In this document: positions 1-64,000 of the stretch, one piece after another
Position numbering within the stretch: the first letter of the stretch is position 1
Layout of the letters: every line of letters begins with the position of its first letter
Source: Geomonas silvestris
GTDB taxonomy: Bacteria > Desulfobacterota > Desulfuromonadia > Geobacterales > Geobacteraceae
Length of the DNA: 64,000 nucleotides
Direction: 5' to 3'
NCBI RefSeq assembly: GCF_014193515.1
Contig: NZ_BLXX01000004.1
Coordinates: 62,001 to 126,000, forward strand
Made by a program: the position numbers and the translations under genes
The notes under the pieces: model-generated
Database searches by the model: none
Seen by the model: only the letters and a program-made list of their open reading frames with translations
Told to the model about the DNA's origin: nothing

Positions 1-903
1 CAGGAGTTTCCCGCGCATGGCGGCAATTTCCAGCAAGGGGCTCTGGGCGCCGCCGGTCTCGCCCGTCGCGTAGAGCGCCAGGGTGATCCAGCGCTTTAAC
101 TGCTCGCGCCCCAGGACCATGAGCGCGTGGCGCAGGGTCTTGATGCGCACCCTGAGGCCGATGGCCACCGAGTTCACCAGCCTCAACAGGTTGAAGGTGA
201 GCCCGGGGTTCTTCTTGAAGGTCTCCTCGATCTCGGAGAGGTCGGACTCGGCCATCACCTGCTGCATGAGCTGCAGCATGGTCAGCTTGCCGACGTCCAG
301 CCGGTTCTGCTTGAGGACCACCGGGCGCGCGAAGTAGTACCCCTGGAACAGGTCGAAGCCGAGTTGGGCGCAGATGCCGTACTGCTCGGCGCTCTCCACC
401 TTCTCGGCCAGGAGCACCAGCGGCCAGGCGCGCAGCCCGTCGACGTTGCGGCCGATCTCCTCCCGGGAGATCCCCAGCACGTCGAGCTTCACGATGTCCA
501 CGATCTGGTAGATGGGGGCGAAATCGGGTGAGTAGACGTGGTCGTCCAGGGCGAGCGTGAACCCCTGGGCCTTGAGGTCGCGGCAGCGCGCCACCACCTC
601 GGCGTCCAAAAGGATGGTCTCCAAAAGCTCGATGACCACCTGGTCCTTGGGAAGCAGCTCCACCGCGTCGCTCATCAGCATCTCGCGGGTGACGTTGAAG
701 AACCCCTTGTGGCGCCCCAATACGTCCTGGAACCCGAAATCGCTGAGCGCGTTCACGATGACGCTGGCGCTCGCGACGTGGGTATCCCGGAAGTTGGCGA
801 CGGCAAGGCTCTCGGCGGACCTGAACAACAGCTCGAACCCCACGATCCGCTGGGCCTTGTTCAGTATCGGCTGGCGCCCCAGAAAGAATTTTTCCCCCGT
901 CAT
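1..903 (-). CDS. EAL-HDOD domain protein (YuxH-like), 3' end off window
   Basis: Starts at the ATG on 903 and stays open to the window edge, giving 301 visible codons, so the C-terminus is missing. Residues 1-200 read as an EAL (c-di-GMP phosphodiesterase) fold with several signature positions: FELLFR near 23, FFNVT near 68, IELLE near 91, ALDDH near 118, KLD near 139, AEKVE near 166 and QGYYFARP near 186. From about residue 205 an HDOD-type helical domain begins (FKKNPGLTFNLLRLVNS, then GREQLKRWITL). The family is known as signalling proteins that often have weak or no phosphodiesterase activity; the ELL in place of EAL agrees. It lies 62 bp downstream of cheB on the same strand and is probably the last gene of the che operon or a linked output or regulator. 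Function as an active enzyme is not shown. Confidence 0.85.
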   Translation of the reverse strand, partial: MTGEKFFLGRQPILNKAQRIVGFELLFRSAESLAVANFRDTHVASASVIVNALSDFGFQDVLGRHKGFFNVTREMLMSDAVELLPKDQVVIELLETILLDAEVVARCRDLKAQGFTLALDDHVYSPDFAPIYQIVDIVKLDVLGISREEIGRNVDGLRAWPLVLLAEKVESAEQYGICAQLGFDLFQGYYFARPVVLKQNRLDVGKLTMLQLMQQVMAESDLSEIEETFKKNPGLTFNLLRLVNSVAIGLRVRIKTLRHALMVLGREQLKRWITLALYATGETGGAQSPLLEIAAMRGKLL

Positions 904-965
904 ACGAGCCTCGTTTCCCGTACCTGTCGAGGCCGGTCCCGACAGGACCGACCGGATCGCCGTCG

Positions 966-2532
<1,567 letters not shown>

Positions 2533-2552
2533 TACTGCAATCCGTTAGTCGT

Positions 2553-3410
2553 TCATCCCTGCTTCCGGTACACGGTGGGGTAGACGCTGGTAAAGGCGAC
2601 ATCGAGGCCGCTTAGGGTTTCGGAGTGCCCCATGAAGATGAGGGCGTTGGGCTTCAGGTGCCGGTGGAAGCGCTGCAGCAGCTTTTCCTGGGTGGGGCGG
2701 TCGAAGTAGATGATCACGTTGCGGCAGAAGATGATGTCGAACTGCTCGCGCATGCCGCCGAAATCGTCGTCCATGAAGTTGAGCCGGCGAAAGCGCACCT
2801 TCTCGCGCAGCTCCGGCACGATGCGCACCAGTCCGCTGGCGCGGTCCTTACTGCGCAGGAGGTACTTCTTCTTAAGCGGCATCGGCACCGGCTCCACCAA
2901 AGGCTCGGCGTAGATGGCGTTCTTGGCCTTCTCGAGCACCCGGGTCGAGATGTCGGTGGCGAGGATCTGGAAGTCGAACCCGGGGTTGTGCAGGGCGAAC
3001 TCGCTCAAGACCATGGAGAGGGTGTAGGGCTCCTCCCCCGAAGAGCAGCCGGCGCTCCACAAGGAGAGGGTGGCGCCGGGGTGGCGCTGGCACCAGCCGG
3101 GGAGCACCTTATGGGTCAGGTACTCGAAGTGGTCCGGCTCGCGGAAGAAGTCGGTCTTGTTGGTGGTGACCATGTCGAGCATCTGCACCAGCTCGTTTTC
3201 CTGCCCCGCCGCCGAGAACAGGTAGTCGCAGTAGTCGACGAAGCTGTGCATCCCGAGGGTGCGCAGCCTCTTGGCCAGGCGCGCCTCCAGCATGGTCTTT
3301 TTCACCTCGGGCATCTTGATGCCGCAGGTGTCGTAGATGAACCGGCTCAGCCGGCCGAATTCCTTGGCCGAAAGGCTCGGGTGGTCGATTTCGCGTGCCG
3401 CACTCTCCAT
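2553..3410 (-). CDS. cheR: Chemotaxis protein methyltransferase CheR
   Basis: SAM-dependent methyltransferase that methylates glutamates of chemoreceptors. I place the start at the ATG on 3410 (285 residues) because GAGGAG lies 10 bases upstream; an in-frame ATG at 3476 would put the start inside the intrinsic terminator that follows cheA. An N-terminal helical CheR_N region (about 10-80) is followed by the Rossmann methyltransferase domain with LWSAGCSSGEEPYTLSM (SAM-binding, about 120-136), ILATDIS, and FDIIFCRNVIIYF near the active site. It is the first gene of a separate cheR-cheD-cheB-(EAL-HDOD) block downstream of cheA. Confidence 0.95.
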   Translation of the reverse strand: MESAAREIDHPSLSAKEFGRLSRFIYDTCGIKMPEVKKTMLEARLAKRLRTLGMHSFVDYCDYLFSAAGQENELVQMLDMVTTNKTDFFREPDHFEYLTHKVLPGWCQRHPGATLSLWSAGCSSGEEPYTLSMVLSEFALHNPGFDFQILATDISTRVLEKAKNAIYAEPLVEPVPMPLKKKYLLRSKDRASGLVRIVPELREKVRFRRLNFMDDDFGGMREQFDIIFCRNVIIYFDRPTQEKLLQRFHRHLKPNALIFMGHSETLSGLDVAFTSVYPTVYRKQG

Positions 3411-3473
3411 AGTAAGCGCACTCCTCAATAGATGCGTATTGACAGGCATTTGCCCGGCTTTTCCGGAAGTTCC

Positions 3474-3510
3474 CAAAAAAAGACCCGCTTCCGAACCGGG
3501 GAGGCGGGTC
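3474..3510 (-). terminator. Intrinsic terminator after cheA
   Basis: On the minus strand GACCCGC (3510-3504) pairs with GCGGGTC (3488-3482), followed by a T-run (3481-3474). It lies 76 bases after the cheA stop and before cheR, so it can separate the receptor-cheA and cheR-D-B transcripts. Confidence 0.85.
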
Positions 3511-3586
3511 TCTACAACGCCTTCAGCTTCCCGGCTCCGATTCCGGCCCAGGGGCGCCGGCTCGGCGCCCGGTACGCGCCGGCAGC

Positions 3587-5674
3587 CTAGGCTGCCTCAG
3601 CCTCAACCGATTGGACCAACTGCGGCACGTCGAGGATGAGCGCCACCGAACCGTCGCCCAGGATGGTCGCGCCGGAGATCCCCTCCACGTTCTTGTAGGC
3701 GCGCCCGAGCGACTTAATGACGGTCTGGTGCTCGCCGATCACCTGGTCCACCACGAACCCGATGCGCGAGCCGTTCACCTCGGTGATCACGATCTGCTCG
3801 ATCTCCGGGCTCTCGCCGTGGATCAGGAAACGCTCCCGCAGCGGTATGTAGGGGACCAGGTGCTCGCGCACGTTGGCCAGGTGCCGGCCGTTGGAGCGCG
3901 CCACGTCCTCGCGGGTAAGCTCCACGCACTCGTCCACGAGGGAGAGCGGCAGCATGAAGAAGTCCCGGCCGATGCGCACCAAGAGGCTCTCGATAATGGC
4001 CAGGGTGAGCGGGATGCGCACCGTGATCTTCGCGCCTTCGCCGTACACGCTGGTGATGTCGATGGTGCCGCGCAAGGCCTCGATGGCCCGCTTCACCACG
4101 TCCATGCCGACCCCGCGCCCGGAGATGCTGGAGATCTTCTTCGCGGTGGAGAAGCCGGGGGCGAAGATCAGGTTGAAAAGCTCCTTTTCGGTAAGCTCCG
4201 CCTGCGGGGTAATGATCCCATTCTCGATCGCCTTGGCTCGCACCGCTTCCTTGTCGATCCCCGCGCCGTCGTCACGGATGGTGATGAGGACGCTGTCGCC
4301 TGAGTGCACCGCCGCCAGGTGCACCGTGCCGTGGCGCGGCTTGCCGGCGGCCACGCGGACCTCGGGAAGCTCGATGCCGTGGTCCAGGGAGTTCCTGATC
4401 AGGTGCACCAAGGGGTCGTTCAGCTTCTCGATGACCGTCTTGTCCAGCTCTGTCTCGGCGCCGTCGGTGGTCATCTCGATCTCTTTGCCGAGTTCGCTGG
4501 AGAGGTCGCGCACCAGGCGCTTGAATTTTGAGAAGGTGCTGCCGATCGGGAGCATCCTGATGTTGAGCGCGGAGTCCCTCAGTTCGCCGGTCAGGCGCTC
4601 CACCTCCTCGGCGATCGCCGAGAGCTCCAGGTCGGCGCGTCCCGCCGCGGTCTGCGAGAGGCGCGCCTGCACGGTGACCAGCTCGCCCACCAGGTTCACC
4701 AACAGGTCGAGGCGCTCGGCCGGGACCCTGATGCTGTTGCCGGCGTCGGAAGTCTGCTTCTCCTGGCGCACCGCCTGCACGTGGCGCTGCTCCACCAGGG
4801 CCGCCTCCACCTTGTTCTCGGTGACGATTCCCTTCTGGACCGCCAGTTCGCCGAAGCGCTTCTGCTCGGCAAGCACACTCGCCATCTCCTCGGTGGTGAT
4901 GTCGCCGCGCTCCAGCAGGATCTCCCCTAACTTCTTGTACCCCTCGTCGGAGTTGTAGCCGTCATGCTCGGCGACCGCCTCGATGGATAGTTCGCAGTCG
5001 TCCTCCACGAAGATGAAGACGTCCTTTATGGCGTTCATCCCCTGGTCCGTGGTGAGGATCACATCCCAGTAGACGTAGCAGCTCTCCGGATCGAGCTCCT
5101 CGAGCTCGGGAACCCCCGCGGTCTGGGCGATGACGTTGCACACCCCGAGCTCGCGCAGCTCCACCAGGAGGTTCAAGGGGTTGCTGCCGCACCCCAGGAT
5201 GCCGCGGCAGGGAGCGAAGCGGATCCGGTAGGTGATCCGGGTGCTGGCGGCGGCCGGCTTTGCGGTCTCCTGGTGGGTTACCGCGGCCGGGGCCTCGGCT
5301 CCCGCCAGGGCCCTGAGCCCCGCGATGATCTGCACCGTGGCGGTCAAGTCGGCGCCCCCGCCGCTCTCCGAGGCGTCCAGCATCGACTTGATCTGGTCCC
5401 GGGCGGCCAGGGTCAGGTTGATGAGCGGCTTGGTCACGCTCAGCTTGCCGTTTCGGACCATGTCGAAGACCGTCTCCACCTCGTGGGTGAAGCTTGCGAT
5501 GTCGTCGAAGCCGAACATCGCTCCGGAACCCTTGATGGTGTGCATGGCGCGGAAGACCCGCCCGATGAGGTCGCTGTCCTCCGGCGTTTCCTCAAGCTCT
5601 AACAGAGATGTTTCCAGCTCGCTCAAGAGCTCGTACGCCTCTTCCTTGAATGCCTGCCGGTGAACGTCGATCAT
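3587..5674 (-). CDS. cheA: Chemotaxis histidine kinase CheA with an internal MshEN-like double motif
   Basis: 695 residues. Order of domains: Hpt (1-105, phospho-acceptor H45 in AMHTIKGSG); a P2-like CheY-binding region (about 146-235, starting ITYRIRFAPC); an unusual segment 247-296 with two copies of a helical motif, KKLGEILLERGDITTEEM then RFGELAVQKGIVTENKVEAAL, each followed by an L..Q end; dimerization (315-375); HATPase with N-box HLIRNSLDHGIE (424-435), DDGAGID (468-474) and GRGVGMDVVK (520-527); and a C-terminal CheW-like domain (560-690). It autophosphorylates and passes phosphate to CheY and CheB. The double motif resembles MshEN/GspE-N (known in some proteins as a c-di-GMP-binding fold); binding here is untested. 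The start overlaps the cheY stop (ATGA). Confidence 0.95.
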   Translation of the reverse strand: MIDVHRQAFKEEAYELLSELETSLLELEETPEDSDLIGRVFRAMHTIKGSGAMFGFDDIASFTHEVETVFDMVRNGKLSVTKPLINLTLAARDQIKSMLDASESGGGADLTATVQIIAGLRALAGAEAPAAVTHQETAKPAAASTRITYRIRFAPCRGILGCGSNPLNLLVELRELGVCNVIAQTAGVPELEELDPESCYVYWDVILTTDQGMNAIKDVFIFVEDDCELSIEAVAEHDGYNSDEGYKKLGEILLERGDITTEEMASVLAEQKRFGELAVQKGIVTENKVEAALVEQRHVQAVRQEKQTSDAGNSIRVPAERLDLLVNLVGELVTVQARLSQTAAGRADLELSAIAEEVERLTGELRDSALNIRMLPIGSTFSKFKRLVRDLSSELGKEIEMTTDGAETELDKTVIEKLNDPLVHLIRNSLDHGIELPEVRVAAGKPRHGTVHLAAVHSGDSVLITIRDDGAGIDKEAVRAKAIENGIITPQAELTEKELFNLIFAPGFSTAKKISSISGRGVGMDVVKRAIEALRGTIDITSVYGEGAKITVRIPLTLAIIESLLVRIGRDFFMLPLSLVDECVELTREDVARSNGRHLANVREHLVPYIPLRERFLIHGESPEIEQIVITEVNGSRIGFVVDQVIGEHQTVIKSLGRAYKNVEGISGATILGDGSVALILDVPQLVQSVEAEAA

Positions 5675-6036
5675 CCGAGCACCTTCTTTACAACCGCCAT
5701 CAGTTGTTCAGGCTTGAAAGGCTTGACGATCCAGCCGGTGGCGCCGGCCGCCTTCCCTTCCTGCTTGCGGGAATCCTGGCTCTCCGTGGTGAGCATCACG
5801 ATCGGGATGAACTTGCAGCTGGGAAGCGCGCGTGCCCCCTTGATCAGGCCGATGCCGTCCAGGTTGGGCATGTTGAGGTCGGTGATCAGCATGTCGACCT
5901 TGGTCCCCGAGAGCTTCTGCAGGGCGTCCTTGCCGTCCACCGCCTCGACCACCTCGTAGCCGCCTTGCTTCAGGGTGAAACTCACCATCTGCCGGACGCT
6001 CGCCGAGTCGTCCGCCGTCATGATTATCTTAGCCAT
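5671..6036 (-). CDS. cheY: Chemotaxis response regulator CheY
   Basis: 121 residues, a single receiver domain. Acidic pair D9/D10, phospho-acceptor D53 in MLITDLNMPNLDG, the threonine pair in MLTTES, and the lysine in KPFKPEQL are all present. There is no output domain. When phosphorylated by CheA it would act on a flagellar motor or another target; no motor genes are in the window. Its last four bases overlap the cheA start, and its ATG overlaps the stop of the STAS gene by one base, so STAS-cheY-cheA is one tightly coupled unit. A single-domain CheY beside an STAS protein could also be part of a non-motility (gene-expression or c-di-GMP) chemosensory pathway. Confidence 0.93.
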   Translation of the reverse strand: MAKIIMTADDSASVRQMVSFTLKQGGYEVVEAVDGKDALQKLSGTKVDMLITDLNMPNLDGIGLIKGARALPSCKFIPIVMLTTESQDSRKQEGKAAGATGWIVKPFKPEQLMAVVKKVLG

Positions 6037-6398
6037 CAGTCTTCCCCTCCCACCCAGATGCAGGTGTTATTTGTGTCGTGTTTGCACCCCATGTGACGCC
6101 TGAAGCCGGCTGCCTCCACGGTGTCGAGGTAGGCACGGTTGCCTCCGATCTCCAGGCAGAAGATCTTCCCGGCAAGCATCCAGCTGCGATGCCCCGCCTC
6201 CAGAAGCTGCAGGCCGGTCAGGTCGATCTCGCTGACCTGCGAGACGTCGACCCTCAGATCGCACCCCTTGGCCAGTGCCGCCACCAGCTCGTCCTTGAGT
6301 CCGGCGGCCTGAGCGATGGTGACGCTCCCGGCAAGCTTCATCCCCAGCACGCCGGGAGCCACCGGGTCCTGCCAGCTTTCAATCGTCAGTTCGTCCAT
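6036..6398 (-). CDS. STAS-domain protein in che operon
   Basis: 120 residues. It matches the STAS (anti-sigma factor antagonist) fold: an N-terminal beta region (MKLAGSVTIAQAAGLKDEL), then the conserved loop VSQVSEIDLTGLQLLEAG near residues 53-70, where the usual phosphorylatable serine is replaced by threonine (DLTG). The C-terminus has FCLEIGGNRAYLDTVEAAGF, as in two-domain chemotaxis STAS proteins, and ends with a Cys-containing tail (HMGCKHDTNNTC). The gene is coupled to cheY downstream and lies 31 bp after the MCP-like gene, so it is part of the signalling complex or a modulator of it. The exact role in che clusters is not established. Confidence 0.8.
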   Translation of the reverse strand: MDELTIESWQDPVAPGVLGMKLAGSVTIAQAAGLKDELVAALAKGCDLRVDVSQVSEIDLTGLQLLEAGHRSWMLAGKIFCLEIGGNRAYLDTVEAAGFRRHMGCKHDTNNTCIWVGGED

Positions 6399-6429
6399 AC
6401 AGTTCCCCTGTTGTTAAGTAGCGGGCGTT

Positions 6430-8214
6430 TTAAAAAAGGTCGACGTTGTCCCCGAGTCCGTCGTCGGAACTGGCGGCGGCAGCCTGCATGACCGGTGCGC
6501 CACCGGAGAGCGACTCGTGGATTTTGCGTTCGCTGTGCATGGTGTAGCGTTTGGCGAGTTCGTCCAGGTTGATCCCCTGGGAGTCGGCCGGGGCCAGGCG
6601 CCGCGCCTGGCTCACCACGGCGCCCAGGCCGGTGATGGCGTACTCCAGCACGCGGTTCACCGTGTGGTGCACCGTGATGCCGCCGGTCACCTGCTCGATC
6701 TCGGCGGAGAGCCGGGAGACCGAATCGTCCATGCGGGCCAGCGAGGTGTGCAGGGTCTCGTTGACCTGGCGCAGCACCTCCACCAGGGAGTTGAGGTTTA
6801 CCACCATGGCGTGCGCATCGTCCTCGAGATCCTCGGACTCGCCGCTGATGCCGTTGTTCAGGCTCTCGGTCACGCCGATGATCCCCTGCAGGGTCTGGGC
6901 GACCACGGTGGTGTGGTCGATCGCCTCGATGGAGAGCCGCTGGATCGCCTCGGCGAGCACCCCGAGCGCCGCCCCTTCGTCGCCGGTGTAGGCGGACTTG
7001 ATCTGGGCGTTCAGTGCGATGAGCTTGATCTCCTCGCCGAGCTTTTCGATGTCCCCTACGAAGGAGGCGATCTCCCCTACCGTGCTCGCCACGGCGTGCA
7101 TGGCGGCGCACAGGCTCTGGTTCACCTTGGAGCTCTCCTCGAGCGAGGCCGAGACCACGGAGATATCGCGCTGCATGTCGGTAAAGAAGCTCCCGCCGGT
7201 CTGGTCGGCGATACCGGCCATGGCCCGGGTCTCCTGGGAGAGCCCGGACTGCTTGCGGGCCACCTCGCGCAGGTTTCCGGCGATGGCCTGCACCGCGTGG
7301 TCCAGTTCGCTCGAGGCATGGCGCAGCTGGGCGGTCTGCATCTCGCAGATGATGGCGGCCTCGTCGGCCCCGGCGGAGCGGCTGGCGAGCCTGTCGTTTA
7401 GTTCGACCAGGGTCTCCTCGACGTGCTCGATCTGCTGGCGCACGATGTCGTGGGTCTGCATGGACATGACGACCTCGCCGATGTTGCGCGAGACCTCGTC
7501 GGAGACCGCGGAGATGCTCGCCACCGCGCTCGAGCAGCGGGCGTTGATCCCGCTTAAGGCGTCGAGGCTCGCACGTGTCTTCTCCAGGATCCCCAGGACC
7601 TGCTGGTGCTGCTGGGCTCCGGCGTCGAGCACCCCGGTCAGGGTCTGCTGGATGGCGCGGGCCAGGTCGTCGCGGCGGGTCAGGATCACCCCGGCCTTCT
7701 CGTTTACCTGCACCGCCAGCTCGCCGACGTCGTGTGCCAGGGTGTCGAACCCGGCGGCACTCTGCCCGAGGCGGGCGCTTTCTATCTTGGTGGAGATGCC
7801 GAGCATGCGCAGCACCTTGTTCACCTTCTTGAAGCCGGACAAGGGCGAGCCGACCTCGTCCAAAAGACCGAGGATGCGGCGCAGCGTGGCCGAGCTCTCC
7901 TCGATCTCGTGGCGGGCGCCGTCCACGTAGCGCCCCATCTCGGTCAAGAGGGTCTGCAATTCGCCCATGGCGCCGAAGACCTGGTCCCCGGCCACCTCCC
8001 CCATCATCTCGGCGGCGGTGGAGGAGATACCCTGGCCGCGCATATAGAAGTCCTGGAGCTTGCTGCCGATGGCCAGGAACTCGTCCTCGGTGGTGCCGGC
8101 CACGACCTTGAGGTGCTGGGCGATTTCCTGGAACTTGGCGCTCCACTCCTCGGCTAACCGTTCCAACTCGGTATCCGTTGTGGCGGCGTTCGCCGCATTG
8201 CCAACTGGTATCAT
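6430..8214 (-). CDS. Soluble MCP-like chemoreceptor (divergent signalling tip)
   Basis: I start at the ATG on 8214 (594 residues) because AAGGAAGG lies just upstream; a more upstream ATG at 8310 has no clear ribosome site. No signal peptide or transmembrane segment is visible, so it is cytosolic. It is almost wholly alpha-helical and coiled-coil. The segment IEKLGEEIKLIALNAQIKSA followed by EGAALGVLAEAIQRLS (about 420-455) aligns with the hairpin tip of methyl-accepting proteins (canonical ...QTNLLALNAAIEAARAGE...GFAVVA.EVR.L), but many tip residues differ. The C-terminus ends GDNVDLF. As first gene of the che operon it is the likely input to CheA, yet no CheW is encoded nearby. No ligand domain is recognised. 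Confidence 0.8.
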   Translation of the reverse strand: MIPVGNAANAATTDTELERLAEEWSAKFQEIAQHLKVVAGTTEDEFLAIGSKLQDFYMRGQGISSTAAEMMGEVAGDQVFGAMGELQTLLTEMGRYVDGARHEIEESSATLRRILGLLDEVGSPLSGFKKVNKVLRMLGISTKIESARLGQSAAGFDTLAHDVGELAVQVNEKAGVILTRRDDLARAIQQTLTGVLDAGAQQHQQVLGILEKTRASLDALSGINARCSSAVASISAVSDEVSRNIGEVVMSMQTHDIVRQQIEHVEETLVELNDRLASRSAGADEAAIICEMQTAQLRHASSELDHAVQAIAGNLREVARKQSGLSQETRAMAGIADQTGGSFFTDMQRDISVVSASLEESSKVNQSLCAAMHAVASTVGEIASFVGDIEKLGEEIKLIALNAQIKSAYTGDEGAALGVLAEAIQRLSIEAIDHTTVVAQTLQGIIGVTESLNNGISGESEDLEDDAHAMVVNLNSLVEVLRQVNETLHTSLARMDDSVSRLSAEIEQVTGGITVHHTVNRVLEYAITGLGAVVSQARRLAPADSQGINLDELAKRYTMHSERKIHESLSGGAPVMQAAAASSDDGLGDNVDLF

Positions 8215-8408
8215 GAAACCTTCCTTGTCTGCGGCGCGTGGTGGCGGTAAACCGGAATCCACATGAACTCCTGCGTCCGCTTGTTTTAATGTATCGACAG
8301 CCGCTTTCATATCTTTAAGCGTTTTTTCTGTCGCAGGATGAATAGTTTAAATGAGGGTGGGCACACTTCGGAAAGCTGCACAGTGTCGGTAGGATAATTC
8401 CGAGAGGC

Positions 8409-8440
8409 GAAAAAAAACGGGTGCCCCTGTGGGGCACCCG
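8409..8440 (-). terminator. Intrinsic terminator after the P460-type gene
   Basis: A perfect 10-bp stem, CGGGTGCCCC / GGGGCACCCG (8418-8440), with a 3-base loop is followed on the minus strand by a T-run (8417-8410). Confidence 0.93.
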
Positions 8441-8469
8441 TAGTTCGTTGCAGAAGGTGGTGCGAGGGG

Positions 8470-8943
8470 TTATTTGAAGTCGGCGTACTTCGAGATGATG
8501 AAGTCGGTACCCTTGGCCGTCTTCAGGTGGCACTCGTAGCAGTTCGAGACCGGGTCGAGGCCGGAGGGGCGGCCGTCCGGGTTGAAGCCGGCGTATTGCC
8601 AGCCGCCGGTCTGCTTGAAGTTCTTGTCCTTTTTCATCAGGACGATCATCTGTTTTTTCCCTTCGGTCGGCTTGCCGCCGGCGTCCTTGATACTGTACTG
8701 CACCACGACGAAGGTGCTTCCTTCGGGATAGGTCCCGCCAGTGCGGTAGGTTTTCATCGCCTTGGGGTTCACGTAGGTGTAGTGGATGCCGTAGAAGAGC
8801 GATTTTTTGTCGGTGATCACCTGCTGCTTGCTCTTTTCCCACTTTTCGTACCCCTTGGGGAGAGTGGCTTTTTCGGCAGCGGAAAGGGTAAGCGGAGCGA
8901 GCGTCGCGAGGCCGAGCAGACCGGCCAGCAGAACCTTTTTCAT
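8470..8943 (-). CDS. Cytochrome P460-family periplasmic protein
   Basis: 157 residues with an N-terminal signal peptide (MKKVLLAGLLGLATLAPLTLSA, cleaved after about residue 22). The body reads as the cytochrome P460 fold (YEKWEKSKQQVITDKKSLFYG, then YRTGGTYPEGSTFVVVQYS) and ends with one c-type haem motif, CYECH, near residue 138. Members of the family are periplasmic mono-haem proteins; some oxidise hydroxylamine, but most in metal reducers have unknown roles, so I do not assign a reaction. A strong ribosome site, GAGGAGG, lies just before the start. The gene stands alone and is followed by a strong terminator. Confidence 0.88.
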   Translation of the reverse strand: MKKVLLAGLLGLATLAPLTLSAAEKATLPKGYEKWEKSKQQVITDKKSLFYGIHYTYVNPKAMKTYRTGGTYPEGSTFVVVQYSIKDAGGKPTEGKKQMIVLMKKDKNFKQTGGWQYAGFNPDGRPSGLDPVSNCYECHLKTAKGTDFIISKYADFK

Positions 8944-9319
8944 GATGTCCTCCTCAGTAATGTCGTCGGTAGAAACAAAAGTGGCAGGGTAGCGGATTCA
9001 GTCGGCGGGTTCAAGCTTAAAACCAAAAATGAAGTTTAGCCACGGAGCCACGGAGGGCACGGAGAAAATCAGAATCTAAGGAAACCTTCTAGAAACGGGT
9101 TCGGCCTGCTGCGTTAACGCAAAAGGCCGAACCAGTAATGCTCTGCTTTTCTCGGGTTTCCACGTTACCATCGCTGCCGTCTTGGTCTTGCGCGAGGCGT
9201 GGTCAGGTCTCCCTGTTTACTCTCTCTCGGTGCCTCAAACGGAAGGACGTGAAGGGTGTGCCCGCGAGACTTGCCGTTCTCCGTGTTCTCCGTGCCTGTG
9301 GCTAGCCTTGCTTTTGCCT
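8944..9319. repeat. Intergenic CACGGAG inverted-repeat element with nested hairpin
   Basis: The gap holds GCCACGGAG-type tandem units at 9039-9066 and their reverse complement (TTCTCCGTGTTCTCCGTGCC) at 9277-9296. Nested inside is a 10-bp stem, GGTTCGGCCT (9098-9107) / AGGCCGAACC (9124-9133), whose loop contains the palindrome GCGTTAACGC. No ORF is credible here. Related elements occur at 10268, 18907 and, in variant form, 28342 and 30691. Confidence 0.75.
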
Positions 9320-9964
9320 CTAGCGGCGGACGAAGATTTCGCGGGCCATCGCGGTGTCGATGGCGAATTCGGAGAAGCCGACCCGGAAGATGTAGGAAGG
9401 AAACGCCTGCATGAGCAGGATCCGGTTCCCCGGCAATACCCCCATCGCCATCAGCTTCTGCATCTTCTTGCCGTCCTCGGTTTGGATGTAGGCGATGTCC
9501 CCCTCTTCGCCGCTTTTCAGCTCGGTCAAGGGTACCACCCCCAGGTCGCCGCTCTTCCTGGCCTCCTCGCAGCAGTCACCCGGCGGGATCGGCTTGCCGT
9601 GCGGACAGGTGGCGGGGTGGTTCAGCATGGTGCAGACCTTCAAATCAACCCCTTCGTTCAAGAGGTGCTCGAACTGGCAGGCCTTCATGTCGCCGCTCTC
9701 GCCGCGGATATTGAGGACGTCCATCATGAGCCGCTCCGCCAAGCGGTGCCGCCTGATGGTCTTGCGCCCCTCGTCGCGCCCCTCGGGACGGAAGTAGATC
9801 CGGCGCCCCTTGATCTCGATAAGCGCCTGCGAGGCCAGCTCCTGGTAGGCGGGATCGGAGGCCTCGATCTCCATCTGGTCCAGCTCGGCGAATCCGCGCC
9901 CCTTCTCCTCGGACTCGATCCAGAGCGCCTCCAGTATTTCTTCCGCCCTATCAGTCAGTTTCAT
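9320..9964 (-). CDS. DtxR/MntR-family metal-dependent regulator with FeoA-like domain
   Basis: 214 residues. An N-terminal winged helix (residues 1-65, RAEEILEALW...) is followed by the metal-binding and dimerization domain (about 66-135) with the family motifs RRHRLAERLMMDVL, CQFEHLL and CTMLNHPATCPHGKPIP. The C-terminus (about 140-214) is an SH3-like FeoA fold (VPLTELKSGEEGDIAYI, then LMAMGVLPGNRILL). Proteins of this type bind Fe(II) or Mn(II) and repress uptake genes. The start is supported by AAAGGAGAT. It is the downstream member of a minus-strand set feoB - Cys-rich protein - regulator, so it probably senses iron and controls feoB; whether it acts on iron or manganese cannot be read from sequence. 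Confidence 0.9.
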   Translation of the reverse strand: MKLTDRAEEILEALWIESEEKGRGFAELDQMEIEASDPAYQELASQALIEIKGRRIYFRPEGRDEGRKTIRRHRLAERLMMDVLNIRGESGDMKACQFEHLLNEGVDLKVCTMLNHPATCPHGKPIPPGDCCEEARKSGDLGVVPLTELKSGEEGDIAYIQTEDGKKMQKLMAMGVLPGNRILLMQAFPSYIFRVGFSEFAIDTAMAREIFVRR

Positions 9965-10031
9965 GTGATCTCCTTTGGTTCTCTACTGGCGAGATGATAT
10001 CGAAAAAGTGTTGGTTGTCATCAGGAGCCGG

Positions 10032-10208
10032 CTATTTTTCGCGTTTCAGGAGCTTTTTGAGCCCCTTCACCAGCGCGGGCTCCGGCGGGTTTTCGTAGTT
10101 GCAGCGCGGGCACTTGATCATCTTGCACCCTCCGGACATCGGGCAGTTCTTGCACCCGACATTTCCCTCTTCCTCGGCGAACTCGTGTCCGCAAAACCCG
10201 CAGCGCAT
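10032..10208 (-). CDS. Small Cys-rich protein between feoB and the DtxR regulator
   Basis: 58 residues. It begins MRCGFCGHEFAEEEG and carries four Cys groups: CGFC (3-6), VGCKNC (19-22), GGCK (28) and CPRC (33-36), then a Lys-rich helical end (GLKKLLKREK). Two CxxC pairs suggest a zinc ribbon or an iron-binding site. A GAGG ribosome site lies seven bases before the ATG. It is not the membrane-anchored FeoB-associated Cys-rich protein, since no hydrophobic segment exists. Position between feoB and the metal regulator suggests a role in ferrous iron uptake; this is inferred from context only. Confidence 0.75.
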   Translation of the reverse strand: MRCGFCGHEFAEEEGNVGCKNCPMSGGCKMIKCPRCNYENPPEPALVKGLKKLLKREK

Positions 10209-10377
10209 CTTGAAACCTCAGTTCTACGTTCTAGGTTCTAAGTTCTATGTTCGAAGCCAAACCGGTTGCCACGGAGGCATGGAGGGCACGGAGAAAATAC
10301 GAAAACGTTTGATTCCCAAAAAATCGGACTTTTGCCTTTACTCCGTGTCTCCGGAAAACATAGAAGCTAGAACAATT
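10209..10377. repeat. Short CACGGAG inverted-repeat element
   Basis: TTGCCACGGAGGCATGGAGG begins at 10265 and its partial reverse complement, TTACTCCGTGTCTCCGG, at 10338-10354. It is a smaller member of the family seen at 9039 and 18907, lying between feoB and the Cys-rich gene. Confidence 0.65.
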
Positions 10378-12369
10378 TTAAAGAATTCCGGTCACAAGCA
10401 GCAACCGGTTCAACAGCCAGCCGCTGCCGAAGGCGAAGGTCGAGACGAACACCCCGATGCCGCAGGCGACCTTCCAGCCGCGCTCCTTCTTCATGATCAG
10501 GAACTGCGCCACGCACGGGATGAACAGGGTGAGCGTCACCGCCGCCACGGTCAGCTGGCGGGGATTCAAAAGCCCCTTGGTCTGCAGGTCGTAAAGGCCC
10601 GCCGCACCGTAGTCGCGCCGGAAGAAACCGAAGATGAAGGCCACCGCGACTTCCTTGGGAAGCCCCAAGGCGGCCATCACCGGGCTCAGGCCGCGCACCA
10701 TGGTCTCGAAGAAGTTGGTGATCTTCCCAAGCCACAAAAGCACCGAGGCCAGGATGAAGAGCGGCAGAATCTCCATGAAGTACCACTGCATCCTGGTGTA
10801 GGTCTTGGTGAAGACGTTGGATAGCTGCGGCGCCCGCATCGGAGGGAGCTCCATGTAGAACATCGGCGTCTCACCGGGGAGAACTTTAGCGGCCAAAAGC
10901 CCGACCAGGAGAAAGATGAGCAGCAGGCAGACGCTCCAGACCAAGAGCGCACCCGGCGCCTTGGAGAGGAGCGCCAGGATGACGCCCAACTGGGCGGAAC
11001 AGGGGATGGCGAGTGCCAGCAGCAGGGTGGCGATCACCCTCTCGCGCACGGTCTCCAGGGTGCGGGTCACCATGGTCGCCATGGTGTCGCAGCCAAAGCC
11101 GAGCACCATGGGGATGACGGCACGGCCGGTAAGACCGATGGTCTTGAAGACCCGGTCCACCAAAAGCGCCAGACGCGGGAAGTAGCCGCTGTCCTCCAGC
11201 ATCGAGAAGAACAGGAAGAAGGTGGCCACGATGGGGAGGATGATGCCGACCGCGTAACGCAGACCGAGCGTGATGATGCCGTACTCGCCGACGAAGAGTT
11301 CCTGGATGCTCTCCCAGGGGACCAGCGCCTTCACGTGTTGCACCATCCAGGGGTTGATGTGCTCCTCGAACCCCTTCCCTTCCAGAAGGTCGACCAGGGT
11401 GCCGGCGCCGAAATCGCCGACGAACTTGTAGAGACCGAAGTACAGGACCAAAAACAGCAGCGGTATGCCGGTGACCGGCCGTACCGTCCAGCGCGACAGG
11501 CGCTCGGCGAAGGTCACCACCCGCTTCTCGGGAGCCTTGAAGACGCCGTCCAGGATCCGCTTCACGATCTCCTTGCGCTCCATGGAGAGGTCCAGGTGGA
11601 AGGACTCCCGGCGCTCGAAGCGCTTGTCCTTGACGCTCGCCTCGACAGCCGGCGCATCGCCCCCTTCGACACCGCGCACCAGTTCGGCCACCTCGCCGTC
11701 ACCCTGCAGCAGCAAAAGCCCCAGCGACTTGCGGGAGAGCAGGTAGTCTCCCTTGAGCAGGTCGGCGACCGAGGCGAGATCGCTCTCCATCTGCTTGGAA
11801 TAGTTGAAGCGGTTCACCGCGCTCGGCACGGTGCCGGCGATGGCGGCGCGGATCTCGGTAAGACCGATCTTCTTGGCAGTGGCGGCGGCCACCACGGGGA
11901 TCCCCAGGTTCTTGGAGAGGAGCTCGATGTCGATGCTGAGCCCCATGCGCTTGGCCTCGTCCATGATGTTGACCACCAGCACCACGGGGAGTTCTGCTTC
12001 GATGAGCTGCAGGGTCATCGGGAGCATGCGCTCCAGGTTGCGGGCGTCAAGGACGTGCAGCACCAGGTGGGGGCGCTCGTTCAAAAGGATCTCGCGGGCG
12101 ACCCGCTCCTCCTCGGTGATCGGGAGGATCGAGTACATCCCCGGGGTGTCGACGATCTCGAAGTGCTCGCCGTTGATGGTCGCGTTGCCGCGGGCCACTT
12201 CAACGGAAGTGCCGGGATAGTTTGATACCGTAACATAGGCACCGGTCAAGGCATTGAAAAGAACACTCTTGCCGACGTTGGGATTCCCCACCAGGGCCAC
12301 CAGCTTGGCTCCAGTCTGGGAAACGGTCGGTGTTTCGTGGCAAGAACCCTTCTTTTTGAGAAATGACAT
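10378..12369 (-). CDS. feoB: Ferrous iron transporter FeoB
   Basis: 663 residues, shorter than the E. coli protein (773) but normal for deltaproteobacteria. The N-terminal GTPase domain shows G1 GNPNVGKS (28-35), the switch region SNYPGTSVEV, G3 DTPGMYS and G4 NIMD. A helical spacer follows, then the polytopic membrane domain (about 290-663) with Gate motifs VLGFGCDTMATMVTRTLE and LALAIPCSAQLGVILAL, including the conserved cysteines. It imports Fe(II) through the inner membrane. A separate feoA gene is absent; the FeoA-like domain of the nearby DtxR protein may take its place or be unrelated. A Fur-box-like site lies 37 bases upstream of the start. Confidence 0.95.
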   Translation of the reverse strand: MSFLKKKGSCHETPTVSQTGAKLVALVGNPNVGKSVLFNALTGAYVTVSNYPGTSVEVARGNATINGEHFEIVDTPGMYSILPITEEERVAREILLNERPHLVLHVLDARNLERMLPMTLQLIEAELPVVLVVNIMDEAKRMGLSIDIELLSKNLGIPVVAAATAKKIGLTEIRAAIAGTVPSAVNRFNYSKQMESDLASVADLLKGDYLLSRKSLGLLLLQGDGEVAELVRGVEGGDAPAVEASVKDKRFERRESFHLDLSMERKEIVKRILDGVFKAPEKRVVTFAERLSRWTVRPVTGIPLLFLVLYFGLYKFVGDFGAGTLVDLLEGKGFEEHINPWMVQHVKALVPWESIQELFVGEYGIITLGLRYAVGIILPIVATFFLFFSMLEDSGYFPRLALLVDRVFKTIGLTGRAVIPMVLGFGCDTMATMVTRTLETVRERVIATLLLALAIPCSAQLGVILALLSKAPGALLVWSVCLLLIFLLVGLLAAKVLPGETPMFYMELPPMRAPQLSNVFTKTYTRMQWYFMEILPLFILASVLLWLGKITNFFETMVRGLSPVMAALGLPKEVAVAFIFGFFRRDYGAAGLYDLQTKGLLNPRQLTVAAVTLTLFIPCVAQFLIMKKERGWKVACGIGVFVSTFAFGSGWLLNRLLLVTGIL

Positions 12370-12405
12370 GATAACAACTACCCCTCTTAACTAAGGTGAT
12401 GCCAA

Positions 12406-12420
12406 TGAAAATCACTTTCA
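12406..12420. promoter_or_regulatory. Fur-box-like inverted repeat upstream of feoB
   Basis: TGAAAATCACTTTCA matches the 7-1-7 Fur pattern TGATAAT-N-ATTATCA at 11 of 14 positions. It lies between feoB (minus) and the candidate plus-strand RNA, so it could control both. Binding is not shown. Confidence 0.6.
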
Positions 12421-12504
12421 CACACACCTGAAAGCACAGCCCCGATCCCTTTTCCTGCTTCGGGATCGGTTCGCCCTGCAACACGAAGGTGCAGGGCATT
12501 TTTC
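12421..12504 (+). ncRNA. Candidate iron-responsive small RNA between feoB and fur
   Basis: Downstream of the Fur-box-like site on the plus strand are the unpaired stretch ACCTGAAAGCAC (12426-12437), a hairpin CCGATCCC (12442-12449) / GGGATCGG (12462-12469), and an intrinsic terminator GCCCTGCA (12473-12480) / TGCAGGGC (12490-12497) followed by ATTTTTC. The U-tract exists only in plus orientation, and no plus-strand gene lies upstream, so the terminator does not serve feoB or fur. From memory the 12-base stretch equals part of the E. coli RyhB core. No plain -10/-35 pair was found, so the 5' end is unknown. Alternative: part of an untranslated leader of feoB. Confidence 0.4.
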
Positions 12505-12546
12505 ATTGAACTGGGTGATTTTGTGACAGGATGGAGCCCGGTGAGG

Positions 12547-12978
12547 TCACTTCCTGCAGTTGCCGCACAGGCCGTAGAGCTCCAGGCGGTGCCGTTCGAT
12601 CAGGAAACCGCGGCTGGCGGCAACCTCGGTCTGCAGCTGTTCAATCGTCTCGTTCTCGAACTCCTCGATGCTGCCGCACCTGGTGCAGACCAGGTGGTCG
12701 TGGTGCTCCCCCTCCCCGACGTGCTCGTAGCGGGTCTGGCCGTCGCCGAACTGCATCTCGCGGGCAATGCCCGCCTCGGCGAAGAGCTTCAGGGTGCGAT
12801 AGACGGTGGCGTAACCGATGTTGGGGTGTTTGGCCCGGATCTTCAGGTAGAGTTCCTCGATGCTCAAGTGGCGGTCCGAGGAGAGAAAGGCATCCAGAAT
12901 GAGGTCGCGCTGCTTCGTCGACTTCAGGCCCCGCTGGGTCATGAAGTCGGTGAAGACTTTTTTCTTGGCACGTTTCAT
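12547..12978 (-). CDS. fur: Fur-family transcriptional regulator
   Basis: 143 residues. An N-terminal winged helix (about 10-85) contains the recognition region NIGYATVYRTLKLFAEAG. The C-terminal dimerization domain has the metal-binding set HVGEGEHHDHLVCTRCG (H92, H93, H95, C98, C101) and a second pair CGNC (138-141), the structural zinc site of Fur and PerR. It binds DNA with Fe(II) and represses iron uptake genes; Zur or PerR identity cannot be excluded by sequence, but its place next to feoB favours Fur. The ATG is preceded by GGAG. A good sigma-70 promoter lies 27 bases upstream. Confidence 0.9.
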   Translation of the reverse strand: MKRAKKKVFTDFMTQRGLKSTKQRDLILDAFLSSDRHLSIEELYLKIRAKHPNIGYATVYRTLKLFAEAGIAREMQFGDGQTRYEHVGEGEHHDHLVCTRCGSIEEFENETIEQLQTEVAASRGFLIERHRLELYGLCGNCRK

Positions 12979-13004
12979 GAGAGCTCCAGTTGAAAGTGGA
13001 TGTC

Positions 13005-13033
13005 ATAATAACGGCCGTACCGCCTGGTGTCAA
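13005..13033 (-). promoter_or_regulatory. Sigma-70 promoter of fur
   Basis: On the minus strand TTGACA (13033-13028), a 17-base spacer and TATTAT (13010-13005). A weak Fur-box-like TGAAAGTGGATGTCA at 12991-13005 touches the -10 element and may allow autoregulation. Confidence 0.75.
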
Positions 13034-13214
13034 CCTGTTTTTTGCTTTCACTCATTCAGCTGCACTGACAGCATCTTTCACTGAGAGCGGTGCAGACAGT
13101 TTTCTGTTCCTCTGCGGAAACTCCGGCTTCACCATATCTTTGAAATGTGCTACATAGTGCAAGAAGCTGGCTTTGGCAGTGTGACCTTGCGGTTTTAGGT
13201 CTCAAGGAGGAGCG

Positions 13215-13550
13215 ATGCAGGAATTCCACTACTTCCCAACCCCCAACTTCGCCGCGAGGCTCAGCAAGATCGAGAAGCACGACCCTCCCGGCCATGCGCG
13301 CATCCTCGGTGTCATCGACAGGCTGCTTAAAAATCCCGGGGACGCCGACGGCTGGATGCACGGCGCCTTCCAGGGCCGGCTCAAGAAGTACGTGGGGAGG
13401 CGCGACTACCGCCTCATCTACCACTGGTGCGAGCTCTGCCGCAAGGAAGGGAAAAAGTTCGAGGACAAGTGCGGGTTCTGCCAGCAGGTCCAGGACAACA
13501 GCGTGGTCTTCTTCGAGATCTACCACAAAAACGAGGCGAACCGCATCTAA
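13215..13550 (+). CDS. RelE/ParE-like protein with inserted CxxC-CxxC knuckle
   Basis: 111 residues with a strong ribosome site (AAGGAGG). The pattern of an N-terminal helix pair (FAARLSKIEKHDPPGHARIL), a middle strand GRRDYRLIYHW and a final strand SVVFFEIYHKNEANRI is that of RelE/ParE-type small proteins. Between the last two strands sits an insert with C72, C75, C86 and C89 (CELC ... CGFC), a likely zinc site that plain RelE toxins lack. No antitoxin-like gene flanks it: fur lies on one side and a MoxR ATPase 250 bp away on the other. It may be a domesticated RelE-fold protein rather than an active toxin. Toxicity or RNA cleavage is not implied by what I can see. Confidence 0.6.
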   Translation: MQEFHYFPTPNFAARLSKIEKHDPPGHARILGVIDRLLKNPGDADGWMHGAFQGRLKKYVGRRDYRLIYHWCELCRKEGKKFEDKCGFCQQVQDNSVVFFEIYHKNEANRI

Positions 13551-13802
13551 CCCCCTCACCAGATAGGCACCGCTGTCGGGACTGCTGCCGCCCGTCGCTC
13601 CGGAGCAGCCGGACGCCGCCGTCCCGAGGTTCCTGCCCCCTTTTTTCTCCCCTCCCCTTTGGTTGACAATTTCCCCCTTTCCTGTCCCGGGAAATGTGTG
13701 TAAGATAATCCGACCAATATTATCCGATTGACCGTGCCGGCGGCCCGACTCCAGGCAGTCCGGGCGGTTGCGGGATTTTCTCAGCAAAGGCGGTAGCTGC
13801 AG

Positions 13803-14864
13803 ATGAACGTCGAACAGATGAAGCTCGTCGTGAAGGAGATCCTCTCCAAGACCGATCTAACCCCCTGCGTGGTCGGGCACCGCGGTGTCGGGAAGACCGC
13901 CGGGATCATCCAGGCCTGCCGGGACCTGGACCGGCGCTACGTCTCCCTGCGCCTGGGACAGATGGAGGTCGGCGACCTGGTGGGGATTCCGTTCCGCGAC
14001 GGGGAGACCATGCACTGGTCGCGCCCCTCCTGGCTCCCTTGGGACGACGACCAGCCCACGGTGGTACACTGCGACGAGCTGAACCGGGCCCAGCAGGAGG
14101 ACACCCTGCAGGCGATCTTCCAGTTCGTCGAGCCTCCGGCCGAGGGTCGCCTGCGCGCCCTGCACACCCACACCCTGGCGCGGCGCCACAAGGTGGTGGT
14201 GAGCATCAACCCGCCCGACGGTAGCTACCAGGTGGCCACCCTGGACCGCGCCCTCATCGACCGGATGGTGATGCTCTACGTGGAGACCGACTACCAGTGC
14301 TGGGCGCGCTATGCGGCGGAGCGGGAACTCTCCGGCGAGGTCAGGCGCTTTCTGGCGGGGAACGCGGGACTCTTGGCCCGCCAGGGCGCCCCGATGGACC
14401 TGCTGGTGGAACCGAGCGAGCGCGGCTGGGAGATGGTGAGCACCCTGCGCAAGAGCTGCCGCTTTCCCGCGGACCTCGAGATGGAGGTCTACGCGGGGAT
14501 CGTCGGGAAGGAGGCCGCCATCATGTTCATGCGCTGGCTTGCCGACCACAAGGGGCGCCCCTTGAGCGCCGCCGAGATCCTGGACCAGTGGGGCGAGGTG
14601 GCCGAGCGGGCGCGGGCCCAGCGCGACGACGTCCAGGCGGCCACCATCAACGACCTGACCGCCACCCTTGCCGCCTCCCCTACCCTCACCGCGGAGCAGG
14701 AACAGAACCTGGTGAACTACATCGCGGTCCTGCCGCGCGACCTCTGTTTTGCCCTGGTGAAGGCCCTCTTGCGCATCCCCAAGGTCGCCCTTTTGTTGGT
14801 CCAGGACAAGTACGACGGCGTGATCTACGACGCGGTCGAGGCCATCTCCCAGGAGGCGCGCTGA
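13803..14864 (+). CDS. MoxR-type AAA+ ATPase
   Basis: 353 residues. Walker A GHRGVGKT (25-32), Walker B VVHCDELNRA (about 88-97) and a sensor-type motif (VVVSINPPDG) are clear, then ALIDRMVMLYVE as in the arginine-finger region. MoxR ATPases act as chaperones that remodel or insert cofactors into partner complexes and are typically paired with a VWA-domain protein, which is exactly the next gene (4 bases on). C-terminal residues 200-353 are helical and less conserved. The substrate complex is not in the window. Confidence 0.88.
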   Translation: MNVEQMKLVVKEILSKTDLTPCVVGHRGVGKTAGIIQACRDLDRRYVSLRLGQMEVGDLVGIPFRDGETMHWSRPSWLPWDDDQPTVVHCDELNRAQQEDTLQAIFQFVEPPAEGRLRALHTHTLARRHKVVVSINPPDGSYQVATLDRALIDRMVMLYVETDYQCWARYAAERELSGEVRRFLAGNAGLLARQGAPMDLLVEPSERGWEMVSTLRKSCRFPADLEMEVYAGIVGKEAAIMFMRWLADHKGRPLSAAEILDQWGEVAERARAQRDDVQAATINDLTATLAASPTLTAEQEQNLVNYIAVLPRDLCFALVKALLRIPKVALLLVQDKYDGVIYDAVEAISQEAR

Positions 14865-14867
14865 AGA

Positions 14868-16037
14868 GTGGCTCACACCCTGGAAAACGCGGTGGTCCGG
14901 CTCCTGCGCGAGCGCCCCTTCTACGGGCACTTCCTGCTCAACCTGCGCCGCGAGGAGCGCCCCCTGGAGGGCAAGCCCGCCGGCATCACCGTGCGCGACG
15001 GCATCCCGATCCTGGCGGTCGATCCCCCCTTCCTCGAGGCGCTCCCGCCGCAGCAGCAGTGCCACCTGCTCGAACACCTGGTGAAGCACCTTTTGCACCT
15101 GCATCCGTTGCGCCGCAAGGAGCGCAACCGCCACGACTGGGACATCTCCTGCGACCTGGCGATCAATCCGGGGCTCGGCGAGCTCCCCCCCGGCGCGGTG
15201 TACCCTGCGGATTACGGCGCACCCGACGGCCTTGCCGCCGAGGAGTACTACGCCCGGCTCTCCTGCCGCTTCGACCTGGGAAACCTCTCGGGGAGCGGCT
15301 TCGGCGATGCCGACCAGGAGGCGGAAGGGGCGCAGGGGAGCGGCGACACCCCAAAGCTGGGCGAAACCCTGGATGACCACGCGCTCTGGGACGAGGCGGA
15401 CAGCACCCCCTTCGGCCTTGGTGCAGAGATGGTGCGCTCCATCACCCGGGAGAGCCTGCGCGGCAGCGACGGCGAGGCGCCCGAAGAGGTGCGCGCGGTG
15501 GTGGAGGCCCTCCTGCGGCCGGCGCCCATCCCCTGGCGCCAGGTGCTGCGCCAGTTCGTGGCGACCGCGGGGCGCACCGGCCGCACCACTACCTGGATGC
15601 GGGAGCACCGCCGCTTCGGCCACGACACCCCGGGGATCCGCAAGCGGCGCAGGCTGAACCTGCTCGTCGGGGTGGACGTGAGCGACTCCACCAACATCGT
15701 GGAGTTGCGCGAGGCCTTCGCCCGGGAGCTTTTGCAGATCGCCAAGGGGCGCGACGCCACCCTCACGGTGCTCTACGCCAACAGCCGCATCCAGCGCATC
15801 GAGGTACTCAAGGGAGCCCCCGCGGTGCTGGAGCGCCACGACGGCGGCGGCTTCACCGACCTCAGGCCGGTGTTCGAGTACGCGAAGACCCTGCACCCGC
15901 TCCCCGCCGCGGTCATCTACCTGACCGACGGGATCGGGCCGGCGCCCGAGCAGATGGAATTTCCCACGCTGTGGGTCCTCACCGGGGCCGGGGAGAAACC
16001 GGTCCCCTGGGGGATCGAGCTACGACTGGAGGTATGA
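14868..16037 (+). CDS. VWA-domain protein with degenerate metallopeptidase-like N-domain (DUF2201 type)
   Basis: 389 residues, GTG start three bases after the MoxR stop. The N-terminal half resembles the putative metallopeptidase domain that precedes VWA in this family, but the expected HExxH is HLVKH (about residues 70-74, followed by LLHLH), so the catalytic glutamate is lost. A low-complexity acidic linker (about 140-175) follows. The C-terminal VWA-like domain has a MIDAS-type DVSDSTN (about 268) and VIYLTDGIG near the end. With the MoxR ATPase it forms the common ATPase/VWA pair that works on a metal- or cofactor-containing target. The target is unknown. Confidence 0.82.
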   Translation: MAHTLENAVVRLLRERPFYGHFLLNLRREERPLEGKPAGITVRDGIPILAVDPPFLEALPPQQQCHLLEHLVKHLLHLHPLRRKERNRHDWDISCDLAINPGLGELPPGAVYPADYGAPDGLAAEEYYARLSCRFDLGNLSGSGFGDADQEAEGAQGSGDTPKLGETLDDHALWDEADSTPFGLGAEMVRSITRESLRGSDGEAPEEVRAVVEALLRPAPIPWRQVLRQFVATAGRTGRTTTWMREHRRFGHDTPGIRKRRRLNLLVGVDVSDSTNIVELREAFARELLQIAKGRDATLTVLYANSRIQRIEVLKGAPAVLERHDGGGFTDLRPVFEYAKTLHPLPAAVIYLTDGIGPAPEQMEFPTLWVLTGAGEKPVPWGIELRLEV

Positions 16038-16040
16038 CGG

Positions 16041-16451
16041 ATGGATCAGGATATCTACAAGCCGATGACGGCCGAATCGGTGGGCGAGCTGCTCAGGGAG
16101 GCGGGAGCCGAGGTGATGGTGCGTAGCGGGCGCAGCGAGAACTACAGCGCCCCCCGCGAGTTCTCCTTCGAGGTGAAAGCCATCTTTGAAAACGGCATGG
16201 GGCTGCACGTGGTGGCGCGCCAGTTCAACTACCGCGACCCCTGGGAGGCCCAGGGCCGGGTGAACGACATGGTCGACGCCATGCTCCTCAAGGATGGGGC
16301 GCTGACGCCGCTTCCCAAGGGGTATCCGTTTTTCCAGGGGATCGATGAAGAGGTGGGACTGGACGAGGACCGGTTGCGCGAGCTGATCGCGTGCGTCGCC
16401 AAGGTGAACCCGAAGCTCTACGCCCTGCAGCAGATGACCGGGGATCTGTAG
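16041..16451 (+). CDS. Conserved-looking hypothetical protein, third gene of MoxR-VWA operon
   Basis: 136 residues; not recognised. It starts three bases after the VWA stop, so it is co-translated with MoxR and VWA. It is acidic, with no signal peptide, membrane segment or Cys cluster. Predicted alternation of helix and strand (ESVGELLREAGAEVMVR, then REFSFEVKAIFENGMGLHVV) suggests one compact alpha/beta domain, with a helical C-terminus (DRLRELIACVAKVNPKLYAL). It may be the substrate or an adaptor of the ATPase pair, inferred from position only. Confidence 0.7.
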   Translation: MDQDIYKPMTAESVGELLREAGAEVMVRSGRSENYSAPREFSFEVKAIFENGMGLHVVARQFNYRDPWEAQGRVNDMVDAMLLKDGALTPLPKGYPFFQGIDEEVGLDEDRLRELIACVAKVNPKLYALQQMTGDL

Positions 16452-16476
16452 ACCCGGCCCCAAGGTCGAGCCGCGC

Positions 16477-18450
16477 TTACCGGTTTCCAGCGGGAGCGGT
16501 CCTTTCGTGCAGGGTGAAGTAGAAGGTCGCCCCCCTCCCCGGCTCTCCCTCGGCCCAGATCCTGCCGTGGTGCCGCTCGATGATGGTCTGCGCCGTGGTA
16601 AGCCCCACCCCGAACCCCTCGAACTCCTCGCTTGGGTGCAGCCGCTTGAAGACTGCAAAGATCTTGTCGCTTTGCTGCATCTCGAAGCCGATGCCGTTGT
16701 CGCTTACGTAGTAGACCCGCCTCCCCTGCACCCGCTTCATCCCGAAACGGATCACGGGGTGCTCCCGGCGCGCCGAGAACTTCCAGGCGTTCCCCACCAG
16801 GTTTTTCAGCGCCACCCTCAGCAGCTTCTCGTCCCCCGACACCATCACCCCCTCCTCGATCTCGAAGCTGGCCTGCCGGTCCGGGTAGTGGATCTGCAGC
16901 TCTGCGGCGATGGCGCCTACGATGTCGCTCAGGTCGAACCGGGTGGTGTGCAGCTTCACGTGGGCGAAACGGGAAAGGTTCAAAAGCGAGGTGATGAGGC
17001 CATCCATCCCCCGGATCTCCTGGAGCACGTTGGCAAGGAAGCTGCGGCACTGGTCGTCCAGCTTCTCCGCAGCCAGTTCGGCGATGGCCTGGCAGTAGCT
17101 GTTGATGTTGGTGAGCGGGCCGCGCAGATCGTGGGAGACGGTATAGCTGAAGGCCTCCAACTCCTTGTTGGCCCGCTCCAGCTCCAAGGCCCGCGACGAG
17201 AGGTCCGTGTTCAGCGCCTTGATGCGCCGTTCCGCCTCCTTGTGCGGGGTGATGTCGTGCACCATCCCGTAGGAGCGGATCACCTTTCCGATGTGGTTGC
17301 GCAGGTGCTCGCACTTTTGGTGCAGGTAGCGCACGGCACCGTCGGAGGTCCTCACGATCCGGTGCTCGGTCTCGTACCCGTCGCAGGGAAACTCGAGGGA
17401 GTTGCGGTAGCGCTCCGCCACCATCTCCCGGTCCTCGGGATGGACCGCCTGCAGGAAGACCTGGTGGCTCGCCGGGATCTGCTGTGCATCGAGCCCCAGG
17501 ATCCGGTAGATCTCGTCGGACCAGACCAACGTTCCGGTCTCGTAGTCGAACTGCCAGCTCCCCAGCTGCGCGATGCGCTGCACTTCCCGCATCTGCCGCT
17601 CGCTCGCCTTAAGAGCCTGCTCCGCGAGCTTGCGCTCGGTAATGTCGCGCACCAGCTCGATGCCGGCGATGATCCGTCCCGACTCGTCGCGCAGCGGAGA
17701 CGCCGTGAGCTCTCGGTAGACGGTGCGCCCCTCCCGGACCTCTGCCTTTTCCACGGTGTGGATCTCACCGTCCAGGAAGGTCTGGGCCACCGGGCAGTTG
17801 TCGCAGACCGTGGGGCACTGCCCCATGGCGAGGTAGCAGTGTTCTCCCTGGGTGTTGCCGGTGAGTTCGACCAGGATCTGGTTCTGGTAGAGGATGCGGA
17901 ACTCGCGGTCCACGATGACGAGCCCCTCCCCGAGCGCCGCAATGATCGCCTCGGAACGCGCCTGTTCCCGAGAGGAGCGCGCCAGGGCAGCCTTGAGAGC
18001 CTCTTGCACCTTCCTGCGCTCGGTGATGTCGCGGTCGATGCCGCGCAGCCCGATGAGCCGTCCCCGCGGGTCGAGGATCGGCACCCCACTGGTCTCCAGG
18101 GTGCGCAGGGTCCCGTCCTTGTGGAGGTTCAGGTTTTCCACGCCCTGGAACGGTTGAGGATGCTGCAAGAGGTGGTTGATCTTTTCCCGCATGCGCAGTG
18201 CCTCCTCAAGCGGCATGAAGTCGAAAGGAGTCCTCCCCAGCACCTCTTCCGGGGTGTAGCCGAGCAGGTCGTAGACCTTGGGACTGGCATAAACGTACCG
18301 CAGCTCCCTATCAACCTCCCAGATCCAGTCACTGGTCTGCTCTATCAGGGCCCGGAACTGCTGTTCTCTCTGTAAAGCTTTCCACTGGGTGCCGTGGCGT
18401 GCTGTCTGGTGATCCAACGGGTGCGGGTTCGGTATCATAGGTAGCCCCAT
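16477..18450 (-). CDS. PAS-domain sensor histidine kinase (three PAS, one Cys-rich)
   Basis: About 657 residues from the ATG on 18450. An in-frame ATG at 18510 lies upstream of the expected transcription start of the promoter at 18499-18526, so I reject it. No membrane segments. Three PAS domains in series (about 30-145, 165-275, 285-405), each ending DITE or DIT. PAS2 carries C205, C212, C216 and C219 (C-x6-C-x3-C-x2-C), possibly a metal or redox site. Then HisKA with SYTVSHDLRGPL (H440) and HATPase with NLVGNAWKFS, YVSDNGIGFEM and GFGVGLTTAQTI. It is a cytosolic kinase with no partner regulator beside it, so its output is unknown. It faces the MoxR operon tail-to-tail. Confidence 0.9.
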   Translation of the reverse strand: MGLPMIPNPHPLDHQTARHGTQWKALQREQQFRALIEQTSDWIWEVDRELRYVYASPKVYDLLGYTPEEVLGRTPFDFMPLEEALRMREKINHLLQHPQPFQGVENLNLHKDGTLRTLETSGVPILDPRGRLIGLRGIDRDITERRKVQEALKAALARSSREQARSEAIIAALGEGLVIVDREFRILYQNQILVELTGNTQGEHCYLAMGQCPTVCDNCPVAQTFLDGEIHTVEKAEVREGRTVYRELTASPLRDESGRIIAGIELVRDITERKLAEQALKASERQMREVQRIAQLGSWQFDYETGTLVWSDEIYRILGLDAQQIPASHQVFLQAVHPEDREMVAERYRNSLEFPCDGYETEHRIVRTSDGAVRYLHQKCEHLRNHIGKVIRSYGMVHDITPHKEAERRIKALNTDLSSRALELERANKELEAFSYTVSHDLRGPLTNINSYCQAIAELAAEKLDDQCRSFLANVLQEIRGMDGLITSLLNLSRFAHVKLHTTRFDLSDIVGAIAAELQIHYPDRQASFEIEEGVMVSGDEKLLRVALKNLVGNAWKFSARREHPVIRFGMKRVQGRRVYYVSDNGIGFEMQQSDKIFAVFKRLHPSEEFEGFGVGLTTAQTIIERHHGRIWAEGEPGRGATFYFTLHERTAPAGNR

Positions 18451-18498
18451 TTCGGAAATGCAGTACCAAGATGTGCGCATTCTAACCTTACCGCTCAC

Positions 18499-18526
18499 AC
18501 TATACAACATTTTTTAATTACGTCCA
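18499..18526 (-). promoter_or_regulatory. Sigma-70-like promoter of the PAS kinase
   Basis: On the minus strand TGGACG (18526-18521), a 16-base spacer and TATAGT (18504-18499), in an AT-rich patch. It leaves about 42 bases of leader before the ATG on 18450. Confidence 0.5.
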
Positions 18527-18690
18527 TACTATGAGCGTAAGAAAATGTGCCACAATGCTTTGTTTTTTATGAGCAAATAGGACTTATTTTCTCCGCTTTA
18601 CGCGCCCGACGCCCCCCCTCCTCCTATATTTGTTTTTTTGGATATACTCCTTCCTGAATATCGAGTATAGTTCGCGAGGGAGGAAACACG

Positions 18691-18849
18691 ATGCGAGATC
18701 TGTTGATTCTGGTGGGGGTTGTGGTGTTTTGGGTGGTACTGCAAAAGTACATCCTGCCGCGCTTCGGGATTGAAACCTGAATGTCGCCGGCCTGTACCTC
18801 CGGGGACCGGGGGGAGAAAAAGAAGGACGCGAAAGACGGGAGAGAGTAG
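18691..18849 (+). CDS. Tiny membrane protein; in-frame TGA may encode selenocysteine
   Basis: Read normally the ORF is 29 codons (18691-18780): MRDLLILVGVVVFWVVLQKY, then ILPRFGIET, one transmembrane helix with a ribosome site GGGAGGAAACACG. If the TGA at 18778-18780 is read through, the frame continues 22 more codons to a TAG at 18847, giving a 52-residue protein with U-M-S-P-A-C then a Lys/Asp-rich cytosolic tail. The continuation keeps coding-like codon use (18 of 22 third positions are G or C), whereas flanking DNA does not. A G-rich hairpin (CCTCC / GGGGG, loop GGGGACCG) lies 17-34 bases after the TGA, a plausible bacterial SECIS position. Selenoprotein status is an inference; the plain alternative is a 29-residue membrane peptide. 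Confidence 0.5.
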
Positions 18850-19100
18850 CAAGGCGATTAGACACGGGTTCACGGCCAAAACAGACGCACAGAGACCTGA
18901 GACGTTGGCCACGGAGACACGGAGTTCACGGAGAGAACCAAACGAACAAAATCTGGGACGTTAACCATTGAGAGACGGAGAACTGCTAACGTCAAATACG
19001 GAGAGGAGAATCCAAAACGGGTCGCGCGGCATAACAGACCTCTGACGGATTATTGATCACAAGCCTTTGGTGTTCTCCGTGTTCTCCGTGCCTCCGTGGC
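18850..19100. repeat. CACGGAG inverted-repeat element
   Basis: GGCCACGGAGACACGGAG starts at 18907, and its reverse complement arm TTCTCCGTGTTCTCCGTGCC ends near 19093, extended by TCCGTGGC to 19100. The arms are about 30 bases each and about 135 bases apart. No gene is seen in this stretch. Confidence 0.75.
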
Positions 19101-19137
19101 AAAAAAAGGGCGTCCGGCATAGTGCCGGGCGCCCTTT
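19101..19137 (-). terminator. Intrinsic terminator after ahcY
   Basis: The stem AAAGGGCGTCCGGCA (19105-19119) / TGCCGGGCGCCCTTT (19123-19137) has one G-T pair; on the minus strand it is followed by a T-run (19107-19101). Confidence 0.9.
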
Positions 19138-19157
19138 CGTGTTGATGCCGGCGGCTA

Positions 19158-20558
<1,401 letters not shown>

Positions 20559-20734
20559 GGTGCTCTCCTTGTAACGAGGTAAAAGTCTCCCGGACGGGGT
20601 GAAAGGTGCATGATCCTAGCCCGGTCCGGCCTACGGTTTAGTGCTGCTCAATGAAGTATCGGTTGTTTCAGGCAATGAGTTTACAGAGGTTTATCCCCTT
20701 CATCCCATTAATCCCTGTTGTCCCTGGTTTGCTG

Positions 20735-21655
20735 TTATCCCTGTTTCCGTCCCCGCACCAGCAGGACGTCTTCCTGCCCGGGCTGTGCTGCCACCCGCAC
20801 GATTTCCACCTGTTCCAGCCCAGCAGCGCCGAACCAGGCAGCAAGTTCAGCGTCCTCGAACCCCAGCCACTGATCGGCCAGCTGCTCGCGTGCCACCTCG
20901 CGCTCGTGCCGGGCGAGGTCCGCAAGGATCACGCATCCCCCAGGTTCCAGGACCCGCACCATCTCCTGCAGAACCGCCAGCGGGTTGGCGGCGTGGTGCA
21001 GCACCATGTTGGCGACCACGCAACCGGTATCGGCATCGGAGAGCGGCAGGTGAGTCATCTCGCCCAGGCGCAGCTCGATCCCGTCCTGTCCCTCGGCCAG
21101 CATCCGGCGCCGGGCCTCCTCCAGCATGGCCGGCGAATGGTCGACGCCGATCACCCGCTGCGCCTTCCCCGCCAGTGCAGGGAGCAGCGCCCCGGTCCCG
21201 ACACCGATCTCCAGAAGCCGGGAGACCTGCGGGATCAGCCCGAGCAGGCGCTCTTGGTACTCCGGCACCGGCAACAACGTGCGGGTAAGCGAGTCCCACT
21301 GGCGGGCGTGGCCTTCGAAGAACTCGAGGCTCTTCCGGTGCCGCTCCTCCAAAACCGTCGCCAGTTTGGCAAGATCCCTGGCGCGCTCGGGGAGCAGCTC
21401 CAGCTCGCGCTCGAAGCTGGGGCGTATCGCGCAGAAAAAGGTGTTATCCTCGCCCGCCCGGTAGTAACTCCAGGTCCCCTGCCGCTTCACCGACAAGACC
21501 CCCGCCTCGGTCAGGATCCGCAGGTGCCGCGAGATGCGCGACTGCCCCATGTCCATGATCCGGGTCAGTTCCTGCACGGTGAACTCGCCGGCCAACAAGA
21601 CGCCGGTGAGACGCAGGCGGCAGGGATCGGCTAGTGCTTTGAAGAGTTCGAGCAT
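20735..21655 (-). CDS. sahR: ArsR-type regulator fused to SAM methyltransferase fold (SahR-like)
   Basis: 306 residues. An N-terminal ArsR winged helix (1-95: LFKALADPCRLRLTGVLL, then DMGQSRISRHLRILTEAG) is fused to a class I methyltransferase-like domain (about 130-300) with motif I LLEIGVGTGALLPAL. It has no ArsR metal-binding Cys cluster. Established knowledge: SahR of Proteobacteria is such a fusion; it represses SAM-cycle genes and lets go of DNA when it binds S-adenosylhomocysteine. Placement just upstream of ahcY, with metK 3 kb away, fits this. An exact inverted repeat upstream of its start is a likely operator. It could alternatively be an active methyltransferase, but the context favours sensing. 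Confidence 0.82.
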   Translation of the reverse strand: MLELFKALADPCRLRLTGVLLAGEFTVQELTRIMDMGQSRISRHLRILTEAGVLSVKRQGTWSYYRAGEDNTFFCAIRPSFERELELLPERARDLAKLATVLEERHRKSLEFFEGHARQWDSLTRTLLPVPEYQERLLGLIPQVSRLLEIGVGTGALLPALAGKAQRVIGVDHSPAMLEEARRRMLAEGQDGIELRLGEMTHLPLSDADTGCVVANMVLHHAANPLAVLQEMVRVLEPGGCVILADLARHEREVAREQLADQWLGFEDAELAAWFGAAGLEQVEIVRVAAQPGQEDVLLVRGRKQG

Positions 21656-21684
21656 GGCAATATCAACTTTGGCGGAAAGGTTAA

Positions 21685-21700
21685 ATCAAGTTTGCTTGAT
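21685..21700. promoter_or_regulatory. Likely SahR operator
   Basis: A perfect inverted repeat, ATCAAG-TTTG-CTTGAT, 30 bases upstream of the sahR-like start. Its form and place suit autoregulation of the sahR-ahcY unit. No second copy was seen upstream of ahcY or metK. Confidence 0.65.
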
Positions 21701-21746
21701 ATATCACATCACCTTTGCCTTGACAAGAGCTTTTCCCCGGAACGAG

Positions 21747-21779
21747 AAAAGCCGCCCCAGCGATGGCTGAGACGGCTTT
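21747..21779 (-). terminator. Probable terminator after the nitronate monooxygenase gene
   Basis: AAAGCCG (21748-21754) pairs with CGGCTTT (21773-21779) around a long loop; on the minus strand the stem is followed by TTTTCTCG. A moderate signal, 25 bases after the gene end. Confidence 0.55.
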
Positions 21780-21803
21780 GGTACTCGGAATTAATTGGTG
21801 TGA

Positions 21804-22901
21804 TCAGGCGGCCTGGTGGCACTCCTCGCTAGCCGCGGCGGTTTCCGCGAACAGTTCGTCGAAGATCTCCTGCACCGTGCCGATGTGGTCCGCCTTCCAG
21901 GCGTTGGTGCCGCAGAAGATCAGGCCGGTCTCCACCTCGCCGCGCTGCGCGCGGTCCAGGGCGCTTATGATGCAGAAGCGCTCGCCGCTCTCCTTGTAGC
22001 TGCACTTCTTGAGGCACCCCATCCTGCAGACCGTGGCGTTGTCCTGGTCGTAACCGACGATGTCGGCCTGGTTGGTAAGTATGGCGCGCCCTGGGAGGCC
22101 GGCGGGGCTCATGATGAGGCCGATATCCCCCTTCTTGCAGTCCAGGTAGGCCTGTTTGTAGGATTCTTCGGCGTCGCACTCAACGGTCGGGACAAAACGG
22201 CTCGCCATCTGCACGGCATCGGCCCCTTCGGCCAGCGCATGCAAAAGGTCGGCGCGGTCCCAGATGCCGCCGGCGGCGATGATTGGGATCTCCAGGCCGT
22301 ACTCGCTGCGGAAGAACTCCTTCACACCGCGCACAGTCGCATACTGGTCGTAGTCGCCGTTACCGATGTTCTCCAGCTTCTCGCCCAGGTGACCGCCGGC
22401 GGTGTCGGGGTCTTCCACCACCACGGCATCGGGGAGACGGTTATAGGCCTTGTCCCACTTCTTGGCGATGAGCTGAGCGGCCCGCACCGAGGAAACGATG
22501 GGGACCAGCGCCACGTCCGGCGCGTGGGCGGTAAGCCCCGGCAGGGTCATGGGAAGCCCGGCACCGCAGACCAGCACCTTGGCACCAGCCTCGACCGAGG
22601 CGACCACCAACTCCTCGAAATCGGTGAGCGCCACCATGACGTTCACGCCGATGATGCCGTCCGGGGCGATCTCGTAGGCCTTCTTGATCTCCGCTTTGAG
22701 CGCCAGGGCGTTGGTCTGCAGGTAGTTCCTGCCGTTGTAGAGACCGCTGTTGAGAGTGATGCCGGGGGAGGCCACCAGCCCCACACCGCCGCATTTCGCC
22801 ACATGACCGGCCAGCGAACCACCGGAAATGCGTACCCCCATCCCCCCCTGTACCAGCGGGAAACGTGCCTCGTGTTTACCAATGCGCAACGGCTTGAACA
22901 T
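21804..22901 (-). CDS. Nitronate monooxygenase-family FMN enzyme
   Basis: 365 residues from the ATG on 22901, chosen because AGGAGG lies five bases upstream; a longer frame to 22991 has no ribosome site. TIM-barrel FMN pattern: FPLVQGGMGVRISGGSLAGHVA at the N-terminus, GVNVMVALTDFEELV, then phosphate-binding IIAAGGIWDRADLLHALAEGADAVQMASRFV. Such enzymes oxidise alkyl nitronates or related acids; distant members are enoyl-ACP reductases (FabK), and the substrate cannot be told here. A C-terminal Cys-rich segment (CRMGCLKKCSYKE) is unusual and might hold a metal. It stands alone between sahR and a divergent histidine kinase gene. Confidence 0.85.
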   Translation of the reverse strand: MFKPLRIGKHEARFPLVQGGMGVRISGGSLAGHVAKCGGVGLVASPGITLNSGLYNGRNYLQTNALALKAEIKKAYEIAPDGIIGVNVMVALTDFEELVVASVEAGAKVLVCGAGLPMTLPGLTAHAPDVALVPIVSSVRAAQLIAKKWDKAYNRLPDAVVVEDPDTAGGHLGEKLENIGNGDYDQYATVRGVKEFFRSEYGLEIPIIAAGGIWDRADLLHALAEGADAVQMASRFVPTVECDAEESYKQAYLDCKKGDIGLIMSPAGLPGRAILTNQADIVGYDQDNATVCRMGCLKKCSYKESGERFCIISALDRAQRGEVETGLIFCGTNAWKADHIGTVQEIFDELFAETAAASEECHQAA

Positions 22902-23043
22902 GACTACCTCCTGGCGTAATTCGGTAGTGTAGACATTATCAGATAACGCCGTCAGCTTTTGTAATAGAAATGTAAAAAGACAGTAGCGCAAACCTCCAGA
23001 ATACCCCTTGCAAAAACACTATCGCGATGCTATGGGATGGATC

Positions 23044-24003
23044 ATGAGAATACACCGTAAGTTGTCTAGTCCCTTGATAGCATTGATCGGCATCCAGCTC
23101 GTCTGGGTGGGCGTGGTGGTCTTCTGGATCTACTGGTTCATCGGAAGAAGCAAGGAGTTCCGGGAACTCGCGCTGCGCTACAAGCCGGAGCTGGTGGCCA
23201 AGGGTGTCGAGTGGGTGGTCCTGGTCGAGGGGCTCCTGATGCTCTTGGTCATCCTGGCCGGCGTGTACGTGATCTTTCTCTACTGGCGCCGACAGGCGAA
23301 GCTCTACCTGCAGCAGCGCACCTACATCTCGCAGCTCACCCACGAGCTGAAATCCCCGCTCGCCTCGATCCAGCTGCACCTGGAGACCGCGAAGCTGCGC
23401 GAACTCCCCAAGGAGAAGCTGAACACCTTTCTGGACACCATGCTCTCGGACACCGAGCGGCTGAACCACCTGATCAGCAACCTGTTGATGGCTACCCGCA
23501 TCGAGTTCAGGCAGTTGGGTGACAAGGCGAAGCGTATCGATTTCTCCCGGTTCGTCTCGGAGTACCTCGAGCGCAAGCGAAACGAGCTCCCCGAGGGGGG
23601 GCGGCTCACCCTGGAGATCGAACCGGGGATCGACGCCGTGGTGGACAGCGAGGGGATGGAGATGGCGCTGAGAAACCTCTTCGAGAACGCGCTGCTCTAC
23701 TCGCCGGTCTCCCCCGAGATCAGGGTCCGGCTCCGGCGCAGCGGCCGGCACTGCCTGCTCGACTTCCAGGACAACGGGATCGGCATCGGCAGGAAGGAAT
23801 TGGACCGCGTCTTCGAGATGTTCTACCGGGTGCGCAACCCCGGCGAGAACATCCGGGGCACCGGGCTGGGGCTCTACATCGTGAAATCGGTGGTGGACGC
23901 CCACGGCGGCCGCATCTCGGTGGCCAGCGAGGGGATGGGCAAGGGGTGCACCTTTCACATCACGCTGCCGCTTCCCGGCGGGCAGCACCAGAGGGGTCAG
24001 TAG
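23044..24003 (+). CDS. Two-component sensor histidine kinase (membrane)
   Basis: 319 residues from the ATG on 23044; a frame from a TTG at 23008 is unlikely. Two transmembrane segments (about 11-33 and 57-80) enclose a short loop, so the sensed signal is in or near the membrane. HisKA with SQLTHELKSPLASIQ (H100) and HATPase with NLFENALLYSP, FQDNGIGIG and GTGLGLYIVKSV. Its partner regulator follows with no gap (stop at 24001-24003, ATG at 24004), so it is a classical pair. Divergent from the nitronate monooxygenase gene with 142 bp between. Signal unknown. Confidence 0.9.
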   Translation: MRIHRKLSSPLIALIGIQLVWVGVVVFWIYWFIGRSKEFRELALRYKPELVAKGVEWVVLVEGLLMLLVILAGVYVIFLYWRRQAKLYLQQRTYISQLTHELKSPLASIQLHLETAKLRELPKEKLNTFLDTMLSDTERLNHLISNLLMATRIEFRQLGDKAKRIDFSRFVSEYLERKRNELPEGGRLTLEIEPGIDAVVDSEGMEMALRNLFENALLYSPVSPEIRVRLRRSGRHCLLDFQDNGIGIGRKELDRVFEMFYRVRNPGENIRGTGLGLYIVKSVVDAHGGRISVASEGMGKGCTFHITLPLPGGQHQRGQ

Positions 24004-24708
24004 ATGAACGGGGAGAGACCGCAGATCCTCCTGGTCGAGGACGAGATTCACCTGGCGCGGGGGATCACCTTCAACCTGGAACAGGACGGTTACCTGGTAA
24101 GCCACGTGGAGAGCGGTGAGGAGGCCCTGGAGAAGGTCAAGATCGAGAGGTTCGACCTGATCATCCTCGACGTGATGCTGCCGGGGATCAACGGTTTCGA
24201 GGTCTGCAAGCAGATCCGGGGGTTGGATTCGCGGGTGCCGGTCCTCATGCTGACGGCGCGCTCCGAGGAACGCGACCGGATCGCGGGGCTGGCCGGAGGT
24301 GCCGACGATTACCTGGTGAAACCGTTCAACCTCAAGGAGTTTCTGTTGCGGGTCTCGGGGATGCTGCGCCGTTCAGCCTGGTACCGTCCCGAGCCGGTCG
24401 AGGAGGGGTACCGTTTCGGGGAGAACGAGGTGTTCCTGCTCTCCTACCGGGCCCGGACCCCGCAGGGGGAGATCGACCTCACCGATCTCGAGGTGAAGAT
24501 GCTGTCGCTTTTCTTCCACCGCGAGGGGGAGGCGATCCCGCGCGGGGTGATCCTGGAGAGCGTCTGGGGCTACTCCACCGACGCCGAGACCCGGACCCTG
24601 GACAACTTCATCGTAAGGCTCAGGAAGTACTTCGAGCCCGAGCCTTCCAAGCCGATCTACTTCCAGACCGTGCGCGGCGTGGGGTACCGGTTCAGCAGGA
24701 AGTCCTGA
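24004..24708 (+). CDS. OmpR-family response regulator
   Basis: 234 residues. Receiver domain with acidic residues near 12-14 (VEDEIH), phospho-acceptor D56 in LIILDVMLPGING and K in YLVKPFNLKEFLLRV. The C-terminal winged helix (about 130-234) ends FQTVRGVGYRFSRKS, with TRTLDNFIVRLRKYFE as the recognition helix region. It would be phosphorylated by the kinase encoded immediately upstream. A bidirectional terminator follows, shared with metK from the other side. Confidence 0.93.
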   Translation: MNGERPQILLVEDEIHLARGITFNLEQDGYLVSHVESGEEALEKVKIERFDLIILDVMLPGINGFEVCKQIRGLDSRVPVLMLTARSEERDRIAGLAGGADDYLVKPFNLKEFLLRVSGMLRRSAWYRPEPVEEGYRFGENEVFLLSYRARTPQGEIDLTDLEVKMLSLFFHREGEAIPRGVILESVWGYSTDAETRTLDNFIVRLRKYFEPEPSKPIYFQTVRGVGYRFSRKS

Positions 24709-24817
24709 CAATCTGGCACACGGATTACACGGAAACCGAGGCAAAAAGGCAGGTAAGACACAGTCGTTAGGGTAAAACCCTGAAGCCGTATCCTGCCGTT
24801 TTTCCGTGTGCGCTTTT

Positions 24818-24862
24818 ACAAAAAAGGGGCCACCTGATTCCAGGCGGCCCCTTTGCTTTTTC
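24818..24862. terminator. Bidirectional terminator between response regulator and metK
   Basis: AAAGGGGCC (24823-24831) pairs with GGCCCCTTT (24846-24854), with an inner CCTG/CAGG pair; A-run on the left and T-rich sequence on the right serve both strands. Confidence 0.88.
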
Positions 24863-24879
24863 TTTTACTCGATCTGCTG

Positions 24880-26049
24880 TTACAGCCCTGCCTTCTCCTT
24901 GATGAGCGCGGCCTTGTCGGTGCGCTCCCAGGTGAACTCGGGAAGTTCGCGGCCGAAGTGGCCGTAGGCTGCGGTCTTGCGGTAGATCGGACGCAAAAGG
25001 TCGAGCTGCTCGATGATGGCGCGCGGACGCAGGTCGAAGACTTCACGCACGATCTCGGCGATCCGCTTGGAAGGGATCTTGCCGGTGCCGTTGGTATCGA
25101 CCATGACGGAGACCGGCTCGGCCACGCCAATGGCGTAGGCGACCTGGACTTCGCACTTGTCGCACAGGCCGGCAGCAACCAGGTTCTTCGCTACATAGCG
25201 GCCCATGTACGCTGCGGAACGGTCCACCTTGGAGGGGTCCTTGCCGGAGAAAGCACCGCCGCCGTGGGCGCCGTGCCCGCCGTAGCTGTCCACGATGATC
25301 TTGCGGCCGGTCAGACCGCAGTCGCCCATCGGGCCGCCGATGACGAAACGGCCGGTCGGGTTGATCAGGAACTTGGTTTTGGCGTCCATCAGGTTCGCCG
25401 GGATGATCTTCTTGACGACTTCCTCGATGATCCCTTCCTTGATCATCTCGTAGGACACCTCGGGGGTGTGCTGCGAGGAGATGACCACGGTGTCCACGTG
25501 CACCGGCTTGTCGTCGATGTACTGGATGGAGACCTGGGACTTGGAGTCGGGACGGAGGAAGTCGAGCACGCCGGCCTTGCGGACGTCGGCCAGACGGGAT
25601 ACCAGCTTGTGGGCCAGCAGGATCGACATCGGCATCAGTTCCGGGGTTTCGTTGCAGGCAAAACCGAACATGAGACCCTGGTCGCCGGCGCCCTGCTCCT
25701 TGTAAAGGCCGTCGCCTTCGTTCACACCCTGGGCGATATCCGGGGACTGCTTATCGATGGAGGTAAGGATGGCACAGGTTTCCCAGTCAAAGCCCATTGC
25801 GGAATCGTTGTAGCCGATCTCGCGGATGGTCTCACGGGCGATCTTCGGGTAGTCGATCACGGCGTTGGTGGTGATCTCGCCGGCGATGACGGCCATGCCG
25901 GTGGTTACCAGGGTCTCGCAAGCCACGCGGGCCTTGGGATCCTGGGTCAGGATCGCGTCGAGAATGGCGTCAGATACCTGGTCGGCAACCTTGTCCGGAT
26001 GCCCTTCTGAGACAGACTCGGAAGTAAAAATGAAATCCTTCATCTCCAT
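24880..26049 (-). CDS. metK: S-adenosylmethionine synthetase MetK
   Basis: 389 residues from the ATG on 26049 ([20 protein letters not shown]), the usual length; a frame to 26082 would add unneeded residues and has no ribosome site, while a G-rich AAGGGGG lies 10 bases before 26049. It makes SAM from methionine and ATP. Motifs: [11 protein letters not shown] (phosphate site), [32 protein letters not shown], and [19 protein letters not shown] (the family P-loop-like motif). It works with ahcY and sahR in the SAM cycle. A near-consensus sigma-70 promoter starts 54 bases upstream; the short leader has no room for a SAM riboswitch. Confidence 0.97.
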
Positions 26050-26102
26050 ATGGAATGAACCCCCTTCTGTGGTGTGCAGCAATTAGCGATCCAAAGCACG
26101 GA

Positions 26103-26131
26103 ATTGTATAATCCACCTCTGTCTTTGTCAA
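26103..26131 (-). promoter_or_regulatory. Sigma-70 promoter of metK
   Basis: On the minus strand TTGACA (26131-26126), a 17-base spacer and TACAAT (26108-26103). Confidence 0.85.
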
Positions 26132-26323
26132 CGAATTAAACAGTTCCGGGTCGAGCCGACAGCCAGTAGCAGTCAACACGGCAGACACTAAAGGCTCTTT
26201 TCGGGAATGTCTGAGGCAACTTGAGCCATCGATTATGAGTTGAAACCAATCTCCCACCGGCTAGACTTTCCGGGCGAGGCATTCCTGTAGGCAAATTAGG
26301 TCATGGCTTCTAGAGGAGGGGAG

Positions 26324-26812
26324 ATGAGACTCCTGATACTGGCGCTGGTACTGGTTGCGATCTGCGGTTGCGGAGGTTCGGGAGGGGGAAGCGTGGTGGA
26401 CGCCCCCCAGCAGCCTCGCGGGCTGATGCTGCAGGTTGCCAGCCAGGCGGGGAACCCTGCCACCGTCTTCTACTCGGCCGAACTCACCCTGCGGTTTCCG
26501 GCAGGGGTGGCGGTCAGCGCAGACCCGGGAACCGGCGAGGTACCCTCCAACCTCATTGCAGCCGCCGACCCGACCGCCTTTGTCGGCGCCCGTTACACGG
26601 CAGCATCGACAACTGCTCCGGCCACCGTCAAGATGATCATCGCCAACCCGATGGGCCTGGTCGTCGGCCCACTTGCAGCACTTACCTGCAGCGCCACCAC
26701 GGGCACGGTTCCCGGCACCGGCTCCTTCACGGTCCAGGACTTCGTCTTCAAAGATGCCTCGGGCGTAGCGCTCGATGGCATCACCCCGAAGGTCACGGTG
26801 CAAGCGCTCTAG
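26324..26812 (+). CDS. Putative lipoprotein, cohesin-like fold possible
   Basis: 162 residues from the ATG on 26324 with GAGGAGGGGAG before it. The signal sequence MRLLILALVLVAICGCGGSGGG has a lipobox-like ICGC. The mature part reads as a single beta-sandwich domain (GLMLQVASQAGNPATVFYSAEL, then SFTVQDFVFKDASGVALDGI) resembling cohesin-type domains of surface proteins in metal reducers. It has no catalytic motif. It stands alone between metK and the cyclophilin gene, convergent with the latter. Function not assigned. Confidence 0.72.
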   Translation: MRLLILALVLVAICGCGGSGGGSVVDAPQQPRGLMLQVASQAGNPATVFYSAELTLRFPAGVAVSADPGTGEVPSNLIAAADPTAFVGARYTAASTTAPATVKMIIANPMGLVVGPLAALTCSATTGTVPGTGSFTVQDFVFKDASGVALDGITPKVTVQAL

Positions 26813-26896
26813 CCGTGTCCCGCAGCATCCATGAGAGGCGGAAGCCCCTGGCCGCCTCCCCAGAGGAACCACGGGGCTCCCAGGCGCCCTGCAACG

Positions 26897-26930
26897 AAAA
26901 AAGCCCCACCGGTGAGGATGGGGCTTTTTT
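26897..26930. terminator. Bidirectional terminator between the lipoprotein and cyclophilin genes
   Basis: Perfect inverted repeat AAAAAAGCCCCA (26897-26908) / TGGGGCTTTTTT (26919-26930), giving U-tracts on both strands. Confidence 0.93.
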
Positions 26931-26949
26931 GCGGCTGGCTTCCAGCAGG

Positions 26950-27465
26950 CTATTCGGCGAGCTTGATCGACTTGATGAACACCGTCTCGACCGGCACATC
27001 CTGGTGGCCGGCCTTGTTGCCGGTTTTCACCTCGCGGATGGCATCAACGATATCCATCCCTTCGACGACCTGACCGAACACGGCATAGCCGAAACGGTCC
27101 GGGGTCTTGCCGGAGTGGTCCAGGAAGGCGTTGTCGACGACGTTGATGAAGAACTGGGAGGTGGCGCTGTCCACGACGGAGGTGCGGGCCATGGCCAGGG
27201 TGCCGCGTACGTTTTTAAGACCGTTGGTCGCCTCGTTCTTGATGGCGAACTTAGTCTTCTTCGGCTGCATGTTCTCATCCAGACCGCCGCCCTGAATCAT
27301 GAAGCTCTTGATGACGCGGTGGAAGATGGTGTCGTCGTAGTAGGCTTCCTTGACATAGGACAGGAAGTTACGCACCGAGATGGGAGCTTTATCCTTGAAC
27401 AGTTCGATTTTCACCGTCCCCATCGAGGTTTCCATGACCACCTGGGGATTTTTTTCTTCACTCAT
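26950..27465 (-). CDS. Cyclophilin-type peptidyl-prolyl isomerase
   Basis: 171 residues, cytosolic (no signal peptide). Motifs of the active site are seen: [13 protein letters not shown] (catalytic Arg in FHR), GTLAMAR, SQFFINV and [17 protein letters not shown]. It catalyses cis-trans isomerisation of X-Pro bonds, helping folding. AAAGGAG precedes the ATG. It is convergent with the lipoprotein gene and divergent from the peroxiredoxin gene. The N-terminal seven residues before [15 protein letters not shown] are variable. Confidence 0.95.
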
Positions 27466-27563
27466 GTAGTTACGCTCCTTTGTGTAGAGTTATGCACGTC
27501 ATTGAATCATCCGGTTTTTTTATCATACAAACCCTCGGAGGTGAATAGTTTTTCCTCATTCAG

Positions 27564-27593
27564 TTGCAATTTGCCAATCTCCAAGGGTATTAT
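27564..27593 (+). promoter_or_regulatory. Possible sigma-70 promoter of the peroxiredoxin gene
   Basis: TTGCAA (27564-27569), an 18-base spacer and TATTAT (27588-27593), about 67 bases before the ATG. Confidence 0.4.
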
Positions 27594-27659
27594 TAGAAAC
27601 CTGCCGGGGTACTAAGAGATATCCTGAGCCTCGATTCGCACTTTTCCGGAGGAAAAGAC

Positions 27660-28286
27660 ATGAGACTGTCCGCGCTGCTTTTGCTCGCTGCCCTGATACT
27701 GCCCACCGCGGCCCCGGCGTTGGCCGCTCCGCCCGCCCCGGCGCACGTCGCCAAGGTTGGAGAACCGGCTCCCGGCTTTGTCCTCGACGCCTTGGTCGGC
27801 ACGGAACAGGGCAAGGAATTCAAGACCATCAACCTGGCCGACTACCACGGCAAGTGGGTCGTGCTCTTCTTCTACCCGATGGATTTCACCTTCGTCTGCC
27901 CGACCGAGATCCGCGGTTTCAACGCCGCCCTCGACAAATTCGCAGCGCTCGACGCGGTGGTGCTGGGTGCCTCGACCGACAGCAAGTTCTCGCACCTGGC
28001 CTGGGTGCAGCGCGGCGACCTGGGGAACCTCAAGTTCCCGCTGCTTTCCGACCTGAAGAAGGAAACGGCGGATAAGTACGGCTGCCTGGACGAGAAGGAA
28101 GGCGTCGCCCTGCGGGCGCTCTACATCATCGACCCGGAGGGGATTCTCCAGTACCAGGTGGTGCACAATCTTGATGTGGGACGCAGCATCGAGGAGACCC
28201 TGAGGGTCCTGGAGGCGCTGCAGACCGGCTCGCTCTGCCCGCTGGGGTGGCATCCCGGCGACAAGACGATTAAGAAAACCAAATAG
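27660..28286 (+). CDS. Periplasmic AhpC/Prx-type 2-Cys peroxiredoxin
   Basis: 208 residues with a clear signal peptide (MRLSALLLLAALILPTAAPALA, cut near residue 22), so the enzyme should act in the periplasm, unlike most AhpC proteins. The peroxidatic site is DFTFVCPTE (Cys about 79); the resolving Cys lies in SLCPLGWHPG near the C-terminus. It reduces peroxides using a thiol donor; the periplasmic reductant is not evident in the neighbourhood. GGAGG precedes the ATG. No selenocysteine codon is used here. Confidence 0.88.
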   Translation: MRLSALLLLAALILPTAAPALAAPPAPAHVAKVGEPAPGFVLDALVGTEQGKEFKTINLADYHGKWVVLFFYPMDFTFVCPTEIRGFNAALDKFAALDAVVLGASTDSKFSHLAWVQRGDLGNLKFPLLSDLKKETADKYGCLDEKEGVALRALYIIDPEGILQYQVVHNLDVGRSIEETLRVLEALQTGSLCPLGWHPGDKTIKKTK

Positions 28287-28467
28287 TACTGGACAATGGA
28301 CAATTGACAATGCGCTGAAGCAAAAAAAATTACCGCCTCACAACAGAGGCGCACAGAGGATCCAGAGAAAAAAGAGAAACCGGTTCGTTTTTTGTCTCTT
28401 GCTCTGTGCCCCCTGTGCGCCTTTGAGGTTTACGGCTTATGAGCGAAGCTGTGGTCAGGCTCTGCAG
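28287..28467. repeat. CACAGAG-type inverted repeat
   Basis: ACAGAGGCGCACAGAGG (28344-28360) is matched by the reverse-complement arm CTCTGTGCCCCCTGTGCGCC (28402-28421). This is a sequence variant of the CACGGAG family, between the peroxiredoxin and helicase genes, which face each other. Confidence 0.6.
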
Positions 28468-30504
28468 TTACCCCATCATCGCCCGCATCTTTGCGAAGAA
28501 ACCTTCCGCGTTCTTCTCGGCCTCTTCCTCGGAGGTCTCCTTTACGACGCCGCTTTGTATCACGTTCAGGACAGCGGGCGGGATCTCGTCCAGAAACCGC
28601 GACGGGACACGTTCCTGCAGCTTGCCGTACTTCTTGCGGAACAGGGTGCGGGTCATCACCAGCTGCTGGCGCGCCCGGGTGATTCCGACGTAGCAAAGCC
28701 GCCGCTCCTCGTCGATGGAATCGTCCTCGTAGATGGAGCGCTTGTGCGGCAGGATCTCGTCCTCCATCCCTACCAGGAAGACGAAGGGGAACTCGAGCCC
28801 CTTGCTGGAGTGCAGCGACATGAGCGTCACCGCGTCCTTGCCGTGCTCCTTCTTGTCCTTCCCCGAGAAGCGGTCCTCGTCCATCAGCGAGACCTTCTCC
28901 ATGAAACCGGAAAGCGTCGCCGCGGGGACCCGCTCCTCGTAGGCGGCCATCGAGTTGATCACCTGCTCGACGTTCTCCACCTTGCGCCGCGCGGCCTTCT
29001 GGTCGTCTATGGTCCGGTAGATCTCCGATTCGATCCCCAGCCGCTCGAAGAGGTCCTTCCCCTTCTCGGCGATGCTCCCCTCGCCGTGAAAGCGCTCGGA
29101 TGCGTCGATCAGGAGATCGTGGAAAGCGAGCACCTTGTCCCGGATCACGTCGGTGACCCCCTCGATCTCCCCTACCCTGCCCAGCGCCTCGAAGAGCGGC
29201 ACCTCGTTTTCCAGCGACCACTGGTTGATCCGGATCACCGTGTGGTCGCCGATGCCGCGCTTGGGGAAGTTGATGATGCGCAACAGCGCCACCTCGTCCA
29301 TCGGGTTCGCGATCACCCTCAGGTAGGAGATGGTGTCCTTCACCTCCTTGCGCTCAAAGAACTGGGTCCCCCCCACCAGCACGTAAGGGATGTCCTCGAA
29401 ACGGAGCTGCTCCTCGAAGGCGCGGCTTTGCGAGTTGGTGCGGTAGAGGATGGCGAAGTCGCTGTAGGGGGTGTCCTTCTTGAAGCGCTCGAGCTGGATC
29501 CGCTCCACCACCGAGGTCGCCTCCTCCTCGTCGTCCTGGACGATGCAGAGGTCGATGAGCGGCCCGGTCCCGGTGGCGGTCCAGAGCTTCTTCGCCTTTC
29601 TCACCTTGTTGTTGCTGATGACGCTGTTGGCGGCGTCCAGGATGTTGCCGGTCGAGCGGTAGTTCTGCTCCAGCTTTATGGTGCGGCACCCCTTGAAATC
29701 CTTCTCGAAATCGAGGATGTTCCCGACGTCGGCGCCGCGCCAGCCGTAGATGGACTGGTCGTCGTCCCCCACCACGCACAGATTGCCGCACCCAGCGGCC
29801 AGGCTGCTGACCAAGAGGTACTGGGACGAGTTGGTGTCCTGGTACTCGTCGACCATGATGTAGCTGAAGCGGTCCTGCCAGTGCTGGAGCACCTTGGGGT
29901 GGTGCTGCAACAGCTCGGCGGTCAGCATGATGATGTCGTCGAAGTCGATGGCGTTGTAGGCCTTCAAGGCCGACTGGTAGCGCGGGTAGACGAGCGCCGC
30001 CATCATCTCCACCTCGTCCGTCGGGTTCGGGGTGAAGCGGTCCGGCGGGATCAGCTTGTTCTTGGCGCCCGAGATGCGAAAGATGATCTGCTCGGCGTCG
30101 TACTTCTTGCTGCTCGAGTTCACCTCGCGCACGATCTGGCGCACCAGCCCTACCTGGTCCGCGGTCGAGTAGATGGAGAAGTTCTTCTTGTACCCGAGGC
30201 ACTCGATGTCGCGCTTCAGGACCCGAAGACCCAGCGAGTGGAAGGTGGAGAGCACGATCCCCTTGCAGTTCTTGCGTCCCACCAGGTGCTCGACGCGCTC
30301 CTTCATCTCCTTGGCGGCCTTGTTGGTGAAGGTGACGGCGAGGATCTGGTCGGGCGGCACCTTCTTGTTCAGGATGAGGTGCGCGATCCGGTAGGTGATG
30401 ACGCCGGTCTTGCCGGAACCCGCGCCGGCCAGGACCAGCAACGGCCCCTCGGTGTGTTTGACGGCGGCGAGTTGTTCGGGGTTCAATCGGGAAAGGTCGA
30501 GCAT
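28468..30504 (-). CDS. UvrD/Rep-family ATP-dependent DNA helicase
   Basis: 678 residues from the ATG on 30504 (MLDLSRLNPEQLAAV), preceded by AGAGG; an upstream frame to 30558 lacks a site. Superfamily 1 motifs in order: Walker A GAGSGKTGVITYR, VTFTNKAAKEMKERV, Walker B YIMVDEYQDTNSSQYLL, VVGDDDQSIYGWRGA, LEQNYRST, then VTLMSLHSSKGLEFPFVF and RRLCYVGITRARQQL. It unwinds DNA 3' to 5' in repair or replication restart. Length and the Rep-like QDTN region fit Rep/PcrA rather than the longer RecB family. A terminator and a sigma-54-like element lie just upstream. Confidence 0.93.
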   Translation of the reverse strand: MLDLSRLNPEQLAAVKHTEGPLLVLAGAGSGKTGVITYRIAHLILNKKVPPDQILAVTFTNKAAKEMKERVEHLVGRKNCKGIVLSTFHSLGLRVLKRDIECLGYKKNFSIYSTADQVGLVRQIVREVNSSSKKYDAEQIIFRISGAKNKLIPPDRFTPNPTDEVEMMAALVYPRYQSALKAYNAIDFDDIIMLTAELLQHHPKVLQHWQDRFSYIMVDEYQDTNSSQYLLVSSLAAGCGNLCVVGDDDQSIYGWRGADVGNILDFEKDFKGCRTIKLEQNYRSTGNILDAANSVISNNKVRKAKKLWTATGTGPLIDLCIVQDDEEEATSVVERIQLERFKKDTPYSDFAILYRTNSQSRAFEEQLRFEDIPYVLVGGTQFFERKEVKDTISYLRVIANPMDEVALLRIINFPKRGIGDHTVIRINQWSLENEVPLFEALGRVGEIEGVTDVIRDKVLAFHDLLIDASERFHGEGSIAEKGKDLFERLGIESEIYRTIDDQKAARRKVENVEQVINSMAAYEERVPAATLSGFMEKVSLMDEDRFSGKDKKEHGKDAVTLMSLHSSKGLEFPFVFLVGMEDEILPHKRSIYEDDSIDEERRLCYVGITRARQQLVMTRTLFRKKYGKLQERVPSRFLDEIPPAVLNVIQSGVVKETSEEEAEKNAEGFFAKMRAMMG

Positions 30505-30556
30505 GCAAACCTCTTGATAGTGCGTCCTTTTTTGCAGCCCCACCTGAGCGCGGGCC

Positions 30557-30588
30557 AAAAAAGAGCCGCCGGTCTGGCAGACGGCGGC
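30557..30588 (-). terminator. Intrinsic terminator upstream of the helicase gene
   Basis: On the minus strand GCCGCCG (30588-30582) pairs with CGGCGGC (30571-30565), followed by TCTTTTTT (30564-30557). No minus-strand gene lies upstream, so it would end a short leader or small RNA. Confidence 0.75.
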
Positions 30589-30625
30589 CCGTTATAACTA
30601 CCAGAACGGCCGAGGCAAATCAAGC

Positions 30626-30642
30626 CGCTATATCCGTGCCAG
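30626..30642 (-). promoter_or_regulatory. Sigma-54-like -24/-12 element
   Basis: On the minus strand CTGGCACGGATATAGCG: a full TGGCACG at -24 and TAGC (for TTGC) at -12 with the right 4-base spacing. A transcript would start near 30615 and meet the terminator at 30588-30557. Confidence 0.45.
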
Positions 30643-30690
30643 TTTCCTTCTCGTTGGGCATATGCTATACAGGATGGTTTTCGACCGAAA

Positions 30691-30804
30691 GCATTAACCA
30701 AAGAGGCACACAGAGGTACCCTCAGGAAAGGCACGGCACGTTCTTGCCTCCCGTTCCCGGTTTGCCTTTCCTCTGTGATCCTCTGTGCGCCTCTGTGGTT
30801 AAGG
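30691..30804. repeat. CACAGAG-type inverted repeat upstream of ligA
   Basis: The left arm 30691-30732 (GCATTAACCAAAGAGGCACA...) and the right arm 30764-30804 are imperfect inverted copies of about 42 bases separated by about 31. They end 42 bases before the ligA start. With the terminator and -24/-12 element this accounts for the 341-base gap between helicase and ligA. Confidence 0.7.
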
Positions 30805-30818
30805 CTTTCGTTTATTGA

Positions 30819-32852
<2,034 letters not shown>

Positions 32853-32892
32853 CCGCGTCCCTCCCGTGGGCAGAGCCGCGGCGATCGTTTGG

Positions 32893-34233
32893 TCAGCTGA
32901 CCAGGTGGGCGCGCAGGAAGTAGTGCTTGAGGATCGCGATCAGCCACTGCCGGAAGTTCGAGCCCGTAGTGTGGTGGCTTCCGGTAAGCTTGCCGACGCC
33001 ATCCCCAGGAAGCGGTTCGCCCACCTGGGGTCCCTCTTCCCGGCTCTCCAGGACCCGGAAGTAAAATGCCTCCAGATCGGCACCCAACTTGTGCCAGTCG
33101 TACAGGCTCACCGCAACCTGGCGCGCCTGCTCGCCCAGTCGGGCCGCCAGGGTGGGATTGTCCAACAGGTGCAGGATCTTGGCGGCGAAATCCTCCGCCT
33201 CCCAGCCGGCCAGAAGCCCCACCTGCTCCGACTCGAACAGCTGCTTTATGTCCCCCACCGGGTTCGCTACCGTCGGGCGCCCCAGGCTTAGGTACTCGCA
33301 CATCTTGTTGGGCCAGCGCCCCCAGTTGTAGGGGCGGTCGGCCATGGGGAGCAGGAAGAGGTCCGCGCACCCCAGGTACCAGGGGAGCGCCTCCAGCGAG
33401 ACGTAGCCCGTGAAGTGCACCAGCGCCTCCACTTCAAACTCCCGCACCATCTCACGCACCGCCTTGCGGGCCTTGCCGGTGATCACCAGCATCACCTCAG
33501 GGTACTCTGCGGCCACCCGTTTCAGCGCCTTCAGCACGATCTCGAGATCGAAGTGCGAGGTCGAGGAGCTGAAGCCGAGGATCTTCGCCCCCATGGGGAA
33601 CCCCATGCGCAGCCGGCACTCCTGCTTGGAGCGGGCCTTGAACCAGTCGGGAAAGGTCCCCCCCGGGATGTGGCAGACCCGCTCCGGGAGCAGCCCCAGC
33701 CCGCTGGCCCGGTCGGCAAGCGCGGTGGAGATCACGGTGAGACCGTCTGCCTTTGGCCTGAACGCCTCCTCGTAGTAGGTCTCCAGGCCGCCGAACAGGG
33801 TCCGGTACCAGCCGGGCCGGTTTATCTCGATGAGCCCTCCCCTGCCGAACCAGTCGTTCCAGTCGGTGATCCAGGGGAGGTTGTGCTTTCTCACGAAGTA
33901 GAGCGCCGGGTAGATGGTCGCGGGGCGGGTTTCGAAACAGTGCACCAGGTCGTAGCGCTCCCTCTCGCGGCTTAAAAAGTAGATCCTGTTCAAGGTGTTC
34001 CAGGGGTCCCATCCGGTGCGCATCCGACCCCAGAGCAGATCCGGGATCTCCACCGCGCGCACCCCGTCCCAGTCGAAGGTCCTGATGCCGAAGCGGTCGT
34101 TTACCGAGTGCAAAAGCAGCGTCACGCGGTGCCCGCGCCGCACCAGTTGCGCCGCCAGCGCGTGCGGTCGTGCGTAGGCGTCCAACCGGTTGCGGTGACA
34201 GATCATCAGGATGTTCAGGCAGCGTCGTGTCAT
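32893..34233 (-). CDS. Glycosyltransferase, GT4-like
   Basis: 446 residues from the ATG on 34233, chosen for the upstream GGGGAGGAAACC; a longer frame to 34308 lacks a site. The N-domain begins LNILMICHRNRLDAYARPHALAAQL, then DLVHCFETRPATIYPALYF; the C-domain has VCHIPGGTFPDWFK, VMLVITGKARKAVREMV and a GT4-type nucleotide-sugar site, LFLLPMADRPYNWGRWPNKMCEYLSLGRPTVANP read in pieces (KMCEYLSLGRPTVA). It adds a sugar to a surface polysaccharide or lipid. It lies apart from the main polysaccharide cluster, convergent with ligA and divergent from the NHL-repeat gene. Donor and acceptor unknown. Confidence 0.85.
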   Translation of the reverse strand: MTRRCLNILMICHRNRLDAYARPHALAAQLVRRGHRVTLLLHSVNDRFGIRTFDWDGVRAVEIPDLLWGRMRTGWDPWNTLNRIYFLSRERERYDLVHCFETRPATIYPALYFVRKHNLPWITDWNDWFGRGGLIEINRPGWYRTLFGGLETYYEEAFRPKADGLTVISTALADRASGLGLLPERVCHIPGGTFPDWFKARSKQECRLRMGFPMGAKILGFSSSTSHFDLEIVLKALKRVAAEYPEVMLVITGKARKAVREMVREFEVEALVHFTGYVSLEALPWYLGCADLFLLPMADRPYNWGRWPNKMCEYLSLGRPTVANPVGDIKQLFESEQVGLLAGWEAEDFAAKILHLLDNPTLAARLGEQARQVAVSLYDWHKLGADLEAFYFRVLESREEGPQVGEPLPGDGVGKLTGSHHTTGSNFRQWLIAILKHYFLRAHLVS

Positions 34234-34788
34234 GGTTTCCTCCCCTAAGCGGGCCTGCGCGACCGGCCGGACCCCCCCGGCCCCACGCACGTCGATAAGT
34301 TTAGCCACTCTAATCTTAGCGTCAATGGCGCTCCTGACGCTACTGCGGTGTGACCAAGGCCCCCGCGCTGTTCAACCTCTGCACATCTGTAGCCCCCCTC
34401 CCCTTCCCCGCCTAACTACCTGTAACCCAACAGGTACCCGCACCAGTCGTGCTGAGTGCTGTGCAACCGGCGATCACGCTGCGGTTAACGCCCGGGAAAG
34501 GTGCCTCCAGAAAAGGCTGTTCTCTCAGGTGTTAACGGTCGCTCGCTCCAGCACCTCGGCGGGCACGACCTGTGAAGACCTTTTAATTTAAAGCCCGGCT
34601 TTTCCGTCGACATCAGCTGGTAGCCCAGGAGGGAATCGGCAGCAAAGGAGAAAGGAGGTCACCTACGGGACGCCAGGTCTCGCATGCCGTGCACTGCGCT
34701 TATGACCAGGAGGAATGGACCGTGCGCCGGCTCCAGCTGACGGAGCAGTCGCAACGTAGCAAAACGACGTGGTAAAAGGAGAAACACC
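34234..34788. other. Intergenic region before the NHL-repeat gene
   Basis: Divergent promoter region for the glycosyltransferase (minus) and NHL gene (plus). It has a short AT-rich patch (TTTTAATTTAAAG near 34580). Further on are a GCAAAGGAGAAAGGAGG purine stretch near 34641 and AAAGGAGAAACACC as the ribosome site before 34789. I found no convincing -35/-10 pair, riboswitch or ORF. Confidence 0.6.
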
Positions 34789-37700
34789 ATGAGAAGCATA
34801 ACCAGGTTGCTCATCATCATTCTGCTGGTGGCGTTGGCGCCGCTTTTCGAGGTACGCCAAGCACTGGCGGCTCCCGGGGATTTCCTCTTCCAGTGGGGCA
34901 TTCAACCGCTGATCAAGGGCGCTGACGGGGTAGCCGTCGACCCGCAAGGAAATCTCTACGTTGTTGACACAGGCCATATCAGGGTGCTGAAGTTCGGACC
35001 TGCGGGGAACCTCCTCGCGCAGTTCCCGGTGCCGGGCGCCACCTGCCCTACGGCACTAGCCCGCGACACCCAGGGAAACATGTTCGTGGCCGACAGCGGC
35101 ACGAACTCCATCTACAAGTTGGACAGCTCGGGAAATCTGATGACCTCGTGGGGAGGCTACGGATACGGCACCAGGCAGTTCAAGTACCTTACGGCGCTAG
35201 CTGTCGACAGCGTCGGCAACGTGTACGCCGCAGACCAGCTGAACTTCTCGATCAAAAAGTATGATAATTCCGGCAATTTCCTCTTGTTGTGGAGCGAAAC
35301 AAGCGATTACGCCACGAGCGTCTCATCGCCGGGTGCCCTGACGGTGGACAGCAACGACAACGTCTACGTCGGCGACCAGGGGGGACGCCTCCAGAAGTTC
35401 ACCAGTTCGGGGCAATTCCTAATGTCGTTTTTGGTCAAAGGTTCTCCGCCGACCAACCCCCAGGCCATCAGCGGGGTCGCCGTAGATAGCAGCGGCAGGA
35501 TCTACGTGAGCCAGGGTGCCTACGGCGCCATCCAGATCTTCGACGCGGCGGGAACCTTCGTTGCGAGCTTTGGCTCCCAAGGGTTCAATGCCGGCCAGTT
35601 CGACCACCCCAACGCGATGACGCTCGACTCGGCAGGCACCATCTTTGTGTCTGATTCCCAGCGGGTGCAGAAGTTTTCCGCCACCGGAAGCTACCAGACG
35701 TCCTTCGGGGAGGTCGCGGCCAACGGTGAACTGCGCAATCCGCAGGGGCTTTCCGTAGACCGCAACGGGAACGTCTTCGTGGCCGACGAGGGTTTCTTCC
35801 GGATCCAGAAGTTCGATGCCTCGGGCAACTTCCTCGCCAAGTGGGGCGAGCAGGGATCGGGGAACGGTAAGTTTGATTACCCAACCGGTGTGGCGGTCGG
35901 AGGCAACGACGAGGTCTTCGTGGTCGACCGCGTCCTGGTGCAGAAGTTCGACAGCAACGGGCAATTCCTCACCAGTTGGCCCTCCCTGCAGAGTACCCCC
36001 TACGTGTTCAGCGGGATCTATGGCGTGGCGACCGACCCTGCCAGCAACATCTTCATAGCTGATGCCAACGGTGTCGTCGAAAAGTACGACTCCAGCGGGA
36101 ACTTCCTCCTCAAATGGGGGTATCCCGACTTGCGCAGCTTCAATCCCCTCAACCTGGCGACAGATAGCGGGGGTAATGCCTACACCGTGACCGGCGATCA
36201 AGTGTGGAAATTTTCGGGTTCCGGCGCACTGCTGGCTCAGTACGCAACCGGCAAAGGGCGGGGACTGGCGATCGATGGAAACGGCAACATCTACCTGACT
36301 CAACCAGAACTCAACCGAGTCCGGGTCTTCGACAGCGGCGGTAACCTCAAGGGCGAATGGGGCACTGCCGGCTCGGGGAACGGCCAGTTTAAAAGCCCGG
36401 GCGGCATCGCCATCAACGCCGCGGGGACCGTGGTCTACGTGACGGATCTCAACGACCGGGTCCAGGCTTTTGTGGGATTCGGCCCCAGCTATACCCTGGA
36501 ATACCTGGCCGGCCCAAACGGCAGCATTACCGGCACAGCCAGACAGATCGTACTGCCCGACGGCAGCGGCAGCCAGGTAACCGCGGTCGCCAATTCCGGC
36601 TACCAGTTCATCTCCTGGAGTGACGGCGTGACCACCGCAGCGCGCACCGACTACAACGTCAACGCCAACCTCTCGGTCACGGCCAACTTCTCGCTGATCC
36701 AGAGGACCTACACCCTGACCTTCGCAGCCGGCACCGGCGGAACGGTAAGCGGCATTTCGCCTCAGATCCTCTGGCCGGGCGGCTGGAGCTCCTCCGTCAG
36801 CGCGGTACCCGCCAGCGGCTACCACTTCGTCAACTGGACCGGCGACAACGGCTTCATCGCCACCACCTGCAACCCGCTACGCCTGCAGTACGTCCAGGCC
36901 GCGTACAACATCACGGCCAACTTCGAGCCCGACTCCCAGCCGTCATCTTACACCCTCACTTTTACGGCGGGCACGGGAGGGACCATCAGCGGACCGAGTC
37001 CCCAGGTCTTGAGCCCGGGCGCCTCGAGCGTGGCGGTGAGCGCCGTGGCGGGCACCGGTTACCACTTCGTCAACTGGACCGGCACCAACGGCTTTGTCAC
37101 CACCATCACCAACCCGCTGCAGCTCACCAATGTCGCGGTCAGTCAGACCATCACGGCGAACTTCGCTCCCGATCCCGGAACCTATACCCTCACCTTCTCG
37201 GTACAACCCTGGGGCGGTCTTAGTGGTGGAACCTCCCCGCAGGTAGTTATCGCAGGCGCCTCGAGCATCCCGATGACCGCCGTCCCGGCCGATGGTTACC
37301 ACTTCGTCAACTGGACCGGCGACAACGGCTTCGTGACGACTACAGTCAACCCCCTGGTGGTGACAAACGTCAGGGCCAACATGAACATCACGGCCAACTT
37401 CGCGCTCAACGTCGTCACCTATACCCTCACCTTCCAGGCAGGCGCCGGCGGGTCCATCGGCGGGGGGCCCGCGCAGCAGGTCGTAAACACTGGCGCATCG
37501 AGCATGGCGATGACCGCCATCCCACTGAGCGGCTATCACTTCGTCGAGTGGACGGGTGACCACGGTTTCCCCAACACCATGGCGAATCCCCTGGTAGTGA
37601 CCAACGTTTCGGCCAACCATACCATCACCGCCCACTTCGCGGTCGACACCCAGCCGCTGACCTACGGCCTCAACTTCGAAGCAGGAGCAGGCGGCACGGT

Positions 37701-38124
37701 AAGCGGTACCGTGTTTCAGATCCTCTACCCCGACGGCTGGAGCTCCCCGGTCACCGCCGTAGCGAACTCCGGCTACCGGTTCGTGAACTGGACCGGCGAC
37801 AACGGCTTCGTAGCGACCAGCGTGAACCCGTTGCAGCTGCAAAACGTCACCTCCGACTACAACATCAAGGCCAACTTCGTCAGCAACAACACGACCTACA
37901 CCCTGACCTTCGAGGCCGGACCGGGAGGCACCATCAGCGGCACCACCCCGCAGATCCTCTGGCCCGGAGGCTGGAGCTCGGCGGTCAAGGCGCTGCCCAA
38001 GTCCGGTTACCACTTCGTCAACTGGACCGGGGATAACGGCTTCGTCAGCACCACCGCCAATCTTGTCGTCATAACGGGAGCCACGGCGAGCCAGAACCTT
38101 ACCGCCAAATTCGCCCCCAACTGA
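34789..38124 (+). CDS. Secreted NHL-repeat / InlB B-repeat protein
   Basis: 1111 residues. Signal peptide (MRSITRLLIIILLVALAPLF... to about residue 28). Residues 30-563 are NHL-type beta-propeller repeats, recognisable by recurring VAVDSxGNVYVAD and IQKFDxSGNFL units. Residues 564-1111 are seven copies of about 75-80 residues of the divergent InlB B-repeat type, each with YTLTFxAGxGGT, GYHFVNWTGDNGF and ITANF. It has no anchoring motif at the end (stops at KFAPN), so it is secreted or held by partners. The family is found on surfaces of metal reducers; binding partner unknown. No catalytic residues seen. It is the only plus-strand gene in this surface island. Confidence 0.85.
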   Translation: MRSITRLLIIILLVALAPLFEVRQALAAPGDFLFQWGIQPLIKGADGVAVDPQGNLYVVDTGHIRVLKFGPAGNLLAQFPVPGATCPTALARDTQGNMFVADSGTNSIYKLDSSGNLMTSWGGYGYGTRQFKYLTALAVDSVGNVYAADQLNFSIKKYDNSGNFLLLWSETSDYATSVSSPGALTVDSNDNVYVGDQGGRLQKFTSSGQFLMSFLVKGSPPTNPQAISGVAVDSSGRIYVSQGAYGAIQIFDAAGTFVASFGSQGFNAGQFDHPNAMTLDSAGTIFVSDSQRVQKFSATGSYQTSFGEVAANGELRNPQGLSVDRNGNVFVADEGFFRIQKFDASGNFLAKWGEQGSGNGKFDYPTGVAVGGNDEVFVVDRVLVQKFDSNGQFLTSWPSLQSTPYVFSGIYGVATDPASNIFIADANGVVEKYDSSGNFLLKWGYPDLRSFNPLNLATDSGGNAYTVTGDQVWKFSGSGALLAQYATGKGRGLAIDGNGNIYLTQPELNRVRVFDSGGNLKGEWGTAGSGNGQFKSPGGIAINAAGTVVYVTDLNDRVQAFVGFGPSYTLEYLAGPNGSITGTARQIVLPDGSGSQVTAVANSGYQFISWSDGVTTAARTDYNVNANLSVTANFSLIQRTYTLTFAAGTGGTVSGISPQILWPGGWSSSVSAVPASGYHFVNWTGDNGFIATTCNPLRLQYVQAAYNITANFEPDSQPSSYTLTFTAGTGGTISGPSPQVLSPGASSVAVSAVAGTGYHFVNWTGTNGFVTTITNPLQLTNVAVSQTITANFAPDPGTYTLTFSVQPWGGLSGGTSPQVVIAGASSIPMTAVPADGYHFVNWTGDNGFVTTTVNPLVVTNVRANMNITANFALNVVTYTLTFQAGAGGSIGGGPAQQVVNTGASSMAMTAIPLSGYHFVEWTGDHGFPNTMANPLVVTNVSANHTITAHFAVDTQPLTYGLNFEAGAGGTVSGTVFQILYPDGWSSPVTAVANSGYRFVNWTGDNGFVATSVNPLQLQNVTSDYNIKANFVSNNTTYTLTFEAGPGGTISGTTPQILWPGGWSSAVKALPKSGYHFVNWTGDNGFVSTTANLVVITGATASQNLTAKFAPN

Positions 38125-38159
38125 CAACACGCGACATCCTGTTTTCCGGCAGCTCCGCA

Positions 38160-38190
38160 GGCTCGCCTCCACCCGAGGCGAGCCTTTCTT
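38160..38190 (+). terminator. Intrinsic terminator after the NHL-repeat gene
   Basis: GGCTCGCCTC (38160-38169) / GAGGCGAGCC (38175-38184), then TTTCTT. Confidence 0.85.
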
Positions 38191-38196
38191 GTCACA

Positions 38197-38231
38197 CAAA
38201 AAAAGCCACCCCCGGGCAGGAGGTGGCTTTT
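38197..38231 (-). terminator. Terminator after the Sel1-repeat gene
   Basis: AAAAGCCACC (38201-38210) / GGTGGCTTTT (38222-38231) with extra A residues on the left; on the minus strand this gives a U-tract after the Sel1 gene end. It can also act on the plus strand. Confidence 0.85.
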
Positions 38232-38251
38232 GACGTTTCTGAAGGAAATGA

Positions 38252-39361
38252 CTAGTGTTTGGCGGTGGCAAGTTCGATGCGCTTGAGCATCCCGTTGGCC
38301 CTGGCGTCGCACTGGGCGGCCGCCTTCTTGTACCAGAGTGCCGCCTCCTTCAGGTCTTTAGTGCCGGCCTCGCCGCTGAAGAACATCCATCCCAACGCGG
38401 TCTGGGCCTTGAGGCTCCCGGCCTGGGCCGCCTTCTTGTACCAGACAACCGCTTCCTGCTTGTCCTGCGGCACCTCTTTCCCCGAGCTGTAGCACCACCC
38501 GAGATATAGCTGCGCCTCGACGTCGCCGGACTCTGCGGCCTTGCGCTTTTTACCGAACGGGCTCAGATCGGCAGCAGCTGCGCTCGCGACCGCTTTCGGT
38601 GCGGGTGCGGCAACCGTTTTCGGGGCAGGCGCTGCCGCCGTTTTCGGGGCTGGCGTCGCCGGTTTAGCCGCGGGCTTCGGGACGGGGGCAGCCGCGGGGT
38701 GCGCTGCGGGGACCGGCTCCGCCTTCTGCGCCATCATGCTGCCGAAACGAAGCTCAGGCATGTCGTCCACCTCGGCTGTGGAGGCAAGAGCGACGGCCGT
38801 TGCTGGCGGAGCGACGGCCTTGGCGACCGCGGCCGGCTGGGGCGAGGCAGCGACCGGCGCGGTTTTAACAGTGACGGCCGGAACCGGGGTCGGGACCGTA
38901 GCGACGCTCTGAGGCTTGGCGGCAGACGCCGCCGGCTGCTGGCGCAGGGCGTCCAGGCGCTTGAAGTTCTCCAGGGCCTTGGCATCCCCGTGCTCGGAGG
39001 CGATGCCGTACCAGACCAGCGCCTTGGCGAGATCGCGCTCGGTCCCCAGGCCGTTCTCGTAGGCCTTCCCCAGGCTGTACTGGGCCGGGGTAACCCCGCT
39101 TTCCGCAGCCTTCTTCAGCCAGGGGAGCGCCTCTTCCGGATTCCGGGTCACCCCCTCTCCTGCCTGGAGCATGCAGGCCACCGTGCTCTGGGCCCGGGCG
39201 TCGCCCGCCTTGGCTAAGTTCAGGTACTCCTGGTAGGCGGTCACGAAGTCGCCGCTTTTGTAGGCCTTGACCGCTGCGTCGTAATCCGCGTGCCCTAAAG
39301 CCGGAACCAGGCCGAACGCCGCCAGGACAGCCAGGGCCAAAAAGGGTTTCTGCGGGTTCAT
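38252..39361 (-). CDS. Sel1-repeat (TPR-like) secreted protein
   Basis: 369 residues with a signal peptide (MNPQKPFLALAVLAAFGLVPALG). Two blocks of Sel1-like repeats: residues 25-130 (TAYQEYLNLAKAGDARAQSTVA, PWLKKAAESGVTPAQYSLGKAYENG) and 270-365 (GDVEAQLYLGWCYSSGKEV, WYKKAAQAGSLKAQTALGW). They are joined by a 130-residue Ala/Pro/Lys-rich linker with repeated PAPKTVAAPAPK-type units. Sel1 proteins act as scaffolds for protein complexes. It is the last gene of the type I secretion operon (23 bp after HlyD), so it may assist secretion or assembly of the adhesin. The role is inferred. Confidence 0.8.
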   Translation of the reverse strand: MNPQKPFLALAVLAAFGLVPALGHADYDAAVKAYKSGDFVTAYQEYLNLAKAGDARAQSTVACMLQAGEGVTRNPEEALPWLKKAAESGVTPAQYSLGKAYENGLGTERDLAKALVWYGIASEHGDAKALENFKRLDALRQQPAASAAKPQSVATVPTPVPAVTVKTAPVAASPQPAAVAKAVAPPATAVALASTAEVDDMPELRFGSMMAQKAEPVPAAHPAAAPVPKPAAKPATPAPKTAAAPAPKTVAAPAPKAVASAAAADLSPFGKKRKAAESGDVEAQLYLGWCYSSGKEVPQDKQEAVVWYKKAAQAGSLKAQTALGWMFFSGEAGTKDLKEAALWYKKAAAQCDARANGMLKRIELATAKH

Positions 39362-39384
39362 ATCATCCCTCCATCTATCGGAAT

Positions 39385-40548
39385 TCAGCGTTCGCCCAAC
39401 GATTCGTTCAGCGTCTTGGACAGCGGCTTGGTGAGGTAGTTCCAGACCGTCTTGTTGCCGGTCTTGATCTCCACCGACGCGGTCATCCCCGGCTGGATCT
39501 TGATGATTTCGGCCGCCTTCCCCAGGTAGTTCTTCCCGATGGCCCTGACACGAACCTTGAAGTACGGCTTGTCGTTGGGGGTACGCACCTCGTCGCTCAC
39601 CGTGTCGGCGCTTATGTAGGTCACCTCGCCGGAGAGGGTGCCGTAGATCGAGTAGTCGTAGGCGTCCATCTTGATGGTCGCCGGCAGCCCCGGCCTCACG
39701 AAGGCGACGTCCGCGGTCTGCACCTTCACCTCGAACTCCAGCTTGTCGTCGCTGGGGACGATCTGCATGATCTCCTCGCCCGGCCGTGCCACCCCACCGC
39801 GGGTGGTGATGCGGATGTTGCGCACCACGCCGTCCATGGGTGCCTCGATCACCGTGTTGATGAACTGGTCCTTGCGCTGGGTCAGCACCTGCTGCACGGC
39901 CTCCAGCTCGTCGGTCGCCTTGGAGAGCTCGGCCTGTGAGTCCTGCAGGTACTTGTTGCGGATGTTGGCGATCTTCCCTTCGATCTCGACCACGTTGCGC
40001 TGCAGCCTTAAGACCTCGGCTTTGCTGACGTCACCGGTCTTCAAAAGCGGCAGGTTCATGGCCAGTTCGTCCTTGGCGAGCTCGCGGGACTTCTCCAGGG
40101 TGGCGAGGTCGTCTCGGATGGCTGCCTGGCGCTTGCGGAACAGGGTCTCGTTGTTGGCGATCAGCTCGGGAAAGGCGCGCAGCTCCTTGGGGAACTGGGG
40201 CTCGTGCCCGGCGATCTCCGCGTTCAGGCGTGCGATGGTCGCCTTCAGGGAGCCGGTCTTCGCCAGGGTCTCCAGGTAGGAGGTCTGGGTCTTCACCTGC
40301 TCGAAGATGACCAGCTTCTGCCCGCGGCGCACCAGGTCGCCTTCCTTCACCAGGATGTCCTTGATGGTGCCGCCGTCGGCCGCCTGGATCACCTGGTTGC
40401 GCGAGCTTGCGATCACCGAACCGGGAGCCCTGATGATGATGTCGATCTTCGCCCAGGCGGACCAGGCGCAGAAGGTTGCGATCACCACGGCGCTGGTGAT
40501 GAAGAGTATCTTTCCTGAGGGTTTTGCGGTACGTCGTTGGTCTTTCAT
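39385..40548 (-). CDS. HlyD-family type I secretion adaptor (LapC-like)
   Basis: 387 residues. One N-terminal transmembrane segment (about 13-33, ILFITSAVVIATFCAWSAWA) then a periplasmic membrane-fusion protein: an early lipoyl half (VIQAADGGTIKDILVKEGDLV), a long coiled-coil (about 85-220), the second lipoyl half (VIEAPMDGVVRNIRITTRGGV) and a beta-barrel end (PGMTASVEIKTGNKTVWNYL). It links the ABC transporter in the inner membrane to the TolC-like outer-membrane channel. It is 55 bp downstream of the ABC gene and 23 bp upstream of the Sel1 gene. The giant adhesin is the likely cargo. Confidence 0.92.
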   Translation of the reverse strand: MKDQRRTAKPSGKILFITSAVVIATFCAWSAWAKIDIIIRAPGSVIASSRNQVIQAADGGTIKDILVKEGDLVRRGQKLVIFEQVKTQTSYLETLAKTGSLKATIARLNAEIAGHEPQFPKELRAFPELIANNETLFRKRQAAIRDDLATLEKSRELAKDELAMNLPLLKTGDVSKAEVLRLQRNVVEIEGKIANIRNKYLQDSQAELSKATDELEAVQQVLTQRKDQFINTVIEAPMDGVVRNIRITTRGGVARPGEEIMQIVPSDDKLEFEVKVQTADVAFVRPGLPATIKMDAYDYSIYGTLSGEVTYISADTVSDEVRTPNDKPYFKVRVRAIGKNYLGKAAEIIKIQPGMTASVEIKTGNKTVWNYLTKPLSKTLNESLGER

Positions 40549-40603
40549 GTCGGTATAACCTTTCCTCGCTGGTACTCGTTGTGTTCCGATTTCCGCCCTG
40601 CCC

Positions 40604-42670
40604 CTACCCCTGCCCGGAGAGTCGGGAGAGCACCGCGTCGCGGGGGCCGTCCATGTGGAGTTTCCCCCCCTTCATCACCAAAAGGCGGTCCAGAAGCGGC
40701 AGGAGCGCGCTCTTGTGGGTCGCGACCAGGAGCGTCGCCCCCTCGGAGACCACCTGCTTCAGGGTCGCCACCAAAAGCGCCTCGGTGCCGGCGTCCATGG
40801 AGGCGGTCGGCTCGTCCAGGAGGATGATCTGCGGCTTGGCGAGGATCATCCGGGTGAGCCCGATCGCCTGGCGCTGCCCGCCGGAGATCCCCCTCCCCCC
40901 TTCCGAGATGGGGAGCGCGAGCCCCTTGGGGTGCTGGCGTACCAGCTCGAAGAGCCCGGTCTTCTTGGCGGCCTCGAGGATCGCCTCGTCGCCGGGGTCG
41001 GGGAGCCCCTGCAGCACGTTGTCGCGCAAGGTGCCGCTCATCAGGTGGATGTCCTGGGGCAGGTAGAAGATCGCCTGGCGCAGCACCCGGGGAGAGATGA
41101 GCGAGATGTCCATGCCGTCCAAAAGCACGCGTCCCGCGGCCGGCCGGTAGAGCCCCGAGGCGAGCTTCAAGAGGGTGCTCTTGCCGCTGCCGATCGACCC
41201 GATGATCCCGACCCGCTCGCCGGGCCTGATGTCCAGGTTCCCGACCTCGAGCGCGGCGAACTCCCGGTCGTAGCGGAACACGGCCTGCTCGACCTTGAGC
41301 TGCCCTTCCAGGTGCCCGGGAATGAGGGCATGGGCCCGGTCGTCGAGTTCGTTGGGGAGGCTTAAAAGCTGGTCCAGCCCCTGGATGGCGGATTTTGCGT
41401 GCCCCCAGCGCATCATGAAGCCGGGGAGTTGCCCCAGGGGGGAGAGGATCCGCCCCGAGATGATGCTGCAGGCGATGAGCGCCCCCATGGTCATCTGGTG
41501 CAGGGTGACCAGGTAGGCTCCGAAGCAGACCAAGGCCACGTAGGCCATCTGGGAGAGGAAGCTCACGATGTTGCCAGGGAGCACCGAGTAGCGCTTGAGC
41601 TTGTCGTCCACCTCGGCCGCCTCGTTATTGAGAGCGTTCCAGCGGCTCTGCAGCTCGAACTCGGCCCCGTTGGCCTTCACCATCTCGATGGAGTCGATCG
41701 ACTCCACCAGAAGTCCCACCTTGCGGTTACTCTGCCCCTGGTTCAGCTTGGTGTACTTCTTGATCTTCCACAAGAAGAGGATGCCCGAGAGCGCGGAGAT
41801 GCAGAAGAAGATGAGCGGCACCACGGCGACGAGGCCGCCGATCAGGTAGATGATGTAGATGAAGAAGAAGGCAAAGGGGATGTCGGCCAAAAGGAAGAGC
41901 GACGCCGAACTCATCACGCCGCGCACCAGCTCGAGCCCCTTGATCTGCGAGGAGAGCGTCCCCACCGACTTGGGGCGGAAGCTCATATGGATCCCCAGGG
42001 CACGCTCGAAGAACCACTCCGAGAGTTCCACGTCGATGAGCGTCGAGGTCTTGTCCAGGATGGTGCCGCGCACCTGGGTGAGCACCACGTTGAACAGCGT
42101 GGCGAGCACCACCCCGGCGGTCAGCACGAAGAGCGTCTGGTAGCCGTTGTGCGGGATCACCCGGTCGTAGACCTGCAGACTGTAGATCGAGGTGGCGATG
42201 GCCAGGAAGTTGATCAGGAAGGTGGCCAGGAGCGCCTCGGCGAAGACGCTGCGGTATTTCCCAACCGTCTGCCAGATGACGTCCAGCGAGCGGGTCTGGC
42301 TTCCGGCCGTGAGCTCGCGGACTGGGATGCTCAGGCACTCGGCGCCGATCCCGTCGATGGAGACCTTCCTCCCCGCCGAGGGCTGGGCGAGCCAGCTGCC
42401 GTCCGGGTTGCGGGAAACCGCCACGCACCAGCCGTGCTGCGGGTCGCGGGCCAGAAACGGGCAGTCCGGCGCGTCGGGGTTGGCCAAGGGTTTGGGGATC
42501 CCGTCCAGGCGCCCCGCCTTCCAGACCCGCTGCACCAACGCGGCCATGCCTTCCTGGGCACCGGCCCGGTCGATCTCCTTGGCCATTTCGTTCAGGCAGG
42601 CGCGCGGCACCGCCTGGCCCACCAGCATGGCGGAATGTTCGATGATGGGAATCAGGGTCGAGTCGCTCAT
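40604..42670 (-). CDS. Type I secretion ABC transporter (LapB-like)
   Basis: 688 residues. The N-terminal domain (1-130) is C39-like but lacks an evident catalytic Cys/His, as in LapB-type exporters. Next is a six-helix membrane domain (about 150-430, FAEALLATFLINFLAIATSIY...), then the ATPase: Walker A IGSIGSGKST (about 503-512), signature GISGGQRQ, Walker B IILLDEPTASMD and a switch histidine in LLVATHKSALL. It energises export of a C-terminally signalled substrate without signal peptide. The start overlaps the stop of the TolC-like gene by four bases (ATGA), so the genes are coupled. Confidence 0.93.
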   Translation of the reverse strand: MSDSTLIPIIEHSAMLVGQAVPRACLNEMAKEIDRAGAQEGMAALVQRVWKAGRLDGIPKPLANPDAPDCPFLARDPQHGWCVAVSRNPDGSWLAQPSAGRKVSIDGIGAECLSIPVRELTAGSQTRSLDVIWQTVGKYRSVFAEALLATFLINFLAIATSIYSLQVYDRVIPHNGYQTLFVLTAGVVLATLFNVVLTQVRGTILDKTSTLIDVELSEWFFERALGIHMSFRPKSVGTLSSQIKGLELVRGVMSSASLFLLADIPFAFFFIYIIYLIGGLVAVVPLIFFCISALSGILFLWKIKKYTKLNQGQSNRKVGLLVESIDSIEMVKANGAEFELQSRWNALNNEAAEVDDKLKRYSVLPGNIVSFLSQMAYVALVCFGAYLVTLHQMTMGALIACSIISGRILSPLGQLPGFMMRWGHAKSAIQGLDQLLSLPNELDDRAHALIPGHLEGQLKVEQAVFRYDREFAALEVGNLDIRPGERVGIIGSIGSGKSTLLKLASGLYRPAAGRVLLDGMDISLISPRVLRQAIFYLPQDIHLMSGTLRDNVLQGLPDPGDEAILEAAKKTGLFELVRQHPKGLALPISEGGRGISGGQRQAIGLTRMILAKPQIILLDEPTASMDAGTEALLVATLKQVVSEGATLLVATHKSALLPLLDRLLVMKGGKLHMDGPRDAVLSRLSGQG

Positions 42671-43905
42671 TTTTTCACTTCCAGTCGTAGGTTGTCGGTG
42701 TACAGCGCCAGTTTCAGGGAGGTGACCGCCAGCTGGGCTCGGGCGTCGGCAACGCTCAACTCCGACTGGGTCGCCTCGCGCACCGCGTTAAGGACGTCGA
42801 GCCAGGCCTTGCGGCCGATGATGTACTGCCGTTTGTACGATTCCGCCACATCCTGGGCGCTGGTGCGTGCCCGGTTGGCGAACTCCAGCTGGGTCCGGGC
42901 CGCCTCGCGGTCGTTCCAGGCGTTGGCGATTATCCGCTCCAGGTCGCGCAGGGTCGCCTCGCGCTCCTGGCGGGCCGCCCGGGTACGCGCCTCGGCCGAG
43001 GCCACCCCCGTGAAGGCCGAGAGGCCGGCGCCCGGCTGCGCCTGCACCACGGCCATGATCCGGTTGTCGCTGGTGGCGCCGTAGATCCCCGCGTTGTTGT
43101 TGAAGCTCTTCTCGTAGCGCAGGGCCACCTGGGGCCAGAGCACCGCCTTTTTCACCGTGACCTCCGCCTCGGCGGCGCGCTCCTCGAAACCGAGCCGCGC
43201 CAGCGACGGGGAGACGGCGACCGCGTCGTGCACCGCTGCATCCCTGCTGCCGGGAACCGTTAGGGCGGCGAGATCAACGGGAACCGTCTCACTCACCTGA
43301 TGGCCGGAGAGCTGGGAAAGCGTGGTGAGGCTGCGGGTGAGCGCCTGGTTGATGACCGAGAGGTCGTTCATCGCCTGGGAGAGCCGGGACAGCGAGAGCT
43401 GGTGGTCCACCTCCGGGCTTATCTCGGAGGCGACCCGGCGCTTGATGGTCTCGTCCAGAAGCTCGTGCTGCTTCAGGTTTTGGCGGCTGATTTCCCGGCG
43501 CTCCTGCTGGCGCACCGCGTCGACGTAGGCCTCGATGAGCTGGGAGACCACGTCGTACTGGGCCTCGCGGATCGCCTTGTCCGAGGCATCGTACTGGGCG
43601 CGGGCGGCCTGGATGCCGCCGGTGATGCTGCCGCCGGCCCAGAGCACCTGCTGCAGCCGGAACACAACGTTGTTGTTCCCTTCACGGTCGGTGTTGGTCT
43701 CGATGCTGGGGGCGGGAAAGCGCTGCCATTCGGCGCTCTTCACGTCGGCGGCCGCCGCCTCGCGGGCCGACTCCTTGGAGAGGATCGTGGGGTAGCTAGC
43801 CGATGCGGCGCTCATGAGCTGCTCGAAGCTGTAGGTTGCGCCCTGCGCCTCGCCGGATAAAAGCGCCGAGCAGAGGAGTCCTGCCAGTAGTGCGTGTCGA
43901 ACCAT
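42667..43905 (-). CDS. TolC-family outer-membrane channel (LapE-like)
   Basis: 412 residues from the ATG on 43905, preceded by AGGACAGGTG; a frame to 43992 lacks a site. Signal peptide MVRHALLAGLLCSALLSGEAQG. The body shows two TolC-type repeats with long helices (YSFEQLMSAASASYPTILSKES; RQEREATLRDLERIIANAWNDRE) and short beta strands. It forms the outer-membrane tunnel for type I export. It is first in the TolC-ABC-HlyD-Sel1 operon, which follows the adhesin gene but is set apart from it by a strong terminator, so it needs its own promoter or read-through. Confidence 0.92.
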   Translation of the reverse strand: MVRHALLAGLLCSALLSGEAQGATYSFEQLMSAASASYPTILSKESAREAAAADVKSAEWQRFPAPSIETNTDREGNNNVVFRLQQVLWAGGSITGGIQAARAQYDASDKAIREAQYDVVSQLIEAYVDAVRQQERREISRQNLKQHELLDETIKRRVASEISPEVDHQLSLSRLSQAMNDLSVINQALTRSLTTLSQLSGHQVSETVPVDLAALTVPGSRDAAVHDAVAVSPSLARLGFEERAAEAEVTVKKAVLWPQVALRYEKSFNNNAGIYGATSDNRIMAVVQAQPGAGLSAFTGVASAEARTRAARQEREATLRDLERIIANAWNDREAARTQLEFANRARTSAQDVAESYKRQYIIGRKAWLDVLNAVREATQSELSVADARAQLAVTSLKLALYTDNLRLEVKK

Positions 43906-44192
43906 GTTCACCTGTCCTGGGTGGCTTATAGCGGATCTCGAACGCCGGGTGTCCCGTCCAACTGGTCGGGAAGCCGCACGGTCCGGCTGCAACGGAAGTC
44001 AATAATTTGAAAAGGTGTCAACACCAGAAGAGCCGGTTCAGCTTTATAACTGTCAAAGCCGCAGTATTCACCTCAATATCCGGGACGCACTTACTACTTC
44101 CGCCAACGTTCACTGCACAACTGCAACTGCTGTGCCTGCTACCACTGTCACTGTCTTTATCTTCTGTCTGTGGTTCCCGCTTCCATGCAGAA
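43906..44192. other. Intergenic region between the adhesin and TolC-like genes
   Basis: Upstream region of the type I export operon. Elements noted: TTGACA on the minus strand near 44024, but no well-spaced -10. A 73-codon frame on the minus strand (44018-44239) starts within the adhesin terminator and looks random; not called. Confidence 0.5.
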
Positions 44193-44236
44193 TAAAAAAA
44201 GGCGGTGCCGCACCTGGTAACTGGTGCGGCACCGCC
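44193..44236 (-). terminator. Strong terminator after the giant adhesin gene
   Basis: A perfect 14-bp stem GGCGGTGCCGCACC / GGTGCGGCACCGCC (44201-44236) with an 8-base loop, followed on the minus strand by a T-run (44200-44194). Confidence 0.95.
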
Positions 44237-44263
44237 CATTGACAGTAACTGATTACCTGGTTG

Positions 44264-47200
44264 TTAGCTCAGGTGGAAGGTGTGACCGTCGCCCTGCAGC
44301 GTAAGCGTGGTGTAGTTGCCTACCAGGGTGAGCGATTCGACCGCGTTGTGGGCGCTGTCGAAGTAGGTCAGCGTGCTGCCGCTGAAGGCCCACTGGCCGG
44401 CCGAGCCGACCTGTCCCGCCGTGGAGACGTGGTGCGTCCCGTCGTTCAAGAGGGTACCCACGCCGGTGTCGAGTTGGATGACGTCACTGTCCGCAGAGCT
44501 CAAGCCGGTGATGACGGAGCCCCCGTTTTGCGCGGCATCCAGGATGAAGGTTTCGGTTTTGCCATCGGTGGCGCCGATGGTGTGGTTGCCGGTGCCACCC
44601 AGATGGATGGTGGTGTCGCCGGAGTCGCCCAGGCTCACGAAGTAGTTGCCGTTGGCGCTGCCCCCCAGGACGATGGTGTGGTTGCCGCCGTAGTTGTGCA
44701 GGGCAAGGCCCGTAGTCCCGGCATCGTTCAGCACGACGGTATCGTCGGCGGCCAGGTGGGCCGTACCGGAGAGGAGGTTGTTGAACTCGTTGGCGGTCAG
44801 GTGCAGGGTGTTGTCCGAGGCGTCCACCGTCACCGCGTTCTGCACGAGGCTCATGCTGGGATCGGCGTCCAGTGCGGTCTGGATGTGCGCCGCGGTATCC
44901 AGGATGTTGTAGGTGAGGATACCGGTAGTGTCGGCGGTATGGATCGTCGTGATGTCGGCGATGCTCGCGCTGCCGTCCACGACGACATGGACGCCGTTGG
45001 TGACGTAGGTGCCGGCGCCCAAGTTGCTGCTTGCGTCGAGGACCAGGTTTGCTGCGGTGTCCTCCACGGTGGCCGTGGTCACGGTGGCAGCGTAGACATC
45101 GATGGCGGCAAGCTCCGCAACGGTGGCGGAGTTGGTCACGTGGACGTTGTGGGCGGCAGTGTAAGCAGTGCCGGCGTGGTCGGCCTGGATGTTCGCCAGG
45201 GTGTCGCTCACGGTGGAAGCGGTGACCGTGGCGGCGTAGACGTCGATGGCGGCGAGTTGCGCCACGCTGGCGGCGTCGGCGACCGTCACGTTGTGGCCGG
45301 TCGTGTAGCCTGCGCCTGCGTGGTCGGCGGTGATGTGGGCCAGGGTGTCGGTGACGCTGGAGGCCACCACGGTGCCGACGTTTGCCAGTGCGTCGAGGGT
45401 GGCAAGTTGGGCGACACTCGCCGTGTCGGTGACGTTGACGGTATGGCCGGCGGTGACGTAGGTGCCGGCGTCGGCCGTCAGGTTGGCCAGCGTATCGCTG
45501 ACGATGAGGGCGGTAACCGTCCCCCCTGCCCCGTTCATGCCGTCCAGGACGGACAGTTGGGTGAGGCTTGCGGCGTCGGTGACGGTCAGGTTTTTGCCGT
45601 TCGCCACGTAGCCCCCCGCGTTGGCCAGGATGTGGGCCTCGGTGTCCTTGATCGCGGTGTAGCTCACCGTGCCGGCGGCGGCGTCGATGTCGGTGAGCTG
45701 CTGGATCGAGGCCGCGTCGGAGACGGTCACGTTGTGGGTGGCGGTGGCGTAGGTGCCGGCGCCGGAGTTGCTGGCGGCGTCGGCTGCCAGGTTGTCGGCG
45801 CTGTCGGTGATCGTCGTGTAGGTGACGGTACCTGCTGCCGCGTCGATCTTGACGAGCTGATCGACCGTCGCGGTGGTATTGACGTTCGCGTTGTGCCCTG
45901 CCAGGTAGGTGCCTGCGCCGGAGTGGGTGACCGCATCGGCGGCCAGGCTGCTGGCCGAGTCGTCGATCGTGCCGTAGCTCAGGCTGCCGCTGCCGTTGGC
46001 GGAGTCGATGGCCGAGAGCTCCGCGACGCTGGCCGTTCCGGTGACCGTCACGTTGGAACCCGCGCCGATGTACGCGGAGGCCACGCCCGCCGGCACCAGG
46101 TTCCCCGCGGTGTCGGTCAGGTTGAGGGCGGTCACCGTGCCGGTGGTCATCCCGTCGATCGTTGAGAGTCCGCCGACCGAGATCCCGTCGGTCACCGTCA
46201 CGTTGACGGTACCGCCTACGTAGCCGCCGGCGTTCGCCTGCAGGTTCGTCGAGGTATCGACGATGTCGGTGTAGTGGACCGCGCCGCCGCCGTTGGCGGT
46301 GTCGATGGCAGCGAGCTGCTGCAGGTTCGCCGCATCGGTAACGGTCACGAGGTGACCGGCGGTGACATAGGCCGTGGCGTCTGAGGTCAGCGCCCCGGCA
46401 GCGTCCGCGAAGTCCGCCGCGTTACCGGTCAGCTCACCGTAGCTTGCGATGGTGTTGCTGTTGGTGCTTTCGATGGTAACCAGTTGGGCCAGGGTCGCCG
46501 CGTCGGTGACCGTCACCGAGTAGGCATTGCCGGCGCCGTGCAGGCCGACGAGATCGGCCACCAGCCCGCTGACGGACGCGGTGATGGTGCCGGAGGTCAC
46601 GAGGTCGAGGGCGTTCAACTCCGTCACGGCCGGGGTGCCGGTCACGGTGAGGTTCTCGGTCCCGGAGAGCGTGATGCCGCTCGCGCCGAGCACGCTTGAG
46701 ATCTCGGCGTTGCTGCCGATAAGCGTGGTCACCCCGGTGGCGTCGACGGTATGGGTGGTGACCCCGTCGATGGTGGTCAGTTCGGTCGCGGCTGCGCCGC
46801 CGGTCACCGAAACGGTGTAGTCGTGGCCTGTGCCGGTGAGGGTCGACAGGGAGGCGGCGCTGTGGTCGGTGAGGGTCGCCGTGATTACGCCGGAGGTGGC
46901 GAGGTCGAGCGCGTTCAACTGGGCCACGGTCGGAGTGCCGGTGACGGTGAGGTTCTCGGTCCCCGAGAGGGTGATGCCGCCTGCACCGAGGACGCTCGAG
47001 ATCTCGGCGTTGCTGCCGGTAAGAGCGGTCACGCCGGTGGCGTCCACGGCATGGGTGGTGACGCCGTCGATGGCGGTAAGATCGGTCGCGACTGCCCCCC
47101 CGGTCACCGCGATGGTGTAGTCGTGGCCTGTGCCGGTGAGGCTCGCCAGGGAGGCGGCGCTCTGGTCGGTAAGGGTCGCCGTGATCACCCCGGAGGTGGC

Positions 47201-50200
47201 GAGGTCGAGCGCGTTCAGCTCGGTCACCGTCGGGGTGCCGGTGACGGTGAGGTTCTCGGTGCCGGAGAGCGTGACGCCGCCTGCGCCAAGGACGCTTACG
47301 ATCTCGGCGTTGCTGCCGGTAAGCGCGGTCACGCCGGTCGCGTCCACGGTATGCGTGGTGACGCCGTCGATGGTGGTGAGATCGGTCGCGGCTGCGCTGC
47401 CGGTCACCGCGATGGTGTAGTCGTGCCCCGTGCCGGTGAGGGTCGCGAGGGAGCTGGCGCTGTGGTCGGCAAGGGTCGCCGTGATCGCACCCGAGGTCGC
47501 GAGGTCCAGCGTGTTCAACTCAAGCACCGTCGGGCTGCCGGTGACGGTGAGGTTCTCGGTCCCGGAGAGGGTGATGCCGCTGGTGCCGAGCACGGCGAGG
47601 ATCTCGACGTTGCTGCCGGAAAGCGCGGTCACCCCGGTGGCGTCCACGGTATGGGTGGTGACGCCGTCGATGGTGGTCAGATCGGTCGCGACTGCGCTGC
47701 CGGTCACCGAAATGGTGTAGTCGTGGCCCGTGCCGGTGAGGGTCGCCAGGGAGGCGGCGCTGTGGTCGGCGAGGGTCGCCGTGATCACCCCGGAGGTCGC
47801 CAGGTCGAGCGCGTTCAACTCGAGCACGGTCGGGGTGCCGATGACGGTGAGGTTCTCGGTCCCCGAGAGCATGATGCCGCCGGCGCCGAGCACGCTCGAG
47901 ATCTCGGCGTTGCTGCCGGTGAGAGCGGTCACGCCGGTCGCGTCGACGGCATGGGTGGTGACGCCGTCGATGGCGGTCAGATCGGTCGCGGCGGCACTGC
48001 CGGTCACCGTGATGGTGTAGTCGTGGCCTGTGCCGGTGAGGGTCGCCAGGGAGGCGGCGCTGTGGTCGGTAAGGGTTGCCGTGATCACCCCGGAGGTCGC
48101 GAGGTCCAGCGCGTTCAACTCAAGCACCGTCGGGGTGCCGGTGACGGTGAGGTCCTCGGTGCCGGAGAGCGTGATGCCGCTTGCACCGAGCACGGCGAGG
48201 ATCTCGGTGTTGCTGCCGGAAAGCGCGGTCACCCCGGTGGCGTCCACGGTATGGGTGGTGACGCCGTCGATGGCGGTCAGATCGGTTGCGGCTGCGCTGC
48301 CGGTCACCGAAATGGTGTAGTCGTGCCCCGTGCCGGTGAGGGTCGCCAGGGAGGCGGCGCTGTGGTCGGTAAGGGTCGCCGTGATCGCCCCGGAGGTGGC
48401 GAGGTCGAGCGCGTTCAGCTCGAGCACGGTCGGGGTGCCGGTGACGGTGAGGTTCTCGGTCCCCGAGAGCGTGATGCCGCTCGCGCCGAGCACGGCGAGA
48501 ATCTCGGTGTTGCTGCCGGAAAGCGCGGTCACCCCGGTGGCGTCGACGGTATGGGTGGTGACGCCGTCGATGGTGGTCAGATCGGTTGCGGCTGCGCTGC
48601 CGGTCACCGAAATGGTGTAGTCGTGGCCGCTGCCGGTGAGGTTTGCCAGGGAGGCGGCGCTGTGGTCGGTGAGGGTCGCCGTGATCACCCCGGAGGTGGC
48701 GAGGTCGAGCGCGTTCAGCTCGGCCACGGTCGGCGTGCCGGTGACGGTGAGGTTCTCGGTCCCCGAGAGCGTGATGCCGCCTGCAGCGAGCACGCTGGAG
48801 ATCTCGGCGTTGCTGCCGGTGAGTGTGGTGACGCCGGTCGCGTCGACGGCATGGGTGGTGACGCCGTCGATGGCGGTCAGATCGGTGGCGGCTGCACTGC
48901 CGGTCACCGTGATGGTGTAGTCGTGGCCCGTTCCGGTGAGGGTCGCCAGGGAGGCGGCGCTGTGGTCGGTGAGGGTCGCCGTGATCACCCCGGAGGTCGC
49001 CACATCCAGCGCGTTCAGCTCGGCCACCGTCGGCGTGCCGGTGACGGTGAGGTCCTCGGTCCCCGAGAGCGTGATGCCGCTTGCGCCAAGGACGCTTACG
49101 ATCTCGGCGTTGCTGCCGCTAAGAGCGGTCACGCCGGTGGCGTCCACGGTATGGGTGGTGGCGCCGTCGATGGCGGTCAGTTCGGTCGCGGCGGCACTGC
49201 CGGTCACCGAAATGGTGTAGTTGTGGCCCGTGCCGGTGAGGGTCGCCAGGGAGCTTGCGCTGTGATCGGTAAGGGTCGCCGTGATCACCCCGGAGGTCGC
49301 CAAATCCAGCGCGTTCAGCTCGGTCACCGTCGGGGTGCCGGTGACGGTGAGGTTCTCGGCCCCGGAGAGCGTGATGCCGCTTGCGCCGAGCACGGCGAGG
49401 ATCTCGACGTTGCTGCCGGAAAGCGCGGTCACCCCGGTGGCGTCCACGGTATGGGTGGTGACGCCGTCGATGGCGGTCAGATCGGTCGCGGCTGCGCTGC
49501 CGGTCACCGAAATGGTGTAGTTGTGCCCCGTGCCGGTGAGGGTCGCCAGGGAGGCGGCGCTGTGGTCGGTAAGGGTCGCCGTGATCGCCCCGGATGTCGC
49601 AAGGTCCAGGGTGTTCAACTGCGCCACGGTCGGCGTGCCGGTGACGGTGAGGTCCTCGGTGCCGGAGAGCGTGATGCCGCCTGCGCCGAGCACGGCGAGG
49701 ATCTCGGCGTTGCTGCCGGTAAGCGCGGTCACGCCGGTCGCATCGACGGTCTGCGTGGTGGCGTTGTCGATGCTGGCCAGGTTGGCCGCGGTGGCGGTTC
49801 CGGCAACGGTGATGGTGTAGTCGTTGCCGCTGCCGGCAAGCTGGGCCAGGGTAGCGGCATTGTGGTCCGAGAGGACGGCCGTGATGACCCCGGTGGTCGC
49901 CGAGTGGAGGGAGTTGGCCTCCGCGACCGTTACTTGGCCGGAATTCACGGTGACCGCCACGGCGGGGTCGAATGCCACGCCGCCGGCGGTGGCGGCGAGG
50001 ATCTCCGTGACGCTGCCGGTGATCTCGGAAACCGAGGTGGCGTCCACCACGATGGTGGTGGCGGCATCGATGGCGTTCAGGTCGGTGGCACTCACCGGCG
50101 TGGCGTCCGTCACGGTGATGGTGTAGGCGTTGTTCCCGGCGTGCAGGCCGGCCAGGGTCGCCGCGCTGCCGGCGATGGTGGCGGTGATGACCCCGGTGGT

Positions 50201-53200
50201 GTCGTCGTCGATGAGGTTCAGGTTGGCGACGGAGGCGACGCCGGTCACGGTGGCGTTGTAGTCGGTCGCGGTGGTGATGCCGGCGGAGTTGATGGTGGTC
50301 ACGATGTTGGCCGCGGTACCGGTGATGCCGGTGATGTGGGTGGCGTCGACGGTGCCGCCGGTGAGCCCATCGATGGTGTTCAGGTTGGTGGCACTGGCCG
50401 TTCCGGCGTCGAGGGTGACCCCGACGTTGGCGTCGTGGTTGATGGTGGCGGCGTTCAGCACGGTGGCCACCTGGGCTGCACTCCCCGTGATGCTGGTCAC
50501 CGCATTGGCGTCGACCACCGCGGTCGTGTTGGCGGAGATTAGGCTCAGGTTGGCCGCGCTCGCCACTCCGGCATCCACGGTGACCGCAACGCCGGCTGCG
50601 GTGTCGATGGTGCTCGAGCCGACAGCGCTGGCGATGGCGGCAGCCGAGCCGGTCAGGATCCCTACGCCGCTGGCGTCCACATTCACCGTGGTAACGCCGT
50701 CGAGGGTGGTCAGGGCGGCGGCGTCCACGCTGGCGTCGGTTACCGTGATGCTGTAGGCGTTGCCGGTGCCGGTCAGGCCCGAAAGATGGGCGATGTCGTG
50801 CTCGGCGATGGTCGCGGTGATGACGCCGGTGGTGTTGGCATGGATCGCCTCCGCCTGGGCCACCGTTGCGCTGCCGGTGACGCTGACTATAACGTTGGCG
50901 GCGGTGTCGATGGTCGCCGCGCCGGTGGCGGTGGCGATGTCGGCCGCCGTGCCGGTCAGGGTGGCGACGCCGCTGGCGCCCACGTTCACGGTGGTGATGC
51001 CGTCCAGGGTGATCAGGTCGGCGGCGTTCACGCTGGCGTTGGTGACGCTGATGGTGTAGGCATGGCCGCTACCGGTAAGCCCCATGAGGGTCGTGATGTC
51101 GTGGTCGCCTATGATGGCGCTCACCGCACCGGTCCCGTTGTCGGCGTTGATCGCCTCCACCTGGGCCACGGTCACGGCATCGGTCACGGTGGCGGCGTAG
51201 TTCGCGGCGGTGTTGATCCCGCCGGCGGCGATGAGGGTGGCGAAATCGGCGCTAGAGCCGGTGACGGTGGTGACCGCCGTCGCATCCACCGTATGGGTGG
51301 TGGCGGCGTCGATGGCGTTCAGGTTGGCGGCGCTCGCGGAGCTGTCTGTGACCACCACGGTGTAGTCGTGGCTGCCGGTCAGTGTGGCCAGGGTGGCGGC
51401 GGAGCCGTCGCTGATGGTCGCGCTGATCCCGCCGGTGCCGTTGTGGGCGTCGATCTGGTTCGCGGCGCTCACGCTGACCGGGGTGTTCACTACTGCGTCG
51501 AAGTTGGCGGTCGTCACACCGGTGGAGGCGACCAGCGTGGCGAACTCGGCGGCCGAGCCGGTGATGCCGGTGACCGCGGCGGCGTTCACCACTCCTGTGG
51601 TGGCGGCGTCGACGGTGTTGAGCTGTGCGGCGGAGGCCGTAGTGTCGGTAACGGTGATGCCGTAGGCGTGGCTGCCGGTAAGTCCGACCAGGGTGGCGAG
51701 GGCGCCGTCGCTCAAGGTGGCGGTGATGGTGCCGCTGCCGTTGTCGGCGTCGATGGCGTTCGCCTGGGCCACCGTCGCAGCGCCGGTCACGGTGGCGTCG
51801 TAGCTGGTCGCCGTGGTGATGCCGGTGGAGGCGATCAGGGTGGCGAACTCGGCGGCCGAGCCGGTGATGCCGGTGACCGTGCTGGCGTTGACGCTCCCCG
51901 TGGTGAAGGAGTCGATGGCGTTCAACTGCGCGGCGCTGGCGCCGGTATCGGCGACGGTCACCGGGTGACTTCCGGTGAGGTACCCGCCGGCGTTGGCCGC
52001 CAGTTCGGCTGCAGTTCCGGCGACGCCTGCATAGGTAACGGTCCCGGTGGTAAGGGCGTCGATGGCGGCCAGCTGGGCGATAGCGACCGAGCTGTCGGTG
52101 ATGGTGACGGGGTGATTGCCGGAGACGTAGTTACCGGCGTTGGCGACCAGTGCTGCGGCCGAGCCGGCAATGCCGGTGTAGGTCAAGGTCCCGGTGGTCA
52201 GGGCATCGATGGCGGTCAGCAGGTCGATGGTCGCGGTGTCGGTGACGCTAGCGTCGACGCTGCCGGAGAGATAACCGCCGGCATTGGCCGCCAGGTGGGA
52301 GGCGGTATCGCTGATAAGGGTGGCCTGCACGCTGCCGGCGTAGACGTCGATGGCGCTCAGTTCGGCGATACTCGCGCTGCCAAGCACCTGGACATCGTGA
52401 CCGCTGCTGTAGCCGGCGCCGGCGTGGTCGGCCTGGATGTGAGCCAGGGTGTCGACGATGGTGCCGTAGTGCAGGGCGCCGGTCGTATTGGCATCGATGG
52501 CGGCGAGTTGTGCTACGGTGGCGCTGTCGCTTACCACCACGTTTTTCGCGCCGAGGTCGGTTCTTCCCGCCAGGTTTGCGGCGGTGTCGACCACCGCGCC
52601 CTGCACGGCGCTGACCGAGCCGGCCCCGGTGATGGCGGTTGCCTCGTCGATGGCGGTGGCGATGGTGTCGACGGTCCCCATGACACCTGCAAAGCTTGCT
52701 GCCGCGGCGACCGCGTTGCTGGCACCGGAATTGAGAATGGCGGAATGGATGGCGTCGAGGTCGGCGCTGTTGCCGAGGTCCAGGTGATGGTTGGCATCAA
52801 ACGTGGTCCCCAGCAGGCTCGCGATGGCATCGAGGACTGCGGCGCCCGTGCCGCTGCCGGCCTTTTCGGCTTCGCTGATCACGGCAGCGAGCTGCGCCGC
52901 GGCCTTCTGGACCGCCAGGGCGGCGGCCGCGTCGCCGGAAGCGGCGGACAGCGGGTCGTAGCTCATGAGGTTCTTGTTCAGGGCGCTCAGCCCCAGCGCC
53001 GCTTCCACGGCCTGTTCGGCCTGGGCGACGCTCGCTCCGCCGTTCGCCTCAAGGTAGCTCTCGATGAGGGTGGTGATCGGGTTCATGAGCACCGAGGTTC
53101 CCTGGGCTGAGCTGAACACCATGGTGTTGGCCACCTGGGTGTCGGTGTTGGTGCCGCCGGAGACCATGATGTTGCCGGTCTTCGTGGTGACGCCGGAGAA

Positions 53201-53809
53201 ATGGCCGGTGCCGTCGGTGGTGATCCCGGTGAACTCGCTCTCCTGGATCTTGCCGTCGTGGTTCTCGTCGATGTAGACCCTGGCGCCGGTTACGTAGCCG
53301 TCGGCCACCACGCCGCTTATGGCCGTGCCGCCGGGAGCCGCGGGGCTCGAACTGGAGCCGCCGCTCAGCCCAACCGCCGCGCCGACGCCCCCCCCCACGG
53401 CGGCCACGCCGCCTGCCACCCAGGGAAGGTAGCCGTGCAGCACCCCGTGCCCCTCGGCGGCCGCGCCGGAACCGGCACTCCCCTCGAGGGCGCAGTCGCC
53501 CGTCGGGCCCATGGCACCGGGTGCGCCCGTGGCGCCGGAGGCGTCGGCCACCAGGAAGGCCCCCTGGTCCCCCACCTGCCCTGCCGGCGCCTCGACGCTC
53601 TGCGCCGTCTCCGTGACCTCACTCCCCTGCTCCAGCGCTGCCGCATCGCTCTCAGGTCCCTGACCGGGGTGAAGTGCTGCCTTGGCGAGGACCGTCGCCG
53701 CCGGCGCCGGATGGGCGGCGTCGACAACCTTTGGTCCCTGCATCCCCTTGGTGGGAAGCTTCGAGTCTGCCTTGCCGTTTTGGAGTTCGTTGCGAGATCC
53801 GTGAGACAT
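44264..53809 (-). CDS. Giant repetitive type I secreted adhesin
   Basis: 3181 residues from the ATG on 53809 (GGAG seven bases upstream); a nominal frame to 53941 adds a non-coding leader. No Sec signal. Residues 1-125 are charged or low complexity; 127-149 is a Gly/Val/Ala hydrophobic patch (YLPWVAGGVAAVGGGVGAAV) typical of the N-terminal retention region of such adhesins. Residues 163-260 form a domain with an EF-hand-like loop D181-x-N183-x-D185 ... E192. From about 300 to 2950 the protein is a long series of 50-residue repeats (each with a LxxID.xTxG core), of which about 11 tandem pairs are 100 residues long and nearly identical. The C-terminal 110 residues (Gly/Asp/Asn-rich, ending LTLQGDGHTFHLS) look like a type I secretion signal. 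No RTX nonapeptide array or LapG di-Ala site was recognised. Confidence 0.88.
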   Translation of the reverse strand: MSHGSRNELQNGKADSKLPTKGMQGPKVVDAAHPAPAATVLAKAALHPGQGPESDAAALEQGSEVTETAQSVEAPAGQVGDQGAFLVADASGATGAPGAMGPTGDCALEGSAGSGAAAEGHGVLHGYLPWVAGGVAAVGGGVGAAVGLSGGSSSSPAAPGGTAISGVVADGYVTGARVYIDENHDGKIQESEFTGITTDGTGHFSGVTTKTGNIMVSGGTNTDTQVANTMVFSSAQGTSVLMNPITTLIESYLEANGGASVAQAEQAVEAALGLSALNKNLMSYDPLSAASGDAAAALAVQKAAAQLAAVISEAEKAGSGTGAAVLDAIASLLGTTFDANHHLDLGNSADLDAIHSAILNSGASNAVAAAASFAGVMGTVDTIATAIDEATAITGAGSVSAVQGAVVDTAANLAGRTDLGAKNVVVSDSATVAQLAAIDANTTGALHYGTIVDTLAHIQADHAGAGYSSGHDVQVLGSASIAELSAIDVYAGSVQATLISDTASHLAANAGGYLSGSVDASVTDTATIDLLTAIDALTTGTLTYTGIAGSAAALVANAGNYVSGNHPVTITDSSVAIAQLAAIDALTTGTVTYAGVAGTAAELAANAGGYLTGSHPVTVADTGASAAQLNAIDSFTTGSVNASTVTGITGSAAEFATLIASTGITTATSYDATVTGAATVAQANAIDADNGSGTITATLSDGALATLVGLTGSHAYGITVTDTTASAAQLNTVDAATTGVVNAAAVTGITGSAAEFATLVASTGVTTANFDAVVNTPVSVSAANQIDAHNGTGGISATISDGSAATLATLTGSHDYTVVVTDSSASAANLNAIDAATTHTVDATAVTTVTGSSADFATLIAAGGINTAANYAATVTDAVTVAQVEAINADNGTGAVSAIIGDHDITTLMGLTGSGHAYTISVTNASVNAADLITLDGITTVNVGASGVATLTGTAADIATATGAATIDTAANVIVSVTGSATVAQAEAIHANTTGVITATIAEHDIAHLSGLTGTGNAYSITVTDASVDAAALTTLDGVTTVNVDASGVGILTGSAAAIASAVGSSTIDTAAGVAVTVDAGVASAANLSLISANTTAVVDANAVTSITGSAAQVATVLNAATINHDANVGVTLDAGTASATNLNTIDGLTGGTVDATHITGITGTAANIVTTINSAGITTATDYNATVTGVASVANLNLIDDDTTGVITATIAGSAATLAGLHAGNNAYTITVTDATPVSATDLNAIDAATTIVVDATSVSEITGSVTEILAATAGGVAFDPAVAVTVNSGQVTVAEANSLHSATTGVITAVLSDHNAATLAQLAGSGNDYTITVAGTATAANLASIDNATTQTVDATGVTALTGSNAEILAVLGAGGITLSGTEDLTVTGTPTVAQLNTLDLATSGAITATLTDHSAASLATLTGTGHNYTISVTGSAAATDLTAIDGVTTHTVDATGVTALSGSNVEILAVLGASGITLSGAENLTVTGTPTVTELNALDLATSGVITATLTDHSASSLATLTGTGHNYTISVTGSAAATELTAIDGATTHTVDATGVTALSGSNAEIVSVLGASGITLSGTEDLTVTGTPTVAELNALDVATSGVITATLTDHSAASLATLTGTGHDYTITVTGSAAATDLTAIDGVTTHAVDATGVTTLTGSNAEISSVLAAGGITLSGTENLTVTGTPTVAELNALDLATSGVITATLTDHSAASLANLTGSGHDYTISVTGSAAATDLTTIDGVTTHTVDATGVTALSGSNTEILAVLGASGITLSGTENLTVTGTPTVLELNALDLATSGAITATLTDHSAASLATLTGTGHDYTISVTGSAAATDLTAIDGVTTHTVDATGVTALSGSNTEILAVLGASGITLSGTEDLTVTGTPTVLELNALDLATSGVITATLTDHSAASLATLTGTGHDYTITVTGSAAATDLTAIDGVTTHAVDATGVTALTGSNAEISSVLGAGGIMLSGTENLTVIGTPTVLELNALDLATSGVITATLADHSAASLATLTGTGHDYTISVTGSAVATDLTTIDGVTTHTVDATGVTALSGSNVEILAVLGTSGITLSGTENLTVTGSPTVLELNTLDLATSGAITATLADHSASSLATLTGTGHDYTIAVTGSAAATDLTTIDGVTTHTVDATGVTALTGSNAEIVSVLGAGGVTLSGTENLTVTGTPTVTELNALDLATSGVITATLTDQSAASLASLTGTGHDYTIAVTGGAVATDLTAIDGVTTHAVDATGVTALTGSNAEISSVLGAGGITLSGTENLTVTGTPTVAQLNALDLATSGVITATLTDHSAASLSTLTGTGHDYTVSVTGGAAATELTTIDGVTTHTVDATGVTTLIGSNAEISSVLGASGITLSGTENLTVTGTPAVTELNALDLVTSGTITASVSGLVADLVGLHGAGNAYSVTVTDAATLAQLVTIESTNSNTIASYGELTGNAADFADAAGALTSDATAYVTAGHLVTVTDAANLQQLAAIDTANGGGAVHYTDIVDTSTNLQANAGGYVGGTVNVTVTDGISVGGLSTIDGMTTGTVTALNLTDTAGNLVPAGVASAYIGAGSNVTVTGTASVAELSAIDSANGSGSLSYGTIDDSASSLAADAVTHSGAGTYLAGHNANVNTTATVDQLVKIDAAAGTVTYTTITDSADNLAADAASNSGAGTYATATHNVTVSDAASIQQLTDIDAAAGTVSYTAIKDTEAHILANAGGYVANGKNLTVTDAASLTQLSVLDGMNGAGGTVTALIVSDTLANLTADAGTYVTAGHTVNVTDTASVAQLATLDALANVGTVVASSVTDTLAHITADHAGAGYTTGHNVTVADAASVAQLAAIDVYAATVTASTVSDTLANIQADHAGTAYTAAHNVHVTNSATVAELAAIDVYAATVTTATVEDTAANLVLDASSNLGAGTYVTNGVHVVVDGSASIADITTIHTADTTGILTYNILDTAAHIQTALDADPSMSLVQNAVTVDASDNTLHLTANEFNNLLSGTAHLAADDTVVLNDAGTTGLALHNYGGNHTIVLGGSANGNYFVSLGDSGDTTIHLGGTGNHTIGATDGKTETFILDAAQNGGSVITGLSSADSDVIQLDTGVGTLLNDGTHHVSTAGQVGSAGQWAFSGSTLTYFDSAHNAVESLTLVGNYTTLTLQGDGHTFHLS
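46600..49850 (-). repeat. 300-bp tandem repeats inside the adhesin gene
   Basis: About 11 copies of a 300-base (100-codon) unit with an exact 300-base period and very high nucleotide similarity. The encoded unit starts near LTAIDGVTTHTVDATGVTAL, then SGSNAEISSVLGAGGITLSG, and has LELNALDLATSGVITATLTD later. Each is a pair of diverged 50-residue modules. Confidence 0.93.
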
Positions 53810-54264
53810 GTCCATTCTCCTTTGAGGTATGAATATACGTGCTGAATAGGACTTACAAGGGTGTCCCCTACCCGCAAGCCGGAGCGCAACCGACACGTGG
53901 AGCTGATTTGGCCATCCGGGAACCAGGGGACATTGCTGCAACTAATCGGGCGCTACTGTCAAAGCTGAAGTAAAATTCTGGTTATAATTTTCACACATCT
54001 GTCAAAAATCCCCCTCGGCCCACTCCACTTATCTCACTACATCAGCCACTTGCAGAGATCAGCCAGATATCCATCAGTGGATCCAGAAGCAAATCCCTAA
54101 ATATCTATAACCATGTTATTCATGATCTCTTTTTGGCCTAAAGCTAGGGACTTGAAACAATGCACGTAGGAAATACTGCCAGAATGGATTTGCCGATTGT
54201 CTCCTCAGGGAACCGTTGCGGCCAGTCCGGCGCATCCCCGGTTTGCGGCGCTAGCTGCCACAAC
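53810..54264. other. Intergenic region upstream of the adhesin gene
   Basis: An AT-rich patch (53960-54160), unusual against the surrounding high GC, is the likely promoter and regulator zone. On the minus strand TTTTTGACAG and TATAAC occur near 54000, but spacing (13) is poor for sigma-70. No ORF or riboswitch pattern seen. Confidence 0.55.
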
Positions 54265-54294
54265 GAAAAAAAGCCGCCCCCCAGAGGGGGCGGC
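54265..54294 (-). terminator. Intrinsic terminator after the 338-residue lipoprotein gene
   Basis: GCCGCCCCC (54273-54281) / GGGGGCGGC (54286-54294) with a 4-base loop, followed on the minus strand by a T-run. Confidence 0.9.
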
Positions 54295-54321
54295 CCGATT
54301 GTCGCGGCGGCAGGTAACGGT

Positions 54322-55338
54322 TTAGAAGTTCGTGCCGGTCCCGCCGGTGGACCCGCCGGTGGTACCGGTGGGGTTGGTGGGGACCACCACCGGGATGGGG
54401 GGCGGGGTGTAGGATACCGGGGTGGCGCTCGCGGTGATGGTGCTGCTCGCCGCCGTGGTAGCCGTGGTCATCGCAGTCACCAGGGCGCCGGCCGTCGAGG
54501 AGAGCGCAGCCGCCTCGCCCCCGCTGATGGCGCTGGTGGACGCGCTGTTCCCCACGCCGAGCGCGCTGCTGCAGGCGGTCACCGCGCTCGAAGCGATGGT
54601 CTGGGCGGTGGCGTCGGGAACGGTGATGTTCGAGTTGGCGCTCGCGATGTTGCTGGCAGCGGAGGAGGCGGCACTCTGCAGGGAGCTCGCCAGGGTGGCC
54701 GGGGCCGCGAGGGTCGTCGCGGTCACACCCGGCTGGGCGAGCTCGCCGGCGATCGCCTGCATGGTCTGGGCCTGGATCGCGGAGATCTGTGCGGCCGAGA
54801 TCGCGCTGTTCCCCGCCTTCTGGGAGATCGCGTTGGACATGGTCTGCACCATGACCTCGACCGACTTGGCCACCAAGAGGGCGGCCGGGCTTACCGTGGT
54901 GGAGATGTCCGCGTCGAATTTAGCACCGGCAGGGAGCAGCGCCTCGAGCTTCTGCTTCACGGCACCGGTGGTGTCCAGCGCCACCAGGGTGGTGAGGGGG
55001 GTGATGTTCGCCGAGCCGGCCGGGGCCATGAGCTGGATGGCGGGCTGGCCGGTGATCTTGTCGGTCCCCCCCTTGGATACCAGAACGTAGCTGTAACCGG
55101 GGGCCACCGGGAAGGTGAAGTTCCCGGTCTGGCTGTCGGTCACGGTGGATACCTCATGGCCTTCCAGGGCGAAGCGGGTACCCGCTGTGACGTTGTCGGC
55201 GTACACCGTCGCCCCGAGTACCGGCCCCTGGACCAGCTTCCCCGACTGCCCAAGCGGAGAGTCGCTCGACCCGCACCCGCTCGCCGCCACGCTCAACGCC
55301 ACCACTACCATCCCTCGAACTACCATACTCTTTGTCAT
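54322..55338 (-). CDS. Lipoprotein sharing a domain with the giant adhesin
   Basis: 338 residues from the ATG on 55338 (GGGAGG seven bases before); longer frames lack a site. Signal peptide with lipobox AASGC (Cys about 22). Residues 30-115 (VQGPVLGATVYADNVTAGTR, TDSQTGNFTF, SKGGTDKITGQ, NITPLTTLVAL) resemble residues 163-250 of the adhesin. The rest is Ala/Ser/Thr-rich helical repeats (SLQSAASSAASNIASANS) with a Gly/Thr/Pro tail (GGSTGGTGTNF). It lies between YjbH and the adhesin gene on the same strand. It may anchor or help the adhesin at the outer membrane; that is inferred from similarity and place. Confidence 0.75.
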   Translation of the reverse strand: MTKSMVVRGMVVVALSVAASGCGSSDSPLGQSGKLVQGPVLGATVYADNVTAGTRFALEGHEVSTVTDSQTGNFTFPVAPGYSYVLVSKGGTDKITGQPAIQLMAPAGSANITPLTTLVALDTTGAVKQKLEALLPAGAKFDADISTTVSPAALLVAKSVEVMVQTMSNAISQKAGNSAISAAQISAIQAQTMQAIAGELAQPGVTATTLAAPATLASSLQSAASSAASNIASANSNITVPDATAQTIASSAVTACSSALGVGNSASTSAISGGEAAALSSTAGALVTAMTTATTAASSTITASATPVSYTPPPIPVVVPTNPTGTTGGSTGGTGTNF

Positions 55339-55402
55339 GTCCATCCTCCCTATCGATTGGTGATCTCTGCTGCGAGTAAAGCGCCTCAAGCGGCGCAAGG
55401 TT

Positions 55403-57520
55403 TCAGGTCTCCGGCGCACCGTAGCCAAGCCACGCCTCGCGCAGCCGGTCCAGGTGCTGCCGGAGGTAGGCCGGGCTCAAGCGGTCCCGGTTGTAGAGGG
55501 ACTTATCCAGCGAGGGGGCCGGCTGCGGGATGATTGCCAGCGGGTACGGCGCCAGGTAGTTGAGGCTGCCGCGCGAGCTGTTCACGTTGTTGTTCTTAAG
55601 GGTCGTCTCCTGGGCGTAGGACCACTCGTCGCTGCCGCGCACCTGGAGTTTGGCCACGGGTCTCATGTCCCGGCGCGGGGTGAGCGGGAAGCTCAGCTGC
55701 AGCCCCACCGCCCGCCAGCGCTTCTGGTCGGTCCCCTTGGTGTCCTTGTAGTACAGCGACACCGCCGTATCCCGCCAAAACCGCTTGAGCTCCAGGGCCC
55801 CTCCTTCGTCCTCCGACCAGAAGCGCCCCGCCGTCCCCTCCACCGTGAGGTCCAGGGGGGCCCAGTAGTAGCGGTATGAGCCGAGGATGAACCGCGAGTT
55901 GCGTCCCGTCCCATCCTCCCGGGTCCACCCCTGCAAAAGCCTCAGGCGGTGCCTCCCCTCCCCCGGACTCCAGCGCACCTCGTTCAGCGTCCCGTAGCGG
56001 TCGTGAACCACCATCCCACCCCCGACGCTCACGCTCAGCGCGGGGAGCGGCTCGAGGGCCTGGAAGAACATCAGGCGCTCCAGCTTGTCAGATGCGCGGC
56101 TCGAGCGGTACGGCTTGCCGTCGTCGAGGTTGTCGCTCCAGGCAAGCGGGATGTCCCAGCGGGCATGCAAAAGCGCGCCGGTCCAAAGCTGGGTAGTCAG
56201 CTCGGGCTTGGCCGAGAGGAGGTAGTCGAAGGGGGAGTACTCGGTCCCGATAAAGGTGGTGAGCCCCGGGGCTATGACCAGCGAGGTGTTGAGCCAGCTG
56301 CGGTTGGCCAGTTCCCCCGGCGCCCCCTCCCCCGCGGGGGGGACGTCGATCCGCAAACCCTCCGGTGCGACCACCGTCTCCCCCGCCAAGAACCTCCTCA
56401 GCTCCTTGACCGGGGCCCGCAGCCTGAGCAGGGTCAGGTTGCGCCTCTTGACCAAGAGCTCGAGGGTCTCCCAGGAACTGCCAGCCGCCCGGCAGGCACG
56501 CCCGGCGACCAGTCCCAGGGCGTCCAGTTCGTTGTGGTTGAAGACGGCGTTCTCGTACTCGACCACCAGGGTGCTGCCCCGGCCGCCGACCCCGACGTTG
56601 AGCATGCCGTCCTGCACCAGGCGCCCGCGCAGCACCTCGAGCGGCTCCCCCTCCCCGGGGTCCGGCGCCGGGCCGGCCTGGGGCGGCGTGGCGCCCGAGA
56701 GCACCCCCTCAGGCGGGTGAGCGTCCGGCAGCGGCGCTTCCCCCCGGGGGGAAGCTGTCGCCTCCCCGTCCCCCGGTTCCGCAGCGGCGGGGCATGCGGC
56801 ACGCACCCTGAAGTCGAGCGGGACGCTGAAGCCGACCGCGACGTCGAAGTTCCCGGGACGGTAGTCGAAGGAGGTCTTGGCGGTGGCGGTGAAGCGCACC
56901 GGGATCTTCCAGAACTGCGGGAGCAGCACCCGCGCCCCCAGGTTGGTCTCCCGGGTGTCGTACTCTCCCAAAAGCTCGAGCCAGTCCCACAGCTTGAGAG
57001 CGCCCCCGGCAAAGCCCCCCTTCATCCTATCCGGTCCCAGGCCGTACCCCGCCGAGACCCTGAGCGGCCCGAGCTCCTCGGAGACGACCAGGTACCGGCT
57101 CTTCAGCTTGGCCGCCCCCCCACCCAGGTCCTGCGCCCCCACGGCGAGCACCGGGACGAGCGGGTAGTTGCGGGTGAGCGCCCCGCTGGAGAGCTTGAGA
57201 TTCGCCGAGAGATCGCGCCCCGCGTTGCGGGCCTCCGTGAAGCGCCCGCCCACCTCCAGGAAATCGAAGAAACCGACCGAGACCAGGTAATTGTCCTGGA
57301 AGGGCACCCTCTGGCGCCACTGGCTCTCCTTCTGGTTCGTGTAGGCGGCGTCCAGCCACCCCTCGGCGCTGACCCTGGCATCGGGGGTGTTCAGCACCCC
57401 GCTGAACCCCTGCAGGGAGAGGTTCCCCCGGGGCAGGGGCGACTCTGCGCCGGAAGCGGCCGCCGCCTGGCAGAGCAAAAGGGGGAGCAGGGCCGATTTA
57501 AGCAACTTCTTCACTGTCAC
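55403..57520 (-). CDS. YjbH-family exopolysaccharide outer-membrane protein
   Basis: 705 residues, GTG start (57520; an in-frame GTG at 57514 with GAGG upstream is equally likely). Signal peptide (LLKSALLPLLLCQAAAASGAE). The N-terminal part has the family signature LQGFSGVLNTPDARVSAEGWLD, then many outer-membrane beta strands (about 60-250 and 420-680), with a soluble middle rich in Glu/Pro (about 240-330). YjbH is known from exopolysaccharide clusters and is thought to form an outer-membrane porin-like part. It is 19 bp after the glycosylphosphotransferase gene and so in one operon. Confidence 0.88.
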   Translation of the reverse strand: MTVKKLLKSALLPLLLCQAAAASGAESPLPRGNLSLQGFSGVLNTPDARVSAEGWLDAAYTNQKESQWRQRVPFQDNYLVSVGFFDFLEVGGRFTEARNAGRDLSANLKLSSGALTRNYPLVPVLAVGAQDLGGGAAKLKSRYLVVSEELGPLRVSAGYGLGPDRMKGGFAGGALKLWDWLELLGEYDTRETNLGARVLLPQFWKIPVRFTATAKTSFDYRPGNFDVAVGFSVPLDFRVRAACPAAAEPGDGEATASPRGEAPLPDAHPPEGVLSGATPPQAGPAPDPGEGEPLEVLRGRLVQDGMLNVGVGGRGSTLVVEYENAVFNHNELDALGLVAGRACRAAGSSWETLELLVKRRNLTLLRLRAPVKELRRFLAGETVVAPEGLRIDVPPAGEGAPGELANRSWLNTSLVIAPGLTTFIGTEYSPFDYLLSAKPELTTQLWTGALLHARWDIPLAWSDNLDDGKPYRSSRASDKLERLMFFQALEPLPALSVSVGGGMVVHDRYGTLNEVRWSPGEGRHRLRLLQGWTREDGTGRNSRFILGSYRYYWAPLDLTVEGTAGRFWSEDEGGALELKRFWRDTAVSLYYKDTKGTDQKRWRAVGLQLSFPLTPRRDMRPVAKLQVRGSDEWSYAQETTLKNNNVNSSRGSLNYLAPYPLAIIPQPAPSLDKSLYNRDRLSPAYLRQHLDRLREAWLGYGAPET

Positions 57521-57539
57521 CTCGCAACCTTTGCCGACG

Positions 57540-58964
57540 TTAGTAGGCGCCTTCCCGGAAGAAGACCACCTTCAGGGTGCGCAGGATAAGCCGTAAGTCC
57601 GTGGCGAGGCTCCAGGTGTCGATGTACTGCAGGTCGAGCCGGACCACCTCGTTGAAATCGGTGACCGAGTTGCGGCCGCTGACCTGCCAAAGCCCGGTGA
57701 TCCCCGGTTTCATGCAGATCCGCTTGCGCTGCCAGTTCTGGTACCCCTTCACCTCCTCGGGGGTGGGCGGACGGGTCCCCACCAGGCTCATCTCCCCCTG
57801 GAGCACGTTCCAGAACTGCGGCAGCTCATCCAGGCTGGTCTTCCTGAGGAAGGCTCCCACCCGGGTCACCCGCGGGTCGTTCCTGATCTTGAAGATGGCC
57901 CCCTGCATCTCGTTGAGGTGCAGGAGCTCCTTTTTCCGGGCCTCGGCGTCCTGGTACATGGAGCGGAACTTCCAGCAGGTGAAGGTCCTGCCGTTCTCGC
58001 GAACCCTGGTCTGGCCGAAGAAGAGCGGGCCCGGCGACTCGAGCTTGATGGCGAGCGCTATGAAGGGGAAGAGGCAGGCGGTGATGGCAAGACCCGCCAG
58101 GGAGCCCGCAAGGTCAAGGCAGCGCTTCCAGAAGAGCTGGTCCGGGTCGGCCGGCGCGCCGCGGAAGGTGAGCACCGGCACCTCCCCGTTGAACATGCCG
58201 AGCTCCTTTTGACCCTCGAAGCGGTAGTAGAGGTTCAAGACGGTACGGCAGGTGATCCCCATCTCGCGCAGGGTGTTGATCTCGTCGGCGAACTCGTACC
58301 AGGAGTTCTCCCTGCTGCTGCAGAAGATCACCTCGTCCACCGGCTGGGCACGGCAGATCGGTACCAGGTCGGTTTCGCCGCCAAGCACCGGGTAGCCCCG
58401 AAGTCCTGTGCCGTCGAGCTCCTCGCCGGCGTCCTGGTGGCTCTGCAAGAGGCCGGTCACGTTGAACCCCCATCCCCGGTTGCGGTCCAGGATCTCGAGG
58501 ATCTTGCGGGCGCTCTCCCCGGTCCCCAGCACGAGGACGTTTCGGTAGTTGTACCCTTTGTGGCGCAAGAGGTGCAGCAGGCTGCGCACCAGGAACTGCT
58601 CGGAGGCGAGAAACAGGAAGGAGAGGATGAGGAAGGTCCCGAAGAAACTTCTGCTGAAGTCGTGTTCGTGGCACAAAAAGATCATCGAGGAGGTGATGGT
58701 GCCGCCGAGGGCGGTCACCTTGGCCAGTTTGAAGATCAGGATACCCAAGGAGCTCATGCGCTGCGAGTGGTAGAACCCGTAGCGCTCCAAAAGGACGAGC
58801 CAGACCGGGACCACCACCATGAGCACCCAGGTGTAGTTGTCCAGGTCCTCGAGCCCGCCGAAGCGCACCCTCAGGTTGAACGCCGCCAGAAAGGCCGCGA
58901 CCAGGAGCACCGCGTCCAGCATCGCGTGCACTTTGCGCAGAAAACTCGATCGCTGTTTGAGCAT
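57540..58964 (-). CDS. Exopolysaccharide polyprenyl glycosylphosphotransferase
   Basis: 474 residues from the ATG on 58964 (GGGGAGGG upstream). Five predicted membrane segments: four in 13-130 (AMLDAVLLVAAFLAAFNLRV, VLMVVVPVWLVLLERYGFY...) and one at about 290-312 (LAGSLAGLAITACLFPFIAL). A CoA-binding-like region (about 140-240, NVLVLGTGESARKILEIL) and the C-terminal sugar transferase core with KFRSMYQDAEARKKELL, SLDELPQFWNVLQGEMSLVGTRPP and KPGITGLWQVSGRN follow. It attaches the first sugar-phosphate to undecaprenyl phosphate, starting polysaccharide assembly. It is the initiating enzyme of the cluster; sugar identity not readable. Confidence 0.94.
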   Translation of the reverse strand: MLKQRSSFLRKVHAMLDAVLLVAAFLAAFNLRVRFGGLEDLDNYTWVLMVVVPVWLVLLERYGFYHSQRMSSLGILIFKLAKVTALGGTITSSMIFLCHEHDFSRSFFGTFLILSFLFLASEQFLVRSLLHLLRHKGYNYRNVLVLGTGESARKILEILDRNRGWGFNVTGLLQSHQDAGEELDGTGLRGYPVLGGETDLVPICRAQPVDEVIFCSSRENSWYEFADEINTLREMGITCRTVLNLYYRFEGQKELGMFNGEVPVLTFRGAPADPDQLFWKRCLDLAGSLAGLAITACLFPFIALAIKLESPGPLFFGQTRVRENGRTFTCWKFRSMYQDAEARKKELLHLNEMQGAIFKIRNDPRVTRVGAFLRKTSLDELPQFWNVLQGEMSLVGTRPPTPEEVKGYQNWQRKRICMKPGITGLWQVSGRNSVTDFNEVVRLDLQYIDTWSLATDLRLILRTLKVVFFREGAY

Positions 58965-59290
58965 GTCTTCCCTCCCCAATGCCGCCCGGGCGGGTTCGCC
59001 CGACGCGCCGGAAGACGGCAAGTAGGATCAAAAACCCTGGCGTTCAGGACTAAACCGGATGCAGAACCAAAAACATTCTCATTCGGCGGCACCGTGCGCC
59101 GAATGATGTTTACAAAAACCGCCCATTCACGGCAGATACTTTATATATCGGCTACTTGTGCTACATACTTTAGTTGTTTTTGTAAAATTGAGAGGGACTT
59201 GAGACAATAGGGGGGTGCTCCTACACGAACATATCGTGCGAAGGAGCGTAACAGAGGGTAAGTTTGAGGAATTTGTAAGAATCAAACAGT
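58965..59290. promoter_or_regulatory. Regulatory region of the exopolysaccharide glycosylphosphotransferase-YjbH unit
   Basis: It contains a 9-bp hairpin CATTCGGCG / CGCCGAATG (59080-59105) and inverted copies TTTACAAAAAC (59109-59119) and GTTTTTGTAAA (59174-59184), plus an AT-rich patch (59140-59190). These could be regulator sites. No clear -35/-10 or -24/-12 pair found. Confidence 0.5.
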
Positions 59291-59299
59291 CAGACGGTA

Positions 59300-59450
59300 G
59301 GACACCGAACCACGCGCCCCTACGCAGATGGACCAGTTCTGCGAACAAGACCTCGTAGGCGTCGGTGACCCGGTCCCAGCAGTAATTGCTGCGCACCCGC
59401 GCCACGGCGCGCTCCCGGGCCACGCCCCTCGCGCTGTCCGAAGGGGATCG
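59300..59450 (-). pseudogene. Remnant of a GT4 glycosyltransferase C-terminus
   Basis: The minus-strand reading near 59440-59320 encodes ARGVARERAVARVRSNYCWD then RVTDAYEVLFAELVHLRR. This is the typical end helix of GT4 enzymes (consensus ARERV...SWDRVAERYEALY). Sequence on either side is not glycosyltransferase-like and lacks the nucleotide-sugar site, so only a fragment of about 40 residues survives. It lies between WecG/TagA and the glycosylphosphotransferase gene, where a second GT would be expected. Confidence 0.5.
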
Positions 59451-59548
59451 ACATTTCCCACGCTCCGCCCCTTCGGCGGTTTTCGGGAAGCTCATGCCTT
59501 GGTCGCGGTACGGTCGAATCGCGGCCTGCCGCCCGGTGGGCCGCCTCG

Positions 59549-60376
59549 TCAATGTCTTTCGCTCGTGGGAACCGGAGTCGCATCCCGGTTAAAGGTGCGG
59601 CGCAGCGTAAAGCGCAGCAACTGGCAGGCTGCGTACCACAGGAAAAGAGAGTTGGTCGCAAGATAGCGTTTCCACAACCTCTTCGGCTCGTTTAAGAGCC
59701 TGTGGAGCCACTCAAACCCGCTGCGCTGCATCCAGCGCGGCGCGCGTTTCACGGTTCCGGCATGGTAATCGAAGGCCGCTCCGACTCCCACGAGCACCGC
59801 GCGGATCTTGTCGCGGTGCTCTGCCATCCAGCGCTCCTGCTTGGGACAGCCCAGACCGACCCAGACGGTGCGGGCCCCCGAGGCGTTGATGGCCCGAATT
59901 ACGGCGGCGTCCTCCTCCTCGGCAAGTTTCCGGAACGGGGGAGAATAGTGCCCGGCTATCGGGAGTTCCGGGAACTCCTCGCCCAGTTTCTTCACGAGGA
60001 GCTCAAGGGTTTCCGGGCTGCCGCCATACAGGTAGATGGGTTCGGCGCGCCGGGCCGCGAGGCGGAAGTAGTGCCACATCAGGTCCGGACCGTTGATCCG
60101 CTCCTGCCCCTTTTCGCCCAGGCGCCTCATCAGCCAGGCGACCGGAGCACCATCGGGGGTAGCCATGTCCGCCTCGTTAACGACCCTGGCGAAACGCGGG
60201 TCGCGGCGGCTGGTGACCACCGAGTGTGCATTGCAGATGCAGACGTAGCGCCCTTCCCGGCCTTGAGCCCACCCGGCCAGACGCGACAAGGTCGCCGGCC
60301 AATCCAGTGCATCGATCGGCGCGCCCAGCACGGAAACCGTGTCGCGCCGCGTGTCGAAACGGGCGAAATCATCCAT
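59549..60376 (-). CDS. WecG/TagA/CpsF-family glycosyltransferase
   Basis: 275 residues. Pattern of the family: VLGAPIDALDWPATLSRLAGW, YVCICNAHSVVTSRRDP, VNEADMATPDGAPVAWLMRR, RINGPDLMWHYF, YLYGGSPETLELLVKKL and VWVGLGCPKQERWMAEH. It transfers a sugar (such as ManNAc or a hexosamine) to a lipid-linked acceptor. The start overlaps the stop of the upstream GT4 gene by eight bases, showing coupling. The C-terminus ends with a basic, partly hydrophobic stretch (RYLATNSLFLWYAACQLLRF) that may attach it to the membrane. Confidence 0.92.
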   Translation of the reverse strand: MDDFARFDTRRDTVSVLGAPIDALDWPATLSRLAGWAQGREGRYVCICNAHSVVTSRRDPRFARVVNEADMATPDGAPVAWLMRRLGEKGQERINGPDLMWHYFRLAARRAEPIYLYGGSPETLELLVKKLGEEFPELPIAGHYSPPFRKLAEEEDAAVIRAINASGARTVWVGLGCPKQERWMAEHRDKIRAVLVGVGAAFDYHAGTVKRAPRWMQRSGFEWLHRLLNEPKRLWKRYLATNSLFLWYAACQLLRFTLRRTFNRDATPVPTSERH

Positions 60377-61562
60377 GACGCGACACCTCTACAGCCTGCC
60401 GATAGATCTCCATGAGAGCCTCGTAGTTGGTATCCTCGGTGTACTTCCCCTCGAACTCAAGCCGTGCGCCCTTCCCCAGATCCCCCAAAAGCCCGGGAGC
60501 CTCCCATGCGCCGGCCACGACGTCGAGCAGCGACGCGGGATCGCCGGGTCCAAAGACCACGCCGCTGCCGCCGTGCCGCACGATGGACGGCAAAGGGCCG
60601 AGAGCGGCGACCGCGCAGGGGGTGCCGAAGGCGAAGGCTTCGCGCAGGACCATGGGAAACCCCTCGAAACATTCCGAGGGGAGGATCAGCAGTCGGGCCT
60701 TCGCTATCTGCGCCTGGGCATCCCGTTCGGAAAGCTGCCCCGTGAAGGTGACCGGGAGCCCCTGCGCCATCCGCTCGAGTTCGGGACGCAGTGGTCCGTC
60801 TCCGACGATCCTCAACTCCGGGGCGCCTTCCCCCCAGCGCCGCCAGGCGGTCAGCAGGGTCCGCACCCCCTTCTCGGCGGTCAGCCTCCCGACGAACACG
60901 GCATGCGGGGAGCGCTCCAGCCAGGGGAGCGCGGCGGGGCGCCCGGGATAGAAGTTTGGCTTCAGGTGGATTTTTCTCGCCGGCAGTCCGGCGGCGACCA
61001 GGAGGTCCCGCTGAAACTCGGAGAGGGCGATGAAGGCGTCAACCTGGTCGGTCCAGGTCCCGAGGGCACGGTGCAGGGCGACACCGAGGGCGAGCGGCAC
61101 GGTCGCCGGGCGGCTGTCGCGATAGCAGCCGTAGCGCAACGCCGGCCACGAGGACCGGGCGTCCAGGCACTCGGTGCAGACCTTCCCGCAGCGCAGCGGA
61201 ATGGCCGCCGGGCAGAAGATCCGGTAGTTGTGCAGAGTAAGGACCCGCGCGGCACGTTTCCCCACCGCATGGAAGATGCTCGGAGAGATGAGGGGGAAGG
61301 TGTTGTGGACGTGGACCACCTCCGGCCGGAACTCGCGCAGCCGTTGCCGCACGGAGCGGGAGGTCCAGGGGTTCCAGGGGGTGGCGAGGGCACCCGCGAG
61401 AAGGCCGAGCGCGCCCTTGCCGCGGATGTCGTCGCTGCGGCGCTCGAAGACGCAAACCTCGTGCTGTCTTTCCAGCAGCAGGATGCGCTCCGCGTCGAAG
61501 ACGCTGTTTTCGCCCGAAGGGGTGGCTGAAGAGTAAAAGTTGTGTCCCAGCATCACGCGCAT
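60369..61562 (-). CDS. GT4-family glycosyltransferase
   Basis: 397 residues from the ATG on 61562 with GAGG eight bases before; a longer open frame to 62648 runs antiphase across the next gene and is spurious. The N-domain begins MLGHNFYSSATPSGENSVFD and EVVHVHNTFPLISP; a Cys-rich loop, CPAAIPLRCGKVCTEC, is unusual and could bind a metal. The C-domain has VFVGRLTAEKGVRTLL, ELRIVGDGPLRPEL and the E..GFPMVLREAFAFGTPC donor site. It overlaps the Wzy-like gene by 10 bases and WecG by eight. Confidence 0.9.
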   Translation of the reverse strand: MRVMLGHNFYSSATPSGENSVFDAERILLLERQHEVCVFERRSDDIRGKGALGLLAGALATPWNPWTSRSVRQRLREFRPEVVHVHNTFPLISPSIFHAVGKRAARVLTLHNYRIFCPAAIPLRCGKVCTECLDARSSWPALRYGCYRDSRPATVPLALGVALHRALGTWTDQVDAFIALSEFQRDLLVAAGLPARKIHLKPNFYPGRPAALPWLERSPHAVFVGRLTAEKGVRTLLTAWRRWGEGAPELRIVGDGPLRPELERMAQGLPVTFTGQLSERDAQAQIAKARLLILPSECFEGFPMVLREAFAFGTPCAVAALGPLPSIVRHGGSGVVFGPGDPASLLDVVAGAWEAPGLLGDLGKGARLEFEGKYTEDTNYEALMEIYRQAVEVSRHG

Positions 61563-62755
61563 GTGTACGCCTCGGCATCCTGCTTGCGGATCGAGAGATA
61601 CTGCCGGACCTGTAAGCCGGCGAACAGGAAAAACGGCACCATCAATTGAGGGCGGATGATGATCTCGGTGGTCATCGAGAGCCAGAGAAAAAGGAGCAGC
61701 AAGGAAGCGGAGAACGCGACAAGGCTCCTCGTGTCGCGGTCGCCGCGCCGCAGCAGGTAGGGCACCTTGGAGAAAATTGCACCGAGCAGCGAGTAAAAGA
61801 CCAGGCTCCCCAGGATACCCAGGCATATCAACAGGTACAGGTAGCTGTTGTGAGCCCGGAACCCTTCCACCTGGAGGCTCTCGGAGAAGCGCATGGTCGC
61901 CATGGCGTCGGCGTCGAGCCCCATTCCCAGCAGCTTCCCCCGCACCCCCGCCTGGAGAAACTGCAGAATAAGCGCAAACCAGATGACGGTCCGCCCTTGG
62001 GTGTTGGCTGCGGAAAACGGGTCGGAAAAGTCGAATCCGAGCATGCCGAACGTGCGGAAATCGATCAGCGTGAAAAGCGACATGCCGACCAGGAGCAGGA
62101 CCATCCCCTTGACGAGCAGCTTCCAATTTATGCCGACCGTTTTGCCGCGCCGGATCATGTGCACCAGAACCGGCAGGAGCAGGACCAGCGGCAGCGCGAT
62201 GCGGGCATTCGATTTGAAAACGAGAAACCCGGTGCACAAGATGGCAAACAGGTGAAGCGGCACCGTCCGAAGTGTGACCAGCGCGGCGACCAGAAATACC
62301 AGGGCCGCAACGGCGAGATCCGTCTTGAAAAAGTACCCGCCGCTGAAGGTGGTAACGCTCCCCCAGGTCTGGTAGCCGCCACCAGCCAGAGCCAACACCG
62401 ACAGCAGAAAGAGGGCCACCAAGGAGAACCAGCCTACGGCTTTGAGCTGGTCGCAGGCAAACCGGGTGTTGCGCCCCAGGTAGTAAAAGGAGACGTAGCT
62501 CGTGAACTTGAGAAAATCCGACAGTGCCATGACGCTCACGCTGTTGAACAGCGACGCCAGCACCAAGAGATAGAACAACATGACGAACTTGTCGGCCCCG
62601 CAGGGCTCGAAGGTCGTGAGGCTTTTCTTGTAAAGCGCCACGTAGCACAGCACCAGCATGGTGAAGCAGACGCTATGGACCGCCGAGAACACCTTGACCT
62701 CCCAGAGGTAATCGACGACGAATCTGGTCAGCATGAGGGCCAGAACGGTATTCAC
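61553..62755 (-). CDS. O-antigen ligase/polymerase-like membrane protein (Wzy/WaaL type)
   Basis: 400 residues from the GTG on 62755, which overlaps the stop of the preceding gene (GTGA); longer frames run through the neighbour. About 10-11 transmembrane helices (FTMLVLCYVALY, FVMLFYLLVLASLFNSV, WFSLVALFLLSVLALAGGG ...). The periplasmic loop with the family-type motif is near NTQGRTVIWFALILQFLQAG and RAHNSYLYLLICLGILGSL (the AHN / H-x-S-Y end is typical of Wzy_C). It would join or polymerise repeat units of surface polysaccharide. Ligase versus polymerase is not decidable from sequence. Confidence 0.85.
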   Translation of the reverse strand: MNTVLALMLTRFVVDYLWEVKVFSAVHSVCFTMLVLCYVALYKKSLTTFEPCGADKFVMLFYLLVLASLFNSVSVMALSDFLKFTSYVSFYYLGRNTRFACDQLKAVGWFSLVALFLLSVLALAGGGYQTWGSVTTFSGGYFFKTDLAVAALVFLVAALVTLRTVPLHLFAILCTGFLVFKSNARIALPLVLLLPVLVHMIRRGKTVGINWKLLVKGMVLLLVGMSLFTLIDFRTFGMLGFDFSDPFSAANTQGRTVIWFALILQFLQAGVRGKLLGMGLDADAMATMRFSESLQVEGFRAHNSYLYLLICLGILGSLVFYSLLGAIFSKVPYLLRRGDRDTRSLVAFSASLLLLFLWLSMTTEIIIRPQLMVPFFLFAGLQVRQYLSIRKQDAEAYTCA

Positions 62756-63897
62756 GACTCGCCCCCCACGGCTCCCAGGCGGCGCAAAAGCGCGCTCGAA
62801 GCGGCGCAACCGTCCCCCTCCCCGCGCGCCTTTTCCAGGAAGCCCCCCTCCGAGAGCATCCGCTGCAACGTTTCCAGCAAGACCTCTTCGTCTTCCACGA
62901 TGGGGTGCTGCACCAGTTCGGCAAGGGGGGCGACAAAGCCCCGCGAACTGTCGAACTGTTTGAGATCGGGGCAGTAAAGGATCATCGGCTTGCCGAGGGT
63001 CTGGTACTCGAAGTACACCGACGAGATATCGGTGATGAGGCAGTGGGAAGCTCCGAGCAGCTGATAAAGCGACAGGTTCCGGGAGACCAGCTCCGCGTCG
63101 TCCACAAAGACTATCGAGGAGTACCTGTCGAACGTCGAGCGGTCCGCACGCGCCATGGGGTGCGGTTTGACGAGGCAAACAACGCCGTGACGCGCGAACA
63201 GGGCGTCCAACCGGCCCAGGTCGACCGCACCGGAAAATATGTCAGCGCTGCGGTCGCCGTCCGAACGGGAATCGCCCACCACGGCCGTGCGATAGGTGGG
63301 CATCCAGACCATGCAGAGCCGGTGCGGCGGCAACGTCAAGGCGTCGAGCGCGACCTGGTCTCGCATCAGGTCGCTGCGAGGATGATCCGCCACGAGGACG
63401 CGACTCTCGTCCACTCCGAAGGCCCGTGCCATGATGGAGCGGTACCGGGAATCGCTTGCCAGGGTATAGGTGAACCTGGGGACCTCGCAGGGGTCCTTGC
63501 CGTCGAGAAACCCGATCCGTTTGAGCGGCATGCCGTGCCAGATATTGGTGACGGTCTGTCGCGCATGCGGGCGGAAAAAGGAAAAACAGCCGTGGGTGAA
63601 GATCACGTAGCGCGCCCGGTGGTACAGGAAAATCCCCCTGAGGCTGTACCGGTAGGCCTGCGTAACCTCCTCGCCTTGCAACCAGTCCGGCGGGATTGCT
63701 CCTTTTTGGCAGGTCAGCACCAGGAGATGCAGAGAATGCTTCCGGGCGGCACGCGCCAGGGCCCTCGTCGAATCGTCGTAGTCCGGGAAGGCGTTAACGG
63801 CCACCACGCGGGGATCTTTGGGTACCAGGGTGCCGAGCAACTGCCAGATAGGCTCAAGCCACGGTACGAGGTGTTTTTTCCAGCGTAAAGACATCAT
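62752..63897 (-). CDS. CDP-glycerol glycerophosphotransferase family protein (TagB/TagF-like)
   Basis: 381 residues. Motifs of the Glyphos_transf family: TNIWHGMPLKRIGF, VLVADHPRSDLMRDQ, WMPTYRTA, LVKPHPMA, and the nucleotide-binding CLITDISSVYFEYQTLGKPM. In Gram-positives these add glycerol-phosphate to teichoic acid; in Gram-negative surface clusters they add alditol-phosphate or related groups to polysaccharide. The N-terminal 30 residues (SLRWKKHLVPWLEPIWQLL) suggest peripheral membrane binding. No good ribosome site precedes the ATG on 63897. Confidence 0.88.
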   Translation of the reverse strand: MMSLRWKKHLVPWLEPIWQLLGTLVPKDPRVVAVNAFPDYDDSTRALARAARKHSLHLLVLTCQKGAIPPDWLQGEEVTQAYRYSLRGIFLYHRARYVIFTHGCFSFFRPHARQTVTNIWHGMPLKRIGFLDGKDPCEVPRFTYTLASDSRYRSIMARAFGVDESRVLVADHPRSDLMRDQVALDALTLPPHRLCMVWMPTYRTAVVGDSRSDGDRSADIFSGAVDLGRLDALFARHGVVCLVKPHPMARADRSTFDRYSSIVFVDDAELVSRNLSLYQLLGASHCLITDISSVYFEYQTLGKPMILYCPDLKQFDSSRGFVAPLAELVQHPIVEDEEVLLETLQRMLSEGGFLEKARGEGDGCAASSALLRRLGAVGGES

Positions 63898-63929
63898 AGT
63901 TTTGGCCTGAGCTCGGAGAAAACCCGCGG

Positions 63930-64000
63930 TTAGAGGTTCGGGAGGGCATCGTTGCGTATGCTCAAAAGGACGCTGTTTATCAGCGTCGAGGAGGTACCCT
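63930..64000 (-). CDS. Possible C-terminal end of an upstream gene
   Basis: An open minus-strand frame enters from the right edge and ends at a TAA on 63930-63932: ...GTSSTLINSVLLSIRNDALP then NL and stop. Length and frame fit a cluster gene 32 bp before the TagF-like start, but 23 residues are too few to name it. Confidence 0.35.
   Translation of the reverse strand, partial: GTSSTLINSVLLSIRNDALPNL

Follow-up and report, generated by a model that had tools for sequence, protein, structure and literature searches.

The window examined here, a stretch of 64,000 nucleotides from Geomonas silvestris, harbors a very short gene whose reading frame is crossed by a TGA codon (Table 1). The frame opens with the ATG at 18691, runs for 29 codons to the TGA at 18778-18780 and continues for 22 codons to a TAG at 18847-18849. 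The preliminary description of this DNA had reported such an arrangement, together with a strong ribosome site, a coding-like composition after the TGA and a hairpin, and all of these are present: 18 of the 22 downstream codons (82%) end in G or C, and the hairpin lies 17 to 33 bases beyond the TGA. With the in-frame TGA read as U, for selenocysteine (Sec), the product is MRDLLILVGVVVFWVVLQKYILPRFGIETUMSPACTSGDRGEKKKDAKDGRE. Its layout is simple, comprising one membrane helix followed by Sec, a Cys five residues further on, and a basic tail. The U-x4-C motif that had been pointed out earlier is thus found as U-M-S-P-A-C.

Table 1. Coordinates of the selenoprotein gene and its parts within the window
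Feature	Positions	Strand	Details and basis
Selenoprotein gene	18691..18849	+	52 residues, Sec at 30, Cys at 35, TAG end
Shine-Dalgarno-like ribosome site AGGGAGGA	18677..18684	+	6 bases before ATG; from the sequence
Single hydrophobic helix, codons for residues 2-24	18694..18762	+	AlphaFold model
In-frame TGA, read as selenocysteine (residue 30)	18778..18780	+	TGA in 196/196 distinct members
C-terminal tail after Sec, basic, 22 codons	18781..18846	+	codon-position constraint; predicted without regular structure
TGT codon of Cys35, Sec +5	18793..18795	+	tail Cys in 191/196 members
SECIS-type hairpin CCTCCGG-GGA-CCGGGGG, apical loop 18804-18806	18797..18813	+	published criteria, covariation

The gene stands by itself. 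Its neighbors in the window, named from their translations, are what we take to be a divergent PAS sensor kinase gene and a convergent S-adenosylhomocysteine hydrolase gene. The locus is best explained as a one-gene unit. No close co-directional neighbor is found, so its context within the window is uninformative on function. A scan for promoters and terminators returned no terminator and a single promoter-like site on the opposite strand, which equals the chance expectation. Rfam, searched at E <= 1 over 18400-19150, gave a single match, far under threshold and outside the gene. The interval that separates the selenoprotein gene from the hydrolase gene also contains a 38-base inverted repeat (arms 18905-18942 and 19066-19103, 84% complementary, 123 bases between them), which may be a mobile or REP-type element.

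This single reading frame belongs to a family that extends across the phylum. When the 52-residue reading was used as a query, relatives were found in 83 of 97 related genomes, and all 88 matches carry the TGA. A profile built from 43 members found the gene in 168 genomes out of a phylum-wide sample of 395, representing 112 of 246 genera, with TGA in every row among the matches listed. A scan of named genomes with one pattern retained 80 of 126 related stretches, TGA being present in 80/80; Geomonas, Citrifermentans, Geobacter, Geotalea and Oryzomonas are among the hosts, and the nearest named relative within these 80 is that of Geomonas limicola (L095), with 81% identity. A search of plasmids gave no match. 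One member (L146) lies on a contig labelled Planctomycetota, that is, outside the phylum, a record for which gene transfer or a binning error is possible. Altogether, 256 family loci were fetched, many of them repeats; 254 show a TGA member and the others are L070, which has the TGA, and L226. Neither the reading of the 80 named-genome stretches nor that of the 256 fetched loci was filtered for TGA. A loose-pattern search also caught unrelated stretches without a TGA, which were dropped from the member set. Members are here called distinct when they are not identical across 100 bases around the TGA, and the 196 distinct members consist of a first set of 190 plus L206, L230, L231, L234, L248 and L226.

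At the Sec position, TGA is found in all 196 distinct members, never TAA, TAG or a Cys codon, and even L226, in which one residue is inserted before the TGA, conforms. A Cys-for-Sec form was not found among the 196 members, the 97 related genomes or the 80 named-genome stretches, nor among the matches listed in the phylum search of 395 genomes; outside the phylum, the search for such a form consisted of the one-pattern named-genome scan. A Cys codon at the TGA position in relatives had been proposed as the confirmation of the selenoprotein reading, and this expectation failed. As no Cys homologue was found, the usual proof from a Cys/Sec pair of proteins is missing. A Cys homologue is a usual criterion by which a selenoprotein is recognized, although not an obligatory one.

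The second half of the motif is less constant than the Sec. A Cys follows in the tail of 191 of the 196 members, and in the first 190 its spacing from the Sec is +5 in 172, +6 in 15, +9 in 1 and +12 in 2. The two +12 members, L165 and L166, carry the partner at the end of UMSSPQAGRKDSC and represent a natural spacing variant. Five divergent members (L206, L230, L231, L234 and L248) have no tail Cys yet retain both the TGA and the hairpin, so an intact Sec/Cys pair is evidently dispensable, and the U-x4-C motif, though common, is not universal in the family. On the other side of the Sec, W14, P23, G26 and T29 are invariant across 43 aligned members, and the Sec lies seven residues past the Pro of a helix-ending LPxxG motif. 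Some of the comparisons below use a set of 136 members picked by a pattern of W, P, G and T plus TGA, in which those residues are fixed by construction while the Cys was not demanded. Among the 54 members outside this pattern-chosen set, 45 have Thr just ahead of the Sec and 49 have a Trp within the helix.

The peptide after the TGA is itself under constraint. In 586 pairs drawn from the 136 members, pairs that are not independent of one another, the differences per first, second and third codon position amount to 0.233/0.081/0.451 before the TGA and 0.205/0.158/0.355 after it, as against 0.66/0.65/0.66 after the final stop, where all three positions behave alike. Third positions vary most on both sides of the TGA, which, as a pattern of substitution, shows coding constraint on the downstream peptide. 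The lower third-position change after the TGA than before it fits an additional constraint on the RNA. The conserved in-frame TGA is therefore flanked by coding sequence on both sides, and the absence of a conserved downstream peptide in relatives, which had been named as evidence against Sec, did not occur.

The RNA immediately after the TGA bears the features of a bacterial SECIS element. In the window the hairpin has 7 bp, a GGA loop that begins after 23 nt and a local energy of -12.1 kcal/mol. Judged by the criteria given in the available text of PMC13188914, except that 3 closing pairs were demanded here against a published stem of 4-16 bp, a suitable hairpin occurs in 182 of the 196 members, namely 176 of the 190 and all 6 further members; the energy criterion is missed by 14 of the 190. 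For those 190, synonymous-codon shuffles pass in 1771 of 5700 cases (31%) and random TGAs of the same loci in 982 of 2850 (34%). The 54 more divergent members show the same contrast, with 49 passing as against 483 of 1620 shuffles. In 155 of 190 members the loop begins 20-24 bases past the TGA, and its first bases are most often GGA or GGT. RNA after the TGA is also more stable than its synonymous shuffles, with a mean z of -1.30 as compared with -0.13 for an upstream control (136 members), the window's own value being modest at -0.74.

The pairing itself covaries. Within the 136-member set, 101 members could be registered on a 3-base loop, and pairs 4-6, which the hairpin finder does not demand, are formed in 99, 95 and 96 of them through several pair types. 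Across 172 members, pairing at fixed columns, which were chosen from the commonest loop position, reaches 0.745 against 0.31-0.52 when the columns are slid; when the 3' halves were re-dealt 500 times, the mean was 0.591 and the maximum 0.623. Fixed-column pairing in the 101 members without the (G)DR motif is 0.663, versus 0.36-0.51 slid. The stability, codon-position, SECIS-shuffle and fixed-column pairing controls all exclude the six added members.

The machinery for Sec insertion is encoded in the same genome, which carries selA, selB, selD and a tRNA-Sec that scores 78 bits, above the cut-off, so that the other circumstance named against the reading, a lack of selA, selB or selC, did not arise either. 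The selD gene (G000:C11:84133-85047) has one in-frame TGA, which passes the same hairpin test (-14.1), and from its sequence selD is likely to be a selenoprotein gene in its own right. Among the 97 relatives, with selB counted where it exceeds the cut-off, 78 have both the gene and selB, 6 selB only, 5 the gene only and 8 neither (p 2e-5). The corresponding figures for selA in the 395 phylum genomes are 161 with both, 194 with selA only, 7 with the gene only and 33 with neither (p 6e-4), where 20 of the selA-less genomes are among the matches listed and the rest are deduced from gaps in the genome numbering; both association tests ignore relatedness and assembly gaps. Put another way, 8 of the 13 selB-less relatives lack the gene too, as do 33 of the 40 selA-less phylum genomes, but the gene is absent also in 194 of the 355 genomes that have selA, which makes the phylum-wide link weak. 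Of the seven assemblies that carry the gene but no selA, six have a selB above the cut-off; for the seventh, G262, the searches at the limits used returned neither selA nor selB. In five of the 97 relatives (G041, G043, G074, G076 and G085) the gene is present but no selB exceeds the cut-off; G043 and G076 contain selB fragments, and G041, G074 and G085 show none at the limit used. The genome of the last of these, G085, is 99% complete and has retained the gene, TGA included.

Two other ways of reading the TGA have to be set against Sec. It could be an ordinary stop between two tiny genes lying side by side, the first for a membrane peptide of 29 residues and the second for a peptide started from the next ATG by stop-start coupling, and an ATG does directly follow the TGA in 144 of 190 members, the window included. 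However, another codon stands there in the other 46 (CTG in 18, GTG in 4, as well as GCT, GGC, CTC and others), the stop is never TAA or TAG, the tails of the 190 members are short at 14-37 codons, the hairpin both passes the SECIS criteria and covaries, and the presence of the gene tracks selB and selA; we reject this reading as highly improbable. Equally improbable, and likewise rejected, is programmed read-through of the UGA with an ordinary amino acid, aided by the hairpin and yielding a minor extended form: it would conserve TGA, hairpin and coding tail just as well, but not account for a hairpin that matches the SECIS spacing and loop rule, the co-occurrence of the gene with the Sec machinery, or a Cys nearby in 191 of 196 members, as in many Sec redox pairs.

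Sec decoding, which the preliminary description had proposed, is in our view near certain on this sequence evidence. It draws support from the invariance of the TGA, from a SECIS-type hairpin that is conserved and covaries, from the coding constraint and from the joint occurrence of gene and Sec machinery. We put at about 95% the probability that the locus encodes a micro-selenoprotein in which Sec is inserted at the UGA by means of SelB and the hairpin. SelB carrying Sec-tRNA would bind the hairpin immediately downstream of the UGA, so that translation would not terminate there but incorporate selenocysteine.

The decoding is standard, and as far as checked it is the protein family, its size, its membrane form and its lack of Cys forms that are new. 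For the window protein, Pfam gave one chance-level match (E 0.17), and NCBIfam at E up to 1 gave nothing. The solved structures of the PDB gave one chance-level match (E 0.48). The 43 members have weak and scattered matches in NCBIfam, the best of them (0.018) to ATP synthase subunit B. None of the 119 selenoprotein families in the 2026 catalogue fits by motif or description, as far as its available text goes (PMC13188914), those families without a Pfam or NCBIfam model being compared by motif and name only. The family is likewise not described in the accessible portions of PMC1914089, PMC12013277, PMC1794560, PMC5029168 and PMC8318568. The available text of PMC12013277 states that most known selenoprotein families have Cys homologues, and the authors of deep-Sep note there that their method may filter out small families that lack them. 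The tiny size and the absence of Cys homologues are thus a likely reason for the absence of the present family from the catalogue.

Bacterial selenoproteins decoded through SECIS and SelB, such as FdhA and SelD, share with the window gene an in-frame TGA, a G-rich apical loop, the SECIS spacing and the sel genes. In contrast to them, the window protein has 52 residues, one membrane helix, a U-x4-C motif and no Cys form. Eukaryotic selenoproteins K and S, likewise small, cross the membrane once and bear their Sec in a C-terminal tail, and so resemble it in size, topology and Sec position; there is no sign of a common origin, the Pfam search with the window protein having given only the chance-level match mentioned above. 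Another candidate from the Geobacter group is the cytochrome c selenoprotein GSU2937/GSU2936, for which, according to the available text of its description (Fujita et al. 2007, PMC1914089), homologues without Sec are likewise lacking. It is, however, a multihaem cytochrome for which its authors, in that text, found no SECIS, whereas the window protein is tiny and has a clear hairpin; in the 2026 catalogue, GSU2937/GSU2936 may be what is entered as ExtKL. If the Sec reading is true, a family present in about two fifths of the sampled phylum genomes (168/395) is missing from the catalogue and the checked family models, selenium would prove to be used more widely by these bacteria than is known so far, and nature provides a test of why some proteins require Sec and never Cys.

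With respect to protein form, AlphaFold predicts one helix over residues 2-24 and a tail without regular structure. The overall mean pLDDT is 67, rising to 88 over residues 1-10 and to 86 over residues 11-20, and the model is of low confidence outside the helix. In membrane proteins, orientation can be judged from the positive-inside rule. Over the 190 members, the first five residues carry a mean net charge of -0.37 and the segment that follows the helix one of +2.78; in 178 of them the C-terminal segment is the more positive, a pattern that suggests a cytoplasmic C-terminus. The product would thus be a single-pass membrane protein that presents its Sec at the cytoplasmic surface. The likeliest chemistry is that the selenol would attack a disulfide, persulfide or similar oxidized substrate at the membrane surface, after which the nearby Cys, where present, may resolve the adduct as a selenenylsulfide that a thioredoxin-type system would re-reduce. 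The five members without Cys would require an outside thiol.

What surrounds the other loci varies between clades, and no neighboring gene is constant across them. Beside the 190 loci, with each neighbor cluster named from one representative, there are CcdA/DsbD-like genes at 27, TlpA-like thioredoxin genes at 27 and glyoxalase-fold genes at 24, mostly downstream and on the opposite strand, together with an RND-pump cluster at 20, an ArsR-like regulator cluster at 10, a metallo-beta-lactamase-fold protein cluster at 9 and, upstream, a C_GCAxxG_C_C redox protein cluster at 12. At the 80 named loci, a YgaP-like membrane domain occurs at 12 and a rhodanese cluster at 9. Some C_GCAxxG_C_C proteins (PF09719) are selenoproteins according to the available text of PMC13188914; they are different proteins from ours and merely its neighbors at those 12 loci.

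A Sec at the membrane surface, the usual nearby Cys and the thiol- or sulfur-related neighbors in several clades favor a role within the class of membrane-anchored selenol/thiol redox proteins, usually with a nearby thiol. The members without Cys reduce the weight of this assignment, which we make tentatively and at less than even odds. The broader picture, of a Sec-obligate membrane family of about 50 residues that is lost rather than converted to Cys where Sec machinery is absent, and that acts as a membrane selenol redox or persulfide relay in which Cys is unable to substitute and the partner Cys is dispensable, falls a little short of even odds.

Another function that could be envisaged is that of a small structural subunit in a larger membrane complex, with its Sec exposed to the cofactor or substrate of a partner. 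This would suit the very small size of the protein, its single membrane pass, its strongly conserved helix end, the absence of predicted structure from its tail and the persistence of the Sec in members that have no Cys, but the lack of a neighbor gene constant across loci argues against it, and we consider it unlikely, if still a serious contender. A selenium/sulfur ligand for a metal or metalloid, for instance in a chaperone or sensor that serves the neighboring RND pump and ArsR-type regulators, seems unlikely too, and slightly the more so. The ArsR-like and RND-pump clusters beside 10 and 20 loci speak for it; most of the 190 loci are without those neighbors, CcdA/DsbD-like and TlpA-like genes are each found beside 27, and Cys spacings of 5, 6, 9 and 12, with five members lacking the Cys, would make a loose ligand set.

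Two further observations concern the other members of the family. Of the members whose TGA is preceded by an ATG at a distance of 26-33 codons, 178 in all, 170 have an SD-like 4-mer in front, loosely defined and counted without a chance control. At L098, L094, L101, L103, L113 and similar loci, the selenoprotein gene is part of a co-directional run that includes an RND pump, a YgaP-like domain and a metallo-beta-lactamase-fold protein, with C_GCAxxG_C_C, rhodanese and ArsR genes added in some, and this run is a candidate sulfur or metalloid stress operon.
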